In this document: in pieces, positions 1 to 64,000 of the stretch
Numbering within the stretch: position 1 is the first letter of the stretch
Layout of the letters: each line of letters starts with the position of its first letter
Source: Streptomyces tuirus
Lineage (GTDB): Bacteria; Actinomycetota; Actinomycetes; Streptomycetales; Streptomycetaceae
Direction of reading: 5' to 3'
DNA length: 64,000 bases
NCBI RefSeq assembly: GCF_014701095.1
Contig: NZ_AP023439.1
Coordinates: 5,506,001 to 5,570,000 of the forward strand
Made by a program: the position numbers and the translations under genes
The notes under the pieces: generated by a model
Databases searched by the model: none
What the model was told of the DNA's origin: nothing
The model's input: the letters and a program-made list of their open reading frames with translations, nothing else

Positions 1-91
1 CAAGAAGTCCGGCTACGGCAAGGACCTCTCGGGCTACGGCTTCGACGACTACACGCGCATCAAGCACGTGATGACGTCGCTGGACGCGTAG
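1..91 (+). CDS. aldehyde dehydrogenase, C-terminal end only
   Basis: Reading from base 2, the last 29 codons end in TAG at 89-91. The peptide (KKSGYGKDLSGYGFDDYTRIKHV then MTSLDA) is the conserved C-terminus of NAD-dependent aldehyde dehydrogenases of the gamma-aminobutyraldehyde type. It closely matches the end of the complete enzyme at 9230-10765 (KSSGYGKDMSAYSFEEYTQIKHV), so the two are paralogues. The start and the catalytic cysteine lie outside the window. Given the polyamine genes downstream, a PuuC-like role in putrescine breakdown is likely, but this is inferred from a fragment. Confidence 0.8.
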   Translation, partial: KKSGYGKDLSGYGFDDYTRIKHVMTSLDA

Positions 92-103
92 TCACAGTTC
101 GGT

Positions 104-143
104 CGTGAACGGCCCCGGGCGCTGCCGCCCGGGGCCGTTCACG
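104..143 (+). terminator. rho-independent-type hairpin after the aldehyde dehydrogenase
   Basis: There is a perfect 17-bp stem (104-120 pairing with 127-143) around a 6-nt loop, 12 nt after the TAG. It has no T-run, as is usual in Streptomyces. It lies between two convergent genes, the other ending at 152, so it can stop transcription from both sides. Confidence 0.85.
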
Positions 144-151
144 CGCACGCC

Positions 152-3100
152 TCAAGGCCACCAGGTCAGCACGTCGTCGACCGCCCGGGTCAGCTCTTCT
201 CGCACCTCCTCACCGGCGACCGGCACGAGACGCGAGAGGTTGTCGGTGATCAGGGTGAGGGCTCTGTGCTGCGAGGTCCGGGACACGAGACGGCGTACGA
301 GGGCGACGAACTCCCGAGGCGAGCAACCGTGTTCGTCCAGGGCCCTGGCGAGGAGGGCGGTTGCCAGGTCGGCGTCGTCCGGAGCGAGGCCGACGGCCGT
401 GTCCAGGGACTCCCGGTCCACGTACGACACGAGTCTGAGCAGCTTCTCCGGACGCATGTCCCAGTCGACCCGGGCCAGGCAGTCCAGCGCCTCGGCCGGC
501 ACCGCGGCACGCTCCTGTTCGGGCAGCACGGACAGCAGGACGCAGTAGGCTTCCGCCCGCTCCCACACGTCGCTCACGGCTCGGATCACGGTGAGTGCCT
601 CGGGCACCCGCTCGGCCATGCCGTCAGGGAACCCGGCGCGCATCGGCGGCACGGCCTCCGGCAGCCAAGGCTGCCAGGAGCAGGCGAGTGCCGCCTCGTA
701 AGCCTCTTGCGCGACGGTCATGCGCTGTTCGGCCGGAACACGGGGCACCAGCGAGCTGAGCGCGGGAGCGCGGAGCGCGGCGTCTTCGAGGGCCCGTCCC
801 GCCGCCAGGGCGTCGCCGATCAGCCGGCCGGGGAGGTACGGGATCAGCGAGATGAACAGCGTCGGCACGCTCGATCTCCCGTCTGCGTCCGCGAGTGCCG
901 CCAGGACCTCTTCGTGAACGTCGTCCGGCAGGCGCGGGCCCAGGACGCTCAGGTCATGGACCCGTACCCATTCGTCCTCCGCCAGCCATTGCCGCACCGC
1001 CTCCACCACCAGGTTGCGCGGGAGGTACGCGACCACCTGCGCCAGCACCGACTGATGGGCGTAGAGGAGCCGGCCTGGCTCGGAGAACCACTCCGCTGCG
1101 GCCCGCCGCCGGTCGTCGTCCGAGAGGTGGGGCAGGAGCCGTTGGCGCAGCGTGTGGGGATCACTCGCGGCGCTCCGCAGCAGTTCCAGCGCCTGCCGGG
1201 CGCCGGCCGGCCGCTGTGCGGCGGGAAGGGTCGGCAGCAGGGCGGTCTGTCCGGTGGCCAGCGCGGTGGGGGTGCCGACCACCTTGGCGACCTCGAGCGT
1301 CTCCGCCGCCCACGAGGCCCGCTCGTGCGCAGGAAGCCGGTCCACCAGCGCGGCCAGGTGGATCACCCGCGCGTTCGAGGGCGTGAAGAGGGCGTCGTTG
1401 AGCGCTTCCTTCAGCTGGGAAGGGGTCACATAGGGCGCAAGCCGTGCCAGCACGTGCTGGTTCAGGCGCGAGCGGGAGGCGAGGATGTCCGTGACAGTCG
1501 CTGTGCGGATCTCCGGCGACAGAAGAGGCAGGAGCATGCTCAGCGCGCCTGCTCGTTCTCCCGGCTCGGCGGCGGAACGAGCTCGCGCCAGGGTTTCCGC
1601 CAGCAACGCCTCGCCCTGTTCCGCGGGCAGCACCGGGAGAAGAACCGCGCAGTCACGCGCACGTGCTCGGACGTATTCCGGGGGACGGGTGTCGGCGACG
1701 GCCGCGGCGAGCGCCGCCTTCTGCTCCTCCGGGGACAGCAGGGGCAGCAGGGCCTCCCAGGCGCCGGTGCGCTTCGGAACGAAGTCACCGCGCAGCAGTG
1801 CGTCCTTCGCCTCGGCCAACGCGTCGTCCCGCACCTGACCGGGCAGCAGCGGCAGGAGAGAGACCAAGGCGCTGATGTTGTCGGCCGTGCACCAGTAGTC
1901 CTCATCCGAGCGCATCTCGTCGAGGGCGCGCAGGGCGATCCGCTGCCGCATGCCGGCGGGTGCGTGTACGGCCGTGGTCGCCAGCAACTGACCTCGCAGC
2001 CCCCCTCCTGAGCACTCCAGAGCCGCTGCCGCGGCCTCATCGGCCACTGCCGCCCGACGATCCTCAGGCAGGTGCGGTATCACCAGCGCGGGGGAGAAGT
2101 AGTGGTGGCCGTTCAGGCTGCTGCTGGACACGTAGTCGCAGACCCGCACCGCCTCCAGTGCTTCCTCACAGGCCGACAGTCGCAGGCCGCCGATCAGATG
2201 GGGCTGGAGCGCGAGCAGAGCCCTGAACCGATCCCCTGGATGGGACAGGCGGCGCGCATGGGCCAAGCCACGTACGGCCGTCCACACACCCCGCTCGACG
2301 AGCTGCCCCAGGAGCTCCGGCCCCACGCTGTCGGTGTGGCTGGCGACGCTCGCCGCCATCAGCCGGTAGCGCAGTTCCTCGGCCAGGGCCATTGCCGGGA
2401 TGCGCCGTTCCAGGGCCTCATCGGTGCGTCGAACGGCATCGCGCCGGGCCAGTTCCACGTCGTCGAGGAAGGTGTCAGGCGATCCCGCGTACTCATGGGC
2501 GCTGAACCAGATGTTCTGCGCCTGCCGGCCCCCGGGCGGTGACTCAGCCGCCAGCAGCCGGCTCAGACCGGTGCTCCAGTCCGCCTGAACCATGTGGTGA
2601 CCAAGGTGGCGGAGCGCGTACCCGCCGTCGACCGAGGCCAGTGCCGGGTCCGCGGCAAGCAGGGCCAAGGACGCGCCGCCGTTGTCGTCGCCGAGCCCGC
2701 CGAACTCCGTCACATGGCGTTCGGCCATCCGCCGGTGGGCCCGGGCGACGCTCTCGGCGAGTTCCGCGGCCAGGACCTTGAGACGGTCGTCCTGCACCTC
2801 GTACAGCACTCCGCCGAAGAAGCTCCGCGCGGTGGCGTGATACAGCTCGTACCGCCGTCCCCAAGGGCCGTCGTCCGCGGTGAGGAAGGGGCGTATCACC
2901 AGATCGCACCACTGCCGCACCGCCTCGCGGTCATCGACTCCGGAGAGCCGGCACAGCGAGCTGTAAGGCAGGGGCTCGCGAGCGGCCACCAGTGTCGCCA
3001 GTATGTCCCTGCCGGTCCGTGCCCAGCCCGGTGCCTCCTGCCAGCGCGTCAACTGCCGGGCGTAGTAGCCGGACAGGTCGGCGGGCAGCGAACTGAGTTC

Positions 3101-3970
3101 GTCGACCGGCTGCTGGCCTGTGCCGAGGGCAGCGAGCACGTAGCGCAGGTAGACCCACACCCCGCCTGACCGTTCGACCAGCAGGGGGATCACCTCGTCG
3201 GCGCTCACGCCCGTTGCGGCCAGCCGTCCCGCCACCGGATCGGCCCGTACGGCCCGGTCCAGGTACTGCCGGACGTCTGCCTGGTTGCGTGTGTCGGCCC
3301 GGTCGATACGGACGACACGCGAGGGCGACTCCGAGTAGGCAGGCCGGCTGCCGGTGCGGTAGGTGCCCACCACGAAGGCGCCTTCGGGGAGCAGCGAGGG
3401 CAGCCCCCACGGCATGCCGCCGTCCGGAGCCTCCGCCTCGTCGGCCCCGTCCATCACGAGCACCAACGGCCCGTTCGCGGCGCGGGCTTGCTCGGCGGCC
3501 TGGGTGAGCAGGGCGTCGAAGCCCTCCGGCTCCGACACCCAGTCAGGCAGCATGCCACCCGGCGCGAACTGCGCGGACAGCCCGTATCTGGTGATCAGTT
3601 GGGCCGCCACGTTGCGCAACCCCACGCGAGCCGAGCCGCCTTGGGCGTGGCGGGCGAAGTGCGACACATAGCCGCGTTCACGGACCAGCCAGGCCGCCAG
3701 CGCGGTCTTGCCCAGACCGGCCTCCGCCTCCACCCAGAGGAAGCCGCAGGCCCGCTCCTGGAGAAAGGCGTCGACGTACGCCACCAGCCAGTCGCGGCCC
3801 GTGAACTGCGCCACCCCCACGTCGCTGAAGACCTTGTGCGTGTTCTTGAGCGCAACCGCCAAGGGAACGGCCGAGGAGCTGAAGACGGGATTGGTCATGA
3901 TCGGACCGTGGGCATCGCCACCGACCGCCACCGAGGCCTCTCCGTGGGCGCCGGTCCGCTGGAACGTCAC
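152..3970 (-). CDS. STAND/NACHT-type NTPase with a long helical-repeat C-terminus
   Basis: 1272 residues, GTG start that overlaps the stop of the upstream gene (GTGA, 3970-3967), so translation is probably coupled. Residues 13-24 hold a small glycine-rich motif ([12 protein letters not shown]). A P-loop ATPase domain opens with FTGRDW near 56. Walker A is EAEAGLGKTAL (81-91) and Walker B is LVLVMDGADE (169-178), as in NACHT/STAND signal-transduction ATPases. From about residue 500 to the end there are degenerate alpha-helical units, often with an LLPxLPxE(Q/R) signature, which suggests a HEAT- or TPR-like sensor solenoid. No effector domain (protease, TIR, nuclease) is evident; the effector may be the membrane protein encoded just upstream. 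The ligand is unknown. The family assignment is firm; a role in biological conflict or stress sensing is inference. Confidence 0.75.
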   Translation of the reverse strand: MTFQRTGAHGEASVAVGGDAHGPIMTNPVFSSSAVPLAVALKNTHKVFSDVGVAQFTGRDWLVAYVDAFLQERACGFLWVEAEAGLGKTALAAWLVRERGYVSHFARHAQGGSARVGLRNVAAQLITRYGLSAQFAPGGMLPDWVSEPEGFDALLTQAAEQARAANGPLVLVMDGADEAEAPDGGMPWGLPSLLPEGAFVVGTYRTGSRPAYSESPSRVVRIDRADTRNQADVRQYLDRAVRADPVAGRLAATGVSADEVIPLLVERSGGVWVYLRYVLAALGTGQQPVDELSSLPADLSGYYARQLTRWQEAPGWARTGRDILATLVAAREPLPYSSLCRLSGVDDREAVRQWCDLVIRPFLTADDGPWGRRYELYHATARSFFGGVLYEVQDDRLKVLAAELAESVARAHRRMAERHVTEFGGLGDDNGGASLALLAADPALASVDGGYALRHLGHHMVQADWSTGLSRLLAAESPPGGRQAQNIWFSAHEYAGSPDTFLDDVELARRDAVRRTDEALERRIPAMALAEELRYRLMAASVASHTDSVGPELLGQLVERGVWTAVRGLAHARRLSHPGDRFRALLALQPHLIGGLRLSACEEALEAVRVCDYVSSSSLNGHHYFSPALVIPHLPEDRRAAVADEAAAAALECSGGGLRGQLLATTAVHAPAGMRQRIALRALDEMRSDEDYWCTADNISALVSLLPLLPGQVRDDALAEAKDALLRGDFVPKRTGAWEALLPLLSPEEQKAALAAAVADTRPPEYVRARARDCAVLLPVLPAEQGEALLAETLARARSAAEPGERAGALSMLLPLLSPEIRTATVTDILASRSRLNQHVLARLAPYVTPSQLKEALNDALFTPSNARVIHLAALVDRLPAHERASWAAETLEVAKVVGTPTALATGQTALLPTLPAAQRPAGARQALELLRSAASDPHTLRQRLLPHLSDDDRRRAAAEWFSEPGRLLYAHQSVLAQVVAYLPRNLVVEAVRQWLAEDEWVRVHDLSVLGPRLPDDVHEEVLAALADADGRSSVPTLFISLIPYLPGRLIGDALAAGRALEDAALRAPALSSLVPRVPAEQRMTVAQEAYEAALACSWQPWLPEAVPPMRAGFPDGMAERVPEALTVIRAVSDVWERAEAYCVLLSVLPEQERAAVPAEALDCLARVDWDMRPEKLLRLVSYVDRESLDTAVGLAPDDADLATALLARALDEHGCSPREFVALVRRLVSRTSQHRALTLITDNLSRLVPVAGEEVREELTRAVDDVLTWWP

Positions 3971-4371
3971 GAGCGGGCCTCGTCGTCGGCGCCATCCCCC
4001 TGAAGGCGGCCTCGTTGCCCGGCCGCGGATGCTTCGACATCAGTGGAGACCCGGCCGCGGGCGTCCCCGTCGACGGTCACTGAGCCCGCGCCCTGAGCGG
4101 TCTCGCCTCCCGAGAGGGAGACCCGCGTGGTGATCGCCTCGTGCGCGGTACCGCCGATCGTCACCGAGCCGGCACCGGGCCCGGGGCCGTCGGCGTCATC
4201 AGCCGTGAGGACCACCTGCAGGAACACGGCGACGACCACCAGTACTCCCAGCGCCACCCACCAGGGCCATGCCGGTCGGTCCGTCACCACGTTGGTGACC
4301 AGTCCGCACGCCGCCGAGGCGACCACCGAACTCCCCGCGACGACCACGCGCTTCAGTCCACGTCCCACCAC
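3967..4371 (-). CDS. two-helix membrane protein with glycine-rich repeats, partner of the STAND NTPase
   Basis: 134 residues from a GTG start. Two hydrophobic segments (about 9-29 and 35-55) are followed by a soluble tail. The tail carries two copies of a short motif, GAGSVTIGGTAHEAITT (67-82) and GAGSVTVDGDARGRVST (94-110). A third copy is at the N-terminus of the NTPase encoded downstream ([16 protein letters not shown]). The gene overlaps that NTPase gene by 4 bases, so the two form an operon. Similar GG(D/N)-type segments recur, as I recall, in actinobacterial STAND and TIR proteins, where they may act as homotypic adaptors. The function is unknown; it may anchor the NTPase to the membrane or be its effector. 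Confidence 0.6.
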   Translation of the reverse strand: MVGRGLKRVVVAGSSVVASAACGLVTNVVTDRPAWPWWVALGVLVVVAVFLQVVLTADDADGPGPGAGSVTIGGTAHEAITTRVSLSGGETAQGAGSVTVDGDARGRVSTDVEASAAGQRGRLQGDGADDEARS

Positions 4372-4442
4372 CGCCCCAACCTATCCGCTCAACGCGGGAA
4401 CGCGCCCTCGGATGCCCCGCTTCGGCCATCCGACCCCCGTTT

Positions 4443-4470
4443 TTGAACGTGTTCAACACAGGCGTAGAGT
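4443..4470 (+). promoter_or_regulatory. promoter with TetR-like operator, probably leaderless
   Basis: TTGAAC (4443-4448) and TAGAGT (4465-4470) are spaced 16 bp apart, a sigma-70-type (HrdB-like) promoter. The -35 box is the left half of an inverted repeat, TTGAAC-GT-GTTCAA (4443-4456), a layout common for TetR-family repressors. The ATG at 4477 is only 7 nt after the -10 box and has no Shine-Dalgarno sequence, so the mRNA should be leaderless. No TetR gene is visible nearby. Confidence 0.55.
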
Positions 4471-4476
4471 GCCTCC

Positions 4477-5001
4477 ATGAACGACAGAGCCGCCCTGGTG
4501 AAGGGCATCCGTGCCTGGTTGGTCCTCTTCGTCGTGTGCCTGGTGCTCAGCGGCGCCACGGCCTTTCCCCTGGTGCACGAACTGCGGTGGACCGAGGACC
4601 TGTTGCACGTGCTGTCCGTCGGCGACCAGCTGCCCGGGCTGACGGAATGGATCGGGCGGGTCCGGGCCGGACTGGACCGGGCCGACGCCGAATACCCCTT
4701 CCTCCTCTACGGCACGGACTGGCTGGCATTCGCGCACCTGGTGATCGCGGTCGCCTTCTACGGGCCCTACCGTGACCCGGTCCGCAACATCTGGGTCGTC
4801 GAGTTCGGCATGATCGCCTGCGCGGGGATCATCCCGCTCGCCCTGATCTGCGGACCCCTCCGCGGGATCCCCTTCTGGTGGTCAGTGATCGACATGGCCT
4901 TCGGGGTGTTCGGGGTGATCCCGCTGTACGTCGTCCGGCAGCGGATCAAGCGGCTGGAGGCGCTGACCGCGCCCGCGGCCGTCCCGGCGTTCGGCGGCTG
5001 A
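4477..5001 (+). CDS. four-helix integral membrane protein of unknown function
   Basis: 174 residues. Hydrophobic segments lie near 12-32, 82-98, 108-125 and 132-152, with a short positively charged tail (RQRIKRLE). I recognise no catalytic motif or named family. The promoter carries a TetR-like operator and predicts a leaderless mRNA, so the gene is probably derepressed by a small molecule or membrane stress. It stands alone: the left neighbour is divergent and the right neighbour convergent. A sensor, transporter accessory or stress membrane protein are all possible. Confidence 0.7.
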   Translation: MNDRAALVKGIRAWLVLFVVCLVLSGATAFPLVHELRWTEDLLHVLSVGDQLPGLTEWIGRVRAGLDRADAEYPFLLYGTDWLAFAHLVIAVAFYGPYRDPVRNIWVVEFGMIACAGIIPLALICGPLRGIPFWWSVIDMAFGVFGVIPLYVVRQRIKRLEALTAPAAVPAFGG

Positions 5002-5158
5002 GAAGAGCTGTTGTCCCGGGAACCTTCACGCCCCCCGGTCCTGCCGGAGAGGGTGCGTGCGGAGAAGTACCGATCCCGGCCGGCGAGAGGCTCCCGTGGG
5101 CCGGCGGCCCGGAATCGACCAGGGCCCGCCGCAGGGCGCCCTGCGCTACGGGCTCGTC

Positions 5159-5191
5159 GCGGCACCGGCACGGACAGCGCGCCGGTGCCGC
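5159..5191 (-). terminator. hairpin terminator after the GDPD gene
   Basis: An 11-bp perfect stem (5159-5169 with 5181-5191) and an 11-nt loop lie just past the minus-strand stop at 5198. The 5002-5197 stretch between the two convergent genes otherwise shows no gene. Confidence 0.6.
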
Positions 5192-5197
5192 AGTACG

Positions 5198-5923
5198 TCA
5201 CGCGCGCGGCCCCGGCCGATCCGGCGACGGTGCCGCAGCGCTCGCGCGTGCGGCGCACAGCACGTCGACACGGTTCGTCGTGATCGAGTCCACGCCCGCC
5301 TCCAGCAGCCGCCGCATGGAGCGGCGGGTGTCGGGGGTCCAGACGGACAACAGATGTCCGTCGCGGTGCACGCGCTCGGCGAGAGGGCGGTCCACCAGGG
5401 AGAAGCGGTAGTTGAGCCAGCGCGGGCGGATCGCCTCCAGCAGGACGGGCCGCGGCGGGGCCAGCGTCGTCCAGGTGAGGGCGATCTCGGCGCCCGGATC
5501 CACCGCGCGCACGGCGAGCATGGCGTCGGCGCCCGCGCAGTAGTAGACGCGCTCCGCCGCCCCGGCCTCCTCCACCACGCCCATGATCCGGCGCACCGCC
5601 CGCACATCGGGCGACCCGGGCAGGTCGATCATCACCCGGTGCCCGCCGGTCGCGGCCAGTGCCTCGGCCAGGGCCGGCACCCCGCCGCCGGTCAGCCCGC
5701 GCACCTCCTCGAAGGACAGCGCGTTCAGCGGCCGTTCGTGCTCCCACAGGCGCTTCAGTGTCGCGTCGTGCAGCAGCACCGGCACGCCGTCCCGGGTGAG
5801 CCGTACGTCGATCTCCACCGCGTCCGCGCCCCGGCGCAGGGCGGAACGCAGCGAGGCGACGGTGTTCTCACGGACGCGGTAGGGGTCGCCGCGGTGGGCC
5901 ACGGCGACCGGGGCGGGGGTCAC
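5198..5923 (-). CDS. glycerophosphodiester phosphodiesterase family protein
   Basis: 241 residues from a GTG start that overlaps the upstream stop (GTGA, 5923-5920). The N-terminus has the GDPD signature HRGDPYRVRENT, followed by the metal-binding EIDVRLTRDGVPVLLHD block. A late W-T-P-D...GVDSITTNR segment closes the TIM barrel. The family hydrolyses glycerophosphodiesters to glycerol 3-phosphate and an alcohol, using a divalent metal. No signal peptide is visible, so it should act in the cytosol. It is translationally coupled to the deaminase gene, although no metabolic link between the two is obvious. Confidence 0.88.
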   Translation of the reverse strand: MTPAPVAVAHRGDPYRVRENTVASLRSALRRGADAVEIDVRLTRDGVPVLLHDATLKRLWEHERPLNALSFEEVRGLTGGGVPALAEALAATGGHRVMIDLPGSPDVRAVRRIMGVVEEAGAAERVYYCAGADAMLAVRAVDPGAEIALTWTTLAPPRPVLLEAIRPRWLNYRFSLVDRPLAERVHRDGHLLSVWTPDTRRSMRRLLEAGVDSITTNRVDVLCAARASAAAPSPDRPGPRA

Positions 5924-6981
5924 CGGGCGAGCCACTGCGCGGTGTACGTGTCGATCTCGCCGGCGATCCGGGCCTTGCCCGCCGCGTCCAGGAAGGACGC
6001 CTCGACGGCGTTCTTCGCCAGCTCGGCCAGGCCCCGCTCGTCGAGCGCGAGGAGCCGGGCGGCGACCGCGTACTCGTTCTCGAGGGTCGTGCCGAACATG
6101 GGCGGGTCGTCGGAGTTGATGGTCACGAGGATCCCGGCCCGCACGAACTCCTTGATCGGGTGCTCGTCGAGGGTGCGCACCGCGCGCGTGGCGATGTTCG
6201 ACGTCGGGCACACCTCCAGCGGGATCCGGTGCTCGGCGAGGTGCGCGAGCAGCTTCGGGTCCTGCGCGGAGCTGGTGCCGTGCCCGATGCGCTCGGCCCG
6301 CAGATGGGTCAGCGCGTCCCACACCGTCTGCGGTCCGGTCGTCTCCCCGGCGTGCGGTACGGAGTGCAGCCCCGCGGCGATCGCCCGGTCGAAGTACGGC
6401 TTGAACTGCGGCCGCTCCACACCGATCTCGGGCCCGCCGAGCCCGAAGGAGACCAGGCCCTCGGGGCGCAGCCGGTCGTCGGTGGCGAGCCGGGTCGTCT
6501 CCTCGGCGGCCTCCAGACCCGCCTCGCCGGGGATGTCGAAGCACCAGCGCAGTACGGTCCCGAACTCGGCCTCGGCGGCCTTGCGGGCGTCCTCGATCGC
6601 CTCCATGAAGGCCCGCTCGTCGATGCCGCGCCGGGTGGACGAGAAGGGCGTGACGGTCAGCTCGGCGTACCGCACCTGCTGCCGGGCCAGGTCCCGGGCC
6701 ACCTCGTAGGTCAGCAGCCGGACGTCCTCCGGGGTACGGATCAGGTCGACGACCGACAGGTAGACGTCGATGAAGTGCGCGAAGTCGGTGAACGTGAAGT
6801 AGTCGACCAGCGCCTCGGGGTCGGTCGGAACCTTCGAGTCGGGGTGCCGCGCGGCCAGCTCGGAGACGATCCGGGGGGAGGCGGATCCCACGTGGTGAAC
6901 ATGCAGTTCGGCCTTGGGCAGTCCCGCGATGAAGGCCTTCAGCTCGCGTGGGGCGCGGGGGTCGACGAGATGCTCGGTCAA
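5920..6981 (-). CDS. adenosine deaminase-family enzyme, probably aminodeoxyfutalosine deaminase
   Basis: 353 residues. I chose the TTG start at 6981 because GGGGAGG precedes it at good spacing and the amino-acid similarity begins there. Metal-site and catalytic motifs of the adenosine deaminase superfamily are present: HVH near the N-terminus, HAGE, ERIGHG, PTSN and NSDDPPMF. The N-terminal motif reads HVHHVGSASP, not the HLDGSLRP of classical adenosine deaminases. COG1816 members of this type from Streptomyces were shown (from memory, the S. avermitilis Sav2595 work) to deaminate 6-aminodeoxyfutalosine in menaquinone synthesis. I therefore favour that substrate over adenosine, but the sequence alone does not settle it. 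Confidence 0.8.
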   Translation of the reverse strand: MTEHLVDPRAPRELKAFIAGLPKAELHVHHVGSASPRIVSELAARHPDSKVPTDPEALVDYFTFTDFAHFIDVYLSVVDLIRTPEDVRLLTYEVARDLARQQVRYAELTVTPFSSTRRGIDERAFMEAIEDARKAAEAEFGTVLRWCFDIPGEAGLEAAEETTRLATDDRLRPEGLVSFGLGGPEIGVERPQFKPYFDRAIAAGLHSVPHAGETTGPQTVWDALTHLRAERIGHGTSSAQDPKLLAHLAEHRIPLEVCPTSNIATRAVRTLDEHPIKEFVRAGILVTINSDDPPMFGTTLENEYAVAARLLALDERGLAELAKNAVEASFLDAAGKARIAGEIDTYTAQWLAR

Positions 6982-7094
6982 GGGTTCCTCCCCGGAACGG
7001 CGCCGCTGCCGGCGTGAGGCGGGCGGGGCGCGGGTGATCGGCTGATCGATGACTCGGAATTCATCGTATGCCGCGGTCCGGCGCCCTTCTTTGC

Positions 7095-7165
7095 AGGGGC
7101 GCGGGGCGCTGTCGGCGGGCGGCTCCGCGTGTGTCCGACCGGCCCCCGCGCACCCGCACTGTGGC
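7095..7165 (+). repeat. Streptomyces-type dispersed GC-rich repeat (variant copy)
   Basis: It begins AGGGGCGCGGGG, continues through GCGGCTCCGCGTG and ends near GACCGGCCCCCGCGCACC. It resembles a sequence that recurs between genes in Streptomyces genomes (from memory) and shares the GGGGCGCGGGG head with the copies at 31569, 32552 and 49063. It sits in the divergent spacer 6982-7218 between the deaminase and the DUF4190 gene. Confidence 0.4.
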
Positions 7166-7218
7166 ACGCGCGAACCGCCCCGTAGCATGACCACACGATC
7201 GACCCAGGGGGGAACAGG

Positions 7219-7872
7219 ATGACGGACGCGACGCAGCCCGACGGAGGCGGAGGCGCCGGCCACGACCCGTGGGCACCACCGGAGCACACCCCCTCACTCG
7301 ACAAGCACCAGCCCCCCGCCGCGGGGCCGCCGTCGGTGCACGACCAGGCCACGGTCACCTCGATGCCGGGCTTCACCCCGCCCGCCGGCACGCCCCAGTA
7401 CGACACCTCCGGCACCGGCGCGGTCCCGCCCCCGCCGATGGCACCCACCGGCCCGGGAGCGCCCGGCGGCTACGGCTACCCGGGCTACCCGCAGTCCGGA
7501 TACACCCAGTCTGGCTACGGCTGGCCCGGCATGCCCCCGGCCCCCCAGAACGGCCTGGGCATCGCCGCGATGGTGCTCGGCATCGTCTCCTGCACCCTCT
7601 TCTGTCTCTACGGCGTGGTCTCCCTGATCACCGGCATCCTCGCCGTCGTCTTCGGCATCAAGGGCCGCAAGCGCGCCGAGGCCGGAGTGGCCACCAACCA
7701 CGGGCAGGCCCAGGCCGGTCTGATCATGGGCATCATCGGGATCATCCTCGGCATCGCCGTGATCGTGCTGATCGCCGTCGGCATCACGGCCGCGATCAAC
7801 AGCGACAGCTACGACGACGACCCGTACTACGGGACCCTCGGCCCGGTGGCCACCGCCTCGTCCCACCGCTGA
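7219..7872 (+). CDS. DUF4190 domain membrane protein
   Basis: 217 residues with an AGGGGGGAACAGG ribosome-binding site. The first 110 residues are disordered and rich in Pro, Gly and Tyr (GGYGYPGYPQSGY). Two hydrophobic helices follow (about 114-145 and 166-192), separated by a basic loop (KGRKRAEAG). This is the usual DUF4190 architecture. A soluble acidic tail ends the protein. The molecular function of DUF4190 is unknown. It lies 69 bp upstream of a shorter paralogue and the pair is probably cotranscribed. Confidence 0.8.
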   Translation: MTDATQPDGGGGAGHDPWAPPEHTPSLDKHQPPAAGPPSVHDQATVTSMPGFTPPAGTPQYDTSGTGAVPPPPMAPTGPGAPGGYGYPGYPQSGYTQSGYGWPGMPPAPQNGLGIAAMVLGIVSCTLFCLYGVVSLITGILAVVFGIKGRKRAEAGVATNHGQAQAGLIMGIIGIILGIAVIVLIAVGITAAINSDSYDDDPYYGTLGPVATASSHR

Positions 7873-7941
7873 AACCGGGGCTCTGCACGGCCGAGTTGGC
7901 CACTACGATGCCTTGGTCTGACAACGGAGGGGAGTTCGTCC

Positions 7942-8406
7942 ATGTCCAACACCAACCCGCCGCCGGGTGGGTTCGGCCCACCGGCCCAGCCGCCGCAGCA
8001 GCCGGCCCCGGGATACGGCTATCCGCAGCAGACCGGCCCGGGATACGGCTACCCCCAGGGCGGCCCCGGCTACCCGGCCGCGCCGCCCGTGGGCTACCCG
8101 CAGGCGCCCGGTTACGGGATGCCCGCGCAGCCCAGCAACGGCATGGGCACCACGGGTCTGGTGCTGGGCATCATCGGCGTGGTCTGCAGCGTCACGTTCA
8201 TCATGTGGTTCTTCGGCGTGATCCTGGGCATTCTCGCGATCATCTTCGGCGCCATCGGCCGCGGCAGGGCCACCCGCGGTGAGGCCACGAACAAGGGCGC
8301 GGCGACCGCGGGACTGGTCTGCGGCATCATCGCCACCGTGATTCTTCCGCTGTTGGGCTTCCTGCTGTTCGCCGGCATCATGGGCGGTCTCGGCGCGGCG
8401 TCCTGA
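7942..8406 (+). CDS. DUF4190 domain membrane protein, shorter paralogue
   Basis: 154 residues with a GGAGGGGA ribosome-binding site. A Pro/Gly/Tyr-rich N-terminus contains repeated PGYGYPQ units. Two hydrophobic helices (about 70-100 and 120-150) flank a basic loop (GRGRATRGEATNKG). The layout is the same as in the preceding gene, so the pair looks like a tandem duplication that has diverged. Function unknown. Confidence 0.8.
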   Translation: MSNTNPPPGGFGPPAQPPQQPAPGYGYPQQTGPGYGYPQGGPGYPAAPPVGYPQAPGYGMPAQPSNGMGTTGLVLGIIGVVCSVTFIMWFFGVILGILAIIFGAIGRGRATRGEATNKGAATAGLVCGIIATVILPLLGFLLFAGIMGGLGAAS

Positions 8407-8426
8407 CGCGGCTCCCGCAGTTACAG

Positions 8427-8455
8427 AAGGGGCCGGTCCCGAGGACCGGCCCCTT
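8427..8455. terminator. bidirectional terminator hairpin
   Basis: A 13-bp perfect stem (8427-8439 with 8443-8455) and a 3-nt loop, with A's at one foot and T's at the other. It lies exactly between the convergent stops at 8406 and 8458 and can serve both genes. Confidence 0.85.
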
Positions 8456-8457
8456 GC

Positions 8458-9030
8458 TCATGCTCCCGCCCGCAGCCGCTCCCGCGCCTCCATCAGCGCG
8501 AAGCCCAGCAGATTCGGCCCCCGCCAGCGCCGCGGATCGGCCGCCGCCTCGTCGTCCGCGGCCAGCCCGATGCCCCACACCCGGTCCACGGGGCTCGCCT
8601 CCACCAGCACCCGGTCGCCGGTGCCCAGCAGGTACCCCAGCAGCTCGGGGTGCGCGGCGAACTTGTGGACGCTGCCCTCCACGACGATCCGGAACCGCTC
8701 CCGCGCCCACACCGCCTCGTCGAACCCGCGCACCAGCCGCCCGGCCTTCTTCGCCTCGGCGGGATGCTCCGCGGCCAGCACGGCCCGCTCCGCCGCCGCG
8801 TCCCCGAAGAGCCGCGCCTTGCCGGCCATCATCCAGTGCTCGGCCGTCGCGTAGGTGACGCCGTCGACCGTGAACGGCGCCGGCCACCACTGGCTCAGAC
8901 AGCTCGCCCCGATCCGGCCGTCCGGCCGCGGCCGGTGCCCCCAGAAGTGCAGGTACTTCACCCTGGTCCCCGCGCGGACCGCCCTGATCAGGGCCTCCTG
9001 CGAGCCGACCGCCCCCGTGATCTTCTCCAT
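8458..9030 (-). CDS. NADAR family protein (YbiA-like N-glycosidase)
   Basis: 190 residues from the ATG at 9030; an in-frame GTG at 9060 would add ten residues and has a weak AGGA upstream. NADAR signatures are clear: YLHFWGHRP, LSQWWPAPFTVDG, YATAEHWMMAGKARLFGD, and a C-terminal DRVWGIGLAADD...WRGPNLLG. Characterised members cleave the N-glycosidic bond of toxic riboflavin-pathway intermediates, and some act on ADP-ribose derivatives. The substrate here is not determined. It is a single gene with its own terminator. Confidence 0.85.
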   Translation of the reverse strand: MEKITGAVGSQEALIRAVRAGTRVKYLHFWGHRPRPDGRIGASCLSQWWPAPFTVDGVTYATAEHWMMAGKARLFGDAAAERAVLAAEHPAEAKKAGRLVRGFDEAVWARERFRIVVEGSVHKFAAHPELLGYLLGTGDRVLVEASPVDRVWGIGLAADDEAAADPRRWRGPNLLGFALMEARERLRAGA

Positions 9031-9102
9031 GCACGCGAGTGTGGCACGCACCACTGACACAGCGTCCTGCCTTTTCGCGGCGAACTCGACACCTGGTCGA
9101 CA

Positions 9103-9138
9103 GATTCCGTCGCGTAACCAAAAATCAACAACGGAATC
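9103..9138. promoter_or_regulatory. inverted repeat upstream of the polyamine operon
   Basis: The arms GATTCCGT (9103-9110) and ACGGAATC (9131-9138) are perfect inverted copies 28 bp apart, centre to centre. A second pair, CAACAA (9126-9131) and TTGTTG (9141-9146), runs into the putative -35 box. It is a candidate operator for the operon that starts at 9230. Confidence 0.4.
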
Positions 9139-9140
9139 AC

Positions 9141-9169
9141 TTGTTGGAGTGGCATACCTCTGTCAGGAT
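9141..9169 (+). promoter_or_regulatory. candidate promoter of the polyamine operon
   Basis: TTGTTG (9141-9146) and CAGGAT (9164-9169) are 17 bp apart, a fair match to a streptomycete housekeeping promoter. It would give a leader of about 50 nt before the GGAGGAG ribosome-binding site at 9230. Confidence 0.35.
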
Positions 9170-9229
9170 CGGCACTCAAATCGAGCCTGAGCCACGCCGG
9201 CCCCACCAGGGGACACGGAGGAGAGCGAC

Positions 9230-10765
9230 ATGCACAACCCGGGCATTGCCACCCCGGACCGATTTCCGGCCGAGGAGCGCTTCGCGGAGGGCGCGCAGTA
9301 CATCGCGGGGCGCCTGACCAGGGGCACCTCCGGCCGCACCCACGCGGTCGTCGACCCGGCGTCGGGCGAGGAGGTCCTCACCTACGAACTGGCGGGCACG
9401 GCCGACGTCGACCGGGCCGTCGCCGCCGCCCGCGCGGCCTTCCCCGGCTGGGCGGGAGCCACCCCGGGCGAGCGGTCCGACGCCCTGCACCGGTTCGCCG
9501 CGGTCCTGGCCGACCGCGCCGAGGACTTCGCCCGTGCCGAGTCGCTCCAGTGCGGCAAGCCGCTGAAGCTGACCCGGGAGTTCGACGTCCCCGGGACCAT
9601 CGACAACGCCGCCTTCTTCGCCGGTGCCGCACGGCATCTGCAGGGGCAGTCCGCCGGTGAGTACTCCGGCGACCACACCTCGTACATCCGGCGTGAGCCC
9701 ATCGGGGTCGTCGGGTCGATCGCGCCCTGGAACTACCCCCTCCAGATGGCCGCCTGGAAGATCCTCCCGGCGATCGCCGCGGGCAACACCATCGTCCTGA
9801 AGCCCGCCGAGCTCACCCCGCTGACCTCGCTGCTCTTCGCCCAGGCGGCCACGGACGCCGGGATCCCGGACGGCGTGATCAACATCGTCACGGGCACCGG
9901 CAGGGAGGCCGGGGAGCACCTCGTCGGCCACCCGGACGTGGCCATGACCTCCTTCACCGGCTCCACCGCCGTCGGCAAGCGCGTCGCCGAGGTCGCCACC
10001 GCCACCGTCAAGCGCCTGCACCTGGAGCTCGGCGGCAAGGCGCCCTTCGTGGTCTTCGACGACGCCGACCTGGAGGCCGCCGCCCAGGGCGCGGTCGCGG
10101 GCTCCCTGATCAACACCGGGCAGGACTGCACGGCCGCCACGCGCGCGTACGTGCAGCGGCCGCTGTACGACGCCTTCGTGGAGCGGACCGCGGCGCTCAT
10201 GGAGACGGTCCGGCTCGGCGACCCCTTCGCCGCCGGCACCGATCTCGGCCCGCTGATCTCGCACGTGCAGCGGGACCGGGTTGCCGGATTCGTGGACCGG
10301 GCGCGGGCCTACGCACGCGTGGTGACCGGCGGTGAGGCGCCGGAGGGAGAGCTCGCAAAGGGCGCCTACTACCGGCCCACCCTGATCGCCGACGCGGCCC
10401 AGGACAGCGAGGTCGTCCAGTCGGAGATCTTCGGCCCGGTCCTGGTCGTGCTGCCCTTCGACACCGACGACGAGGGCCTCGCGCTCGCCAACGACACCCC
10501 CTACGGCCTGGCCGCCTCCGCCTGGAGCCGGGACGTGTACCGGGCGAACCGGGCCACACGCGAGATCAAGGCCGGGTGCGTCTGGATCAACGACCACATC
10601 CCGATCATCAGCGAGATGCCGCACGGCGGCTACAAGTCCTCCGGCTACGGCAAGGACATGTCCGCGTACTCGTTCGAGGAGTACACCCAGATCAAGCACG
10701 TCATGTTCGACAACACCGCGGTCGCCGCGAAGGACTGGCACCGCACCGTGTTCGGGGATCGATAG
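9230..10765 (+). CDS. gamma-aminobutyraldehyde dehydrogenase-type aldehyde dehydrogenase
   Basis: 511 residues, ATG preceded by ACGGAGGAG. Aldehyde dehydrogenase motifs in order: PWNYPLQMAAWK (NAD-binding), KPAELTPL, FTGSTAVGKRV, the general-base LELGGKAP, the nucleophile cysteine in NTGQDCTAATR, EIFGPVLVV, and a C-terminal GGYKSSGYGKDMS. The gene is first in an operon with a polyamine importer and an FAD oxidase. The likely reaction is oxidation of an amino-aldehyde (4-aminobutanal or its gamma-glutamyl form) to GABA or gamma-glutamyl-GABA with NAD+. It is a close paralogue of the enzyme whose end starts this window. Confidence 0.88.
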   Translation: MHNPGIATPDRFPAEERFAEGAQYIAGRLTRGTSGRTHAVVDPASGEEVLTYELAGTADVDRAVAAARAAFPGWAGATPGERSDALHRFAAVLADRAEDFARAESLQCGKPLKLTREFDVPGTIDNAAFFAGAARHLQGQSAGEYSGDHTSYIRREPIGVVGSIAPWNYPLQMAAWKILPAIAAGNTIVLKPAELTPLTSLLFAQAATDAGIPDGVINIVTGTGREAGEHLVGHPDVAMTSFTGSTAVGKRVAEVATATVKRLHLELGGKAPFVVFDDADLEAAAQGAVAGSLINTGQDCTAATRAYVQRPLYDAFVERTAALMETVRLGDPFAAGTDLGPLISHVQRDRVAGFVDRARAYARVVTGGEAPEGELAKGAYYRPTLIADAAQDSEVVQSEIFGPVLVVLPFDTDDEGLALANDTPYGLAASAWSRDVYRANRATREIKAGCVWINDHIPIISEMPHGGYKSSGYGKDMSAYSFEEYTQIKHVMFDNTAVAAKDWHRTVFGDR

Positions 10766-10821
10766 CCGTCTGCAGGCCGCCTGACCAACGGCCGTCCACC
10801 CTCCGAAAGGGCACCACGCGC

Positions 10822-12069
10822 ATGGAGCAGTACGAGCCCGACCGCCTGTCCGCGGTCCAAAGGGCCGCCATGAGGCGCAGTTTCACCAACGGCAGGGCCT
10901 CCCTCACCCGGCGGTCCCTGCTGCGCGCCTCCGCGGGCGGGGCGCTCGCGGCCGGCGGACTGGGGACGCTGAGCGCCTGCGGCATCCCGGCGGCCGGCCA
11001 GTCGAAGGGCGGCGTCCCCGCCGAGGACCACTCGGCCAAGGAGAAGACGGTGACCTTCTCCAACTGGACCGAGTACATGGACGTCGACGACAGCGGCAAA
11101 CGCCACCCGACCCTGGACCAGTTCGCGAAGCGGACCGGCATCAAGGTCAAGTACAGCGAGGACATCAACGACAACAACGAGTTCTTCGGCAAGATCAAGC
11201 CGCAGCTCGCCGCGGGCCAGGACACCGGCCGCGACCTGATCGTCCTCACCGACTGGCTGGCCGCCCGGCTCATCCGCCTCGGCTGGGTGCAGAAGCTCGA
11301 CCCGAGCAACCTGCCGCACGCCTACGCCAACCTGTCGGCCCAGTTCCGCAGCCCCGACTGGGACCCCGGCCGCGCCTACTCGTACGTCTGGCAGGGCATC
11401 TCGACCGTCATCGCGTACAACAAGAAGGCCCTCGACGGCGTCGAGGTGAAGTCGGTCTCCGACCTGCTGGACAACCCCAAGCTCAAGGGCCGGGTCGGGT
11501 TCCTGTCCGAGATGCGCGACAGCATCGGCATGACGCTGCTCGACATGGGCAAGGACCCGGCGGACTTCACCGCCGACGACTACGACGCGGCCATCGCCCG
11601 CCTCCAGAAGGCCGTCGACAAGGGCCAGATCCGCCGCTTCACCGGCAACGACTACACCTCGGACCTGACCAGCGGCGACTTCGCGGCCTGTGTCGCCTGG
11701 GCCGGTGACGTCGTCCAGCTCAAGGCGGACAGCCCCGACATCGACTTCCTCATCCCGGACAGCGGCTACGTGACGTCGACCGACAACCTGCTGATCCCCA
11801 ACAAGGCCCGGCACAAGACCAACGCCGAGCGGCTCATCGACTTCTACTACGAGCCGAAGGCCGCCGCCGAACTCGCCGCGTACATCAACTACGTGTGTCC
11901 CGTCGACGGCGTGAAGACCGAGCTCGCGAAGATCGACGAGGACGCGGCGAACAACCCGCTGATCATTCCCGACAAGGCCATGGCCGCCAAGTCCCATGCC
12001 TTCCGCTCGCTGAGCTCGAAGGAAGAGACCGAGTTCGAAGCGAAGTTCGCGAAGCTGACGGGGGCGTGA
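10822..12069 (+). CDS. potD: polyamine ABC transporter substrate-binding lipoprotein (PotD/PotF-like)
   Basis: 415 residues. The signal peptide has a twin-arginine-like start (TRRSLLRAS) and a lipobox (LSAC, cysteine near residue 53). It is therefore exported and anchored as a lipoprotein, probably by the Tat route. The mature part starts FSNWTEYMD and contains DLIVLTDWLAARL and a late YEPKAAAELAAYINYVCPV block, typical of spermidine/putrescine-binding proteins (type 2 periplasmic fold). It lies 56 bp after the aldehyde dehydrogenase gene and overlaps or abuts potA. Whether it prefers putrescine or spermidine cannot be read from the sequence. Confidence 0.88.
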   Translation: MEQYEPDRLSAVQRAAMRRSFTNGRASLTRRSLLRASAGGALAAGGLGTLSACGIPAAGQSKGGVPAEDHSAKEKTVTFSNWTEYMDVDDSGKRHPTLDQFAKRTGIKVKYSEDINDNNEFFGKIKPQLAAGQDTGRDLIVLTDWLAARLIRLGWVQKLDPSNLPHAYANLSAQFRSPDWDPGRAYSYVWQGISTVIAYNKKALDGVEVKSVSDLLDNPKLKGRVGFLSEMRDSIGMTLLDMGKDPADFTADDYDAAIARLQKAVDKGQIRRFTGNDYTSDLTSGDFAACVAWAGDVVQLKADSPDIDFLIPDSGYVTSTDNLLIPNKARHKTNAERLIDFYYEPKAAAELAAYINYVCPVDGVKTELAKIDEDAANNPLIIPDKAMAAKSHAFRSLSSKEETEFEAKFAKLTGA

Positions 12070-12074
12070 CCACC

Positions 12075-13220
12075 ATGACGAACAAGACCGACCCCAGCGG
12101 CGACGTCCGCCTCACGGGCATAGCCAAGACCTACGGCTCCTTCACCGCCGTCCACCCGCTCGACCTGACCGTGCCGCAGGGCTCCTTCTTCGCCCTGCTC
12201 GGCGCCTCCGGCTGCGGAAAGACCACCACCCTGCGCATGATCGCCGGCCTGGAGGAACCCTCCGCCGGCACCGTCTTCCTCGGTGATCAGGACGTGACCG
12301 CCCTGCCGCCGTACAAGCGGCCGGTGAACACGGTCTTCCAGTCCTACGCCCTCTTCCCGCACCTCGACATCTTCGAGAACGTTGCCTTCGGCCTGCGCCG
12401 GCGCGGCCTGAAATCGGTGAAGAAGCAGGTCGAGGAGATGCTGGAGCTCGTGCAGCTCGGCGAGCAGGCCCGCAAGAAGCCGCACCAGCTCTCCGGCGGC
12501 CAGCAGCAGCGCGTCGCCGTCGCCCGCGCGCTGATCAACCACCCCAAGGTGCTCCTGCTCGACGAACCGCTAGGTGCCCTCGACCTCAAGCTGCGCCGCC
12601 AGATGCAGCTGGAGCTCAAGCGCATCCAGACCGAGGTCGGCATCACCTTCGTCCACGTCACCCACGACCAGGAAGAGGCCATGACCATGGCCGACACGGT
12701 CGCCGTGATGAACGCGGGCCGCGTCGAGCAACTGGGTGCCCCCACCGAGCTCTACGAGAACCCGCGCACCACCTTCGTCGCGAACTTCCTCGGCACCTCC
12801 AACTTCATCGAGGCCGAGGTCGACTCGAAGAACGGCGAGGAGATCGTGCTGAAGGCGGGCGGCGGCAAGCTCGTCCTGCCCGGGGCGCGATGTTCGGCGC
12901 CCGCGACCACCGGCGGCAAGGTGCTGGTCGGCGTGCGCCCGGAGAAGATCTCCCTCACCCACGCCGACGACGCCGGTGAGGTCCCCGAGGGCCGCAACCG
13001 CATCACGGGCCGGATCGCCGACTCCAGCTTCATCGGCGTCTCCACCCAGTACGTCGTCGACAGCCCGGTCTGCTCCGACTTCGAGGTCTACGCCCAGAAC
13101 ATCGACCGCGACCCCCGCCTGGTCCCCGGCGCCGAGGTCGTCCTGCACTGGAACCCGGCCCACACCTTCGGCCTGGACGCCGCGCAGGACGCCGACGCGG
13201 GAGTGGAAGAGGCGGCCTGA
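12075..13220 (+). CDS. potA: polyamine ABC transporter ATP-binding protein
   Basis: 381 residues from ATG 12075, about 10 nt after GGGGG; a GTG at 12066 that overlaps the potD stop is an alternative. ABC ATPase motifs: Walker [11 protein letters not shown]-loop VFQSYALFP, signature [15 protein letters not shown], Walker [13 protein letters not shown], and switch HVTHD. The C-terminal 130 residues form a TOBE-type domain, usual for PotA/MalK-like proteins and often regulatory. It powers uptake by the two permeases encoded next. Confidence 0.92.
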
Positions 13221-14149
13221 TGTCGACACTCACCGAGGCGCCACCGCCCCTCGCACCGCAAGCGCCCGCATCCAAGCCCCCCAAGCGCCGGGGCCGCTTC
13301 ACGCCGTACTGGCTGCTGCTGCCCGGCATTCTGTGGCTGGTCGTCTTCTTCGCGCTGCCGATGATCTACCAGGCCTCCACGTCCGTGCAGACGGGCTCCC
13401 TGGAGCAGGGCTACAAGGTCACCTGGCACTTCGCCACGTACTGGGACGCGCTGTCGGCGTACTGGCCGCAGTTCGTCCGCTCGGTGCTCTACGCGGGCAC
13501 GGCGACGATCCTGTGCCTGCTGCTCGGCTACCCGCTGGCGTATCTGATCGCCTTCCGCGCCGGCCGCTGGAAGAACCTGATCATGATCCTGGTGATCGCG
13601 CCGTTCTTCACCAGCTTCCTGATCCGCACCCTCGCCTGGAAGACGATCCTCGCGGACGGCGGACCGGTCGTCGGCGCGCTCAACACGCTGCACGTCCTGG
13701 ACGTCACCAACTGGCTCGGCATGACCGCCGGCGACCGCGTCCTGGCCACCCCGCTCGCGGTGGTGTGCGGTCTGACGTACAACTTCCTGCCGTTCATGAT
13801 CCTTCCGCTGTACACCTCGCTGGAGCGCATCGACGGACGGCTCCACGAGGCCGCGGGAGACCTGTACGCCAGGCCCTGGACGACGTTCCGCAAGGTCACC
13901 TTCCCGCTGTCGATGCCGGGTGTCGTCTCCGGCACGCTGCTGACCTTCATTCCGGCGGCCGGTGACTACGTGAACGCCGATCTGCTCGGCTCCACCGACA
14001 CCGGCATGGTCGGAAACGTCATCCAGACGCAGTTCCTGAGAGTCCTCGACTATCCGACGGCCGCGGCGCTCTCCTTCATCCTCATGGCGGCCATTCTGCT
14101 CATGGTCACCCTCTACATCCGCAGGTCCGGGACGGAGGATCTGGTCTAA
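13220..14149 (+). CDS. potB: polyamine ABC transporter permease
   Basis: 309 residues. Its ATG shares one base with the potA stop (TGATG). About six membrane helices, the first near residues 33-55. The ABC-permease coupling motif reads EAAGDLYARPWTTFRKVTFPLSMPG. A Pro/Ala-rich N-terminal tail precedes the first helix. With potC it forms the inner-membrane channel of the importer. Confidence 0.9.
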   Translation: MSTLTEAPPPLAPQAPASKPPKRRGRFTPYWLLLPGILWLVVFFALPMIYQASTSVQTGSLEQGYKVTWHFATYWDALSAYWPQFVRSVLYAGTATILCLLLGYPLAYLIAFRAGRWKNLIMILVIAPFFTSFLIRTLAWKTILADGGPVVGALNTLHVLDVTNWLGMTAGDRVLATPLAVVCGLTYNFLPFMILPLYTSLERIDGRLHEAAGDLYARPWTTFRKVTFPLSMPGVVSGTLLTFIPAAGDYVNADLLGSTDTGMVGNVIQTQFLRVLDYPTAAALSFILMAAILLMVTLYIRRSGTEDLV

Positions 14150-14950
14150 ATGCCCTTCGTCAACTGGCTCAAGAGAAATCTCGTCGTCCTGGCGGGACTG
14201 CTGACCCTCGGCTATCTGCTCCTGCCGAACGTCGTCGTGACGGTGTTCTCCTTCAACAAACCGAAGGGGCGCTTCAACTACGAATGGCAGCAGTTCTCCC
14301 TGGACGCCTGGAAGGACCCGTGCGGGGTCTCCGGGCTGTGCGGGTCGCTGTCCCTCAGCCTCCAGATCGCGCTCTGGGCGACCCTCGGCGCCACCCTCCT
14401 CGGCACCCTGATCGCCTTCGCCCTGGTCCGCTACCGCTTCCGCGCCCGCGGCGCCGTGAACTCGCTGATCTTCCTGCCGATGGCGATGCCCGAGGTCGTC
14501 ATGGCCGCCTCGCTGCTCACCCTGTTCCTCAACATGGGCGCCCAGCTGGGTTTCTGGACCATCCTCATCGCGCACATCATGTTCTGCCTGAGCTTCGTGG
14601 TCACGGCCGTGAAGGCACGCGTGATGTCGATGGATCCCAGACTGGAGGAGGCGGCCCGGGACCTGTACGCCGGCCCGTTCCAGACCTTCGTCCGGGTGAC
14701 CCTGCCGATCGCCGCACCGGGAATCGCGGCGGGCGCGCTGCTCGCCTTCGCGCTGTCCTTCGACGATTTCATCATCACCAATTTCAACGCCGGCTCGACC
14801 GTCACCTTCCCGATGTTCGTATGGGGTTCGGCGCAGCGTGGAACGCCCGTTCAGATCAATGTCATCGGCACGACCATGTTCGTCGTCGCCGTACTGTTCG
14901 TCCTGGTTTCCATGCTTGCCGGAAACCGCCGCAACAGGCAGAAGGCATAA
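14150..14950 (+). CDS. potC: polyamine ABC transporter permease
   Basis: 266 residues. The ATG follows the potB stop with no gap (TAAATG), so the two are coupled. About six helices; coupling motif EEAARDLYAGPFQTFVRVTLPIAAPG. The FDDFIITNF segment and the short basic tail are typical of PotC/PotI. Second half of the permease heterodimer. Confidence 0.9.
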   Translation: MPFVNWLKRNLVVLAGLLTLGYLLLPNVVVTVFSFNKPKGRFNYEWQQFSLDAWKDPCGVSGLCGSLSLSLQIALWATLGATLLGTLIAFALVRYRFRARGAVNSLIFLPMAMPEVVMAASLLTLFLNMGAQLGFWTILIAHIMFCLSFVVTAVKARVMSMDPRLEEAARDLYAGPFQTFVRVTLPIAAPGIAAGALLAFALSFDDFIITNFNAGSTVTFPMFVWGSAQRGTPVQINVIGTTMFVVAVLFVLVSMLAGNRRNRQKA

Positions 14951-14970
14951 CCCCGTAGGGAGTTGAAATC

Positions 14971-16389
14971 ATGGCCCCGAGCGCCATGAATCAGTGGACC
15001 CGTTCGCTTTCCGACGTCCAGCCGGTCCCGTACTGGCTGGACGACCCCGGCCGGCCCCGTCCCGAACCCGCCCTCACCACCTCCGAGACCTGCGACCTGC
15101 TGGTCGTCGGCGGCGGTTACAGCGGTCTGTGGACGGCGCTGGTCGCCAAGGAGCGCGACCCGCAGCGGGACGTGGTGCTGGTGGAGGGCCGCGAGGTGGG
15201 CTGGGCCGCCTCCGGACGCAACGGCGGATTCTGCGCCGCCTCCCTCACCCACGGCCTGCCCAACGGCCTCACCCGCTGGCCGGACGAGATCCACACGCTC
15301 CAGCGGATGGGCGAGGGCAACCTCGACGAGATCGAGGCGGCCCTCGCCCGGCACTCCATCGACTGCGACTTCGAGCGCACCGGCGAGATCGACGTCGCCA
15401 CCGAGCCCTACCAGGCACGCGAACTGCGCGAGTGGCACGAGGAGACGCAGCGCCGGGGCCTGGCCGACGGCGTCGAGTTCCTGGACGCCGACGCCGTACG
15501 GGAGCAGGTGAACTCACCCACCTTCCAGGCGGGCCTGTGGGACCGCAGGGGCGTCGCCATGCTCGACCCGGCGAAGCTCGCCTGGGGCCTGAAGCGGGCG
15601 TGCGTGGAACTGGGCGTGCGCGTCCACGAGAACACCCCCGCCCTCACCCTGAAGCCGTACGGGCCCGGCATGGCCGTACGCACTCCCTACGGCAGCATCC
15701 GCGCCCGCCAGGTCGCCCTCGGCACCAACATCTTCCCGAACCTGGTCAGACGCGTCCGCTCGTACACCGTCCCGGTCTACGACTACGCCCTGATGACCGA
15801 GCCGCTCACGCCCGAGCAGCTCGCATCGGTCGGCTGGAAGAACCGCCAGGGCCTCGGCGACAGCGCGAACCAGTTCCACTACTTCCGGCTGTCCGCCGAC
15901 AACCGGATCCTGTGGGGCGGCTACGACGCGATCTACCCCTACGGCGGCCGCGTCCGCGCCGAGTACGACGACCGCCCCGAGACCTACGCCAAGCTCGCCG
16001 GGCACTTCTTCACCTGCTTCCCGCAGCTGGAGGGCGTCCGCTTCAGCCACGCCTGGGGCGGCGCGATCGACACCTGCTCCCGCTTCTCGGCGTTCTTCGG
16101 CACCGCCCACCAGGGCAAGGTGGCGTACGCGGCCGGGTACACCGGCCTCGGCGTCGGTGCCACCCGCTTCGGCGCGGAGGTGATGCTGGACCTGCTGTCC
16201 GGCGAACGCACCGAGCGCACGGAACTGGAGATGGTCCGCAAGAAGCCGCTTCCCTTCCCGCCGGAGCCCTTCGCCTGGACGGGCATCGCCCTCACCAAGT
16301 GGTCCCTGGCCCGCGCGGACGCCCAGGGCGGGCGCCGCAATCTGTGGCTGCGCACGATGGACCGCTTGGGGCTGGGATTCGACAGCTGA
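14971..16389 (+). CDS. FAD-dependent amine oxidoreductase, PuuB-like
   Basis: 472 residues; AGGGAG lies 8 nt before the ATG. The FAD-binding Rossmann motif is DLLVVGGGYSGLWTA (about 31-45), followed by a VEGREVGWAASGRNGG motif of the DAO/glycine oxidase family. The C-terminal GYTGLGVGATRFGAEVML segment binds FAD again. It is last in the polyamine operon, so the probable reaction is oxidation of putrescine or gamma-glutamylputrescine to the amino-aldehyde used by the dehydrogenase at 9230, releasing peroxide and ammonia. No gamma-glutamylputrescine synthetase gene is in the window. Confidence 0.82.
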   Translation: MAPSAMNQWTRSLSDVQPVPYWLDDPGRPRPEPALTTSETCDLLVVGGGYSGLWTALVAKERDPQRDVVLVEGREVGWAASGRNGGFCAASLTHGLPNGLTRWPDEIHTLQRMGEGNLDEIEAALARHSIDCDFERTGEIDVATEPYQARELREWHEETQRRGLADGVEFLDADAVREQVNSPTFQAGLWDRRGVAMLDPAKLAWGLKRACVELGVRVHENTPALTLKPYGPGMAVRTPYGSIRARQVALGTNIFPNLVRRVRSYTVPVYDYALMTEPLTPEQLASVGWKNRQGLGDSANQFHYFRLSADNRILWGGYDAIYPYGGRVRAEYDDRPETYAKLAGHFFTCFPQLEGVRFSHAWGGAIDTCSRFSAFFGTAHQGKVAYAAGYTGLGVGATRFGAEVMLDLLSGERTERTELEMVRKKPLPFPPEPFAWTGIALTKWSLARADAQGGRRNLWLRTMDRLGLGFDS

Positions 16390-16450
16390 TCGACCGGGTG
16401 TGATCCGGTTCACTCCAACGAGCTGCCGGAACCCGCGTAATGGCCGGGGG

Positions 16451-16524
16451 GACACCCCCTTCTCCCTCGTGATGCCCCCCGGACGCCCCGCGCGTCCGGG
16501 GGATACGCGAGAGAGAAGGGGGTC
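16451..16524 (+). promoter_or_regulatory. long hairpin that buries the ribosome-binding site of the next gene
   Basis: An outer stem of 15 pairs with one mismatch (16455-16469 with 16508-16522) and an inner perfect 11-bp stem (16476-16486 with 16492-16502) are separated by a small internal loop; the apical loop has 5 nt. The purine-rich GAGAAGGGGG at 16513-16522, the only plausible Shine-Dalgarno for the ATG at 16532, lies in the right arm. The structure could block translation or act as a read-through terminator after the oxidase gene. Confidence 0.6.
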
Positions 16525-16531
16525 TTTGACG

Positions 16532-16987
16532 ATGACCGGTGCGAAGACGGCGGTCGAGTGGCTCGCATCCGTCGCACCCGATCCCGAGGCCTGCCGCTGG
16601 GAGTGGGAGCGCAACCCGCTCGGCGTCGCACTGCTGCCCGCCGGCAGCGCCTGGGACGTGCTGATCCTGCCCAGCGCACTCGGATACGCCACGCTCGACG
16701 TGCTCACCCGCGTCCTCGACCGGCCGGGCCCCGTGCTCGTCGACTTCGGCGACGCCCGCATGGGGTTCTTCGTGCCGCCGGGCACCGCGGCCCGCTGGCT
16801 CGGCACGGGCATCCGCACGGCGGGCGCCGGCACCTGGATCGTCGTGCCGTACCCGGGCCGCTCCTCACCCGGCGGCGTCCGCTGGCTGGTCCCCCCGGAC
16901 GGCTCGGGCATGCTGAGCGACCCGGCCCTGCTGGAACTGGCGATGCACGAGGCGGCGGCGAGGCTGGCGACGCGGAACGACGACTAG
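16532..16987 (+). CDS. small conserved protein of unknown function
   Basis: 151 residues from ATG 16532; a TTG two codons upstream is closer to the ribosome-binding site and less likely. The protein is soluble, without signal peptide or membrane helix. It contains WDVLILPSALGYATLDVL, PGPVLVDFGDARMGFFVPPG and RWLVPPDGSGMLSDPALLELA. Its beta-rich middle loosely recalls the N-terminal fold of bifunctional primase/polymerase proteins, but no catalytic residues are identifiable, so I assign no function. It lies after the polyamine oxidase gene behind a strong hairpin, and its stop codon overlaps that of the convergent PAP2 gene. Confidence 0.65.
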   Translation: MTGAKTAVEWLASVAPDPEACRWEWERNPLGVALLPAGSAWDVLILPSALGYATLDVLTRVLDRPGPVLVDFGDARMGFFVPPGTAARWLGTGIRTAGAGTWIVVPYPGRSSPGGVRWLVPPDGSGMLSDPALLELAMHEAAARLATRNDD

Positions 16988-17679
16988 GCCCTGTCGTGCG
17001 GATCAGGTTCCGGGGCCGGTCGCCGCGGTCGGTCCGGTGCCGTCGTCCCCCGCAGGAACAGCCACAGCGACGTGAGCAGCACCGCGCACAGACACCAACT
17101 GCCCACCACGTCCAGCGGCCAGTGGTAGCCGCGGCGGACCAGGCCGTAGCTCGCGCCGAGGACCAGGGCCGCGCACACGGTGATCAGGGTGCGGCGGGCG
17201 AGGGTCGTGCGCAGCCAGGGGAGCAGGAGCAGGGCCGCGGAGCCGTAGGCGACGGCGGCCGTGGCGGTGTGGCCCGAGGGGTAGTAGCCGGTGCCGGGCG
17301 GTTCGGTCGGGGTGCCCGGGCGGGCCATCAGTGCCTTCAATGGGACGACCAGTGCCGGGACCAGGGCCATGAGCAGGGCCGCCGCGGCGACGGGGAGCCA
17401 CCAGCGATCCGCACCGGCGCGGCGCCCGCGTACGGCGACGTACCCCAGCGCGACGGCGAGGACCGGGACCGCGACCGGGATGTTGCCGAGGTCGGCGAGG
17501 AGTTCCGAGAAACGGTCCGGGTTCACCAGGACGCGGCTGAGCCGCTCGTCGAGCCGGACGAGCGGGCCGTCGGCGGCGACCTGCCAGGTGATCAGGGCGA
17601 ACAGGAGGGCCGGGAGGGCGAGCAGGAGGGCGACGGAACCCGGGAGTGCGGCGCGTTCCTGCTGCGCGGGGATCGGCAT
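16984..17679 (-). CDS. PAP2-superfamily membrane phosphatase
   Basis: 231 residues with about six membrane helices. The three PAP2 motifs are present: KALMARP (K-x5-RP type), YYPSGHT (PSGH) and a third block YGLVRRGYHWPLDVVGSW, which carries the catalytic histidine. Members remove phosphate from lipid phosphates such as phosphatidic acid or undecaprenyl pyrophosphate on the outer face of the membrane. The substrate here is unknown. The stop codon shares the palindrome CTAG (16984-16987) with the convergent gene. Confidence 0.85.
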   Translation of the reverse strand: MPIPAQQERAALPGSVALLLALPALLFALITWQVAADGPLVRLDERLSRVLVNPDRFSELLADLGNIPVAVPVLAVALGYVAVRGRRAGADRWWLPVAAAALLMALVPALVVPLKALMARPGTPTEPPGTGYYPSGHTATAAVAYGSAALLLLPWLRTTLARRTLITVCAALVLGASYGLVRRGYHWPLDVVGSWCLCAVLLTSLWLFLRGTTAPDRPRRPAPEPDPHDRA

Positions 17680-17730
17680 GGGGCACAGCTTGGCACGAGC
17701 ACGGACGCCGGCCAGCGGCCCCGCGGAGGA

Positions 17731-17976
17731 TCACGTGACGGAACCGGCCCGGGGCGTGAACCCGGCCTCCAGGGCACGGAGATGAAATGGAGGTCGGCCG
17801 CCCCGGAACAGGGGGGGTGGTTCCGGGGCGGCCGTACGGACCGGAACGCCGCGCGCCCCGGGGGGTTTGGGGCGGGCGACTGTCCGATCGGTGAGGAGAT
17901 CCAGAGCCTCAGGCTCCGGTTGTGTGCGCGAGGGCACGACCAGGTCGAAGCTGGGGAGGCCCCGGCCTGATGTCAC
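17731..17976 (-). CDS. possible small protein, doubtful
   Basis: 81 codons from a GTG with AGGGGA 6 nt upstream, a good ribosome-binding site. The first third (for example GLPSFDLVVPSRTQPEPEAL) looks protein-like; the rest is Pro/Arg-rich and runs through the hairpin at 17795-17834. I recognise no homologue. It lies in the otherwise empty 494-bp stretch 17680-18173. It may be a short regulatory or precursor peptide, or chance. Confidence 0.25.
   Translation of the reverse strand: MTSGRGLPSFDLVVPSRTQPEPEALDLLTDRTVARPKPPGARGVPVRTAAPEPPPLFRGGRPPFHLRALEAGFTPRAGSVT
17795..17834. terminator. strong GC hairpin in the gabT-PAP2 spacer
   Basis: A 15-bp perfect stem (17795-17809 with 17820-17834) around a 10-nt loop. 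It can act on minus-strand read-through from gabT before it reaches the PAP2 gene. Confidence 0.5.
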
Positions 17977-18104
17977 CCACAGTCCCCTGCGGGCGGGGTG
18001 TATCTCTCATCTGGGTAGAACCTACGACAGGGCCGGCGCGCAGGACAGGCCGTCGGGCCCCCTGTCATCCACCTCGCACACCTTCTTCACACGCTCTGCC
18101 GCTC

Positions 18105-18132
18105 GCCGCCCCGGTAACGGAACCGGGGCGGC
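18105..18132 (-). terminator. terminator hairpin after gabT
   Basis: An 11-bp perfect stem (18105-18115 with 18122-18132) with a 6-nt loop, 42 nt past the gabT stop. Confidence 0.75.
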
Positions 18133-18173
18133 TCACCTGCCCCGCGGCCGGCTCAGATGCGCGCGCCGCGGGC

Positions 18174-19508
18174 TCAGACGCGGGAGAACGCCTGCTCGAT
18201 GATGTCGAGTCCCTCGTTCAGCAGGTCGTCCCCGATGACCAGCGGGGGCAGGAAGCGGAGCACGTTGCCGTAGGTGCCACAGGTCAGGACCAGCAGGCCC
18301 TCGGCGTGGCACGCCTTGGCGAGCGCGGCGGCCGCCCCCGGGTTCGGCTCCTTGGTGGCGCGGTCCTTGACCAGCTCGATGGCGATCATCGCGCCGCGGC
18401 CCCGGATGTCGCCGATGATCTCGAACTTCTCGGCCATGGCGCCGAGGCGGGCCTTCATGATCGCCTCGATGTTCTTCGCCTTGGCGTTGAGGTCGAGCTC
18501 CTTCATCGTCTCGATCGAGCCGAGCGCACCGGCGCAGGCGACCGGGTTGCCGCCGTAGGTGCCGCCCAGGCCACCGGCGTGCGCGGCGTCCATGATCTCG
18601 GCGCGACCGGTGACGGCCGCGAGCGGCAGACCGCCGGCGATGCCCTTCGCCGTCGTGATGAGGTCCGGGACGATGCCCTCGTCCTCACACGCGAACCACT
18701 GGCCCGTACGGCAGAAGCCCGACTGGATCTCGTCGGCGACGAAGACGATGCCGTTGTCCGTCGCGAACTGGCTGATCGCCGGCAGGAAGCCCTTGGCCGG
18801 CTCGATGAAGCCGCCCTCGCCGAGCACCGGCTCGATGATGATCGCGGCGACGTTCTCTGCGCCGACCTGCTTGCTGATCTGGTCGATGGCCTGCGCGGCG
18901 GCCTCGGGGCCGGCGTTCTCGGGCCCGGTCGGCCAGCGGTAGCCGTACGCCACCGGCACCCGGTAGACCTCGGGCGCGAACGGCCCGAAGCCGTGCTTGT
19001 ACGGCATGTTCTTCGCGGTCAGCGCCATCGTCAGGTTGGTACGCCCGTGGTAGCCGTGGTCGAACACCACGACGGCCTGCCGCTTGGTGTACGCCCGCGC
19101 GATCTTCACGGCGTTCTCGACGGCCTCGGCGCCGGAGTTGAACAGGGCGCTCTTCTTGGCGTGGTCACCGGGGGTCAGCTCGGCGAGGGCCTCGGCGACC
19201 TCGACGTAGCCCTCGTAGGGCGTGACCATGAAACAGGTGTGGGTGAAGTCGGCGAGCTGCGCCGACGCCCGCCGTACGACGGCCTCGGCGGAGGCGCCCA
19301 CGGACGTCACGGCGATGCCCGACCCGAAGTCGATCAGCCGGTTGCCGTCGACGTCCTCGATGATCCCGCCACCGGCACGCGCCGTGAACACGGGCAGCAC
19401 GGACCCCACGCCCTGCGCGACCGCGGCGGTACGGCGGGCCTGCAGCTCCTGCGACTTCGGGCCGGGAATGGCGGTGACGACGCGGCGCTCCTGCGGAAGT
19501 GCGGTCAT
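18174..19508 (-). CDS. gabT: 4-aminobutyrate aminotransferase
   Basis: 444 residues, ATG with AGGAG 7 nt upstream. Class-III PLP aminotransferase. The phosphate-binding NSGAEAVENAVK, the Y/H stacking FDHGYHGRTNLTM, the PLP aspartate in VADEIQSGFCRTG and the Schiff-base lysine in ITTAKGIAGGLPL are all present. It transfers the amino group of GABA to 2-oxoglutarate, giving succinate semialdehyde and glutamate. It diverges from the membrane ATPase gene and lies near a PucR regulator and an aldehyde dehydrogenase, consistent with a GABA branch of polyamine breakdown. Confidence 0.93.
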   Translation of the reverse strand: MTALPQERRVVTAIPGPKSQELQARRTAAVAQGVGSVLPVFTARAGGGIIEDVDGNRLIDFGSGIAVTSVGASAEAVVRRASAQLADFTHTCFMVTPYEGYVEVAEALAELTPGDHAKKSALFNSGAEAVENAVKIARAYTKRQAVVVFDHGYHGRTNLTMALTAKNMPYKHGFGPFAPEVYRVPVAYGYRWPTGPENAGPEAAAQAIDQISKQVGAENVAAIIIEPVLGEGGFIEPAKGFLPAISQFATDNGIVFVADEIQSGFCRTGQWFACEDEGIVPDLITTAKGIAGGLPLAAVTGRAEIMDAAHAGGLGGTYGGNPVACAGALGSIETMKELDLNAKAKNIEAIMKARLGAMAEKFEIIGDIRGRGAMIAIELVKDRATKEPNPGAAAALAKACHAEGLLVLTCGTYGNVLRFLPPLVIGDDLLNEGLDIIEQAFSRV

Positions 19509-19759
19509 GCGGGGCTCCTGGGGTGGTGCGGATGGTCTGTACGGACGCTTGGCTTCTTTTCTCGCAGGCTAGGGCGGAGGGAGGGGGGTGGGCATGCTCC
19601 ATGTGGGCGTTGTCGGCGGGGCGCCTTGTCCGGGGTGGACATGGCCGTCACGTCGTCTGCTGCCCACGCCCCGGCCGCGTAAGCGGTGAACTCCCCAGGG
19701 GAGGGCGTTAGATTGGCTCGCTGATGGTGGACGGAGCGGCTGGTCAGGGGGCAAGGGCG

Positions 19760-21892
19760 ATGGACAGCGACGGGACGCAGGACGCGCGGGGTACGCATGC
19801 GAGTCCCGTGCCGCGCCCGGCGGGGCCGCCGGAGGTGCCGGCGATGCCTCCCCGGCCGCCCCGGGCACCGGCGACGCCGCCGCTGCCGGACGGGTCGGCG
19901 TTCCTCACCTGGCTGCGCGCGCCGCGCCCCGACGCCGCGCCGGGCGTGTGGCGGTTCGGGCACCGGCCGCGGCCCGCGGAGGAACCCGAGGAGATCCCCA
20001 CCCGGCAGCTGCTCAGCGGGGCGCTGATCGCCTTCCTCGTGGGATGGCTCGTCTGGTCGCTGCTGCAGAACGGGTACCTCGGCACCTGGTGGTGGGTGCC
20101 GTTCGACCTGATCGTCCCCGACGCCTGGCGGGGTGGCGACAGCGACCTGGGGGAGACCGGGACGTTCATCGTCTACGAGGGCTATGAGCTGCTCGTCGCC
20201 CTGGGCATCATGATCGGGGCGGCCCGGCTCGGCCGCTGGGGCGAGGTGTGGCGCCGCTTCGTCACCCCCCGCTTCCGCCGCCCGGAGGCCCAGGAGCCCC
20301 GTACGACCCCCGAGGACGACCCGGCGCAGTGGAACGAGCTGCGCGCCGCCGGGGCCCCCGACGCCGCCGAGCGCCTCGCCACCGAGGCCCGCTCCGGGCT
20401 GATGCGCGACGTCGACCACGCCCGGATCCTGCGGGCCTGGCAGGGCGTGCGCACCGGACGGCACAGCCTCGCCGCCTTCAGCGGCGCCGTGCTCAAGGAC
20501 GGCGCCGCCGCGTGCCTGCACCCCTCCGGGGAGCGTGACCTGCCCGCCCGGCTCGCCCGGCACGACCTCGTCACCGGACAGGTGCGGCTCGGGACCACCG
20601 TCGACGACGCCCGCAACCCGTACGCCTACCGCGGCACCGGCCTCGCCCTCGGGCCGGACCTGCTCGGCACCTCGCTCGTCGCCGTCGGCCCCGCCGGATC
20701 CGGCAAGACCGGCACCGTCGTCCGTCCCCTCGCCGAGTCGCTCTGCCTGCACGCCCTCGCCGGGCGGGCCGCCGTGGTGGTCGTCGGGGCGGCCGGCGCG
20801 GGACTCGGACCGGCCGACGCGTACGACGTGGTCGTGCGGATCGGCAACCAGGAGTCCGAGTACGACCTCGACCTGTACGGCGGCGCCACCGACCCGGACG
20901 AGGCCGCGGCCGTGCTCGCCGAGGCGCTCGTCGGGGACCTCGCCGACCCGCACCCCGGCAGCGACGGCCGCCGGTCCACCACCGTCCTCGCCCAGCTGCT
21001 CGGGCCGTTCCGGGCCGTGCACGGGCGCTTCCCCTCCGTACCGGAGCTGCGGCAGCTGCTGGACGGCGCGCCGGGGCCGTTCGCCGCGCTGCGGCAGGGG
21101 CTCCAGGAGGCCGGGCAGGAGTCGCTGCTGCGGGAACTCGACGCCCGCGAGCGGCAGATGGGGCAGCCCGGGGACGCCGGAGGGGTGCTCGGCGATCGTG
21201 TCGCGCTGCTCGACCGGCCGGCCTTCGCCGGGTTCTTCGACACCTCCGGGCAGTCCCGGCCCTTCACGCTCAAGGCCCTCGACCACCCGGTACGGGTGCG
21301 CATCGACCTGCCCCAGCGCGGGCACGCCGACGCCTCCAGGATGCTGGCCCGCCTCGTGCTCGCGCAGTTCACCGCGAGTGTCGCCGTACGCGAGGACCGG
21401 TCGCTGTTCGCCTGCCTGCTGCTCGACGACGCGACCGGGGTGGTGACGCCCGAGGCCGTGCGCGGCATCCAGCGGCTGCGGTCCGGCAACGCCGGGGTCG
21501 TGCTCACCCTGCGCACCCTGGACGACGTGGCCCGGCCGCTGCGCGGGCCGCTGCTCGGCGCGACCGGCTGCAGGATGGCGCTGTCGGGGCTCACGCCCTG
21601 GGACGGGCAGGACTTCGCCGAGGTGTGGGGCAAGGAGTGGACCGAGGCCCGCGACGTCACCGACCGGCAGATCATCGCGGAGACCCCGGCGGGCAAGGCC
21701 GTGCACATGCTGCGCCGGGTCATCACCGGCAAGGCACCGACCGCGCGGGCGGTGACCGTGCGGCAGGTCGAGCGGGAGCGCTGGTCCGCCTCCGAGCTGG
21801 CGCACGCCGTGCCGGCGGGGCACGCGGTGCTGTCGCTGACCGACGTCAAGGGCGAGCACGCGCCACCGCTGCTGGTGGATCTGCGGGGCTGA
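19760..21892 (+). CDS. membrane-anchored ATPase resembling type IV coupling proteins (VirD4/TraG/FtsK class)
   Basis: 710 residues from ATG 19760 (AGGGGG 8 nt upstream). An ATG at 19724 lies 8 nt after a TAGATT -10-like box and could be a leaderless start, adding 12 residues. A Pro-rich N-terminus is followed by two membrane segments (about 84-104 and 143-157). A P-loop domain carries Walker A VGPAGSGKTG (309-318) and Walker B ACLLLDDATGV. A late block, LTPWDGQDFAEVWGKEWTEARDVTDRQI, recalls coupling proteins. No conjugation or type IV secretion genes are nearby, so the role is open: DNA or protein translocation, or a Streptomyces-specific membrane process. Confidence 0.7.
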   Translation: MDSDGTQDARGTHASPVPRPAGPPEVPAMPPRPPRAPATPPLPDGSAFLTWLRAPRPDAAPGVWRFGHRPRPAEEPEEIPTRQLLSGALIAFLVGWLVWSLLQNGYLGTWWWVPFDLIVPDAWRGGDSDLGETGTFIVYEGYELLVALGIMIGAARLGRWGEVWRRFVTPRFRRPEAQEPRTTPEDDPAQWNELRAAGAPDAAERLATEARSGLMRDVDHARILRAWQGVRTGRHSLAAFSGAVLKDGAAACLHPSGERDLPARLARHDLVTGQVRLGTTVDDARNPYAYRGTGLALGPDLLGTSLVAVGPAGSGKTGTVVRPLAESLCLHALAGRAAVVVVGAAGAGLGPADAYDVVVRIGNQESEYDLDLYGGATDPDEAAAVLAEALVGDLADPHPGSDGRRSTTVLAQLLGPFRAVHGRFPSVPELRQLLDGAPGPFAALRQGLQEAGQESLLRELDARERQMGQPGDAGGVLGDRVALLDRPAFAGFFDTSGQSRPFTLKALDHPVRVRIDLPQRGHADASRMLARLVLAQFTASVAVREDRSLFACLLLDDATGVVTPEAVRGIQRLRSGNAGVVLTLRTLDDVARPLRGPLLGATGCRMALSGLTPWDGQDFAEVWGKEWTEARDVTDRQIIAETPAGKAVHMLRRVITGKAPTARAVTVRQVERERWSASELAHAVPAGHAVLSLTDVKGEHAPPLLVDLRG

Positions 21893-22011
21893 CCCCTTCC
21901 CACCTGCGCGGGTACCCGGGGACCGTACGGTGAGGCAGAATCGTCACAGGTCGTTCATACGCGGCGGCCAAATGACCACAGAGATCTCACAGTCCTGACG
22001 CAGAAGGCCTC

Positions 22012-23685
22012 ATGCCCCCGACGCTCGCCTCGCTCGTCCACCACACCGCGCTGAAGCTGACCGTGCGGGCGGGCGAAGACCGCCTCGACGTGCCGGTGCG
22101 CTGGGCCCACGTCAGCGAGCTCGCCGACCCTGTGCCCTACATGGAGGGCGGGGAACTGCTGCTGATCACCGCGCTGAAGCTGGACGCCGAGGACCCGGAG
22201 GCGATGCGCCGCTACGTCCGGCGGCTGGCCGGGGCCGGAGTGGTCGGGCTCGGCTTCGCCGTCGGCGTCAACTACGAGGAGACGCCCAAGGCGCTCGTCG
22301 ACGCGGCCGACCAGGCGGGCCTGCCGCTGCTGGAGGTGCCCCGCCGCACGCCGTTCCTGGCCATCAGCAAGGCCGTGTCCGCGGCGATCGCCGCCGACCA
22401 GTACCGGGCCGTCACCGCCGGGTTCGCCGCCCAGCGCGAGCTGACCCGGCAGGCCCAGACCGGCGGCCCGGAGGGGCTGCTGGCCGCGCTGGCCTCGCAG
22501 GTCGACGGATGGGCGGCGCTGTACGACGCCTCGGGCGCGGTCGTCGCCACGGCGCCGGAGTGGGCGGGACGCCGGGCGGCGCGGCTCACCAGTGACGTGC
22601 AGAAGCTGCGGGACCGCCCCGCGCCCGCCTCCTCCGTGGTCGGCGGACCCGAGCACGAGGACCGGGTCGAGCTGCACACCCTCGGCACCGGCCGGCGCCC
22701 CCGTGCGGCCCTCGCCGTGGGCACGGCCGCCGCCCCGGGCACGGCCGAGCGCTACGCCGTCCACTCGGCCATCGCCCTGCTGACCCTGACCACGGAACGC
22801 TCCCGGTCCCTCCAGGCGGCCGAGCAGCGGGTCGGCGCGGCGGTGCTGCGCATGCTGCTGGCCGGGGAGCCGGACCACGCGCGCGCCGTCGCCGGGGACC
22901 TGTACGGCGGGCTGCTGGACGCACCGTTCCGGATCGTGGTCGCGGAGCGGGTGCCGGTGTCGGCGTCGGCCGCGCTGGCCCGGGCGGAGGCGGGCAACGG
23001 CCTTCCGCCCGTCGAGCGGCCCTCGGCCGCCGCGCTCGCGGCTGCCGACACCGGCGGCGCCCCGCTCGCGGCGCTCGCCGACGTCGTGGAGTCCGCGGCG
23101 GCCCGGGCCGGCGAGGCCGTGCTGGTGGTGCCGGAGGGGGAGCGGCTGGTGGTGCTGGCCGCGGACCGCGGGGCCGCCGCGGCGGCCTGCGGGGAGTACG
23201 CGGCCGCCCTGGAGACGGCCCGGGCCGGGATACGCGAGAAGGTGCCGGGCGGCGAGGAGGGCGAGCTGGTCGTGGGCCTGTCGGCACCGGCCGGGCCGAT
23301 CGCCGCCTCCGCCGCGTACAAGCAGGCCGAACAGGCGCTGTCGGTGGCGCGGCGGCGCGGACGCGTCCTCGTGGAGCACGAGCAGATGGCGGCCGGATCG
23401 GTGCTGCCGCTGCTCGCGGACGACGCCGTACGGGCCTTCGCCGACGGCATGCTGCGGCCGCTGTACGAGCACGACGCCACGGGCCGCGGGGACCTGGTGG
23501 CCTCCCTGCGCGCCTGGCTGTCCAAGCACGGCCAGTGGGACGCGGCGGCGGCGGACCTCGGCGTGCACCGGCACACCCTGCGCTACCGCATGCGCCGGGT
23601 CGAGGAGATCCTCGGCCGGTCCCTGGACGACCCGGACGTCCGGATGGAGCTGTGGCTGGCCCTGAAGGCGAGCAGTAGCGAGTAG
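22012..23685 (+). CDS. PucR-family transcriptional regulator
   Basis: 557 residues. An N-terminal PucR (purine catabolism regulator) sensor domain occupies about 1-130 (VRWAHVSELADPVPYMEGGELLLITAL is diagnostic). A GGDEF-related middle domain follows, then a C-terminal helix-turn-helix (SKHGQWDAAAADLGVHRHTLRYRMRRVEEILG, split by the bend). Members activate or repress catabolic operons in response to a nitrogenous metabolite. Its position, 122 bp before an aldehyde dehydrogenase gene and close to gabT, suggests it controls GABA use. Inverted repeats at 23691-23720 and 23752-23769 are candidate binding sites. Confidence 0.88.
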   Translation: MPPTLASLVHHTALKLTVRAGEDRLDVPVRWAHVSELADPVPYMEGGELLLITALKLDAEDPEAMRRYVRRLAGAGVVGLGFAVGVNYEETPKALVDAADQAGLPLLEVPRRTPFLAISKAVSAAIAADQYRAVTAGFAAQRELTRQAQTGGPEGLLAALASQVDGWAALYDASGAVVATAPEWAGRRAARLTSDVQKLRDRPAPASSVVGGPEHEDRVELHTLGTGRRPRAALAVGTAAAPGTAERYAVHSAIALLTLTTERSRSLQAAEQRVGAAVLRMLLAGEPDHARAVAGDLYGGLLDAPFRIVVAERVPVSASAALARAEAGNGLPPVERPSAAALAAADTGGAPLAALADVVESAAARAGEAVLVVPEGERLVVLAADRGAAAAACGEYAAALETARAGIREKVPGGEEGELVVGLSAPAGPIAASAAYKQAEQALSVARRRGRVLVEHEQMAAGSVLPLLADDAVRAFADGMLRPLYEHDATGRGDLVASLRAWLSKHGQWDAAAADLGVHRHTLRYRMRRVEEILGRSLDDPDVRMELWLALKASSSE

Positions 23686-23751
23686 CCAAACCGTAGTGTC
23701 CGCGTCCCGCACTGCTACGGCTCGGACAAACGCCCTTCGGCCACCTCGCAC

Positions 23752-23769
23752 CTACCGTTGGTCCGGTAG
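23752..23769. promoter_or_regulatory. inverted repeat in the promoter of the second aldehyde dehydrogenase
   Basis: CTACCG-N6-CGGTAG, a perfect inverted repeat 38 bp before the ATG at 23808. A second pair, CCGTAG (23691-23696) and CTACGG (23715-23720), lies upstream. Both are plausible operators for the adjacent PucR protein. Confidence 0.4.
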
Positions 23770-23807
23770 CACCCGATCACCCCCAACGCCGAAGGGCCGG
23801 AACCCAC

Positions 23808-25253
23808 ATGACCTCCACCCACGCCTTCTGGCTCGCCGGCCGCCAGGCCACCGGCGAGGACACCTTCGACGTCACCTCCCCCTGGGACGGGCGGCTCGTC
23901 GGCACGGTGAGCCTGCCGACGGACGCGCAGGTCGAGGAGGCCGTGGCCGCCGCGCACGCCGTCCTGGACGAGTTCGCCGCCACCCCCGCCCATGTGCGGG
24001 CCGCCGCCCTCGACCACGTCAGCAAGCGCCTCGCCGAGCGCACCGAGGAGATCGCGCAGCTGATCTCCGCCGAGAACGGCAAGCCCCTGAAGTGGGCCCG
24101 CGGCGAGGTCGGCCGTGCCGTCTCCGTGTTCCGGTTCGCGGCCGAGGAGGCCCGGCGGTTCAACGGCGGCGAGGCCCAGCGGCTCGACACCGACCAGGGC
24201 GGTCAGGGCCGGCTCGCGCTCACCCGCCGCTTCCCCAAGGGCGTCGTCCTCGGCATCGCGCCGTTCAACTTCCCGCTGAACCTCTGCGCCCACAAGATCG
24301 CCCCGGCCATCGCCGCCGGCGCCCCGATCATCCTCAAGCCGGCCCCGGCCACCCCGCTGTCCGGCCTGATCATCGGCGACCTGCTGGCCGAGACCGAGCT
24401 GCCCGCCGGCTCCTGGAGCATCCTGCCGGTCGCCAACGACAAGATGCCGGCCCTGGTGCAGGACGAGCGTCTGCCCGTCATCTCCTTCACGGGCTCCGAG
24501 AAGGTCGGCTACGCGATCATGGACTCGGTGCCGCGCAAGCACTGCACCCTGGAGCTGGGCGGCAACGGCGCGGCCGTCGTCCTCGCCGACTGGGCGAGCG
24601 ACGAGGACCTCGAGTGGGCGGCGAGCCGCATCGCCACCTTCTCCAACTACCAGGGCGGCCAGTCCTGCATCTCCGTGCAGCGGGTCATCGCCGACGCCTC
24701 GGTGTACGACCGGCTGCTGCCGCGCATCGTCGCCGCCGTCGAGGCCCAGGTCACCGGCGACCCCAGTGACGACAAGACCGAGGTCGGCCCGCTGGTCAGC
24801 GAGGACGCCGCCCGGCGCGTCGAGGCGTGGGTCCAGGAGGCCGTGGACGCCGGGGCGCGGCTGCTCACCGGCGGCAAGCGCGAGGGCGCCTCCTACGCGC
24901 CGACCGTCCTGGCCGAGGTCCCGGGCGAGGTGACGATCGCCTCCGAGGAGGTCTTCGGGCCGGTCCTGACCGTGCAGAAGGCAGATGGCGAGGCCGCGGC
25001 CTTCGCCGCCGTCAACGACTCCAAGTACGGCCTCCAGGCGGGCGTGTTCACCCACGACCTCCAGACCGCCTTCCGTGCCCACCGTGCCCTCGAGGTCGGC
25101 GGCGTGGTCATCGGCGACGTGCCGTCCTACCGCGCCGACCAGATGCCGTACGGCGGCGTCAAGCAGTCCGGCGTGGGCCGCGAGGGCGTGCGGTTCGCCA
25201 TGGAGGACTACACCTACGAGCGGGTGCTGGTCCTCACCGGCATCGACCTCTGA
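23808..25253 (+). CDS. aldehyde dehydrogenase, probably succinate-semialdehyde type
   Basis: 481 residues. Motifs: GIAPFNFPLNLCAHKI, KPAPATPLS, SFTGSEKVGY, the general base in LELGGNGAAV, the nucleophile in NYQGGQSCISVQR, EEVFGPVLTV, and the end MPYGGVKQSGVGREG. GQSCIS is the form found in semialdehyde and methylmalonate-semialdehyde-like members. Next to gabT and pucR, the likely job is oxidising succinate semialdehyde to succinate, which completes the GABA route. Aldehyde specificity cannot be proven from motifs, so I give no gene symbol. Confidence 0.82.
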   Translation: MTSTHAFWLAGRQATGEDTFDVTSPWDGRLVGTVSLPTDAQVEEAVAAAHAVLDEFAATPAHVRAAALDHVSKRLAERTEEIAQLISAENGKPLKWARGEVGRAVSVFRFAAEEARRFNGGEAQRLDTDQGGQGRLALTRRFPKGVVLGIAPFNFPLNLCAHKIAPAIAAGAPIILKPAPATPLSGLIIGDLLAETELPAGSWSILPVANDKMPALVQDERLPVISFTGSEKVGYAIMDSVPRKHCTLELGGNGAAVVLADWASDEDLEWAASRIATFSNYQGGQSCISVQRVIADASVYDRLLPRIVAAVEAQVTGDPSDDKTEVGPLVSEDAARRVEAWVQEAVDAGARLLTGGKREGASYAPTVLAEVPGEVTIASEEVFGPVLTVQKADGEAAAFAAVNDSKYGLQAGVFTHDLQTAFRAHRALEVGGVVIGDVPSYRADQMPYGGVKQSGVGREGVRFAMEDYTYERVLVLTGIDL

Positions 25254-25280
25254 CGGTCGTCCGACCCACCCTCTGGCTTA

Positions 25281-25295
25281 TGGAAACCATTTTCA
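25281..25295. promoter_or_regulatory. Zur-box-like palindrome in an AT-rich patch
   Basis: TGGAAACCATTTTCA agrees at 12 of 15 positions with the TGAAAATGATTTTCA form I recall for Streptomyces zinc-regulator (Zur) operators. A TATAAG box follows at 25296-25301 and a terminator at 25313-25344. The AT content stands out sharply from the surroundings. The nearest downstream gene starts 315 bp away. Confidence 0.35.
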
Positions 25296-25312
25296 TATAA
25301 GCTCTGTGAAGA

Positions 25313-25344
25313 GGCCCGGCACCGATGCCTTCCGGTGCCGGGCC
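25313..25344 (+). terminator. terminator hairpin after the aldehyde dehydrogenase
   Basis: A 12-bp perfect stem (25313-25324 with 25333-25344), 8-nt loop, followed by CCTTCT. The rest of the 25254-25609 spacer has no convincing gene; CCAGT-AGC-ACTGG (25548-25560) is a small inverted repeat near the promoter of the next gene. Confidence 0.8.
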
Positions 25345-25609
25345 CCTTCTGTGGCACGCGCCACCGACTCCTCGCCGCGCTCGGCGACGAGCGGCTCGAA
25401 CACCTCGGGGGGAAGCCGTCCCCGGGGACGGAGCCTCGATGCAACACCGTAGTCAGGCGGGCGACACGTGCCGGACGGCATGCGCCCCCTTGGGCTGAAC
25501 GGACGCGCGAGGACTGGTGGGAGCGTCCGGATTCGGGTACCAACGATCCAGTAGCACTGGTCGGTAACGAATCGGTCCTCCATCTTCTAGTTGCGGCGAG
25601 GTGCCCCTC

Positions 25610-27550
25610 ATGTCCGCTTCCACCACCCCCTCTTCCCGTCCCGCCGTCACCGAGCGGGAGGCCCGTGAGGTGGCGGAGGCCGCCCGGGAACAGCACTGGC
25701 GCAAGCCCAGCTTCGCCAAGGAGCTGTTCCTCGGCCGCTTCCGGCTCGACCTCATCCACCCCCACCCCCTCCCGGACGACGAGCTGGCCCAGCGCGGCGA
25801 GGAGTTCCTCGCCAAGCTCCGCGACTTCGTCGAGACGAAGGTCGACGGGGGCCTCATCGAGCGCGAGGCCCGGATCCCCGACGAGGTGATCGACGGTCTG
25901 AAGGAGCTCGGCGCCTTCGGCATGAAGATCGACACCAAGTACGGCGGCCTCGGCCTCGGGCAGGTGTACTACAACAAGGCGCTCGCCCTGGCCGGCTCCG
26001 CCAGCCCCGCGATCGGCGTGCTGCTCTCCGCGCACCAGTCGATCGGCGTGCCCCAGCCCCTGAAACTGTTCGGCACCCAGGAGCAGCGGGAGCGCTTCCT
26101 GCCGCGCTGCGCCCGCACGGACATCAGCGCCTTCCTGCTCACCGAGCCCGACGTCGGCTCCGACCCGGCCCGCCTCGCCACCACGGCGATCCCGGACGGC
26201 GACCATTACGTCCTCGACGGCGTCAAGCTGTGGACCACCAACGGCGTCGTCGCCGACCTGCTGGTCGTCATGGCCCGGGTCCCGAAGAGCGAAGGTCACC
26301 GCGGCGGCATCACGGCCTTCGTCGTGGAGACGAACTCGCCCGGTGTCACCGTCGAGAACCGCAACGCCTTCATGGGCCTGCGCGGCATCGAGAACGGCGT
26401 CACCCGCTTCCACCAGGTCCGCGTCCCTGCCGCCAACCGCGTCGGCGAGGAGGGCCAGGGTCTGAAGATCGCCCTGACCACGCTCAACACCGGGCGGCTC
26501 TCCCTGCCGGCCTCCTGTGTCGCGGCCGGCAAGTGGTGCCTGAAGATCGCCCGGGAGTGGTCGGCGGCCCGCGAGCAGTGGGGCAAGCCCGTCGCGCACC
26601 ACGAGGCGGTCGGCTCCAAGATCTCCTTCATCGCGGCCACCACCTTCGCCCTGGAGGCCGTGACGGATCTGGCCTCGCAGATGGCCGACGAGGACCGCAA
26701 CGACATCCGCATCGAGGGCGCCCTCGCCAAGCTGTACGCCTCCGAGATGGCCTGGACGATGGCCGACGAACTCGTCCAGATCCGCGGCGGCCGCGGCTTC
26801 GAGACGGCCGACTCCCTCCGGGCCCGCGGCGAGCGCGGTGTCCCCGCCGAGCAGCTCCTGCGCGACCTGCGCATCAACCGCATCTTCGAGGGCTCCACCG
26901 AGATCATGCACCTGCTGATCGCGCGCGAGGCCGTCGACGCCCACCTCTCGGTCGCCGGCGACCTCATCGACCCCGAGAAGTCCCTCGGCGACAAGGCCAG
27001 GGCGGGCGCGAACGCGGGCGTCTTCTACGCCAAGTGGCTGCCCAAGCTGGTCGCGGGCCCCGGCCAGCTCCCCGCCTCGTACGGGGAGTTCAAACACGGC
27101 GTGGACCTCTCCGGGCACCTGCGCTACGTCGAGCGCACCGCCCGCAAGCTCGCCCGCTCCACGTTCTACGCCATGTCCCGCTGGCAGGGCCGGATGGAGT
27201 CCAAGCAGGGCTTCCTCGGCCGGATCGTCGACATCGGCGCCGAGCTGTTCGCCATGAGCGCGGCCTGCGTCCGGGCCGAACTCCTGCGCAGCCAGGGCGG
27301 CCACGGCCGCGAGGCCTACCAGCTCGCCGACGTCTTCTGCCGCCAGGCCAGGATCCGCGTCGAGGAGCTCTTCACCCGCCTGTGGACCAACACCGACGAC
27401 CTCGACCGCAAGGTCGTCAAGGGCGTCCTGTCCGGCACCTACGAGTGGCTGGAGCAGGGCATCGTCGACCCGTCGGGCGAGGGCCCCTGGATCGCGGACG
27501 CGACACCGGGACCGAGCCGGAAGGAGAATGTCCACCGGCCGATCCGGTAG
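25610..27550 (+). CDS. acyl-CoA dehydrogenase, long form
   Basis: 646 residues. ATG 25610 has GAGG 8 nt upstream; a GTG three codons earlier is less likely. The acyl-CoA dehydrogenase core is clear: FLLTEPDVGSDPARLAT (FAD/substrate), LWTTNGVVADLLVV, NRVGEEGQGLKIALTTLNTGRL, the QIRGGRGFETADSL block, and RINRIFEGSTEIMHLLIARE. A C-terminal extension of about 200 residues makes it longer than the usual 380, as in very-long-chain/ACAD9-type enzymes, where it helps membrane association or dimer contacts. It oxidises an acyl-CoA to the 2-enoyl-CoA. It is a lone gene, so the substrate is unknown. Confidence 0.88.
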   Translation: MSASTTPSSRPAVTEREAREVAEAAREQHWRKPSFAKELFLGRFRLDLIHPHPLPDDELAQRGEEFLAKLRDFVETKVDGGLIEREARIPDEVIDGLKELGAFGMKIDTKYGGLGLGQVYYNKALALAGSASPAIGVLLSAHQSIGVPQPLKLFGTQEQRERFLPRCARTDISAFLLTEPDVGSDPARLATTAIPDGDHYVLDGVKLWTTNGVVADLLVVMARVPKSEGHRGGITAFVVETNSPGVTVENRNAFMGLRGIENGVTRFHQVRVPAANRVGEEGQGLKIALTTLNTGRLSLPASCVAAGKWCLKIAREWSAAREQWGKPVAHHEAVGSKISFIAATTFALEAVTDLASQMADEDRNDIRIEGALAKLYASEMAWTMADELVQIRGGRGFETADSLRARGERGVPAEQLLRDLRINRIFEGSTEIMHLLIAREAVDAHLSVAGDLIDPEKSLGDKARAGANAGVFYAKWLPKLVAGPGQLPASYGEFKHGVDLSGHLRYVERTARKLARSTFYAMSRWQGRMESKQGFLGRIVDIGAELFAMSAACVRAELLRSQGGHGREAYQLADVFCRQARIRVEELFTRLWTNTDDLDRKVVKGVLSGTYEWLEQGIVDPSGEGPWIADATPGPSRKENVHRPIR

Positions 27551-27562
27551 CCCCGGCTCACC

Positions 27563-27595
27563 TGGGGGCGTGCACCGTTAGGGCGCGCGCCCCCA
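27563..27595 (+). terminator. weak hairpin after the acyl-CoA dehydrogenase
   Basis: TGGGGGCG and CGCCCCCA form an 8-bp stem around a 17-nt loop, 13 nt after the stop. Confidence 0.45.
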
Positions 27596-27646
27596 TGAGG
27601 GGGATGCGCTGTCCTCACACACCGGCCTTACGGCAACAATGGAGAG

Positions 27647-28903
27647 ATGAGCGACAGTCCAGCCCCCCTCGCCGATCCGCACCTCGTCTACGACCCCGTG
27701 GCGGGCGACGGCCCCAAGGACGTGGTGATCCTCGGCTCCACCGGGTCCATCGGCACCCAGGCCATCGACCTCGTGCTGCGCAACCCCGACCGGTTCCGGG
27801 TCACCGGCCTGTCCGCCAACGGCGGCCGGGTCGCGCTCCTCGCCGAGCAGGCGTACCGGCTGCGCGTGCGCACCGTCGCGGTGGCCCGCGAGGACGTCGT
27901 ACCCGCCCTGCGCGAGGCACTCACCGCGCAGTACGGCACGAGCGAGCCGCTCCCCGAGCTCCTCACCGGCCCGGACGCCGCCACCCGGCTCGCGGCATCC
28001 GACTGCCACACCGTCCTGAACGGCATCACCGGCTCCATCGGACTCGCCCCGACCCTCGCCGCCCTGGAGGCGGGCCGCACCCTCGCGCTCGCCAACAAGG
28101 AGTCGCTCATCGTCGGCGGCCCGCTCGTCAAGGCCCTCGCCAAGCCCGGCCAGATCATCCCGGTCGACTCCGAGCACGCCGCCCTCTTCCAGGCCGTGGC
28201 CGCCGGCACCCGCGCCGATGTCCGCAAGCTGGTCGTCACCGCCTCCGGCGGACCCTTCCGCGGCCGTACGAAGGCCGAGCTCGCGCACGTCACCGTCGAG
28301 GACGCCCTCGCGCACCCCACCTGGGCCATGGGCCCGGTCATCACGATCAACTCCGCGACCCTCGTCAACAAGGGCCTGGAGGTCATCGAGGCACACCTCC
28401 TCTACGACATTCCCTTCGACCGCATTGAGGTGGTCGTGCATCCCCAGTCGTATGTCCACTCGATGGTTGAGTTCACGGATGGATCGACACTGGCCCAGGC
28501 GACCCCGCCCGACATGCGCGGGCCCATCGCCATCGGCCTCGGCTGGCCCGAGCGCGTGCCCGACGCGGCGCCCACCTTCGACTGGAGCAAGGCCTCGACC
28601 TGGGAGTTCTTCCCGCTCGACAACGAGGCCTTCCCCTCGGTGAACCTCGCCCGGCACGTGGGCGAGCTCGCGGGCACCGCCCCGGCGGTGTTCAATGCGG
28701 CGAACGAGGAGTGCGTGGAGGCGTTCCGCCGGGGCGCACTGCCCTTCAACGGGATCATGGACACCGTCACCCGGGTCGTCGAGGAGCACGGCACCCCGCG
28801 TACGGGAACCTCACTCACCGTGTCGGACGTCCTCGAAGCGGAGACCTGGGCGCGGACCCGGGCCCGGGAACTGGCGGCACAGACGGCGGAGGCCCGTGCA
28901 TGA
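27647..28903 (+). CDS. dxr: 1-deoxy-D-xylulose 5-phosphate reductoisomerase
   Basis: 418 residues. NADPH-binding [16 protein letters not shown] lies at about 29-44. Metal and substrate residues are in [25 protein letters not shown], and [19 protein letters not shown]. The flexible-loop region [17 protein letters not shown] and the C-terminal domain are complete. It catalyses the first committed step of the MEP isoprenoid pathway, DXP to MEP, in the cytosol. It overlaps the site-2 protease gene by 4 bases (ATGA), and ispG, a later MEP gene, follows. Confidence 0.96.
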
Positions 28904-30204
28904 CGACCCTGATGTTCATCCTCGGCATAGTCCTCTTCGCGGTCGGCCTGCTCGCCTCGATCGCGTGGCACGAGCTGGGGCACCTGTCCACCGCCAAGCT
29001 CTTCGGCATCCGCGTGCCGCAGTACATGGTCGGCTTCGGCCCCACGCTGTTCTCGCGCAACAAGGGCGAGACGGAGTACGGCATCAAGGCCATCCCGTTC
29101 GGCGGCTACATCCGCATGATCGGCATGTTCCCGCCCGGCCCCGACGGCCGGATGGAGGCCCGTTCCACCTCCCCGTGGCGCGGCATGATCGAGGACGCCC
29201 GCACCGCCGCCTACGAGGAGCTCAAGCCGGGCGACGAGAACCGCATGTTCTACACGCGCGCCCCCTGGAAGCGCGTGATCGTGATGTTCGCGGGCCCCTT
29301 CATGAACCTGGTCCTCGCGGTGGCGCTGTTCCTCACCGTCCTGATGGGCTTCGGCATCACCCAGCAGACCACCACGGTCAGCTCGGTGTCCCAGTGCGTC
29401 ATCGCGCAGAACGAGAACCGTGACAAGTGCCAGAAGGGCGACCCGGCCGCACCCGCCGCCGCGGCCGGCCTCAAGGCGGGCGACAAGATCGTCTCCTTCA
29501 ACGGGGTGAAGACCGACGACTGGAACAAGCTGTCCGACCTGATCCGCGCCACCCCCGGCAAGGAGGTGCCGCTCGTCGTCGAGCGGGACGGCCGGAACGT
29601 CACCCTGCACGCGAAGATCGCCACGAACCAGGTCGCCAAGAAGGACCCCTCCGGCCAGATCGTCGAGGGCCAGTACGTCCAGGCCGGCTTCCTCGGCTTC
29701 AGCGCCGCCACCGGCGTGGTCAAACAGGACTTCGGCGACTCGGTGACCTGGATGGGCGACCGCATCGGCGAGGCCGTCGACTCCCTGGCCGCCCTCCCCG
29801 GCAAGGTCCCGGCGCTGTGGAACGCGGCCTTCGACGGCGCCGAACGCGAGGCCGACTCCCCGATGGGCGTGGTCGGCGCGGCCCGCGTCGGCGGCGAGAT
29901 CTTCACCCTGGACATCCCGCCCACCCAGCAGCTGGCCATGGCCCTGATGCTGGTCGCCGGCTTCAACCTCTCCCTGTTCCTGTTCAACATGCTCCCGCTG
30001 CTGCCGCTCGACGGCGGTCACATCGCGGGTGCCCTGTGGGAGTCGCTGCGCCGCAACACGGCCAAGGTGCTGCGCCGGCCGGACCCGGGCCCCTTCGACG
30101 TGGCGAAGCTCATGCCGGTCGCCTACGTCGTCGCAGGGATCTTCATCTGCTTCACGATCCTGGTGCTGATCGCCGACGTGGTCAACCCGGTGAGAATCTC
30201 CTAG
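28900..30204 (+). CDS. site-2 intramembrane zinc metalloprotease (RseP/Rip1 family)
   Basis: 434 residues from the ATG that overlaps the dxr stop. The first helix carries the zinc motif HELGH. A long insert leads to a PDZ domain (about 175-260, with [16 protein letters not shown]). A later helix holds the second metal motif, [11 protein letters not shown]. Members cut anti-sigma factors or other membrane proteins within the bilayer. The dxr-rip-ispG order is conserved in actinobacteria. The substrate here is unknown. Confidence 0.92.
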
Positions 30205-30219
30205 TCATACGGCGTTCAT

Positions 30220-30250
30220 GGCGGCCCGGCATGCTTTTCGCCGGGCCGCC
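30220..30250 (+). terminator. terminator hairpin after the site-2 protease
   Basis: An 11-bp perfect stem (30220-30230 with 30240-30250), 9-nt loop that includes TTTT. It separates the dxr-rip unit from ispG, which therefore needs its own promoter in 30251-30372. Confidence 0.75.
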
Positions 30251-30372
30251 TCCCATTGAGTGGCACGGTGGGTGGGATGTGCTCGCGCCAAGGCATGTGC
30301 CGTAATCTCGAAGCTCGGAGCCCGCTGCTCACGGGACCGGACCTTGATCCACGACTTGGGGTTGCACAGCAG

Positions 30373-31530
30373 ATGACTGCGATTTCTCTCGGCATGCCGT
30401 CCGTTCCGACCAAGCTCGCCGAGCGCCGGAAGAGCCGCCAGATCCAGGTCGGATCCGTGGCCGTCGGCGGAGACGCCCCGGTCTCGGTGCAGTCGATGAC
30501 CACGACGCGCACCTCCGACATCGGCGCGACGCTCCAGCAGATCGCCGAACTCACCGCCTCCGGATGCCAGATCGTCCGCGTCGCCTGCCCGACGCAGGAC
30601 GACGCCGACGCCCTCGCCACCATCGCGCGCAAGTCGCAGATCCCGGTCATCGCCGACATCCACTTCCAGCCGAAGTACGTCTTCGCGGCCATCGAGGCCG
30701 GCTGCGCGGCGGTCCGGGTCAACCCCGGCAACATCAAGCAGTTCGACGACAAGGTCAAGGAGATCGCCAAGGCGGCCCGCGACCACGGCACCCCGATCCG
30801 CATCGGCGTCAACGCCGGCTCCCTGGACCGGCGCCTGCTCCAGAAGTACGGCAAGGCGACCCCCGAGGCCCTGGTGGAGTCGGCCCTGTGGGAGGCGTCC
30901 CTCTTCGAGGAGCACGACTTCCGCGACATCAAGATCTCCGTCAAGCACAACGACCCGGTCGTCATGATCGAGGCCTACAAGCAGCTCGCCGCCCAGTGCG
31001 ACTACCCGCTGCACCTCGGTGTCACCGAGGCGGGTCCGGCCTTCCAGGGCACCATCAAGTCGGCGGTGGCCTTCGGCGCGCTGCTCTCGCAGGGCATCGG
31101 CGACACGATCCGCGTCTCGCTCTCGGCACCCCCTGCGGAGGAGGTCAAGGTCGGCATCCAGATCCTGGAGTCCCTGAACCTCAAGGAGCGCGGCCTCGAG
31201 ATCGTCTCCTGCCCCTCCTGCGGCCGCGCCCAGGTCGACGTCTACAAGCTGGCCGAAGAGGTCACGGCCGGCCTCACCGGCATGGAGGTCCCGCTCCGCG
31301 TCGCCGTCATGGGCTGCGTCGTGAACGGCCCCGGCGAGGCCCGCGAGGCCGACCTCGGCGTCGCCTCCGGCAACGGCAAGGGCCAGATCTTCGTCAAGGG
31401 CGAGGTCATCAAGACCGTCCCCGAGTCCAAGATCGTGGAAACCCTCATCGAAGAGGCCATGAAGCTGGCCGAGCAGATGGAGGCGGACGGCGTCGCCTCG
31501 GGCGAGCCGTCGGTGGCGGTCGCGGGCTGA
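30373..31530 (+). CDS. ispG: 4-hydroxy-3-methylbut-2-en-1-yl diphosphate synthase (GcpE)
   Basis: 385 residues from ATG 30373; the frame is open further upstream, but homology starts at MTAISLGMP. It has the substrate barrel ([39 protein letters not shown]) and the [4Fe-4S] cysteines in SCPSCGR and [10 protein letters not shown]. It converts MEcPP to HMBPP with two electrons. It is the second MEP-pathway gene in this block. Confidence 0.96.
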
Positions 31531-31568
31531 GCCCTCGGAATCGGCGGTTTCCCGGTGCCCCGTCTTTC

Positions 31569-31589
31569 AGGGGCGCGGGGAACTGCGCG
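31569..31589 (+). repeat. dispersed repeat: hairpin plus GGGGAACTGCGCG tail, copy 1
   Basis: The core GGGGCGCGGGGAACTGCGCG follows the ispG stop by about 40 nt. Upstream CCCC pairs with the GGGG of the core to make a small hairpin. The same core is at 32553-32572 and, inverted, at 49063-49082. Confidence 0.7.
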
Positions 31590-31688
31590 CCCAGCCACAT
31601 CGGAAGCCCCGGGCTCCGAGGCGCCCCGCCCAGGCAGCGCAGCTATAGTGCGGGGACCAGCCGCCCCCAGTGTGTGAGGCCCCCGCAC

Positions 31689-32537
31689 GTGTTGACCCAG
31701 ACGACCTCACGGGTCCTCGAACCGAGCGACCTGGACGCCGCGCTCGCCGTCCTCGACCGCGAGCCGGTCGCGAACGCCTTCGTGACGTCCCGCGTGCAGA
31801 TCGCCGGACTCGACCCGTGGCGGCTGGGCGGTGAGATGTGGGGCTGGTACGAGGACGGCATACTCACGTCCCTCTGTTACGCCGGCGCCAACCTGGTCCC
31901 GATCTGCGCCGGGCCGCGCGCCGTCCGCGCCTTCGCCGACCGAGCCCGCCGGTCCGGCCGCCGCTGCTCCTCCATCGTCGGCCCCTCCGGAGCCACCTCA
32001 GACCTGTGGCGGCTGCTGGAACCGCATTGGGGCCCCGCCCGCGAGGTCCGCCGCCACCAGCCGCTCATGGTCGCCGACCACCTCCCGGCCGGCATCACCC
32101 CGGACCCCTACGTCCGCCGCGTCCGCAAGGACGAGATGGAAACGATCATGCCGGCGTGCGTGGCGATGTTCACCGAGGAGGTCGGCGTCTCCCCGCTGGC
32201 CGGTGACGGCGGCCTGCTCTACCAGGCCCGCGTCGCCGAACTCGTCGGCTCCGGCCGCGCCTTCGCCCGTTTCGACGCCGACGGCAAGGTCGCCTTCAAG
32301 GCCGAGATCGGCGCCGCGACGGACCGCGCCTGTCAGATCCAGGGCGTGTGGGTCGCCCCCGAATACCGCGGCACCGGCCTTGCGGCCCCCGGCATGGCGG
32401 CGGTCCTGCGCTACGCCCTCGCCGACGTCGCCCCGGTCGTCAGCCTGTACGTCAACGACTTCAACACCCCGGCCAGGCGGGCCTATCAGAGGGTGGGCTT
32501 CCAGGAAGTGGGAGCTTTTATGAGCGTCCTGTTCTGA
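31689..32537 (+). CDS. two-domain protein: DUF4081 plus GNAT acetyltransferase
   Basis: 282 residues from GTG 31689; TTG 31692 is also possible. The -10-like TATAGT (31644-31649) is about 40 bp upstream. The N-terminal half (about 1-130) matches the DUF4081 type that often precedes actinobacterial GNAT domains. The C-terminal half has the acetyl-CoA loop VWVAPEYRGTGLAAPGMAAVLRYAL and the ending YVNDFNTPARRAYQRVGFQ. It should acetylate an amine or a protein lysine, substrate unknown. Conserved next to ispG in Streptomyces, as far as I recall. Confidence 0.85.
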   Translation: MLTQTTSRVLEPSDLDAALAVLDREPVANAFVTSRVQIAGLDPWRLGGEMWGWYEDGILTSLCYAGANLVPICAGPRAVRAFADRARRSGRRCSSIVGPSGATSDLWRLLEPHWGPAREVRRHQPLMVADHLPAGITPDPYVRRVRKDEMETIMPACVAMFTEEVGVSPLAGDGGLLYQARVAELVGSGRAFARFDADGKVAFKAEIGAATDRACQIQGVWVAPEYRGTGLAAPGMAAVLRYALADVAPVVSLYVNDFNTPARRAYQRVGFQEVGAFMSVLF

Positions 32538-32551
32538 AGCGCCCCCCTTGA

Positions 32552-32572
32552 AGGGGCGCGGGGAACTGCGCG
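32552..32572 (+). repeat. dispersed repeat, copy 2, also a terminator hairpin
   Basis: GCGCCCC (32539-32545) pairs with GGGGCGC (32553-32559). The hairpin begins 2 nt after the acetyltransferase stop and is followed by the GGGGAACTGCGCG tail. The element doubles as that gene's terminator. Confidence 0.7.
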
Positions 32573-32598
32573 CTCGGCCGAAGCCAACCGGCACCCGG

Positions 32599-32625
32599 GT
32601 GACAGCCGGAACCCCCCTGTAGGCT
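32599..32625 (+). promoter_or_regulatory. candidate leaderless promoter of the second acetyltransferase
   Basis: GTGACA (32599-32604) and TAGGCT (32620-32625) with 15-bp spacing. The ATG at 32633 is 7 nt after the -10 box and has no Shine-Dalgarno sequence, so the transcript would start at or near the ATG. Confidence 0.4.
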
Positions 32626-32632
32626 CCCCGGC

Positions 32633-33163
32633 ATGGACCTCGTGATCGGCCCACTCGACCTCCCCGCCCACGTCGACGAGGCCCTGGCCGTCCAAGCCGT
32701 AGCCTTCGGTCTCGGCCCCGACGAAGTCGCCGTCCGCCGCCAGATCGTCCTCCGCCACATGACCTATCCCGGGGCGAGGGCCCTCGGCGCCACCGCCGAC
32801 GGCAGGCTCGTCGCCTTCGTCTACGGCATGCCCAACGACCGCACCCACTGGTGGTCCACCGTCGTCGAGCCCTACCTCCGCGCCCTGCGCAACGACCACT
32901 GGCTCGACGACTCCTTCGTGATCACCGAACTGCACGTCCACCCCGCGTACCAGAACCGCGGCGTCGGACGCTCCCTGATCACCACGATCACCGACGGCGC
33001 CGCCGAACCCCGCTCGATCCTCTCCGCGATCGACACCGACAGCCCCGCCCGCGCCCTCTACCGCTCGCTCGGCTACCAGGACCTGGCCCGCCAGGTCCTT
33101 TTCCCCAGCGCGCCGAAGCCGTACGCGGTCATGGGCGCCCCTCTGCCGCTGCGCCGGGGATAA
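32633..33163 (+). CDS. GNAT-family acetyltransferase
   Basis: 176 residues. The acetyl-CoA motif ITELHVHPAYQNRGVGRSL is a textbook Q/RxxGxG loop, and DSPARALYRSLGYQ is the usual C-terminal helix. Single-domain protein with a separate promoter. The acceptor substrate cannot be inferred from sequence. Confidence 0.85.
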   Translation: MDLVIGPLDLPAHVDEALAVQAVAFGLGPDEVAVRRQIVLRHMTYPGARALGATADGRLVAFVYGMPNDRTHWWSTVVEPYLRALRNDHWLDDSFVITELHVHPAYQNRGVGRSLITTITDGAAEPRSILSAIDTDSPARALYRSLGYQDLARQVLFPSAPKPYAVMGAPLPLRRG

Positions 33164-33210
33164 CCGATTTCCACCCCCGCGCACCCCCCGGATAACCTCC
33201 TGCCATCACC

Positions 33211-33249
33211 TTCCCCCACTCTCGGCTCCGCTCGAGCGGGGGGACCCCC
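33211..33249 (+). repeat. palindromic repeat of the CCCCCACTC...GAGCGGGGGG type
   Basis: TTCCCCCACTCTCGG, then CTCGAGCGGGGGGACCCCC, folds into an imperfect hairpin. From memory, near-identical copies recur upstream of genes in many Streptomyces genomes. It ends about 20 nt before the proS start. Confidence 0.5.
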
Positions 33250-33270
33250 GGCAGCAGGAGCAGAGGAACC

Positions 33271-34971
33271 ATGGCGAACGTACCGGTCCAGCGCATGTCC
33301 CAGTTGTTGGCGAAGACGTTGCGCGACGACCCGGCCGACGCCGAGGTCCTCAGCCACAAGCTCCTCGTCCGCGCCGCCTACGTCCGCCGTACCGCCGCCG
33401 GCATCTGGAGCTGGCTGCCCCTGGGTAAGAAGGTGCTGGCCAACGTCGAGCGGATCGTCCGCGAGGAGATGGACGCCGTCGGCGCCCAGGAGGTCCTGCT
33501 CCCCGCCATCCTGCCGCGCGAGCCCTACGAGGCCACCGGCCGCTGGGAGGAGTACGGCCCCGAGCTGTTCCGCCTCCAGGACCGCCGGGGCGGCGACTAC
33601 CTCCTCGGCCCCACCCACGAGGAGATCTTCACCCTCCTGGTGAAGGACCAGGCGTCCTCCTACAAGGACCTGCCGGTCATCCTCTACCAGATCCAGAACA
33701 AGTACCGCGACGAGGCCCGCCCCCGCGCCGGCATCCTGCGCGGCCGCGAGTTCCTGATGAAGGACTCCTACTCCTTCGACACCGACGACGAGGGCCTCGC
33801 CAAGTCCTACGCCCTGCACCGCGAGGCCTACCAGAAGATCTTCGCGCGCCTCGGCCTCGACTACCGCATCTGCGCCGCGACGGCCGGCGCCATGGGCGGC
33901 TCCAAGTCCGAGGAGTTCCTCGCCCCGGCCGAGGCCGGCGAGGACACCTTCGCCGACTGCCCGAACTGCGACTTCGCCGCCAACACCGAGGCGATCACGT
34001 ACGAGCTGACGTCCGTCGACGCCTCGGACGTGCCGGCCGCCGAGGACATCCCCACCCCCGACACCCCCACCATCGAGACCCTCGCCGCCTCCCTCGGCGT
34101 CCCGGCCTCGGCCACGCTGAAGAACCTCCTCGTGAAGGTCGACGGCGAGATCGTCGCCGTCGGCGTCCCCGGCGACCGCGAGGTCGACATGGACAAGGTC
34201 GAGGCGCACTTCGCCCCGGCCACCGTCGAGCTGGTCACCGAGACGGACTTCGCGGCCCGCCCCGACCTGGTCCGCGGCTACGTCGGACCGCGGGGCCTTG
34301 AGAAGGTCACATACATCGCCGACCCGCGCGTCGCCCCGGGCACGGCCTGGATCACCGGCGCCAACAAGGCCGGCACGCACACGAAGAACGTGGTCGTGGG
34401 CCGTGACTTCGAGGTCGGCGAGTACGTCGACGTCGTCGTCGTGCAGGAGGGCGACCCCTGCCCCAAGTGCGGCACGGGCCTCGTCCTCGACCGCGCCATC
34501 GAGATCGGCCACATCTTCCAGCTGGGCCGCAAGTACGCCGACGCCCTCAAGCTCGACGTCCTCGGCCAGAACGGCAAGCCGGTCCGCGTCACCATGGGCT
34601 CCTACGGCATCGGCGTCTCCCGCGCGGTGGCCGCCCTGGCCGAGCAGACCGCCGACGACAAGGGCCTGTGCTGGCCCGCCGAGGTCGCCCCGGCCGACGT
34701 CCACGTGGTCGCCGCCGGCAAGGCCCTGCAGACCGAGCTGGCCCTCGACATCTCCGGGAAGCTGGCCGCGGCCGGTGTCCGCGTCCTGGTCGACGACCGC
34801 CCCGGCGTCTCCCCGGGCGTCAAGTTCACGGACTCCGAGCTGATCGGCGTACCGAAGATCCTCGTGGCCGGCCGGCGCGCGGCCGACGGCGTGGTGGAAC
34901 TGAAGGACCGCCGCACCGGCGAGCGCGAGGAACTGACGGTCGAGGAGGCCGTCGCCCGCCTCACGGCATAG
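33271..34971 (+). CDS. proS: prolyl-tRNA synthetase, bacterial type with editing insert
   Basis: 566 residues, ATG with GCAGGAGCAGAGGAACC upstream. Class-II motifs: motif 2 [19 protein letters not shown], motif 3 [18 protein letters not shown], and a GPTHEEIF region. The INS editing domain, which clears Ala-tRNA(Pro), fills about residues 235-395. A C-terminal anticodon-binding domain follows ([12 protein letters not shown]...LVDDR...[11 protein letters not shown]). It charges tRNA(Pro) in the cytosol. The organisation is fully canonical. Confidence 0.96.
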
Positions 34972-35019
34972 CACCGAGGCCTTACGGCACAGCACCGACG
35001 CCGCCCGGCACAGCACCGG
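34963..35019 (+). repeat. three short direct repeats after proS
   Basis: ACGGCATAGCACCG, ACGGCACAGCACCG and CCGGCACAGCACCG lie at about 21-nt steps (34963, 34984, 35005). The first copy is the end of the proS gene itself. They look like local slippage duplication. Confidence 0.5.
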
Positions 35020-35025
35020 CAGGAC

Positions 35026-35057
35026 CCGGGCGGACTGGCCGAAATCAGTCCGCCCGG
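35026..35057. terminator. terminator hairpin between proS and the convergent kinase-like gene
   Basis: A 12-bp perfect stem (35026-35037 with 35046-35057) with an 8-nt loop. The stem symmetry lets it serve both strands. Confidence 0.75.
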
Positions 35058-35124
35058 CAGCCGATGCCGTGTCGTCCGCGCCGGCGGTCCGGAGCGCGGC
35101 ACCCAGGTCCTGCGCCCCGACGCC

Positions 35125-36024
35125 CTACAGCCAGCTCGCGAACTCCAGCAGCAGCTCCGCGTCACGCGGCCGTCCGACCCGCCCCGCCCGCACGCCCGAC
35201 TCCACGGCACGGAACAGCGTCCAGCCCCGCAGCCGCTCCTGGTCCACGTCCAGGGACTCCGCCAGCCGCTTCACCCGGCGCCGGGTGGTGCCCGCGCCGG
35301 ACGGCTGGGCGATCAGGTCCTCCACCCGGTCCCGGACCAGCCGGGCCAGATCGAAGGCACACTCGCCAACCACCGGGTCGGGCCCCACCGCCAGCCACGG
35401 CATCCGATCCCCGCCGAGCACCTTGCTCTGCCGGAACGTGCCGTGCAGCAACCGGTGTTCGGGCGGCGCGGCCAGCAACTCCTCGCGCGCCGCGAGCGCC
35501 AGACCGACCAGCGGGGCCACCTCGGGATCGGCCTGGGCCCGCGCCCGCATCGCCTCGGCCTGCCGCCCGGTCCGGTCGGCCACGGTCTCGAAGGGGAAGT
35601 CGGCGGGCGGCTCCACCCACAGCCGCCGCAGCGTCCCAGCCGCCTCCAGCAGCGCCTTCGCCTCCGGCAGCGACCGCACCGACACGTCCGGATGCAGCCG
35701 CTCCAGCAGCAGGACCCCTTCCGCGGAGACGGGTTCGAGCAGCTGCACGGCACCCCGCCCGGCCCAGTGCGCCAGCGCGGCCCGCTCCGCCTCCGGGCGG
35801 GCCCGGGGCGGTGCCAGCTTGAGCACGGCGGGCGTCCCGTCGGCGGCCCGCACCAGCACGACCAGGCTGCTGCGCCCGCCGGGCACCTGCACCCGCTCCA
35901 CGGTCAACTCGCGTAGCGCGACGGCCTGCTGCGCCGCCTCGGGCAGCTTCTCCAGCCAGTCGTCACCGTCCGGCGCCGTCTCACCGAGCGCCCTGACCAG
36001 ACGCTTCGGCGGTTCGAAAACCAT
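35125..36024 (-). CDS. APH-fold protein of the streptomycin/hydroxyurea kinase type, predicted pseudokinase
   Basis: 299 residues. The fold and order match APH(6)/hydroxyurea phosphotransferases: a small ATP lobe with the lysine retained in VLKL (about 69), and a late GECAFDLARLVRDRVEDL helix. The catalytic loop, normally HGDxxxxN, reads HGTFRQSK (194-201). The metal-binding IDPKP segment reads VGPDP (213-217). Both key aspartates and the asparagine are gone. It is therefore unlikely to phosphorylate anything and may bind a ligand or a protein. It is last in a minus-strand trio with a DUF4439 protein and a lipoprotein, 48 bp after the former. Confidence 0.75.
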   Translation of the reverse strand: MVFEPPKRLVRALGETAPDGDDWLEKLPEAAQQAVALRELTVERVQVPGGRSSLVVLVRAADGTPAVLKLAPPRARPEAERAALAHWAGRGAVQLLEPVSAEGVLLLERLHPDVSVRSLPEAKALLEAAGTLRRLWVEPPADFPFETVADRTGRQAEAMRARAQADPEVAPLVGLALAAREELLAAPPEHRLLHGTFRQSKVLGGDRMPWLAVGPDPVVGECAFDLARLVRDRVEDLIAQPSGAGTTRRRVKRLAESLDVDQERLRGWTLFRAVESGVRAGRVGRPRDAELLLEFASWL

Positions 36025-36072
36025 GCGCGAGTCGTTCCCTTCGTGCTGTCCGCGGTGCGTGCCCGGCCCGGG

Positions 36073-36537
36073 TCACGCCGTCGGCGCCGCCGAGGGCGGG
36101 GCCGTGCCGGCCCGCTCGGCGAGCCCAGGGAAGGCTACGCTCTCGCCGCGCCAGCGCACCGCCCGCACCGCCGCCTCCCGCAGCGCCTCGGCGGCCAGCG
36201 CCCGCCGCCCACCGCCCGCCGCCCGCACCAGGTCGGCATACACGCCCGCCACCCCGTCCTCCAGCTCGGCCGCGAGCCGCACGGCCGCCGCCGAGTCCGG
36301 CACCCGGAAGGGCAGCGCGTAACCGGCGGACGCGGCCACCGGCCGGCCCCCCAGGTCCTTCACCTCGCGCACCAGCGCATCCCTGCGCGCCCGGTGCGCG
36401 TCGTACGCCGTGCGTGCCTCTGTGCGCTGCCCGTCGCCGATCCTCCCGCCGACGATGCCGTAGCCGTACACCGCCGCGTGCTCGGCCGCCAGCGCCGCCT
36501 GCAGGGCGCGCAGCTCCCGGTCCTTCTCCTCGCTCAC
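36073..36537 (-). CDS. DUF4439 ferritin-like protein
   Basis: 154 residues from a GTG that overlaps the upstream stop (GTGA, 36537-36534). All-alpha, with ALAAEHAAVYGYGIVGGRIG and ELEDGVAGVYADLVRAA. The EH residues in the first helix and E/D residues in the third fit a ferritin-like four-helix bundle, but the second metal ligand set is not obvious. A soluble partner of the lipoprotein encoded before it. Function unknown. Confidence 0.8.
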   Translation of the reverse strand: MSEEKDRELRALQAALAAEHAAVYGYGIVGGRIGDGQRTEARTAYDAHRARRDALVREVKDLGGRPVAASAGYALPFRVPDSAAAVRLAAELEDGVAGVYADLVRAAGGGRRALAAEALREAAVRAVRWRGESVAFPGLAERAGTAPPSAAPTA

Positions 36538-37064
36538 GCGTCACCCTCCGTCAGCAGATACACGTGCGCCGCCCCGGCCGCCGCCACCGACGCCAGCAGC
36601 CGTGCCAGCTCACCCGGCGCCCCGCCCAGCGCCTTGACCCGCCGGTCGGCGAGCTCCCGCTCCGCCGCGGCGAGCCCGGCGAGGGCGTCCTTGTCGTTCC
36701 CCGGCACGGTCGCGGACGGGGCGGGCGAGCCCGACGGCGTCACCGAGGGAGACGCGGAAGAGGGCGATGCTTTCCGGCCACCGCCGAAGGCGCGCGCGTG
36801 CCGGTCGACCTCCTCGCGCAGCGGCCCCAGCCGGCCCGCGAGCCCCGGACGGGCGGCGATCACCGCGTCGTAGCGCTCCACCAGACCCTCGCTGTCCCGG
36901 GCCGCACGCGCGCGTGCCCGGTCCGCCGCCGACGTGTCCTCGCCGGCGGGTCCGCCGGAGTCCCCGCCGGTGCAGCCCGTCAGGGCGAGGGCCGCCGGGG
37001 CGACGGCGAGCAGACTCCTTCTGCGCGGCCCCGAGCGGGCACGCGGCGATGAGGGGAAGGGCAC
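36534..37064 (-). CDS. lipoprotein of unknown function, in an operon with DUF4439
   Basis: 176 residues from GTG 37064, with GAGGA 8 nt upstream; the frame is open further back but lacks a signal sequence there. A twin-arginine-like start (GPRRRSLLAVAP) leads to the lipobox LTGC (cysteine near 31). A Ser/Pro/Thr-rich linker occupies about 95-120. The rest is helical and similar in style to DUF4439 (LAAAERELADRRVKALGG). Exported and membrane-anchored. The pairing with a ferritin-like protein hints at a redox, metal or envelope role, not provable here. Confidence 0.7.
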   Translation of the reverse strand: MPFPSSPRARSGPRRRSLLAVAPAALALTGCTGGDSGGPAGEDTSAADRARARAARDSEGLVERYDAVIAARPGLAGRLGPLREEVDRHARAFGGGRKASPSSASPSVTPSGSPAPSATVPGNDKDALAGLAAAERELADRRVKALGGAPGELARLLASVAAAGAAHVYLLTEGDA

Positions 37065-37281
37065 GTCGGACGTCCTCGGGGGCTCGTTTCGAGAAACATG
37101 CGAGAAAGAAGGGAGTGCAAGGGCTGCATGCCCGTGATCACGGTACCCGGGCCCCGGCCCGGCATCACTCAGCGGCACCGTTCGTGACCGGGTGGACGGC
37201 AACACTCCCCGCGACCGGATACCCTTTGACCAGACACGCGCCCCATCCCACAACAGCACACGCGGCCGAGGAGTCACCCGG

Positions 37282-37782
37282 ATGAGCACCACCCAGAGCG
37301 AGAGGCTGCGAGAACTGCTGGAGCCGCTCGTCACCTCTCAGGGCCTGGACCTCGAAGAGATCGAAGTGGACTCCGTCGGACGCAAACGTGTGCTGCGTGT
37401 GGTCGTCGACTCGGACACGGGCGCCGACCTGGATCTGATCGCCGATGTGAGCCGCGCGCTCTCGGCGAAGCTCGACGAGACCAACGCGATGGGCGAGGGC
37501 GAGTACACCCTCGAGGTCGGCACCCCGGGCGCGGAGCGCCCCCTCACGGAACACCGGCACTACGTCCGCGCCACGGACCGGCTGGTGAAGTTCCAGCTGT
37601 CCGAGGGCGGCGAGCTGGTCGCCAGGATCCTGAAGGTCGACGACGAGGGTGTCGACACCGAGGTGCCCGGAGTGAAGGGCCGCAAGGCCACCGCGCGCAG
37701 AATCGCCTTCGACGACATCGTCCGGGCGCGTGTCCAGGTCGAGTTCAGCCGCAAGGACAACAAGAAGGAAGAGGAGGCGTAG
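37282..37782 (+). CDS. rimP: ribosome maturation factor RimP
   Basis: 166 residues from ATG 37282 (GAGGAG about 9 nt upstream). RimP features: an N-terminal [18 protein letters not shown] domain and [10 protein letters not shown] at the domain junction, then an SH3-like C-terminal domain ending in a Lys/Glu tail. It binds the 30S pre-ribosome and aids assembly of the uS12 region. First gene of the rimP-nusA-infB operon and only 2 nt from nusA. Confidence 0.94.
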
Positions 37783-37784
37783 CC

Positions 37785-38783
37785 GTGGACATCGACATGA
37801 GCGCCCTGCGGGGCTTGGTTCGGGAGAAGGAGATCTCCTTCGACCTGCTGGTCGAGGCGATCGAGTCCGCCCTCCTCATCGCCTACCACCGCACCGAGGG
37901 AAGCCGCCGCCACGCGCGCGTGGAGCTCAACCGGGAGACCGGCCATGTGACCGTGTGGGCGAAGGAGGACCCCGACGACCTCGAGGAGGGCCAGGAGGCC
38001 CGCGAGTTCGACGACACCCCGTCCGGCTTCGGCCGTATCGCCGCCACCACGGCCAAGCAGGTCATCCTGCAGCGCCTGCGCGACGCCGAGGACGACGCGA
38101 CGCTCGGCGAGTACGCCGGCCGTGAGGGCGACATCGTCACCGGCGTGGTCCAGCAGGGCCGCGACCCGAAGAACGTGCTCGTCGACATCGGCAAGCTCGA
38201 GGCCATCCTGCCGGTGCAGGAGCAGGTGCCGGGGGAGACCTACCCGCACGGCATGCGCCTGCGCTCCTACGTCGTCCGTGTGGCCAAGGGCGTCCGCGGT
38301 CCCTCCGTCACCCTCTCGCGCACCCACCCCAACCTGGTGAAGAAGCTCTTCGCCCTGGAGGTGCCGGAGATCGCCGACGGTTCGGTGGAGATCGCCGCGA
38401 TCGCCCGTGAGGCCGGTCACCGCACCAAGATCGCCGTACGGTCCACCCGCTCCGGCCTGAACGCCAAGGGCGCCTGCATCGGCCCCATGGGCGGCCGGGT
38501 ACGCAACGTCATGGGCGAGCTGAACGGCGAGAAGATCGACATCGTCGACTGGTCGGAGGACCCGGGCGACATGGTGGCGAACGCGCTGTCCCCGGCCCGC
38601 GTCTCCAAGGTGGAGATCGTGGACATGGCGACCAGGTCGGCGCGGGTGACCGTGCCCGACTACCAGCTGTCCCTGGCCATCGGCAAGGAGGGGCAGAACG
38701 CCCGTCTCGCGGCCCGGCTGACCGGCTGGCGCATCGACATCCGCCCGGACACGGAACCGGCCGGGAACGGCTCCGAGGAATAG
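37785..38783 (+). CDS. nusA: transcription termination/antitermination factor NusA
   Basis: 332 residues from GTG 37785. Domains in order: NusA N-terminal RNA-polymerase-binding domain (about 1-120, with [22 protein letters not shown]), S1 ([23 protein letters not shown]), and two KH domains ([30 protein letters not shown] and [25 protein letters not shown], each split by turns). It lacks the C-terminal acidic repeats of E. coli NusA, as is normal in actinobacteria. Confidence 0.95.
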
Positions 38784-38884
38784 ATCCAAGCCGCGGCCCG
38801 TTCAGATCACGACAGGTTCATGCGCGCCAACTGTTCGAAAGCTGCCCCAAAGGGGTGAGGCGCGCACGGGGAGGTAGACTTAAG

Positions 38885-39181
38885 GTGTCTGGCCGGACGC
38901 GCGCCCGCGCATGCCCTGAACGCACCTGTGTGGGGTGTCGGGAGCGAGCGGTCAAGGCCGAACTGTTGCGGATCGTGACGATCAAGGACGCATGCGTCCC
39001 TGATCCAAGCGGTACGCTGCCCGGCCGGGGTGCGTACGTACACCCCGCACCGGTCTGTCTCGACCAGGCGGTACGCCGACGGGCGTTCCCGAGGGCACTG
39101 CGCGTCCCGGGACCGCTCGACACAAAGGCGTTGCGCCAGTACGTCGAGCAGACGACAGTTGCCGAGCAGGCAACACGGTAA
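38885..39181 (+). CDS. ylxR: YlxR family RNA-binding/DNA-binding protein
   Basis: 98 residues from GTG 38885. TAGACT (38875-38880) just upstream and GGGGAGG at 38868-38874 are both possible drivers of expression. The family motif is PERTCVGCRERAVKAELLRIV, followed by LPGRGAYVHPAPVCLDQAVRRRAFPRALR. It lies in the standard position between nusA and infB. YlxR proteins are small, basic and have been linked to RnpA/RNase P or global transcription effects in other bacteria; its role here is open. Confidence 0.88.
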   Translation: MSGRTRARACPERTCVGCRERAVKAELLRIVTIKDACVPDPSGTLPGRGAYVHPAPVCLDQAVRRRAFPRALRVPGPLDTKALRQYVEQTTVAEQATR

Positions 39182-39245
39182 GACGTGCCGTACGGAACCC
39201 CGTGCGGCTAGGTACCTCGCGAGTCGAAAGCAGGTCGAGATTGCG

Positions 39246-39288
39246 ATGAGCACTCGATGAGTACGCGATGAGTACGCCCATGAACTAG
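39246..39288 (+). promoter_or_regulatory. chain of three overlapping micro-ORFs in the infB leader
   Basis: ATG-AGC-ACT-CGA-TGA (39246-39260), ATG-AGT-ACG-CGA-TGA (39257-39271) and ATG-AGT-ACG-CCC-ATG-AAC-TAG (39268-39288) encode MSTR, MSTR and MSTPMN. Each is joined to the next by an ATGA overlap. They arise from an 11-nt tandem repeat (CGATGAGTACG type) in the 145-nt spacer between ylxR and infB. Confidence 0.5.
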
Positions 39289-39326
39289 CGACGGTCCGGA
39301 CGCAACCCGGACCTCAAAGGAGCGAA

Positions 39327-42419
<3,093 letters not shown>

Positions 42420-42432
42420 CCTGAGCCACGAT

Positions 42433-42472
42433 CGGGGCCGATCGACGGGACTTATTCCGTCGATCGGCCCCG
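42433..42472 (+). terminator. strong terminator hairpin directly after infB
   Basis: A 16-bp perfect stem (42433-42448 with 42457-42472) and an 8-nt loop, GACTTATT, 13 nt after the stop. It should end or attenuate the transcript before the DUF503-rbfA-truB genes. Confidence 0.85.
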
Positions 42473-42552
42473 GCCGTTGCGTGTACGGTTCCCGTATTCG
42501 CGTCGATGCGTGGCGCCCGTATCCCGAACCGGCGGGACATCCGGATACACCT

Positions 42553-42846
42553 ATGTACGTGGGGACTCTGTCCTTCGATCTGCTCCTCGGCGACGTCCAC
42601 TCGCTCAAGGAAAAACGCTCTCTCGTCCGCCCGATCGTGGCCGAACTCCAGCGCAAGTACGGGGTGAGTGCGGCGGAGACGGGGAACCAGGACCTCCATC
42701 GCAGGGCCGAGATCGGGCTCGCGGTGGTCTCGGGGGAGCCGGGACACCTCACCGACGTACTGGACCGCTGTGAGCGGCTCGTCGCAGGGCGGCCCGAGAT
42801 CGAACTGCTCTCGGTTCGACGCAGGCTCCACAGCGACGAAGACTGA
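42553..42846 (+). CDS. DUF503 family protein
   Basis: 97 residues from ATG 42553. It matches the small YlxP/DUF503 family: YVGTLSFDLLLGDVHSLKEKRSLVRPIVAELQRKYGVSAAE, then LDRCERLVAGRPEIELLSVRRRL (both given as two adjoining motifs). It has its usual place between infB and rbfA. Function unknown; a link to ribosome maturation is suggested only by position. Confidence 0.85.
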   Translation: MYVGTLSFDLLLGDVHSLKEKRSLVRPIVAELQRKYGVSAAETGNQDLHRRAEIGLAVVSGEPGHLTDVLDRCERLVAGRPEIELLSVRRRLHSDED

Positions 42847-42878
42847 AGCAACGAGTAAGCACTTAAGGAGACGGACCA

Positions 42879-43331
42879 GTGGCCGACAACGCGCGGGCTA
42901 AGAGGCTGGCGGACCTCATCCGAGAGGTGGTGGCCCAGAAGCTGCAGCGCGGGATCAAGGACCCGCGGCTCGGCTCGCACGTCACCATCACGGACACCCG
43001 GGTCACGGGTGACCTCAGGGAGGCGACCGTCTTCTACACGGTGTACGGGGACGACGAGGAGCGCGCGGCGGCCGCCGCCGGCCTGGAGAGCGCCAAGGGC
43101 ATCCTGCGCTCCGAGGTGGGCCGGGCCGCCGGTGTGAAGTTCACGCCGACCCTGGCCTTCGTCATGGACGCCCTCCCGGACAACGCCCGCACCATCGAGG
43201 ACCTCCTCGACAAGGCGCGCCAGTCCGACGAGAAGGTGCGCGAGGCGTCCGCGGGCGCCACGTACGCCGGCGAGGCCGACCCGTACCGCAAGCCCGAAGA
43301 GGACGACGAGACGGACGACAGCGCCGAATGA
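42879..43331 (+). CDS. rbfA: ribosome-binding factor A
   Basis: 150 residues from GTG 42879 with AAGGAGACGG upstream. KH-like fold with IREVVAQKLQRGIKDPRL, VTITDTRVTGDLREATVFY and the end of the core FVMDALPDNARTIEDLLDKA. An acidic Asp/Glu tail follows. It is a 30S assembly factor that helps process the 16S rRNA 5' end. It overlaps truB by 4 bases. Confidence 0.95.
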   Translation: MADNARAKRLADLIREVVAQKLQRGIKDPRLGSHVTITDTRVTGDLREATVFYTVYGDDEERAAAAAGLESAKGILRSEVGRAAGVKFTPTLAFVMDALPDNARTIEDLLDKARQSDEKVREASAGATYAGEADPYRKPEEDDETDDSAE

Positions 43332-44233
43332 CCCAGAAGCACACCACGCCCGACGGCCTTGTCATCGTCGACAAGCCGTCGGGCTTCACTTCGCACGACG
43401 TCGTCGCCAAGATGCGCGGCATCGCCAGGACGCGACGCGTCGGGCACGCCGGCACCCTCGACCCGATGGCGACGGGCGTCCTCGTCCTCGGCGTCGAGAG
43501 GGCCACCAAGCTCCTCGGCCACCTCGCGCTGACCGAGAAGGAGTACCTGGGCACCATCCGGCTCGGGCAGAACACCCTCACCGACGACGCCGAGGGGGAG
43601 ATCACCTCCTCCACGGACGCCTCCAAGGTCACCCGCGAGGCGATCGACGCCGGCATCGCCGAGCTCACCGGCGACATCATGCAGGTGCCGTCCAAGGTCA
43701 GCGCCATCAAGATCAAGGGCGTGCGGTCCTACAAGCGAGCGCGCGAGGGCGAGGAGTTCGAGATCCCGGCCCGGCCCGTCACGGTCTCCTCCTTCGGCGT
43801 GTACGACGTCCGGGACGCCGTCGCGGAGGACGGCACGGCCGTACTCGACCTGGTCGTCTCGGTCGTCTGCTCCTCCGGCACCTACATCCGGGCTCTCGCC
43901 CGTGACCTGGGCGCCGGCCTGGGTGTGGGCGGTCACCTCACCGCCCTGCGCCGCACCCGCGTCGGCCCCTACAAGCTGGACGCGGCCCGCACGCTCGACC
44001 AGTTCCAGCAGGAGCTGACCGTGATGCCCGTCGCCGAGGCCGCCACGGCCGCGTTCCCCCGCTGGGACGTCGACGTCCGGCGGGCCAAGCTGCTCACCAA
44101 CGGCGTACGGCTGGAGATGCCCGAGACGTACGCGGGCGCCGGGCCCGTCGCCGTCTTCGACCCCGAGGGCCGCTTCCTCGCGCTCGTCGAGGAGCAGCGG
44201 GGCAAGGCCAAGAGCCTGGCCGTCTTCGCCTGA
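43328..44233 (+). CDS. truB: tRNA pseudouridine(55) synthase
   Basis: 301 residues from the ATG that overlaps the rbfA stop. VDKPSGFTSHDVVAKMR opens the protein. The catalytic aspartate is in GHAGTLDPMATGVL. Further TruB blocks are KEYLGTIRLGQNT, QVPSKVSAIKIKGVRSYKRAR and CSSGTYIRALARDLG. It makes pseudouridine 55 in the T-loop of tRNAs. It ends the rimP-truB gene cluster. Confidence 0.95.
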   Translation: MTQKHTTPDGLVIVDKPSGFTSHDVVAKMRGIARTRRVGHAGTLDPMATGVLVLGVERATKLLGHLALTEKEYLGTIRLGQNTLTDDAEGEITSSTDASKVTREAIDAGIAELTGDIMQVPSKVSAIKIKGVRSYKRAREGEEFEIPARPVTVSSFGVYDVRDAVAEDGTAVLDLVVSVVCSSGTYIRALARDLGAGLGVGGHLTALRRTRVGPYKLDAARTLDQFQQELTVMPVAEAATAAFPRWDVDVRRAKLLTNGVRLEMPETYAGAGPVAVFDPEGRFLALVEEQRGKAKSLAVFA

Positions 44234-44261
44234 CGGAGGGAACGGGGGGCCGGGTGTCCGC

Positions 44262-44308
44262 CCGTGGAGCGGCGGCCACGGGGTACCTCCACTGCCGCCG
44301 CTCCACGG
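44262..44308 (+). terminator. terminator hairpin after truB
   Basis: A 15-bp perfect stem (44262-44276 with 44294-44308), 17-nt loop, 28 nt after the truB stop. Confidence 0.8.
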
Positions 44309-44495
44309 TCCCCCCTCGGTTCCCCCACCCCTAGGGTGTATCCAGCCGCCCCCGCTCCTTCACCCGTCCGAGCGGGCGCTCGGAGTGAACCGGGGGAGCG
44401 GAAGGGGGCGCTTTCGCGGAGCGATCTGTCCCGCTGATCATCCCGCCCCTACCGTCGAACACAAGGGCACGGGTGTACGGCGGGGAGGCTCGACG

Positions 44496-47400
44496 ATGGC
44501 GTCGCGGAACGGGTCCCGGGAGACGGACGACAGCCCAAACGGCTTGCCGGACCGCCCCGGGACAGCGGGAATCGAGGACGGGGCGGCCCCCGCGGACGCC
44601 CTCGTGCGGATCCACGACCTGGCCGGCCGCCCCCGCGGCACCGGCTTCCTGGCCGACCACCACGGCACGCTGATCACCAGCCACGAGGCCGTCGACGGCC
44701 TGCCCAGGCTCGTCCTGCACGGCGCCGGGGACCGCCGCCGGGTGGTGTCCGCCGACGCGGTCACCCCACTGCCCGCGCTGGACCTGGCGCTCGTCCGGAC
44801 CGAGGGGCTCGGCGTGCCTGCGCTGCCCGTCACCGTGCGGGAGGGGACCGGGACCGGCGCCTACGTCCGGATCGCCGCCGGAGGCTGGCGCGAGGCGCGG
44901 GTGCTGGGCCCGGCCACCGTGACGTACGCGGCCACGGACCGCTGTCACCGCCTCGACGGCGTGCTGGAGCTGGCGGTCGGCACGGCGGGGCGGGACGCGC
45001 TGCGGCTCGGTGGCGGAGCGGCCGGCGGCCCGGTGCTCGACGCCGGGACCGGAGCCGTCGTCGCGGTCCTCGGCACCGCGCTCAGCTCCGACCACCGCGA
45101 CGTCGGGTTCGCCGTGCCGCTGCGGGCCCGGATCCCCGGAGCGGCGGGGCCGCTGGGCGAGCTGCTCGCCGAGAACGCGGCGACGGTCCCCGCGTACGGC
45201 GCGGACCTCAACCTGGCCGGGGTGCTGGAGCTGACCGGCGCCGCGATGGCGCTGGAGGGCCCGCCCGACGGCCCCGGTGTCCCGCCACCGGTCGAACGGG
45301 CGGCCGTGGCAGCCGAGTTCACCGCGTTCGTGGACGGCCCGGCGGCCGTGCTCGGCCTGGTCGGAGCACCGGGCAGCGGCCGGACGACGGAACTCGCGGC
45401 GCTCGCCGCGCGGCGCCGGCGAGCCGCGTGGCCCACGCTGTGGTTGCGCGGCTGCGACCTGTGGGACGGCGACACGTCGGTGGCGGACGCGGCCCGCCGG
45501 GCGCTGGAGCGTGCCGCCCCCGCCGTGTTGGCCGCCTCCGCATGCTCCGGTCCCGGCGACATCACGCCCGATCGCCTCGCCCACCTCACCCGCTCTCTGG
45601 GCCGCCCGCTGCTGCTCCTCCTCGACGGCCCCGAGGAGATGCCACCGGGCCTGGCCCGGCGGCTGACCGACTGGACGGACGGGACCGCGCGGTGGCTGCG
45701 GGACACGGGAACGCGGCTGGTGGTGGCGTGCCGGGCGGAGTACTGGGAGACCGCGTCCTTCCCCGCGGGGCCGTGCGTGCGGCTCGGCGACCTCACCGAG
45801 GACGAGGCCGGTCGGGCGCGCCGGAGCCACGGCATCCCCGATCACGCCCTCGTCCCGGCCGACGCGCGGCATCCCCTCGCCCTCGGTCTCCTCGCCGAGG
45901 TCCTCGGGACCGTCTCCGCACCCCCGGAAGGGGCCGCGATCGACCGGCACGACGTCTTCACGGCCTACCTGGACCTGATGTCCCTGCGCATCGCCACCCG
46001 GCTGGCCACCGGCAACGGCCTGCACGGCACGGCCGTACGCCGGCTGGCCGCCAAGGTGGCCGGGCAGGTGCACGAGGCCGCCCGGCGCAGCCTCGGCCCG
46101 GGGTCGGGGGACCTCGACCGGGAGGCGTTCGGGGAGGTGTTCCCGTGGGGGCCCGCCCCGGAGCGGCTCGGCGGCTGCTCGGGCTGGGCGTCGGCCGTGC
46201 TGGCCGAGGGCCTGCTCGTGCCCGCCGGCGCCGGCTACCGCTTCGCGCACGAGGGGCTCGCCGACTGGCTCCAGGGCACGCACCTCGACCTCGACGAGGC
46301 CCTGCAGGCCCTCGTCCACCGCGGCGAGGAGGCGCAGTCCGACCCCGTGCCGCACCACCGCATCGGACCGGTCGTCCAGGCCCTGCTCTGCCTCGCCCGC
46401 CAGCACGGCGCCGGCCAACCCGCCTCCCGCCTGGCCGACCTGGTGCACGCCCTGGACGCCGATCCCTCCTCCTGGTGGGCTGCCCGGCTGCTCGCCGGGA
46501 CGCTGTCGGCCCTGCCCGACGCGGCGCCCTACGCGGAGGTGCTGCGGCTGCTCGCCGACCGGATCGTGGCCTGGCGGCGCCAGGAGCGGCCGGTGCCGGA
46601 GGAGCTCGGACCCGCCTTCTGGACCGGCCTGCGACTGCCCGAGGAGACGCGCTGCGCCCTGCTGCGGCGGCTGGTCCACGCCGACGGGCCGCCGTGCGAG
46701 GCCGGGCCCCGCTTCCTGGACGCCGTCGCCGCACTCCTCGCCGCCGACCCCACCGCCGTGCAACCGCAGCTGGCCCGCTGGTTCGACGACGAGCAACCGC
46801 TGCCCGCCACCCCGCACGCGACCGTCGCCACCGCCGCCCAGGCACTGCTGCACACCCACCGCCACGGCGCCCTGGACGAGCTGGCGGACGTCCTCGTCGA
46901 CAGCGCCCACCCGAGGGCCGACGAACTGCTCGCCGTCCTGACCGAGGAGGAACCGTCAGCGGTGTGCCAGGCCGTCGACCGGTGGGCGCGCGACGAGCGG
47001 TCCGCCCGGCGCAGCGCGGCGGTGGCGCACGGACTGCGCGTCGCGCCGCACGTGAGCACCGGAGGCGACCGCGCCCTCCTGCGCTACACGGCCCTCACCC
47101 TGCTCGCCCGCCCCACCGACCGCGCCCTGCACGGCGGCGCCCTCGCCCTCCTCGTCCAGGACCCCCACACCCGCGCCCGCTACCTCCCCCGGGCGCTGGA
47201 GCACTTCGCGGCGGGTGACCCGCGGTTCTCACCGGACGCGCTGGCCGGAGCCCTGCTGACCGACCCCGAGCCGGTGCTCGGGGCCTTCGCGGCCCGGCTG
47301 GAGCGGCCCGACGCGGAGGAGGCCCTGCGGGCACTGGCCGACGCCACCCCGCCCGGCCTGGCCCGGCGGGTCGCCGCGCTGGTGTGCCGGGCGGCGCGGC

Positions 47401-47900
47401 AGCGGCCGGAACTCGCCGGGCAGGCGGCCGCCTACGCCGACCAGCGGCTCGACCGGGGCCCCGCCGCCCGGCCCGTGCTCCTGCCGCTGGTCACCGGCCT
47501 GCTGGAGGACGGCTCGGTACGGCTGCGCTGCGCCCTCGCCGGCGTCCTCAGCCCGCCCGGCGTCCCCGCCTCGCGCCCGCTGCGCCGCGAACTGCGCGAC
47601 GCGCTCCTCGCCCGGGAGCACGACACCGACGTCCTGGACGCGCTGCTGAACGCGGCCGCCCGCAACGGCGGTGACGACCTGCGCGACCTCGTCCACCGCA
47701 TCGGGCTGCTCCTCGTACGCACCCCGGAGGGCGCCACGCGCTTCGACCGCGCCCTGGTCGACCTGGGCCGCCACGTGCCCGGCTTCGCCGCCCGCGCCGC
47801 CGCCTGGCTGACCGACGCGCCCGTGGAGTGGGCGGCGCTGGTCGGGCCCAGTTCCCACCGGATGATCGAGAACCTGGCGGGCGCGGGCGTCCCCGCGTGA
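44496..47900 (+). CDS. trypsin-like domain fused to a STAND-type NTPase, with degenerate active sites
   Basis: 1134 residues from ATG 44496 (GGGGAGG 7 nt upstream). Residues about 33-215 form a trypsin-like domain: His63 in ITSHEAVDG and Asp96 in LPALDLAL are present. The serine of GxSGGP is alanine (GAAGGP, Ala176), so proteolysis is unlikely. A P-loop domain follows with VGAPGSGRTTEL (289-300), where the Walker A lysine is arginine, and Walker B LLLLLDGPEEM. The C-terminal half is Leu/Ala/Arg-rich and helical, probably a HEAT- or TPR-like solenoid. Intact relatives pair a protease with a STAND switch in stress or conflict systems. This copy may be a scaffold. It has its own leader between truB and ribF. 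Confidence 0.7.
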   Translation: MASRNGSRETDDSPNGLPDRPGTAGIEDGAAPADALVRIHDLAGRPRGTGFLADHHGTLITSHEAVDGLPRLVLHGAGDRRRVVSADAVTPLPALDLALVRTEGLGVPALPVTVREGTGTGAYVRIAAGGWREARVLGPATVTYAATDRCHRLDGVLELAVGTAGRDALRLGGGAAGGPVLDAGTGAVVAVLGTALSSDHRDVGFAVPLRARIPGAAGPLGELLAENAATVPAYGADLNLAGVLELTGAAMALEGPPDGPGVPPPVERAAVAAEFTAFVDGPAAVLGLVGAPGSGRTTELAALAARRRRAAWPTLWLRGCDLWDGDTSVADAARRALERAAPAVLAASACSGPGDITPDRLAHLTRSLGRPLLLLLDGPEEMPPGLARRLTDWTDGTARWLRDTGTRLVVACRAEYWETASFPAGPCVRLGDLTEDEAGRARRSHGIPDHALVPADARHPLALGLLAEVLGTVSAPPEGAAIDRHDVFTAYLDLMSLRIATRLATGNGLHGTAVRRLAAKVAGQVHEAARRSLGPGSGDLDREAFGEVFPWGPAPERLGGCSGWASAVLAEGLLVPAGAGYRFAHEGLADWLQGTHLDLDEALQALVHRGEEAQSDPVPHHRIGPVVQALLCLARQHGAGQPASRLADLVHALDADPSSWWAARLLAGTLSALPDAAPYAEVLRLLADRIVAWRRQERPVPEELGPAFWTGLRLPEETRCALLRRLVHADGPPCEAGPRFLDAVAALLAADPTAVQPQLARWFDDEQPLPATPHATVATAAQALLHTHRHGALDELADVLVDSAHPRADELLAVLTEEEPSAVCQAVDRWARDERSARRSAAVAHGLRVAPHVSTGGDRALLRYTALTLLARPTDRALHGGALALLVQDPHTRARYLPRALEHFAAGDPRFSPDALAGALLTDPEPVLGAFAARLERPDAEEALRALADATPPGLARRVAALVCRAARQRPELAGQAAAYADQRLDRGPAARPVLLPLVTGLLEDGSVRLRCALAGVLSPPGVPASRPLRRELRDALLAREHDTDVLDALLNAAARNGGDDLRDLVHRIGLLLVRTPEGATRFDRALVDLGRHVPGFAARAAAWLTDAPVEWAALVGPSSHRMIENLAGAGVPA

Positions 47901-48070
47901 CGGGCCTCCCGGGTGCCCGCCCGGCGTACGGGGTCGTGCGCCCTGTCACAGCCCCCATGCCGATGCTGGCAGGAGACACCCGGCATGGCACCCTTAGACC
48001 TGCGCACGAGGCAATCACGAAACAACGACCGGACACGGCTTCGACGAGCTTTCGACAAGGAGCAGGCACA

Positions 48071-49024
48071 GTGCAGCGCTGGCGTGGCTTGGAGGACATC
48101 CCCCAGGACTGGGGGCGCAGCGTCGTCACCATCGGCTCCTACGACGGAGTGCACCGCGGGCACCAGCTGATCATCCGGCATGCCGTGGACCGCGCCCGGG
48201 AGCTGGGCGTGCCCGCCGTCGTCGTCACCTTCGACCCGCACCCCAGCGAGGTCGTCCGCCCGGGCAGTCACCCGCCGCTGCTCGCCCCGCACCACCGCCG
48301 CGCCGAACTCATGGCCGACCTGGGCGTGGACGCGGTGCTCATCCTCCCCTTCACGACCGAGTTCTCGAAGCTGTCCCCGGCCGACTTCGTCGTCAAGGTC
48401 CTCGTCGACAAGCTGCACGCCAAGGCGGTCGTCGAGGGCCCCAACTTCCGCTTCGGCCACAAGGCCGCCGGGAACGTGGAGTTCCTGTCCACGCAGGGCA
48501 AGACCTACGACTTCGAGGTCGAGGTCGTCGACCTGTACGTGACGGGTGCGGCGGGCGGAGGCGAGCCGTTCTCCTCCACGCTGACCCGGCGGCTGGTCGC
48601 CGAGGGCGACGTCCAGGGCGCGGCGGAGATCCTGGGCCGCCCGCACCGGGTCGAGGGTGTCGTCGTCCGGGGCGCCCAGCGTGGGCGCGAACTGGGCTTC
48701 CCGACGGCCAACGTCGAGACCCTGCCGCACACGGCCATCCCGGCCGACGGTGTGTACGCCGGCTGGCTGCACGCCCAGGGGGAGGCGATGCCGGCGGCGA
48801 TCTCCGTGGGGACGAATCCGCAGTTCGAGGGGACCGAGCGCACGGTGGAGGCGTATGCCATCGACCGGGTGGGGCTCGATCTGTACGGGTTGCATGTCGC
48901 GGTCGACTTCCTGGCGTTCGTGCGGGGGCAGGCGAAGTTCGACACGCTGGACGCGCTGCTGGTTCAGATGGGGCAGGACGTTGAGAAGTGCAGGGAGTTG
49001 GTGGCGGCCGAGGGGGCTGCCTAG
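48071..49024 (+). CDS. ribF: bifunctional riboflavin kinase/FAD synthetase
   Basis: 317 residues from GTG 48071, with AAGGAGCAGG upstream. The N-terminal nucleotidyltransferase domain has TIGSYDGVHRGHQLI and the FAD synthetase loops TFDPHPSEVV and EGPNFRFGHKAAG. The C-terminal riboflavin kinase domain starts near 185 with LGRPHRVEGVVVRGAQRGRELGFPTANV. It makes FMN and then FAD from riboflavin. The stop codon overlaps that of the convergent ABC gene in a shared CTAG. Confidence 0.95.
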   Translation: MQRWRGLEDIPQDWGRSVVTIGSYDGVHRGHQLIIRHAVDRARELGVPAVVVTFDPHPSEVVRPGSHPPLLAPHHRRAELMADLGVDAVLILPFTTEFSKLSPADFVVKVLVDKLHAKAVVEGPNFRFGHKAAGNVEFLSTQGKTYDFEVEVVDLYVTGAAGGGEPFSSTLTRRLVAEGDVQGAAEILGRPHRVEGVVVRGAQRGRELGFPTANVETLPHTAIPADGVYAGWLHAQGEAMPAAISVGTNPQFEGTERTVEAYAIDRVGLDLYGLHVAVDFLAFVRGQAKFDTLDALLVQMGQDVEKCRELVAAEGAA

Positions 49025-50094
49025 TTCGCCTGTGGGCCGTCTGCGGGTGGGTGGGGGCTTGTCGCGCAGTTCCCCGCGCCCCTGAGGGGCGCACGCGAAG
49101 CTGCCCAGTGGCAAGCGACCTGTGATTCCCCGCCCCCGCTCAGCACCGGCAAGTCCTGGCCCCTGCACGCGTCCGACACGCCCGCCCGGTCCGCCTCTCC
49201 ACTGGCCAGGATCTGGCAGCGGGCGTGGAAGCGGCAGCCCGGCGGGACGTGGGTCGGGTCCGGGGGTTCGCCCGTGAGGACCACCGGGGCGCCGGGAGCC
49301 TCCGGGAGTACCGACAGCAGCGCCTGCGTGTAGGGGTGCCGCGGTGCGGTGAGGACCTGTTCCACCGCGCCCGTCTCCACGATCCGGCCCAGGTACATCA
49401 CGGCGACCCGGTCGGCGATGTTCCACGCCAGGCCCAGGTCGTGCGTCACCACCAGCGCGGACAGGCCCAGTTCGCTGCGCAGGCGCAGCAGCAGGGCGAG
49501 GATCTCGCCGCGCACCGAGGCGTCGAGGGACGCCACCGGCTCGTCGGCGACGAGGAGTTCGGGTTCCAGGACGAGCGCGCCGGCGATGACGACCCGCTGG
49601 CGCTGCCCGCCGGACAGCTCGTGCGGGTAGCGCAGGAAGAAGCGCTCCGGCGGACGCAGGCCGGCCCGGGACAGGGCCTCGGCGACCGCGGTGCGTTCGT
49701 CGCCGCCGTAGCCGTGGATGCGCAGGCCCTCGGCGACCGCGTCGTACACCGTGTGGCGGGGGTTGAGCGAGCCGCTCGGGTCCTGGAGGACCAGCTGGAC
49801 GCGTTTGCGGTAGGCCTTGAGGGACCGGCCGGTGTAGTCCAGCGGGCGGCCGTCGAAGGTGACCCGGCCCGCCGTCGGCTCGACCAGCCCGAGCAGGCTG
49901 CGGGCCAGGGTCGTCTTGCCGCAGCCGGACTCGCCGACCAGGGCGACGATCTCGCCCCGGCGGACGTCGAGGTCGACGCCGTCCACCGCGCGGGCCCGGG
50001 GGCCGCCGTGCCGGCCGGGGAAGGTGACGTGGAGGTCCTGGGCACTGAGCAAAGGGGCCGTGGTGACCTCGGGGGCCGTGGGGGAGATGGTCAT
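49021..50094 (-). CDS. oppF: oligopeptide/dipeptide ABC transporter ATP-binding protein (OppF/DppF-like)
   Basis: 357 residues. Its ATG overlaps the stop of the D-subunit gene (ATGA). Walker [13 protein letters not shown]-loop [11 protein letters not shown], signature [10 protein letters not shown], Walker [13 protein letters not shown], switch VVTHD. The C-terminal oligopeptide-transporter motif [11 protein letters not shown]...[10 protein letters not shown] (Fe-S-like cysteines) is present. The last 20 or so residues ([20 protein letters not shown] and onward) are encoded by the dispersed repeat at 49063-49092, so the natural C-terminus has probably been replaced. Confidence 0.88.
49063..49092 (-). 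repeat. dispersed repeat, inverted copy 3, inside the oppF 3' end
   Basis: Read on the minus strand: GCGCCCC-loop-GGGGCGC hairpin (49086-49092 with 49076-49082), then CGGGGAACTGCGCG and an AAGCCCCCACCC continuation. Same core as at 31570 and 32553. It codes for the last part of OppF and lies about 40 bp before its stop. Confidence 0.7.
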
Positions 50095-51155
50095 GGTGTG
50101 CCGGGCCTCGCTTCCTCCAGGGCCTCCGGTTCGTCGGCCGGGCCGTTTTCGGGAGCCGCGGGCTCGGTCGTCGCCCGCTCTTCGGCGGCTTCCGCTCCGG
50201 CTCCCGGTAGCCCGACCAGCACACAGGCGGCCCGCCGCTCCGGCCCCGCCGCCCGCAGCACCGGGTCCTCCTCGGGGCACGACTCCAGCGCCACCGGGCA
50301 GCGCGGATGGAACGTGCAGCCCGACGGCAGTGCCGCCGGGTCCGGCGGGTCGCCCGCCAGTCCCTGCGGGGCGAACCGGGACACCGGGTCGCCGATGCGC
50401 GGGAACGCGGCCGACAGCGCCCGGGCGTAGGGGTGCCGGGCGTCCTCGTAGACCTGCCGGGCCGGGCCTTCCTCGACCACGCGGCCCGCGTACATCACCG
50501 CGAGCCGGTCGCAGGTGTCGGCGAGGACGGCGAGGTCGTGGCTGATCATGATCAGGCCGAGGTCCTGGTCCGCGACCAGCTGCTCGATGAGCCGGAGGAT
50601 CTGGGCCTGGATCATCACGTCGAGCGCGGTTGTCGGCTCGTCCGCGACGACGAGCCTCGGGTCGCAGGCCAGGGCCATGGCGATCATGACGCGCTGGCGC
50701 TGGCCTCCGGACAGCTCGTGCGGGTAGGCGTCGGCGCGGGCGGCCGGCAGCCCGACCTGCTCCAGCAGTTCCCCGGTCTTCCTCTTCGCCCCGGCCGCGG
50801 TGGCCTTCCGGTGCAGCAGGATCGGTTCGGCGATCTGGTCGCCGACGCGGTGCACCGCGTTGAGAGAGTGCATCGCGCCCTGGAAGACGATGGAGGCCCC
50901 GGCCCAGCGGACCGCCCGCACCCGCCCCCACTTCATGGTCAGCACGTCCTCACCGTCGAGGAGCACCTCCCCGCTGATCCGCGCCCCGGCCGGCAGCAGC
51001 CGCAGCAGGGCCAGCGCCAGCGTGGACTTGCCGCAGCCGGACTCCCCGGCGAGGCCGAGCTTCTGGCCCGCCTCCAGGCGCAGGTCCACCCCGCGCACGG
51101 CGGCCGACCCGCCCGCGTACGTCACGGTCAGGTTCCTGACGTCGAGCAGACTCAA
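50091..51155 (-). CDS. oppD: oligopeptide/dipeptide ABC transporter ATP-binding protein (OppD/DppD-like)
   Basis: 354 residues from TTG 51155, which overlaps the stop of the permease gene (TTGA). Walker [23 protein letters not shown], signature [10 protein letters not shown], Walker [13 protein letters not shown], switch ISHDLAVLA, and the C-terminal [13 protein letters not shown]...[10 protein letters not shown] block. A Glu/Ala/Pro-rich tail follows. It works as a heterodimer with the OppF-like protein. Confidence 0.9.
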
Positions 51156-52066
51156 CGCGACACCCCCAGCCTGGGGTTGAGGACGGCCTCCACGGCCCGG
51201 CCGCACAGCGTGAACGCCAGCGCCACCACGGCGATGGCGATGCCCGGCGGCACCAGGTACCACCAGTCCCCGGCACTGACCGCGCCCGCCTCACGTGCGT
51301 CCTGGAGCAGTCCGCCCCATGACACGACCGTGGGGTCGCCCAGGCCCAGGAAGGCGAGCGTCGCCTCCGCGAGGATGGCCGAGGAGATGATCAGGGTCGT
51401 CTGGGCCAGGACCAGCGGCATCACGTTCGGCAGCACGTGCCTGGACATGATGTGCCAGTGGCCGCCGCCGAGCGCCCGCGCCCGCTCGATGTACGGCCGG
51501 GTCTCCACAGCGAGGGTCTGGGCGCGCACCAGCCGGGCCGTGGTCGGCCAGGTCGTGACGCCGATCGCCACGACGGTGGTGGTCAGCGAGCGGGACATCA
51601 CGGTCGCCAGGGCGATCGCGAGCACCAGCGTCGGCATGACCAGGAACCAGTCGGTGATCCGCATCATCACCGTCGCGTACCAGCCCTTGAAGTGCCCCGC
51701 CGTCACCCCGATCAGGGTGCCGATCGCCACCGACAGCACGGCGGCGAGCAGCCCGACCAGCAGCGACACCCGCGAGCCCCAGATCACCAGGCCCAGCAGA
51801 TCACGCCCGAACTGGTCGGTGCCGAGCGGGAACTCGGCGCTCGGACTCTGCATCGGACGCCCCGGCGCGTCGGTCACGCTGCTCACGTCGGAGCCGACGA
51901 ACAGCGGTGCGAACAGCGCCAGCAGCGCGCACAGCGCTAGCACCGTCAGGCCGTACAGCCCCGCCCGTTCGGAGCGGTACTGCCGCCAGAAGCGTGCGGC
52001 GGACGCCCGGCGGCGCTGCCGGGCCAGGGCGCGCGGGCCGGGGGCCGTCCCGGTCGTCGTCGTCAT
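51152..52066 (-). CDS. oppC: oligopeptide/dipeptide ABC transporter permease (OppC/DppC-like)
   Basis: 304 residues from the ATG that overlaps the stop of the B permease. A cytosolic basic N-terminus precedes six helices. The OppC signature FPLGTDQFGRDLLGLVIWGSRVSL (given as two adjoining blocks) and the coupling motif ERARALGGGHWHIMSRHVLPNV are present. Inner-membrane channel subunit. Confidence 0.9.
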   Translation of the reverse strand: MTTTTGTAPGPRALARQRRRASAARFWRQYRSERAGLYGLTVLALCALLALFAPLFVGSDVSSVTDAPGRPMQSPSAEFPLGTDQFGRDLLGLVIWGSRVSLLVGLLAAVLSVAIGTLIGVTAGHFKGWYATVMMRITDWFLVMPTLVLAIALATVMSRSLTTTVVAIGVTTWPTTARLVRAQTLAVETRPYIERARALGGGHWHIMSRHVLPNVMPLVLAQTTLIISSAILAEATLAFLGLGDPTVVSWGGLLQDAREAGAVSAGDWWYLVPPGIAIAVVALAFTLCGRAVEAVLNPRLGVSR

Positions 52067-53112
52067 CGGGCCACCCGGGGGTCCAGCAGCGGATAGACCA
52101 GGTCGGCGAGGGTGTTCATCAGGATCACCGCGGCGGCGAACACGAAGAACAGCCCCTGCACCAGCGGCAGATCGGGCACGCTCAGCGCCTGGTAGAACAG
52201 CCCGCCGAGGCCGGGCCAGGAGAACACCGTCTCCACGAGGATCACGCCCGCCACCGTCCGCCCGAGGTTGATGAAGATCAGTGTCACGGTCGGCAGCAGC
52301 GCGTTCGGCACCGCGTGCCGACGGCGCACGAGGTCGTCGCGCAGCCCCTTGGCCCGCGCGGTCGTCAGATAGTCGCTGCCCATCTCGTCCAGCAGCGCCG
52401 ACCGCGTGACCAGCAGCGTCTGCCCGTACTCCACGGCCACCAGCGTCACCACCGGCAGCACCAGATGGTGCGCCACGTCCAGGACGTACGCGAAGCCCTC
52501 CTCGCCGCCCGACTCCATGCCGCCGGTCGGGAACATGCCGGGCAGCGGCCCGATCCCCACCGACAGCACGATGATCAGCAGCAGCCCCAGCCAGAACGAC
52601 GGGATGGAGTACAGCGTCAGCGCGAGGCCCGTGTTGACACGGTCGCCCAGCCTGCCGTGCCGCCATGCCGACCGGGTGCCGAGGAGGATGCCCAGCGCCG
52701 TGTAGAGGACGAAGGCGGTCCCGGTGAGCAGCAGGGTGTTCGGCAGCGCCTCGGTGATCTTGTCGACGACGGGCGACCGGAACTGGTACGACGTCCCGAA
52801 GTCGCCCGTGAGCGCCTTGCCGCAGTAGTCCGTGAACTGCCGCCACAGCGGCAGGTCGAGCCCGAACTCCTCGCGATAGGCGGCCAGCTGCTCCGCCGAC
52901 ACCTGACGGCCGCCCGTCATGGTCTTCACCGGGTCGCCGGGGATCAGCCGGAAGAGGAAGAAGCTGGTCACGAGGACGGCCAGCAGCGAGACGGCGGCAC
53001 CGGCCACCTTGCCCGCCAGATACCGCGGGTACGCGGAGCTCTTGCGTACCCGCGGCCCGGGGGCCGTCTGCTGCTTGTCCTCGACCAGCGCGGGGGTCGC
53101 GTCAGCGGTCAT
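52063..53112 (-). CDS. oppB: oligopeptide/dipeptide ABC transporter permease (OppB/DppB-like)
   Basis: 349 residues. Six helices; the OppB features FRLIPGDPV, GLDLPLWRQF, GDFGTSYQFRSPV and the coupling region TTARAKGLRDDLVRRRHAVPNAL are all present, as is VETVFSWPGLGGLFYQA. An unusual soluble N-terminus of about 33 residues precedes the first helix. It starts 18 bp after the substrate-binding protein gene. Confidence 0.9.
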   Translation of the reverse strand: MTADATPALVEDKQQTAPGPRVRKSSAYPRYLAGKVAGAAVSLLAVLVTSFFLFRLIPGDPVKTMTGGRQVSAEQLAAYREEFGLDLPLWRQFTDYCGKALTGDFGTSYQFRSPVVDKITEALPNTLLLTGTAFVLYTALGILLGTRSAWRHGRLGDRVNTGLALTLYSIPSFWLGLLLIIVLSVGIGPLPGMFPTGGMESGGEEGFAYVLDVAHHLVLPVVTLVAVEYGQTLLVTRSALLDEMGSDYLTTARAKGLRDDLVRRRHAVPNALLPTVTLIFINLGRTVAGVILVETVFSWPGLGGLFYQALSVPDLPLVQGLFFVFAAAVILMNTLADLVYPLLDPRVAR

Positions 53113-53130
53113 CGGTACCCGCTCGCCGCC

Positions 53131-54984
53131 CTACTCGCGTTCCTCGGCGGTGGCCCGCCGCCGCATCGCCGCGAAGGCGCCGAGCCCGCCGAGGATCACC
53201 ACACCCGCGACGATCCCGACCACGACCCCCGTCGACGACGCGTTGTCGGAGGACCCGCCGGAGTCCGCGGGCACCGCCGACCACCAGCTCCAGTAGCCGT
53301 CCTGGCCGTAGATGTTGCCCGCCTTCGCCGGCATGGTGGTGATCGACTTGATCTGGTCCGTCCGGAAGGCCTCGACCGCGTTCGGATACGCCATGACGTT
53401 CATGTACCCGAGGTCGTACAGCCGCGACTCCATCTGCTTGACGATGTCCGCCCGTTTGGCGGGGTCGTACTCGGTGAGCTGCCGGGCGTAGAGCTCGTCG
53501 TACTTCTTGTCGCAGATGAAGTTGTCCGTCGCGCCCGTCTCCTCGGGGGTCGCCGGCAGCGCCCCGCAGGTGTGGATGGACAGCACGAAGTCGGGGTCGG
53601 GGTTGACCGACCAGCCGTCGAACGCCAGGTCGTACTTGCCGGCCAGCCACGGGTCGGTCACGTTGTCCAGGCAGTTCAGCCGGACGCCGATGCCGAGCTT
53701 GCCCCACCACTCCTGGAGGTACTTGCCGACCGCCTTGTCGTTGGGGTCGGTGGCGTGGCACAGCACGCGGTAGGTGATCGGCTTGCCGTCCTTGCCGACG
53801 CGTTTGCCGTCGCCGTTCTTCTTGTACCCCGCCTGGTCGAGCAGCCGGGCCGCCTCGGCCGGGTCGTACGCCAGCTTCCGGTCCGCGGAGGGCTTCCAGA
53901 AGTAGTCCTGGAAGCGGGGCGGGATGTAGCCCTCGCCCTCGACGGCGTGGCCCCGGAACACCTTGTCGATGATGGCCTCGCGGTCGACGGCCCGGAACAG
54001 CGCGTTGCGCACCCGCTGGTCCAGCAGGGAGGGGTGGCCGTCGCCGAACTTCTCGCCGTTCTTCGCCTTCGCGCCCGGGTTGGTGGCGAGGGCGTAGAAG
54101 CGGCGGCCGGGAGCGTCGTTGACCTGGATGTCGTCCGCGCCCTTCAACGACTCCGCCTGAGCGGGCGTCAGGGACGGCGACCCGGCGACGAAGGACACCT
54201 CGCCCTTGCGCAGCGCCGACACGGCCGCGTCCTGGTCCTTGTAGTAGCGGAAGACCAGCTCGTCGAACTTCGGCGACCCGCGCCAGAAGTCCTTGTTGGC
54301 CTTGAGCCGTACGTAGCTGTCGGCCTTGTAGCCGCTCAGCACGAACGGCCCGTTCCCCACGACGGGGAAGTCCTTGTCGTTGTTGAACTCGGAGAAGTCC
54401 GAGACCTTCTCCCAGACATGCTTCGGCACGATCGGCACGTCCAGCGCGGCCATCGTGGCCTGCGGCTTCTTCAGCTCGATGACCAGCTCGGTGGGGCTCG
54501 GGGCCGTCACCTTCCTGAAGTTGCCGACGTAGCTGCCGTTCGCCGTGGCCGCGCCGGTGTCGGTCATCATCTTGTTGAAGGTCCACGCCGCGTCCTCGGC
54601 GGTGGCCTGCTCGCCGTCCGACCACGTGGAGTTGTCGCGGATCGTGTACGTCCACGTCAGCTTGTCCGGCGACGACTCCCACTTGGTGGCCAGGCCCGGG
54701 ATGGCGTGGTTGTCCTTGGGGTCGTAGTTGGTCAGGTACTCGTACATGAGCCGGTGAATGCTCGTGCTGAGCAACCGGACCGCGAGGAACGGGCTGAGCG
54801 AGTCCACGCTCTGCGCCACGGCGACGGTCAGCACCTTCTTGCCGTCGTCGGCCGCCCGGGCCTGCTGGGGAGCCGGGTCGAGCGGGGTCGCGAGACCGGC
54901 GGTGAGGGTGAGCGCGGCGGCCCCGGCCAGGGCGACGAGCCGGAGGCCGTGCGGGAGGCTGCGTTTCTGATCGTTCGTGCCCAT
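53131..54984 (-). CDS. oppA: oligopeptide ABC transporter substrate-binding protein with C-terminal membrane anchor
   Basis: 617 residues from ATG 54984, with GAGG 8 nt upstream. The signal peptide (KRSLPHGLRLVALAGAAALTLTAGLA) is cut without a lipobox. The mature part is a type-II SBP_bac_5 protein (DSLSPF, YEYLTNYDP, WTYTIRDNSTWSDGE, VGNGPFVLSGYK). Instead of a lipid anchor there is a C-terminal membrane helix (about 586-606, VVVGIVAGVVILGGLGAF) and a basic tail. It delivers peptides to the OppBCDF channel. First gene of the operon. Confidence 0.88.
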   Translation of the reverse strand: MGTNDQKRSLPHGLRLVALAGAAALTLTAGLATPLDPAPQQARAADDGKKVLTVAVAQSVDSLSPFLAVRLLSTSIHRLMYEYLTNYDPKDNHAIPGLATKWESSPDKLTWTYTIRDNSTWSDGEQATAEDAAWTFNKMMTDTGAATANGSYVGNFRKVTAPSPTELVIELKKPQATMAALDVPIVPKHVWEKVSDFSEFNNDKDFPVVGNGPFVLSGYKADSYVRLKANKDFWRGSPKFDELVFRYYKDQDAAVSALRKGEVSFVAGSPSLTPAQAESLKGADDIQVNDAPGRRFYALATNPGAKAKNGEKFGDGHPSLLDQRVRNALFRAVDREAIIDKVFRGHAVEGEGYIPPRFQDYFWKPSADRKLAYDPAEAARLLDQAGYKKNGDGKRVGKDGKPITYRVLCHATDPNDKAVGKYLQEWWGKLGIGVRLNCLDNVTDPWLAGKYDLAFDGWSVNPDPDFVLSIHTCGALPATPEETGATDNFICDKKYDELYARQLTEYDPAKRADIVKQMESRLYDLGYMNVMAYPNAVEAFRTDQIKSITTMPAKAGNIYGQDGYWSWWSAVPADSGGSSDNASSTGVVVGIVAGVVILGGLGAFAAMRRRATAEERE

Positions 54985-55206
54985 GGTCGGACCTCGCGTC
55001 ATCGCTCGGACGGGAAGGACGGGTTGATCAGCTGTCAGATGCGTGATGTGTGTGTACCAGCGGCCATCTCCACCCGTCAACGGCGCGTTCACCCCTCGTG
55101 GCCTGCGGAAATAACGAATTGGCGAGCATTTCGCACCCATTGGTGGAGACCACTGACGCGCCCCTGGCCAGGGCCTGGCAACGGAATTCGCCCCGGAACG
55201 CACCGA

Positions 55207-55269
55207 GGCCCGCGCCGAGTCGGAACGGCGCGGGCCAAACGGGGATCGGCCCCTGAGAAGGGGCCGATC
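55207..55269 (-). terminator. tandem terminator hairpins after the EspI-like gene
   Basis: Two perfect stems: 55207-55217 with 55226-55236 (11 bp) and 55244-55253 with 55260-55269 (10 bp). Both lie past the minus-strand stop at 55281. The remaining spacer to the oppA start, 54985-55206, shows no gene and must hold the opp promoter. Confidence 0.75.
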
Positions 55270-55280
55270 GGGTGAGCTGA

Positions 55281-58200
55281 TTACTGCGTCGGAGGCGGGG
55301 GCGGCGGGGTCTGCCCGTCGGGCTGCGCCGGGTGACCGGGCTGACCGGGCTGGGGGTAGCCGTAGCCGGGCTGTGGGGGAGCGGCCGGGGGCTGCCCGGG
55401 CTGTGGGTAGGGCTGGCCGGGGTGGGCCGCCGGGTGCCCGGGGTGCTGACCGGGCTGCGCCGGCTGTCCCGGCTGCCCGGGCTGCGGGTAGGGCGGCTGC
55501 GCCGCGGCCTGCGGGTACGGCTGGCCGGGCTGGGCCGGGGGCTGGGCATACGGCTGGCCGGGCTGCGGGTACGGCTGACCGGGCTGGGCGTACGGCTGGC
55601 CCGGCTGCGGCTGCGGCTGCGGCTGCTGGGGCTGCTGCGGGTACGGGCCCGGTCGGCCGGGATCCGGCTGCTGCTGACCGGGGTAGACAGGCTGTCCCGG
55701 CTGGGCGTAGGGCTGACCCGGCATGGCCTGGCCGGGCATCGGCGGGGCGGCGACCGGCGGCGGGTTGCCGTCCGAGGTCCACAGGCCGTGCGACTGCTGA
55801 TGGCGGACGAAGTCCTCCGCGACCATGGCCGCGAGGTTGAAGTACGCCTCCCGCACCTTTGGCCGCATCATGTCGAGGTCGACCTCGGCACCGGCGGAGA
55901 GATGCTCGTCGAACGGCACGACGACGACACCGCGGCAGCGCGTCTCGAAGTGCGACACGATGTCCTCGACCTTGATCATCTTGCCGGTCTCGCGGACGCC
56001 GGAGATGACGGTGATGGACCGCGAGACGAGGTCGGCGTACCCGTGCGCGGACAGCCAGTCCAGCGTCGTGCTCGCGCTGCTCGCCCCGTCCACGGACGGC
56101 GTCGAGATGATGATGAGCTGGTCTGCGAGGTCCAGCACACCGCGCATGGCGCTGTACAGCAGACCGGTGCCGGAGTCGGTGAGGATCACCGGGTACTGCT
56201 TGCCCAGCACGTCGATCGCGCGCCGGTAGTCCTCGTCGTTGAAGGTCGTGGACACCGCCGGGTCGACGTCGTTGGCGATGATCTCCAGACCCGAGGAGGC
56301 CTGGGAGGTGAACCGCCGGATGTCCATGTACGAGTTGAGGTACGGGATCGCCTGGACGAGGTCACGGATGGTCGCCCCGGTCTCCCGCCGCACCCGGCGC
56401 CCGAGCGTGCCCGCGTCCGGGTTGGCGTCGATCGCGAGGATCTTGTCCTGCCGCTCGGTGGCGAGTGTCGAGCCCAGCGCGGTGGTCGTGGTCGTCTTGC
56501 CGACACCGCCCTTGAGGCTGATCACGGCGATCCGGTAGCAGGACAGCACGGGCGTGCGGATCAGGTCGAGCTTGCGCTGCCGCTCGGCCTCCTCCTTCTT
56601 GCCGCCGATCTTGAACCGCCCGCCACCGGCCGCCGGACGGCTGCTCTTCGCCTTCTGCTTCTTGCTGTTGAGCAGCCGGTCGGACGACAGCTCCACGGCC
56701 GCGGTGTAACCGAGCGGCGCGGCCCCGGGGTTGGTCGGCTGCCGCTGGTCGTGCTGTATGGGCTGCGGCCAGGCGGCACCGGTACGGGGGTCGACGGGCT
56801 GCTGGGGCTGCCCGGGGTGACCCTGCTGCCCGGGCTGCCCCGGCTGCGGCTGGGGCTGCCCGGCGTGCGGGGGCTGAGCCTCGGGCTGCGGCTGGGCCTG
56901 CGGAGGTACGCCGGGGTGGGGCTGCGGACCGGGCGGCTGGGGGAAGCCGTAGCCGCCCTGGGCGTCGGCAGGGGCGCCCGGGTGGGGGAAGCCGTAGCCG
57001 GCCTGCGGGGCGGGGGCGCCCGGCTGGGGGAAGCCATAACCGTCTTGCTGGGCCGGGGCCGGGGCCGGGGCCGGGGTCTGGGCCGGGGCCTGGGCCGGGG
57101 CGGGCGGCGTGACCGGCTGCTCGGCCGGGGGCTGCTGGGGTGCCGGGGCGGGCGCGCCCTGCTGCGGGAAGCCGTAGCCGCCCTGCGCGGGGGGCGCGGG
57201 CGGGCCGTCCGGCTGCTGGGCCGGGGGCTGCTGGGCTGCCGGGGTCGGGGCACCGGGGTGGGGGAAGCCGTAGCCGCCCTGGGCGTTCGGCGCGGCCGGG
57301 GGCTGTGCTCCGGGGTGCGGGAAGCCGTAGCCGCCGGGCTGCGGTACGGGCTGGACGGGCGGCTGGTTCGGAGGCATCGGTGCGGGCTGCTGGTTCCACG
57401 CGGCAGGCGCGGGCTGCGGCGCCTGGGGCTGGAACGGCGGCTGCTGCGCCGGAACCGAGGGCTGCGGCGGCACCGGCGGCTGACCCTGCGCGGGCACATG
57501 CGCATCGGCGGGCCGAGCCTCAGGCTGGGGCTGCTGCTCGGGCTGTACGGGCTGTACGGGCCACTGGTGCGCGGGCGCCGGGGCCGCCGGCTGGTACGAG
57601 GGCGGCAGCGGCGGCACACCTTGCGGGAGCGGGGGAACCGAGTCGGACGGCGTGCTCTGCGGCGCCGGGGCTTCGGGGGCCGGGGCGGCCGGTACCGCGT
57701 CCTCCGGCTCGCTGTCCGGGGACACGAGGTCGGCGGGGGGTGCGTCGGAGGGCTCCTCAGGAGCAGCCACAGCGTCCTCACGCGGGTACTCGGCGTCGGC
57801 CGGCAAGGCATCCTCGGGCTCGGGCTCGGGCCTGACGTCCTCGGGCTCGTGGGCCTGCGACGGGGCGTCCTGGGGCTCGTCGGCGTCGGACAGGGCGTCC
57901 TCGGGCGCGGTGTCCTGCGCCTCGGCGTCCGTGTCGACGGGTACTTCGGGTTCTTCCGCACGGGCGTCGTCGGCGGGTGCCTCGTCCTGGACGCCCGTGT
58001 CCTCGGACTCACCGGCGTCGGCTGCTACGGGATGCGGCTCGGCAACCACGGGCGCCGCGTCCTCGCCCTCCGGCCGCGTCTGCTCCGGCCCGGCCTCCTC
58101 GGCCGACGGCACGTCCGCGAAGGCGTCCGCGTCCAGCGCGTACTCCGAGACTCCGTCGGAGGCGTCGTCGGCCTCCGCGTCGGAGTCGTCGGGGCCGTGG

Positions 58201-59186
58201 TCCTCCGTGTCATCCGTACGGACAGCGCTGCCGGCCTCGTCGGCGGCGTCGTCCGCCTCGGTGTCACCCTCGTCCTCGGCGTCGGGGGTACCGGCTGCGT
58301 CGGGCGTGGAAACCGCCTCCGCGGCCGCCCGCTCCTCGATCTCCCGCTTCAGGGCGACGGCGGAGAAGCGCATGGTGGCGCCGCTCTCCAGATCACCGGC
58401 CGACGTGTCCGCCGCACCGGCAGCCGCAGCCGGAACCTCGGGCGTACCGGACGCGGCGGGAGGAGTGGCCGGAGCCGCCCCCGGAGCAGGCGCGGGACCA
58501 GGAGCGGCCGGGGCCGTCTCCGGCGGAGCCGACGGCGTCCACTGCGCCTGATACCCACCCACGGGAATGTTCGGCACAGCCGTGGGAGAGGCCGGGCCCG
58601 CCTGCGGCGCCTCGGACTGCGCCGGCTGTGACACCTGCGGCTCGAAACCGCTCCCCATCGGCAACCTGGGCACACCGGCCGCCCCGCCGGCGGCCGGGGG
58701 AGTGAAGGGCGCACCCGGAGCGGGCGCCGGAGGCGTGAACGGAGCACCCGGAGCGGGCGGCGGCGCGGGCGGCGTGAAGGGCGCACCGGGAGCGGGAGCC
58801 GGATGCGACGCCGCGGCCGGTCCCTGAGCGGGATTGTGCGCCGGGAAGGCCGAGGCCCCACCGGAAGGGTTGGCATGCGGCGGCGGAGTCAGCCCGGGCA
58901 GCGGCGGCACGGGCCCCTTCGGCATCCCGGATCCGCCGGGCGTCCCGGAACCCCCGGGCACCCCGGAACCTCCGGGCCCTCCGGCTGCCCCCGAGGGACT
59001 GGACTCCTCGGACGCCCCCGTCCCCTGTCCCGAGGACGAGCTCCCCGAGGCGTTCTGCGTGTACCAGGCGGGCGGCGCGTAGTCGATGGTGAACTCGCCC
59101 GTCACCTCTGCTGCGGACTCCGCGTCGGGCTGGTCATCGCCGGGTGTCGCCCAGCCCCCGCGGATCCCGTCCCGATCGCTGCTCAC
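55281..59186 (-). CDS. giant proline-rich MinD/ParA-like ATPase of the ESX locus (EspI-like)
   Basis: 1301 residues from GTG 59186, chosen because AGGAGG lies 6 nt upstream; an ATG 11 codons earlier has no such site. Residues about 1-860 are Pro/Gln/Ala/Gly-rich and acidic, with [11 protein letters not shown]-type repeats. The ATPase domain follows (about 890-1150): deviant Walker [30 protein letters not shown], and [10 protein letters not shown]. The C-terminal tail has many PGQPYAQ units. It resembles mycobacterial EspI, which is Pro/Ala-rich with a MinD-like domain, but is about twice as long. Likely a cytosolic regulator of type VII secretion. Confidence 0.8.
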
Positions 59187-59521
59187 AGTGTTCCTCCTGG
59201 TGTGGTCGAGCACCCTCATGCCGTGCTGGGGCGACCCTTGCTTGTCGTCCGACGTCGTACGAAGTCGTTTGAGGCGTGTCAGAGGTCGTCCGAGGTCGTC
59301 CGCTCCACAGGCTCCCCCGCTTGCCCCTGGGACGCCGACGCCTGCTCCACGTGGTCCGACGTCGATCCCTGTCCCAGCCTAATCACCACACGCCCCGACC
59401 CGGCAGGCCCGTCTGCCCCTCCATAGCAATGCTGGACCTCTAAACCCAGGCAAATGCGACGTAATTGCTGGCGCAACAGTTGACAAACCGGGTGCTGTGA
59501 ACGGCTTCGCCGCCAGGCCCG
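59187..59521. other. 335-bp spacer with a likely promoter region for the EspI-like gene
   Basis: Relatively AT-rich between 59400 and 59490. On the minus strand TTGTCA (59480-59485) with a TACGTC 17 bp downstream is a possible promoter, giving a leader of about 270 nt. No further gene is visible. Confidence 0.3.
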
Positions 59522-60307
59522 TCAGTCCATCCGACGTGGCGTACCCAACAACCCGGTCTCCGCGTCCGTGGGTTGTGTCATCGCGTACTGCCGATCGCGG
59601 TCGGTACACCACAGGGTGAGACCGTCGGAGAGTCCCGGCAGGGAGTCCATTTCGGCCCGGGTGAGCGCCATCGTGCGGCCCAGTTCCGTGGCCTCGTCGG
59701 GCGACACCCTCTGAATCCCCACCAGCCGCGCCTGCCGCACGAGCCGCGGAGCGACCGGGCTGACGTACGGCAACAGCGTCAGCACCGACTGCCAGGGCCC
59801 GGAGACCACGCGACCGCGAGGTGGCCGCATCCCGCAGTCCCGTACCACCAGCACCGGCGTACCGGCCGAGGCGCCCAGCGGCGGCACCCGCCCGACGTCG
59901 TACACGGCCATCCCGTTCTGACCGCCCCCCATGGCGTGCACCATCGGCATCCAGACCTGCGCCCGCGCCGTCTCCACGGCGACCCGCGTCCCTGTTGCCG
60001 CCGCCCTGAGCGCGATGACCTGTACGGTCCACAGCCCACCGATGAGCACGACGTCGTACGGCAGAGGCCGATTCAGCCCGAGTACAGCGGGCCGGTTCTC
60101 CGCGTCCACGCCGATGACCACGCCGTCGTCGGCGACAGGAAGGGCGAGGGTGTCCAGTTGGTCGACGGTCACGGAGTGCCGAGGGTGTCTCGGACCGATC
60201 AATCCGAAGCCGCGGCGGAGTAGTTCACGCGCCCGCTCCGGGGCGGAGGACTGCGGCTCGCCCCGTCCGGTGGCCGCCGCCCGTCCTACGCGCGGGACCG
60301 CCGTCAT
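59522..60307 (-). CDS. ESX-associated protein of unknown function
   Basis: 261 residues from an ATG that overlaps the eccE stop (ATGA, 60307-60304). No signal peptide or clear membrane helix. It contains DYDVVLIGGLWTVQVIALRAAATG-like text (PLPYDVVLIGGLW then TVQVIALRAA), ARAQVWMPMVHAMGGGQNGMAVYDVG and LTLWCTDRDRQYAMTQP. The pattern of beta-strands suggests a domain related to the soluble part of EccE, but I cannot name it. Tight coupling to eccE argues for a part in the type VII secretion machine. Confidence 0.65.
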   Translation of the reverse strand: MTAVPRVGRAAATGRGEPQSSAPERARELLRRGFGLIGPRHPRHSVTVDQLDTLALPVADDGVVIGVDAENRPAVLGLNRPLPYDVVLIGGLWTVQVIALRAAATGTRVAVETARAQVWMPMVHAMGGGQNGMAVYDVGRVPPLGASAGTPVLVVRDCGMRPPRGRVVSGPWQSVLTLLPYVSPVAPRLVRQARLVGIQRVSPDEATELGRTMALTRAEMDSLPGLSDGLTLWCTDRDRQYAMTQPTDAETGLLGTPRRMD

Positions 60308-61620
60308 CGGGCACCTCCGAGGGGCAGAGTGGCGAGCATGCCGGGCACCTGTTCCCGGTCGAGTCGGGAGAGCCCCATGCCCGTGTGCCGGGCCGCGGCC
60401 TGCACCGCGCGCCGGGCGGCGACGAGTTCGTCGTCGCCGCGCCCGGTGACCCGCAGGTGCCCGCAGGCGGACACCTCCTTCCGCTCCCCCTGTCTGAGCG
60501 TGAGGCTGAAGGTGGTGGCGAGAGTGGGGACGGCTGTGACCAGAGCGACGAGCTGCGGCAGCGACGGCGCCCTCTCCCCGCCCAGGGCGGGCCACCGACG
60601 GATCCAGTACGTGGTGTGTCTGCGGTTGTCGCAGCGCCAGTTCCGCCCCGACTCCTCGGTCCGCCGCTCCCGCGCATCCGTCCGCCCGGCCTCCGCCGTC
60701 ACCAGCGGGTTGGCACAGGCCGACGTGGCGATGGCGGAGATCAACTGCTCCTCGTCGAGGAGGGTCGCCCGGAATCCGGATCCGGTGAGTCGGCTCGCGA
60801 GATGATCGGCGGCCCGCACGACGCACCTCTGCGCTCCGACCAAGCCGCCCCCGCGCGCGGCCACCGCTTCCGCGCACAGTTCCGGATCGAGCTTCAACGC
60901 GATCCATGTGATGCGTACGGCCGGCGCACCCGTCTGCTCCTGCAGGGGCGCGTAGTTGGCGACCGCCACGGACTGCCGGGGCAGATGGATCGCGGGCGCG
61001 GGCTGGGTGTGGAGCACGACCTGCGCCGACTCCAGCCGGATACCGTCCACCTCCAGGGCGTCGTGCACCAAGGAGAGCGGCAACGGCTGTTTGTTCCGCT
61101 CGGCCCGCAGCGCGGCGGCAGCGGCCTCGACATGCAGGACCGCGGTGACGAACGTACCGTCCCCGACGATTCCGACGGGTCGGCGATCGCGGCCGCTGTA
61201 CGTGTACGTCCGCAGACTCGGGTCGCACTCCACCGCCGGCGCCAGCCCCGGCTCCGTGCCCTCCGGAATCGGCGTACTCGCGGCCCGACGCTGCCGTGCA
61301 CGCAACGCCTGAGCCGTGGCCAGCCACTCGGGCAGGGAACGCCCGCGCCGACGGACGAAGGCGAGCAGGACCAGACAGCCGGCGAGGACAGCCGCAGGCG
61401 CCACGGCCACGGGATCGATCACCCATCCGACGAGCAGGATGGCCGCCGCGACCTCGATCAGGACAAGGCGTTGCAACCGGAACGCCCCGACCTGACCCGA
61501 ACGCACCCTGGAGTGGAGCACGCCCGGCGAGGCCGGCCGCTGCGCCGGTCCCTGCCCGGACACCGATGCAACCCGTGTCCGTGATCGGTCACCGGACCGG
61601 GCGCGCGTTCCGGAAGCCAT
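60304..61620 (-). CDS. eccE: type VII secretion protein EccE
   Basis: 438 residues from ATG 61620, with GGAG close upstream. Two membrane helices near 50-87 (LVLIEVAAAILLVGWVI and VAPAAVLAGCLVLLAFV), then a basic RRRGRSLPEWLATAQ stretch and a large soluble domain, as in EccE. Blocks YTYSGRDRRPVGIVGDGTFV and VRITWIALKLDPELCAEAV fit the family. It is a peripheral part of the ESX inner-membrane complex with EccB, EccC and EccD. It diverges from eccB. Confidence 0.82.
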   Translation of the reverse strand: MASGTRARSGDRSRTRVASVSGQGPAQRPASPGVLHSRVRSGQVGAFRLQRLVLIEVAAAILLVGWVIDPVAVAPAAVLAGCLVLLAFVRRRGRSLPEWLATAQALRARQRRAASTPIPEGTEPGLAPAVECDPSLRTYTYSGRDRRPVGIVGDGTFVTAVLHVEAAAAALRAERNKQPLPLSLVHDALEVDGIRLESAQVVLHTQPAPAIHLPRQSVAVANYAPLQEQTGAPAVRITWIALKLDPELCAEAVAARGGGLVGAQRCVVRAADHLASRLTGSGFRATLLDEEQLISAIATSACANPLVTAEAGRTDARERRTEESGRNWRCDNRRHTTYWIRRWPALGGERAPSLPQLVALVTAVPTLATTFSLTLRQGERKEVSACGHLRVTGRGDDELVAARRAVQAAARHTGMGLSRLDREQVPGMLATLPLGGAR

Positions 61621-61819
61621 CACTCCATCCCCCCCGTTCTGCTGACGACTCGCTCGTGTCGCAGCACCGCACCATGCCCGTGAAGGCCCGGGCACCCTAC
61701 CCGCTCCACAAGCCCCCGCGGATACCAGGCATAGTAGGGGGCCGCTCTGACACCGGGGCGTTCGGCATGACACACCAGGCGAGCGCGGCACATCTGAACA
61801 CGGGGAGAAACAAGCAGAG

Positions 61820-63346
61820 ATGGCATCTCGGCGCGACCAGCTCAATGCCTACACCTTCGCGAAGCGCCGCATGCTCGCGGCCTTCCTGCAGTCGTCGCCC
61901 GACGGTTCGGAGGAGGGCGCACCTCGTCCGTTGCGCGCGGTCGTCCCCGGCGCCATCGTGGGTGTGGTCGTCATGGCCGTCTTCGGGGCCTGGGGGATGT
62001 TCAAGCCCACCGCGCCCAAGGGCTGGGACGAGCCCAACGCCAAGGTGATCGTCGCCAGCGACTCGACCACCCGCTACGTCGTCCTGAAGACCGGCCAACA
62101 GGTCCAGCTGCACCCGGTCCTCAACATGGCGTCCGCGAAGCTGCTCCTCGACGAGGGCCAGGGCGACGTGGTGACCGTCGCCGAGTCCGTCCTCGACAAC
62201 GGCAAGATCCCCCACGGGGCCACCATCGGCATCCCCTACGCGCCCGACCGTCTCCCCTCGGCGTCCGAGGCGGGCGGCGAGAAGCGCTGGGCGGTCTGCG
62301 AACGCCGCAGCGCGGGCGGCGAGTCCATCCAGAAGGCGGCCCTGGTTCTGGCCTCCCGTGAGGTGCAAGCGACCGAGGGCAAGGACGAGAAACTGACGGG
62401 CGGGCAACTGCTTTACGTCGTGGCCCCTGACGGCAACCACTACGTGGTGGACGCGAGCGGACGCTCGTACCTCATCGACAAGAGCGACGAACTGCTGCTG
62501 CGCGCCGTCGTCGGCTCCGGAGGCAAGCCGCAGAAGGTCTCCCGTGAGTGGCTGGAGACCCTGCACGCCGGCGACCCGATCTCCTTTCCGAAGATCCAGG
62601 GTCAGATCGGTGTCGCGGCCGACGCCCCAGGCCAACTGGACGACCAGACCGACAAGGTCGGCATGGTCCTCAAGGCGTCCGACCTGAACAGCGACCAGTA
62701 CTACGTGGTGTTGCCCGGCCGGGTCGCCCCCGTCTCGGCCTTCGTCGCCCAACTCCTGCTGTTCAGTGAGGACCTGGCCTCCCTCGGCCAGGCCGGTGCA
62801 GCCAAGGACATGAGCCCGGGTGCGATCGTCCCCGGCAAGCCGTTCGGCACCGAGCACCGCTGGCCCACCCACGACCCCGAGCCCGTCAACGATGCCTCAG
62901 GCACCGCAGGAAGCCGCGGCACCGTCTGCAACGTCCTGCGCGGTGTCGACGCCGACTCGGGTGCCACGACCCTGAGCACCTGGGCCGGCACGGATTTCCC
63001 GGCCAAGCTCCCCACCGGCTCCTCCAGCGCCTATGTCACGCCCGGCTCCGGCCAGCTCTACCGCCAGTTCCAGGGCAGGGAGACCAAGGCCGGCCCTGTC
63101 TTCCTCGTCACCGACACGGGCCTGCGCTACGTCCTGCAGTCCAACGCCGACAGCGGCGCGGACGACGCCGGCATCGGAACGACGGCCAAGGACCGCCGGC
63201 AGGCCCAGCAGGAGGCCCAACAGGCCCAGACCCGGCTCGGCTACAAGGACGTGGACCCCGCGCCGATCCCCGTCGCCTGGTCGGAGTTCCTGCCCACCGG
63301 CCCACGCCTGTCGACGACGGCGGCACGCCAGCCGCAGGGTTCCTGA
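61820..63346 (+). CDS. eccB: type VII secretion protein EccB
   Basis: 508 residues. The start ASRRDQLNAYTFAKRRMLAAFLQ is diagnostic. A single membrane helix (about 42-60, VVPGAIVGVVVMAVFGAWGMF) is followed by a large extracytoplasmic domain with repeats: GQLLYVVAPDGNHYVVDASG, YYVVLPGRVAPVSAFVAQLL and GPVFLVTDTGLRYVL. Two cysteines (CER and CNVL) probably form the family disulfide. EccB is a core part of the ESX membrane channel. The mycosin gene follows after 9 bp. Confidence 0.93.
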   Translation: MASRRDQLNAYTFAKRRMLAAFLQSSPDGSEEGAPRPLRAVVPGAIVGVVVMAVFGAWGMFKPTAPKGWDEPNAKVIVASDSTTRYVVLKTGQQVQLHPVLNMASAKLLLDEGQGDVVTVAESVLDNGKIPHGATIGIPYAPDRLPSASEAGGEKRWAVCERRSAGGESIQKAALVLASREVQATEGKDEKLTGGQLLYVVAPDGNHYVVDASGRSYLIDKSDELLLRAVVGSGGKPQKVSREWLETLHAGDPISFPKIQGQIGVAADAPGQLDDQTDKVGMVLKASDLNSDQYYVVLPGRVAPVSAFVAQLLLFSEDLASLGQAGAAKDMSPGAIVPGKPFGTEHRWPTHDPEPVNDASGTAGSRGTVCNVLRGVDADSGATTLSTWAGTDFPAKLPTGSSSAYVTPGSGQLYRQFQGRETKAGPVFLVTDTGLRYVLQSNADSGADDAGIGTTAKDRRQAQQEAQQAQTRLGYKDVDPAPIPVAWSEFLPTGPRLSTTAARQPQGS

Positions 63347-63355
63347 GGGCCGGCC

Positions 63356-64000
63356 ATGCCACACATGCCCTTCCTCCTCCGGGCGGCGACCACAGTGGTG
63401 GCCGCGACCGTGCTCACGACCGCCCCCGTCCTCCTCGCGCCCCCGGCGACGGCGGCCGACCTGCCGTACTCGGACCAGTGCGCGTTCCCCAACGGCAAGT
63501 ACCCGGGCCGCCCCTGGTCCTTGCAGCGCGTCCTCCTGGACGAGCTGTGGAGCCAGTCCACGGGCAAGGGCATGCGGGTGGCGGTGATCGACACCGGCGT
63601 CGACGTGACGAATCCCCAACTCACCGACGCGGTCGACGTGCGGAGCGGCCGCAATTTCCTGCCCGAGAACCTCAAGGACGACGACGGCAACCCGATCGAG
63701 CGGGGCAAGGAGAACGGCACCACGGACACGGTCGGCCACGGCACCAAGGTCGCCGGCATCATCGCGGCCCGGCCCGCCAAGGGCACCGGCTTCGTCGGCC
63801 TGGCCCCCGAGGCGACGATCATCCCGATCCAGCAGAACGACGCGGAGGGCAACGGCGACGTCGGCAGCCTGACCGGCGCGATCCGCTACGCCGTCGAGGC
63901 CGGGGCCGACGTCATCAACATCTCCCAGGACACCACGAAACCGATGAAGTCGACGTCCGATCTGGCTCTGGCGATCAACCAGGCCCTGGCCCGGAAGATC
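63356..64000 (+). CDS. mycP: type VII secretion mycosin (subtilisin-like protease), cut by the window end
   Basis: The first 215 codons; the frame is open to the last base. A signal peptide (LLRAATTVVAATVLTTAPVL) ends near PATAADLPYSDQC. The catalytic aspartate is in AVIDTGVD (Asp79) and the histidine in VGHGTKVAGI (His128); the serine lies outside the window. The N-terminal QCAFPNGKYPGRPWSLQRV extension is typical of mycosins. MycP is a membrane-anchored protease that stabilises the ESX channel and trims substrates. Confidence 0.92.
   Translation, partial: MPHMPFLLRAATTVVAATVLTTAPVLLAPPATAADLPYSDQCAFPNGKYPGRPWSLQRVLLDELWSQSTGKGMRVAVIDTGVDVTNPQLTDAVDVRSGRNFLPENLKDDDGNPIERGKENGTTDTVGHGTKVAGIIAARPAKGTGFVGLAPEATIIPIQQNDAEGNGDVGSLTGAIRYAVEAGADVINISQDTTKPMKSTSDLALAINQALARKI

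Follow-up and report, generated by a model that had tools for sequence, protein, structure and literature searches.

This locus raises the question of whether a protein from a family named for antibiotic resistance still works as a kinase, and, if it does not, what it has been kept for. The window, a stretch of 64,000 nucleotides from Streptomyces tuirus (contig NZ_AP023439.1, positions 5,506,001 to 5,570,000), belongs to a genome of 7.56 Mb in a single contig. ORF calls and sequence showed three genes on its minus strand, encoding a lipoprotein, a DUF4439 protein and a kinase-like protein. They are flanked by a synthetase gene which we take to be proS and by two genes which are presumably rimP and nusA. 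The features, in window coordinates, are as follows:

33271 to 34971, plus strand: proS, the convergent neighbour bounding the locus (Pfam tRNA-synt_2b, tRNA_edit, HGTP_anticodon)
35125 to 36024, minus strand: kinase-like protein of 299 aa, APH_6_hur family, predicted pseudokinase (ORF with ATG start, PF04655)
35380 to 35388, minus strand: VGP, residues 213-215, with G214 where IDP has the metal-binding Asp
35422 to 35445, minus strand: HGTFRQSK, residues 194-201, with T196 at the catalytic Asp and K201 at the metal-binding Asn
35785 to 35787, minus strand: E80, kept, candidate partner of K69 (pairing inferred from kinase anatomy)
35818 to 35820, minus strand: K69, ATP-lobe lysine, kept in VLKL (translation, orthologue tally)
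36073 to 36537, minus strand: DUF4439 protein of 154 aa, GTG start, homologue of M. tuberculosis Rv2844 (2ib0) (PF14530)
36534 to 36537, minus strand: GTGA overlap of the lipoprotein stop with the DUF4439 start (sequence)
36534 to 37064, minus strand: Tat-type lipoprotein of 176 aa, GTG start, predicted four-helix bundle resembling ferritin-like proteins (RRR...LTGC, model)
36972 to 37025, minus strand: twin-arginine and lipobox segment of the lipoprotein, residues 14-31 (R15 and C31 conservation)
37192 to 38783, plus strand: rimP (37192-37782) and nusA (37785-38783), divergent neighbours (ORFs; order kept in relatives)

The three ORFs are arranged as the first-pass annotation had described them, as one minus-strand unit, and the GTGA overlap that it placed between lipoprotein and DUF4439 genes is present in the sequence at 36537-36534. 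A stop/start overlap of 4 nt was flagged in 21 of 39 diverse same-genus loci, which is a lower bound from a crude script. The gap from the DUF4439 stop to the start of the kinase-like gene is 48 nt. Scans for sigma-70-type promoters and for terminators found none, and no defence-system model matched at E<=0.01. The DUF4439 protein scored 157.6 bits with PF14530 (cut-off 28.8), and no significant Pfam match was obtained for the lipoprotein.

The kinase-like protein matched PF04655 (APH_6_hur) with 272.1 bits against a cut-off of 27, covering positions 2-252 of the 252-position profile. It did not reach the general APH model of Pfam, and with 90.4 bits it stayed far below the cut-off of 325 for the APH(6) equivalog of NCBIfam, which agrees with the earlier warning that an antibiotic-kinase label would be misleading. 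For the mapping of motifs, a profile of 23 family members was searched against PDB sequences. Over a short stretch in each case, the motif columns of the window protein aligned with HGDLWNGN and iDP of 3f7w, a putative fructosamine-3-kinase (E 0.0016), and with HSDIHAGN and iD of 3i0o, a spectinomycin phosphotransferase (E 0.0016). These alignments to the catalytic loops put T196, K201 and G214 at the positions of catalytic Asp, metal Asn and metal Asp, respectively. The reported changes of HGDxxxxN into HGTFRQSK and of IDP into VGP were thus confirmed by the translation and by the alignment to both structures. The top chain of the profile search, the circular repeat protein 7rdr, matched solely through summed weak repeats and was discarded. 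A single-sequence search gave no solved relative of the kinase-like protein at E<=1. Its structure model (pLDDT 59.4, residues 192-227 below 50) was too poor to judge the nucleotide pocket; the best Z of this model was 7.8, to the APH(2'')-type kinase 3tdv at rmsd 12.9, and it had no Foldseek match at E<=0.001.

Membership of a kinase family combined with missing conserved catalytic residues is the definition of a pseudokinase, and the window protein falls under it; the catalytic Asp and the metal Asn and Asp expected of an APH(6) enzyme are absent. The APH(6)/Hur kinases (StrA, Hur) share the same HMM family over the full domain, and their ATP-lobe Lys and catalytic-loop His are kept in the window protein, which differs from them by the three catalytic residues and by its constant core locus. 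According to the available part of PMC3335164, hur of S. aureofaciens phosphorylates hydroxyurea and was, besides strA, the only gene on the tree of that study with confirmed function, and soil sequences of the superfamily show variable Mg-binding motifs. Together with the PF04655 match, this could suggest a working resistance kinase for streptomycin or hydroxyurea. We find such a role hardly credible, against the three changed catalytic positions, the low equivalog score and the constant site beside housekeeping genes. The same genome also has two further PF04655 matches, at least one of which (L002) has intact Asp, Asn and Asp.

The loss of these residues is common to the genus. In 80 Streptomyces loci the kinase-like protein is 83-97% identical to that of the window, and T, K and G stand at the positions of catalytic Asp, Asn and metal Asp in all of them. 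A tally of 182 same-genus rows gave 160 distinct orthologues, and N201 and D214 are absent from every one; position 214 is G in 159 and A in one. The catalytic Asp is kept in 15, and the remaining states of position 196 are T (122), A (8), N (7), E (6), S (1) and C (1). Residues outside the lost set are nearly fixed: K69 and H194 in 160/160 and E80 in 159/160, which agrees with the claim that the ATP-lobe lysine is retained. Newly conserved are R198 (152 orthologues), Q199 (159) and K201 (145). Family members encoded at other loci were tallied for comparison, 20 from a phylum sample and one from the genome of the window; Asn and metal Asp are kept in all 21 and catalytic Asp in 20. Because of this near-full retention elsewhere, the absence of N201 and D214 from 160 of 160 is not chance, and the claimed loss of canonical kinase chemistry stands genus-wide as a prediction. 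A migrated metal ligand at D216 was considered and rejected, as D216 is variable across diverse rows.

Some kinase match was found in 149 of 150 genus genomes, and a strong match (E<=1e-64) in 147. There was no match in G046, and G050 and G102 had weak matches only. G046 and G102 have no DUF4439, no strong kinase match and no nusA match (G112 likewise is without a nusA match), and the missing nusA points to probable assembly gaps, so they were not counted as losses. G050 has nusA but was rated 82% complete in 1770 contigs.

A different picture was obtained outside the genus. The 100 genomes searched included 54 from the window's family, which we take to be Streptomycetaceae, spread over 16 genera other than Streptomyces. 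A strong match (E 8e-47 or better) was present in 52 of the 54; G906 had a paralogue-level match only and G894 none. In 46 of these 52 orthologues catalytic Asp, Asn and metal Asp are all intact, in the form HGD, or H[TA]D in L331-L333 and L335-L337, followed by IDP or VDP. The six others show, in the order catalytic Asp, Asn, metal Asp, the residues D,N,G (L354), D,N,N (L360), D,N,S (L361), D,R,G (L358), D,G,G (L350) and E,A,G (L368). The intact orthologues are 45-57% identical to the window protein, and the position is the same in 49 of the 52 loci. Two of the intact orthologues, L317 and L362, were tested with the general APH model and both reach it, which the window protein does not; with the fructosamine kinase model their scores are slightly below the cut-off. 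Twenty locus representatives form one clade with the window protein (support 99/97), separate from 32 relatives found at other sites and from three DUF4439-adjacent kinases of other families. The first-pass annotation had named orthologues with intact HGD and IDP motifs as evidence against its pseudokinase reading; the reading holds across Streptomyces and fails for the sister genera. With 46 of 52 intact outside the genus, the pseudokinase state is derived and is not a property of the orthologue group.

How often and in which order the residues changed was examined on a tree of 111 rows with the motif columns left out. By parsimony, which is blind to gain versus loss, the best tree required 7 changes of metal Asp, 4 of Asn and 7 of catalytic Asp. 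Most changes are read as losses because the residues are intact in each of the 8 outgroup rows and on the deepest branch of the family. Some nodes near the losses are weak (SH-aLRT 11 at L360, 29 at L358 and 53 at the fork of L354 with Streptomyces) and L350, L358 and L365 are long branches, so the changes were also counted over 1000 bootstrap trees. The metal Asp then changed 5 times in 21 trees, 6 in 628, 7 in 350 and 8 in one; Asn changed 3 times in 88, 4 in 891 and 5 in 21; and catalytic Asp changed 6 times in 3, 7 in 907 and 8 in 90. All 46 family rows that have the metal Asp also have Asn and catalytic Asp, and rows without it keep both others (3 rows), the catalytic Asp alone, or neither. 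Every row is compatible with a putative order in which metal Asp goes first, Asn second and catalytic Asp last, and each step may permit the next one. Judged from these residues, the chemistry of the core-locus kinase appears to have been lost in Streptomyces and, on several further occasions, in other parts of the family.

Repeated loss could also mean that the gene is a decaying relic which persists solely because of where it lies in the transcription unit, and several of the independent losers outside Streptomyces are on long branches (L350 0.9, L358 0.65, L368 0.49, L354 0.42). Selection on the gene speaks against it. Median pairwise NG86 dN/dS was computed over the 80 Streptomyces loci for pairs with kinase dS of 0.1-0.6, and these values are subject to GC-rich genes, non-independent pairs and a risk of synonymous saturation. 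The kinase-like gene had 0.187 (2634 pairs), near 0.176 for proS (2243 pairs), a sign of real constraint. The other comparison genes gave 0.187 (GNAT, 1571 pairs), 0.245 (rimP, 2470) and 0.072 (nusA, 2423), and the partners 0.298 (DUF4439, 2487) and 0.548 (lipoprotein, 2337). A first comparison of intact orthologues (0.55) with Streptomyces (0.22) was discarded: with a median dN of 0.34 in the intact pairs, the difference was put down to synonymous saturation. When only close pairs (dN <0.15) were used, 66 Streptomyces pairs gave 0.220 and 48 pairs of intact orthologues gave 0.223. Among columns at least 95% conserved in both the Streptomyces and the intact groups, K69 included, 52 are unchanged and a single one has switched, namely D214G. 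No internal stop codon was found among the orthologues listed, and the strong matches throughout the genus point the same way. The kinase-like gene is kept by selection and is no relic; decay held back by position alone would be very improbable.

A second possibility is that the kinase-like protein is part of a lipoprotein/DUF4439 system, for example a cytoplasmic partner handling DUF4439 or the lipoprotein before export. Linkage within the family favours this. The kinase gene immediately follows DUF4439, in the same orientation, in 79 of 80 Streptomyces loci; the same holds for 38 of 39 diverse loci of the genus and, in other genera, for 49 of 52. In L108 the missing DUF4439 match is explained by masking of the sequence ahead of the kinase gene, where 794 of 1201 bases are N; in L193 an upstream ORF, presumably a helicase, runs into the DUF4439 tail, a probable misassembly; and L364 is at a contig end. 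Two genomes depart from the arrangement in a way that weighs against the partnership. The intact kinase of L338 has neither DUF4439 nor the lipoprotein in the short gap before rimP, and the kinase of L350 is apart from DUF4439 and on the opposite strand.

Outside the family the association fades. DUF4439 is widespread, being present in 193 of 246 class genomes; kinases of the locus clade occur in a single family among those sampled. In 23 regions around DUF4439 outside the family (16 and 7 from two samplings) a kinase match was found in four, L231, L232, L369 and L371, the last a 49-bit fragment. The metal Asp is kept in L231, L232 and L369, and the loops NTDFHYLN (L231) and HTDLHYEN (L232) have Asp and Asn. 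Three other families have APH_6-type kinases next to DUF4439 or close to it, which would speak for the partnership, but they are not of the clade, and a common origin of the DUF4439-adjacent kinases was rejected for L231, L232 and L369, which fall outside it. Rv2844 (2ib0) is a homologue of the DUF4439 protein, and no locus-clade kinase was found beside DUF4439 in the 23 outside regions. The linkage that the first-pass annotation had proposed to check across actinobacteria is therefore conserved within the family and does not extend further. The three genes together form a unit at the level of the family; the pair of DUF4439 and lipoprotein reaches wider and elsewhere mostly has no kinase.

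The DUF4439 protein matched 2ib0 (rv2844) at E=9.2e-17. Among 123 rows E19 (118), H48 (122) and E93 (122) are near-invariant; Y stands three residues ahead of H48 in 81 rows, and 93 rows have E or D at position 121. Ferritin-like di-iron proteins have the ligand pattern E, ExxH, E, ExxH; this complete set is absent from the 123 rows, with no His at 124. The lipoprotein has the twin arginine and the lipobox cysteine expected of a Tat lipoprotein, to judge from its sequence. Across 90 loci the conserved positions are H89 (78), E135 (79), H167 (77), R15 (85) and the lipobox Cys (83), and a complete di-iron ligand set was not seen. R15 and C31 are each kept in 35 of 37 diverse same-genus loci, and in other genera R15 is kept in 43 of 44 and C31 in 40 of 44. 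The lipoprotein was modelled as a four-helix bundle, and pLDDT is near 90 over most of the helices. Against Dps, bacterioferritin and rubrerythrin the model gave Z 13.5-14.6, values which unrelated helical models also reach, with the best for M. smegmatis Dps1 (Z 14.6, 3.7 A over 122 residues); against 2ib0 the Foldseek probability was 1.00 with E 0.24, and there was no match at E<=0.001. Because helical bundles reach such Z by arrangement alone, a ferritin-like lipoprotein fold is a lead only. The DUF4439 protein and, by its model, the lipoprotein both look ferritin-like; since neither shows all the di-iron ligands, the metal function suggested in the first-pass annotation stays a conjecture, and so does the envelope link.

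In some relatives the two are fused. By a crude script, 11 of 14 loci of genus g219 and 3 of 7 of g324 have DUF4439 in the same ORF as a clean twin-arginine lipobox; the script's flags on L004, L086, L087 and L192 stem from the stop/start overlap, and L170, L185, L188, L323 and L326 are among flags on matches without a clean Tat lipobox. BLAST places lipoprotein and DUF4439 in one ORF in L323, L358 and L361, and the fusion of L317 was confirmed by Pfam, with DUF4439 at residues 249-378 of 380. These arrangements suggest that lipoprotein and DUF4439 form one exported unit. The separate DUF4439 of Streptomyces shows no signal, and it might be co-exported with the lipoprotein. The Tat signal of the fused form would put DUF4439 outside the cell, and the kinase has no evident export signal, which is a further point against a shared system. 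A tie between the kinase-like protein and the pair is possible, but as the main explanation of the kinase we consider it rather improbable.

The protein could also be an enzyme of another kind, with cation-independent phosphotransfer like that of CASK, or another ATP transfer by R198, Q199 and K201. In favour of it, these three residues are conserved in most same-genus orthologues, so that the newly conserved positions 198, 199 and 201 could mean new chemistry rather than none, and 15 of the 160 orthologues keep the catalytic Asp though Asn and metal Asp are gone. CASK, according to the available part of PMC4718504, is without the metal Asp yet keeps the glycine loop and the beta-3 lysine, as the window protein does, and has cation-free activity; CASK and STRADalpha are listed there as binding nucleotide without cation. 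The likeness is one of analogy, because those proteins are of protein-kinase lineage and the window protein is additionally without the catalytic Asp. Position 196, moreover, wanders over seven residues (T, D, A, N, E, S, C), and the variable D216 offers no compensating acid nearby. We therefore regard atypical catalysis as unlikely.

The explanation that we prefer is that of a former kinase which has lost its chemistry and now probably works by binding. The ancestor of the window's family would have had a working APH_6-type small-molecule kinase, already settled with DUF4439 on one side and proS on the other. Asn and metal-binding Asp would have disappeared in the ancestor of Streptomyces and the catalytic Asp later, in several lineages, while the metal Asp went also in other genera. 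With catalytic Asp, Asn and metal Asp gone, the window protein should be unable to carry out canonical Mg-dependent phosphotransfer. The remainder, G49-G50, K69, E80 and H194 included, would have been kept by purifying selection, and this selection makes a binding role the most likely one. The protein may hold a nucleotide without metal, or the substrate of the ancestral kinase, and act as a regulator or scaffold; K69, E80 and the glycines may otherwise serve folding alone.

In the literature searched, largely that outside subscription journals, we found no mention of DUF4439 or of SCO5700-SCO5702 (locus tags that we assumed and that may be off), no paper joining pseudokinase, Streptomyces and aminoglycoside phosphotransferase, and, among the matches listed, no paper on the kinase-like protein. 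The actinobacterial ActPs pseudokinases are likewise conserved families of actinobacteria, and in the available part of PMC12599244 they and the other bacterial pseudokinase families descend from serine/threonine protein kinases, whereas the present one comes from small-molecule kinases named for resistance.

By its sequences this is a pseudokinase of the small-molecule kinase family at a core locus, for which intact orthologues are extant and the putative loss is repeated and ordered. PF04655 matches in Streptomyces thus include a core gene that is unlikely to confer resistance. Because the locus exists in both intact and degenerate form, one can test directly what a kinase keeps without catalysis. 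We also suggest, tentatively and at somewhat less than an even chance, that the indispensable job of the core-locus kinase was never phosphotransfer, with about 6-7 losses in one bacterial family, all consistent with the order metal Asp, Asn, catalytic Asp, during which the protein itself remained fixed and, within Streptomyces, closely constrained. If this is true, the family would offer a natural replicate series from enzyme to pseudoenzyme, with intact controls at the same locus.

The genome of S. tuirus (G000) had two further PF04655 matches besides the kinase-like protein of the window, a third match (L003) and the following:

G000:C1:3396041-3396760, second PF04655 protein (L002), motifs HWDLHDEN and IDP present

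Within genus g324, of the bacterial family to which S. tuirus belongs, the metal Asp was replaced in three distinct ways, by G in L358, N in L360 and S in L361, and the kinase was intact in the remaining 4 sampled members. Gene content and order also departed at two loci of sister genera. In L338 (5900-6360, genome G879) an intact kinase adjoined rimP, and the lipoprotein and DUF4439 genes were absent. In L350 (G883) the kinase was degenerate, placed on a long branch and separate from DUF4439, and the gene order around proS was different. No nusA match was found in the Streptomyces genomes G046, G102 and G112, which were rated 91-99% complete; contigs are probably missing there.

The lipoprotein of the window (36534-37064) belonged to no Pfam family. 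Its predicted structure is a four-helix bundle with a possible ferritin-like resemblance, and H89, E135 and H167 are mostly conserved. In genus g219, a single ORF (L317, 2463-3602) encoded a lipoprotein-DUF4439 fusion with a Tat lipoprotein signal, and therefore its DUF4439 is predicted to be exported.

The VIT family (PF01988) is related to iron or manganese. Outside the bacterial family of S. tuirus, L231 (4452-7786, G157) had the order DUF4439 fusion protein, VIT-family gene and APH_6-type kinase, and the position of this gene hints at an iron or manganese link.

Follow-up and report, generated by a model that had tools for sequence, protein, structure and literature searches.

A pseudoprotease-NACHT protein with an invariant Walker A arginine at the truB-ribF locus of Streptomycetaceae

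Introduction

An open reading frame between truB and ribF in Streptomyces tuirus reads as a trypsin-like protease fused to a STAND NTPase, yet the serine nucleophile of the protease is replaced by alanine and the Walker A lysine of the NTPase by arginine. Does this frame encode a damaged enzyme, or a protein in which these changes have been retained? A sequence-only reading had treated the two changes as one joint decay and proposed that selection acts on a non-catalytic role, such as scaffold, decoy or sensor. We analyzed the gene within a stretch of 64,000 nucleotides (positions 5,506,001 to 5,570,000 of contig NZ_AP023439.1, hereafter the window) and compared it with its orthologues. The finding proves genuine, of long standing and subject to selection, and we infer a function for the protein from its predicted fold and conserved motifs.

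Results

A trypsin fold, a NACHT-type NTPase and a helical superhelix in one open frame

The gene (44496..47900, + strand) is a stop-free frame of 1134 codons, extending from an ATG at 44496 to a stop codon ending at 47900, with orthologues at the same place in more than 100 genomes; a GTG at 44385 is a possible alternative upstream start. Full-length AlphaFold2 modeling with an alignment of 45 orthologues yielded a mean pLDDT of 90.8, with low confidence for residues 1-31, which are not conserved among orthologues. In this three-part model, a trypsin fold resembling DegS and MucD is followed by an NTPase of the NACHT type and then by a superhelix made up entirely of helices. Foldseek searches with the whole model returned NLRP9 and NLRC4, DegS-type proteases and CAND1-type repeats. 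The predicted layout of the frame is an HtrA/DegS-like trypsin fold followed by a NACHT/STAND NTPase and a HEAT-like helical C-terminus. The trypsin-STAND fusion in an unbroken frame, first read from the letters, is thus borne out by the Pfam match to Trypsin_2, the NACHT matches of relatives and the fold matches.

The C-terminal part (residues 611-1134; 46326..47897, + strand) forms an alpha-helical, HEAT/ARM-like superhelix according to DSSP analysis of the AlphaFold2 model and the CAND1-type matches, and is most likely a candidate sensor of a partner. The single match among the PADLOC defence models, a weak one to OloA (E 6e-5), lies within this helical region. Matches in a viral structure library were limited to generic serine proteases and a single NLR-like protein from a phage contig. 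Promoter and terminator scans were empty, which says little in Streptomyces, and Rfam models detected no RNA elements near the gene. The sole Rfam family match in the window is the Streptomyces small RNA Scr5676 (17883-18012, - strand; 138.9 bits).

The NACHT domain carries an invariant arginine in Walker A

The NTPase region, which includes a winged-helix part (residues 228-610; 45177..46325, + strand), was also modeled alone (pLDDT 92.1, pTM 0.90), and Foldseek matched this model to NLRC4 (E 4e-9), NLRP7, Avs4 (8dgf), NLRP3, CED-4 and Apaf-1. Pfam did not detect a STAND or NACHT domain in the window sequence alone, but NACHT was matched by five of 32 relatives (best 1e-7) and, with the domain alignment, by six of 34 (best 2.8e-8), and nSTAND_NTPase5 by 10-11 relatives. 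Since a sequence profile compared with the PDB yielded generic P-loop matches only, the NACHT call is based on the relatives' Pfam matches together with the fold.

We examined the nucleotide-binding motifs in 204 distinct orthologous sequences, the set obtained after merging six duplicates between collections. The P-loop GAPGSGRTT (residues 290-298; 45363..45389, + strand) has invariant glycines at positions 293 and 295. The Walker B segment LLLLLDGPEE (residues 372-381; 45609..45638, + strand) retains D377 in all sequences and E380 in 202. Three further positions fit the STAND signature, with equivalences assigned by position: Arg268 in the PVER segment ahead of the P-loop (45297..45299, + strand; 204/204), which may correspond to the STAND GR motif; Pro460 in RHPLAL (45873..45875, + strand; 204/204), as part of a putative GxP-like motif; and His585 in RFAHE (46248..46250, + strand; 196/204), a candidate winged-helix histidine. 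The protein thus combines the STAND/NACHT fold with a P-loop, a Walker B motif, a GxP-like proline and a candidate winged-helix histidine, and departs from these NTPases at the canonical Walker A lysine. This position, Arg296 (45381..45383, + strand), is arginine in all 204 orthologues and lysine in none. The lysine-to-arginine change is therefore present as first described, except that the residue is number 296, not 295.

Other NACHT proteins of Streptomyces have lysine in 21 of 21 readable P-loops, taken from the strongest NACHT matches with a search pattern that permitted arginine as well; arginine hence marks the pseudoprotease-NACHT family. Codon 296 varies synonymously among the 204 sequences (CGT in 117, CGC in 55, CGG in 31 and CGA in one) while the amino acid does not change, which is direct evidence for purifying selection on the arginine.

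Precedents for this substitution come from well-studied proteins. In human RAD51 K133R and yeast Rad51 K191R, ATP binding survives but hydrolysis is blocked (PMC7797033), and the K305R change in NOD2 destroys NF-kB activation, leaving no signalling (PMC3400628). Together with the conservation of the rest of the pocket, these cases suggest, as the simplest reading, a nucleotide-binding NACHT domain with poor cycling, although an arginine P-loop could also support slow hydrolysis or fail to bind nucleotide altogether. Alternatively, the arginine may be a tolerated Walker A variant, so that the NACHT would be an ordinary hydrolyzing STAND switch and the protease domain alone would be dead. The remaining nucleotide-site motifs, all intact and mostly invariant, are compatible with this idea, and a fixed arginine could be catalytically competent in this lineage; given the effects of the same change in RAD51 and NOD2 and the lysine kept by the other Streptomyces NACHTs, we nevertheless consider it unlikely.

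The protease site drifts within a conserved fold

The HtrA/DegS-like trypsin-fold domain (residues 36-225; 44601..45170, + strand) was modeled with a pLDDT of mostly about 90. Its chymotrypsin-like fold is supported by an above-cut-off match of residues 48-191 to Pfam Trypsin_2 (E 2.2e-7) and by structural matches to DegS, MucD and Rv3671c; the nearest PDB entry by sequence is the serine protease HhoA. His63 (44682..44684, + strand), Asp96 (44781..44783, + strand) and Ala176 within GAAGGP at the nucleophile position (45021..45023, + strand) are located exactly where they had been placed at the outset, and the copy in the window consequently reads H/D/A in place of the His-Asp-Ser triad.

These three positions differ widely in conservation. 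The histidine is retained in 192 of the 198 distinct orthologues readable there (97%), whereas position 96 is occupied by glycine (94 sequences), aspartate (86) or asparagine (16). At position 176, alanine predominates (142), followed by serine (21 of 202), valine (16), threonine (7), cysteine (6), isoleucine (6) and a few other residues. On a tree that used only alignment columns outside the protease, and with position 176 scored in three classes (serine, alanine, other), at least about 21 changes are required at position 176 and about 29 at position 96; these counts are approximate because many inner branches of the quick tree are weakly supported. By this measure, the protease site is evolutionarily free and drifting, with a complete triad kept by few members.

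It could be argued that the protease is active through another nucleophile, or active in some lineages, with the copy in the window being a dead allele. The conservation of His63 and the complete H/D/S triad in nine distinct orthologues mean that some members could be active proteases. However, alanine prevails at position 176 throughout Streptomyces, and the residue there has switched many times, including to valine, isoleucine and threonine. Moreover, at least two orthologues with Ser176 and a complete triad, L064 and L157, are nested in an alanine clade and look like returns to serine, and the triad there is accordingly no proof of activity. We therefore judge an active protease very improbable. 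Because the domain has lost its catalytic residues but retains its fold and a conserved active-site environment, it probably binds peptides or a partner without cutting.

The contrast between the two sites bears directly on the idea of a joint decay, which does not hold: the protease site drifts, while the Walker A arginine is fixed along with the rest of the pocket; the NTPase, then, is probably not dead but kept in an altered form. Likewise, of the two positions whose conservation was in question, Arg296 is invariant and Ala176 is variable.

The gene is a dispensable but stable resident of the truB-ribF locus

The gene is present in 127 of 150 Streptomyces genomes and in eight further genera of the Streptomycetaceae, which confirms the expectation of orthologues between truB and ribF and speaks against a strain mutation. 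In the first set of loci, truB and ribF flank the gene in the same order and on the same strand in 101 of 104 cases, with cut or broken loci accounting for the remaining three, and the same flanking is seen in the other genera, save for loci cut by the fetched stretch. About 15% of the sampled Streptomyces genomes are without the gene, which is hence dispensable. In all 20 genomes checked that gave no match, ribF follows truB directly; these absences are thus real, clean losses and not search failures. Among 297 Actinomycetes genomes drawn for a profile search, none outside Streptomyces yielded a full-length relative; the matches there were trypsin-only or P-loop-only, and within the limits of this sample the family appears confined to Streptomycetaceae. 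Judged from these comparisons, inheritance of the gene is vertical.

The upstream neighbor truB (43328..44233, + strand) was recognized from its translation and conserved synteny, and the downstream ribF frame (47828..49024, + strand) from Pfam matches to FAD_syn and Flavokinase. The start of the ribF frame overlaps the end of the gene, and the true ribF start is probably later. In S. coelicolor, truB is SCO5709 and under control of the main sigma factor HrdB (PMC6344877), and ribF is SCO5711 (PMC9282665). By position, the gene therefore corresponds to SCO5710, in a neighborhood expressed as housekeeping. The literature searched, which included few subscription journals, contains no mention of SCO5710.

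Pfam annotation of 20 window ORFs identified translation, flavin, oligopeptide-transport, type VII secretion and metabolic genes. Among them, a gene of the aminoglycoside/hydroxyurea phosphotransferase family (35128-36024, - strand; APH_6_hur, E 5.6e-81), named by family match only, is situated between a prolyl-tRNA-synthetase-like gene and rimP, and an EccB-type type VII secretion component (61820-63343, + strand) perhaps opens an ESX-like locus at the window edge. Two long predicted ORFs of 1272 and 722 amino acids (155-3970, - strand, and 19724-21889, + strand) show Streptomyces-like codon usage and have no Pfam match at 1e-5.

Kaur et al. (2020, PMC7159879) described MoxR-vWA ternary conflict systems in which STANDs lacking activity (iSTAND) carry peptidase domains, trypsin-like ones among them, at the N-terminus and in which almost all trypsin effectors are inactive, and the gene might be the third component of such a system that became separated from its partners. 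The plan of the protein is similar, but no MoxR or vWA domain was matched by Pfam in the 20 window ORFs scanned, the locus is fixed between truB and ribF, and hardly any iSTAND systems occur in actinobacteria (PMC7159879). This origin is highly implausible.

Old, shared substitutions in a protein subject to purifying selection

As had been expected, dN/dS values indicate purifying selection, with a median of 0.25 over 130 close pairs and 0.23-0.24 in each of the three parts. Residues 396-515 (window 45681-46040) reach 0.66-0.92 in the window's own clade, not exceeding 1, which could reflect relaxed constraint or a partner-facing surface. The orthologue states support the view that both substitutions are old and shared, and the presence of Arg296 in every distinct relative argues for an ancient trait held by selection, not damage. 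The normal codon bias of the frame, earlier offered as an argument for selection, is weak alone; the evidence is supplied by the cross-species comparison. A decaying pseudogene with strain-specific mutations or sequencing errors, as the missing genes and the few orthologue copies with frame breaks might suggest, is refuted by the full-length frame, the dN/dS value and states common to more than 200 genomes.

Selection for a non-catalytic role, as put forward in the sequence-only reading, is upheld in that the protein is under purifying selection and a non-proteolytic role is the best reading, but needs amending for the NTPase. A decoy role is unsupported: in a family search of the S. tuirus genome, Trypsin_2 and NACHT matches never occur in one protein, and a decoy of an active paralogue is rejected.

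Discussion

A proposed non-proteolytic scaffold or switch

We propose, with a probability of roughly 60%, that the gene product is an NLR-like pseudo-enzyme, passed on vertically within Streptomycetaceae, that serves as a non-proteolytic scaffold or regulatory switch. The N-terminal HtrA-like domain, no longer cutting, would act as a module that binds a peptide or protein. The NACHT domain, its pocket kept around the fixed arginine, most likely binds ATP or ADP with little or no hydrolysis, and the C-terminal superhelix most likely senses a partner, whose nature is a matter of speculation. Partner binding might then alter the conformation or assembly of the NACHT and thereby expose or cluster the pseudoprotease.

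A bolder version of this scaffold or switch is tentative: an NLR present throughout a bacterial lineage, at a housekeeping locus, whose arginine P-loop has been fixed as a functional, nucleotide-bound and non-cycling state and whose retired protease has become a peptide reader. Such a protein would be an immune-type receptor domesticated for cell physiology, perhaps translation or development.

Work on NLR-type proteins in bacteria has treated them as mobile genes for defence whose effectors are active. A doubly altered, vertically inherited member fixed next to truB and ribF allows the domestication of immune-type STAND proteins to be tested directly. It also presents a natural lysine-to-arginine P-loop held by selection, of a kind known mostly from laboratory mutants, in a well-studied genus in which S. 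coelicolor is routinely open to knock-outs.

Comparison with known systems

The protein shares features with several known groups. Residues 36-225 have the fold of the HtrA/DegS (S1C) proteases, but the catalytic serine is missing in most members, the aspartate is often glycine, and the domain is fused to a NACHT with no PDZ match. Similar to iSTAND proteins (PMC7159879), it comes from multicellular bacteria and has a STAND judged inactive and an N-terminal trypsin-like domain, as do some iSTAND members. In contrast to them, it belongs to an actinobacterial family at a fixed housekeeping locus with no MoxR or vWA neighbors and retains its P-loop with arginine; given the locus, the neighbors and a pocket intact save for the lysine, we do not file it under iSTAND. 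With the antiviral STAND and NACHT proteins of bacteria, such as Avs4, which is among the fold matches, and bacterial NACHTs, it shares the effector-NTPase-sensor layout, yet it differs in having no catalytic effector, a Walker A arginine and vertical inheritance at one locus, with no defence island. Finally, animal NLRs (NLRC4, NLRP3, NOD2) share the NACHT fold and provide the best structural matches, whereas the Streptomycetaceae protein has a HEAT-like helical repeat in place of the LRR, a pseudoprotease in place of the CARD or PYD, and an arginine P-loop.
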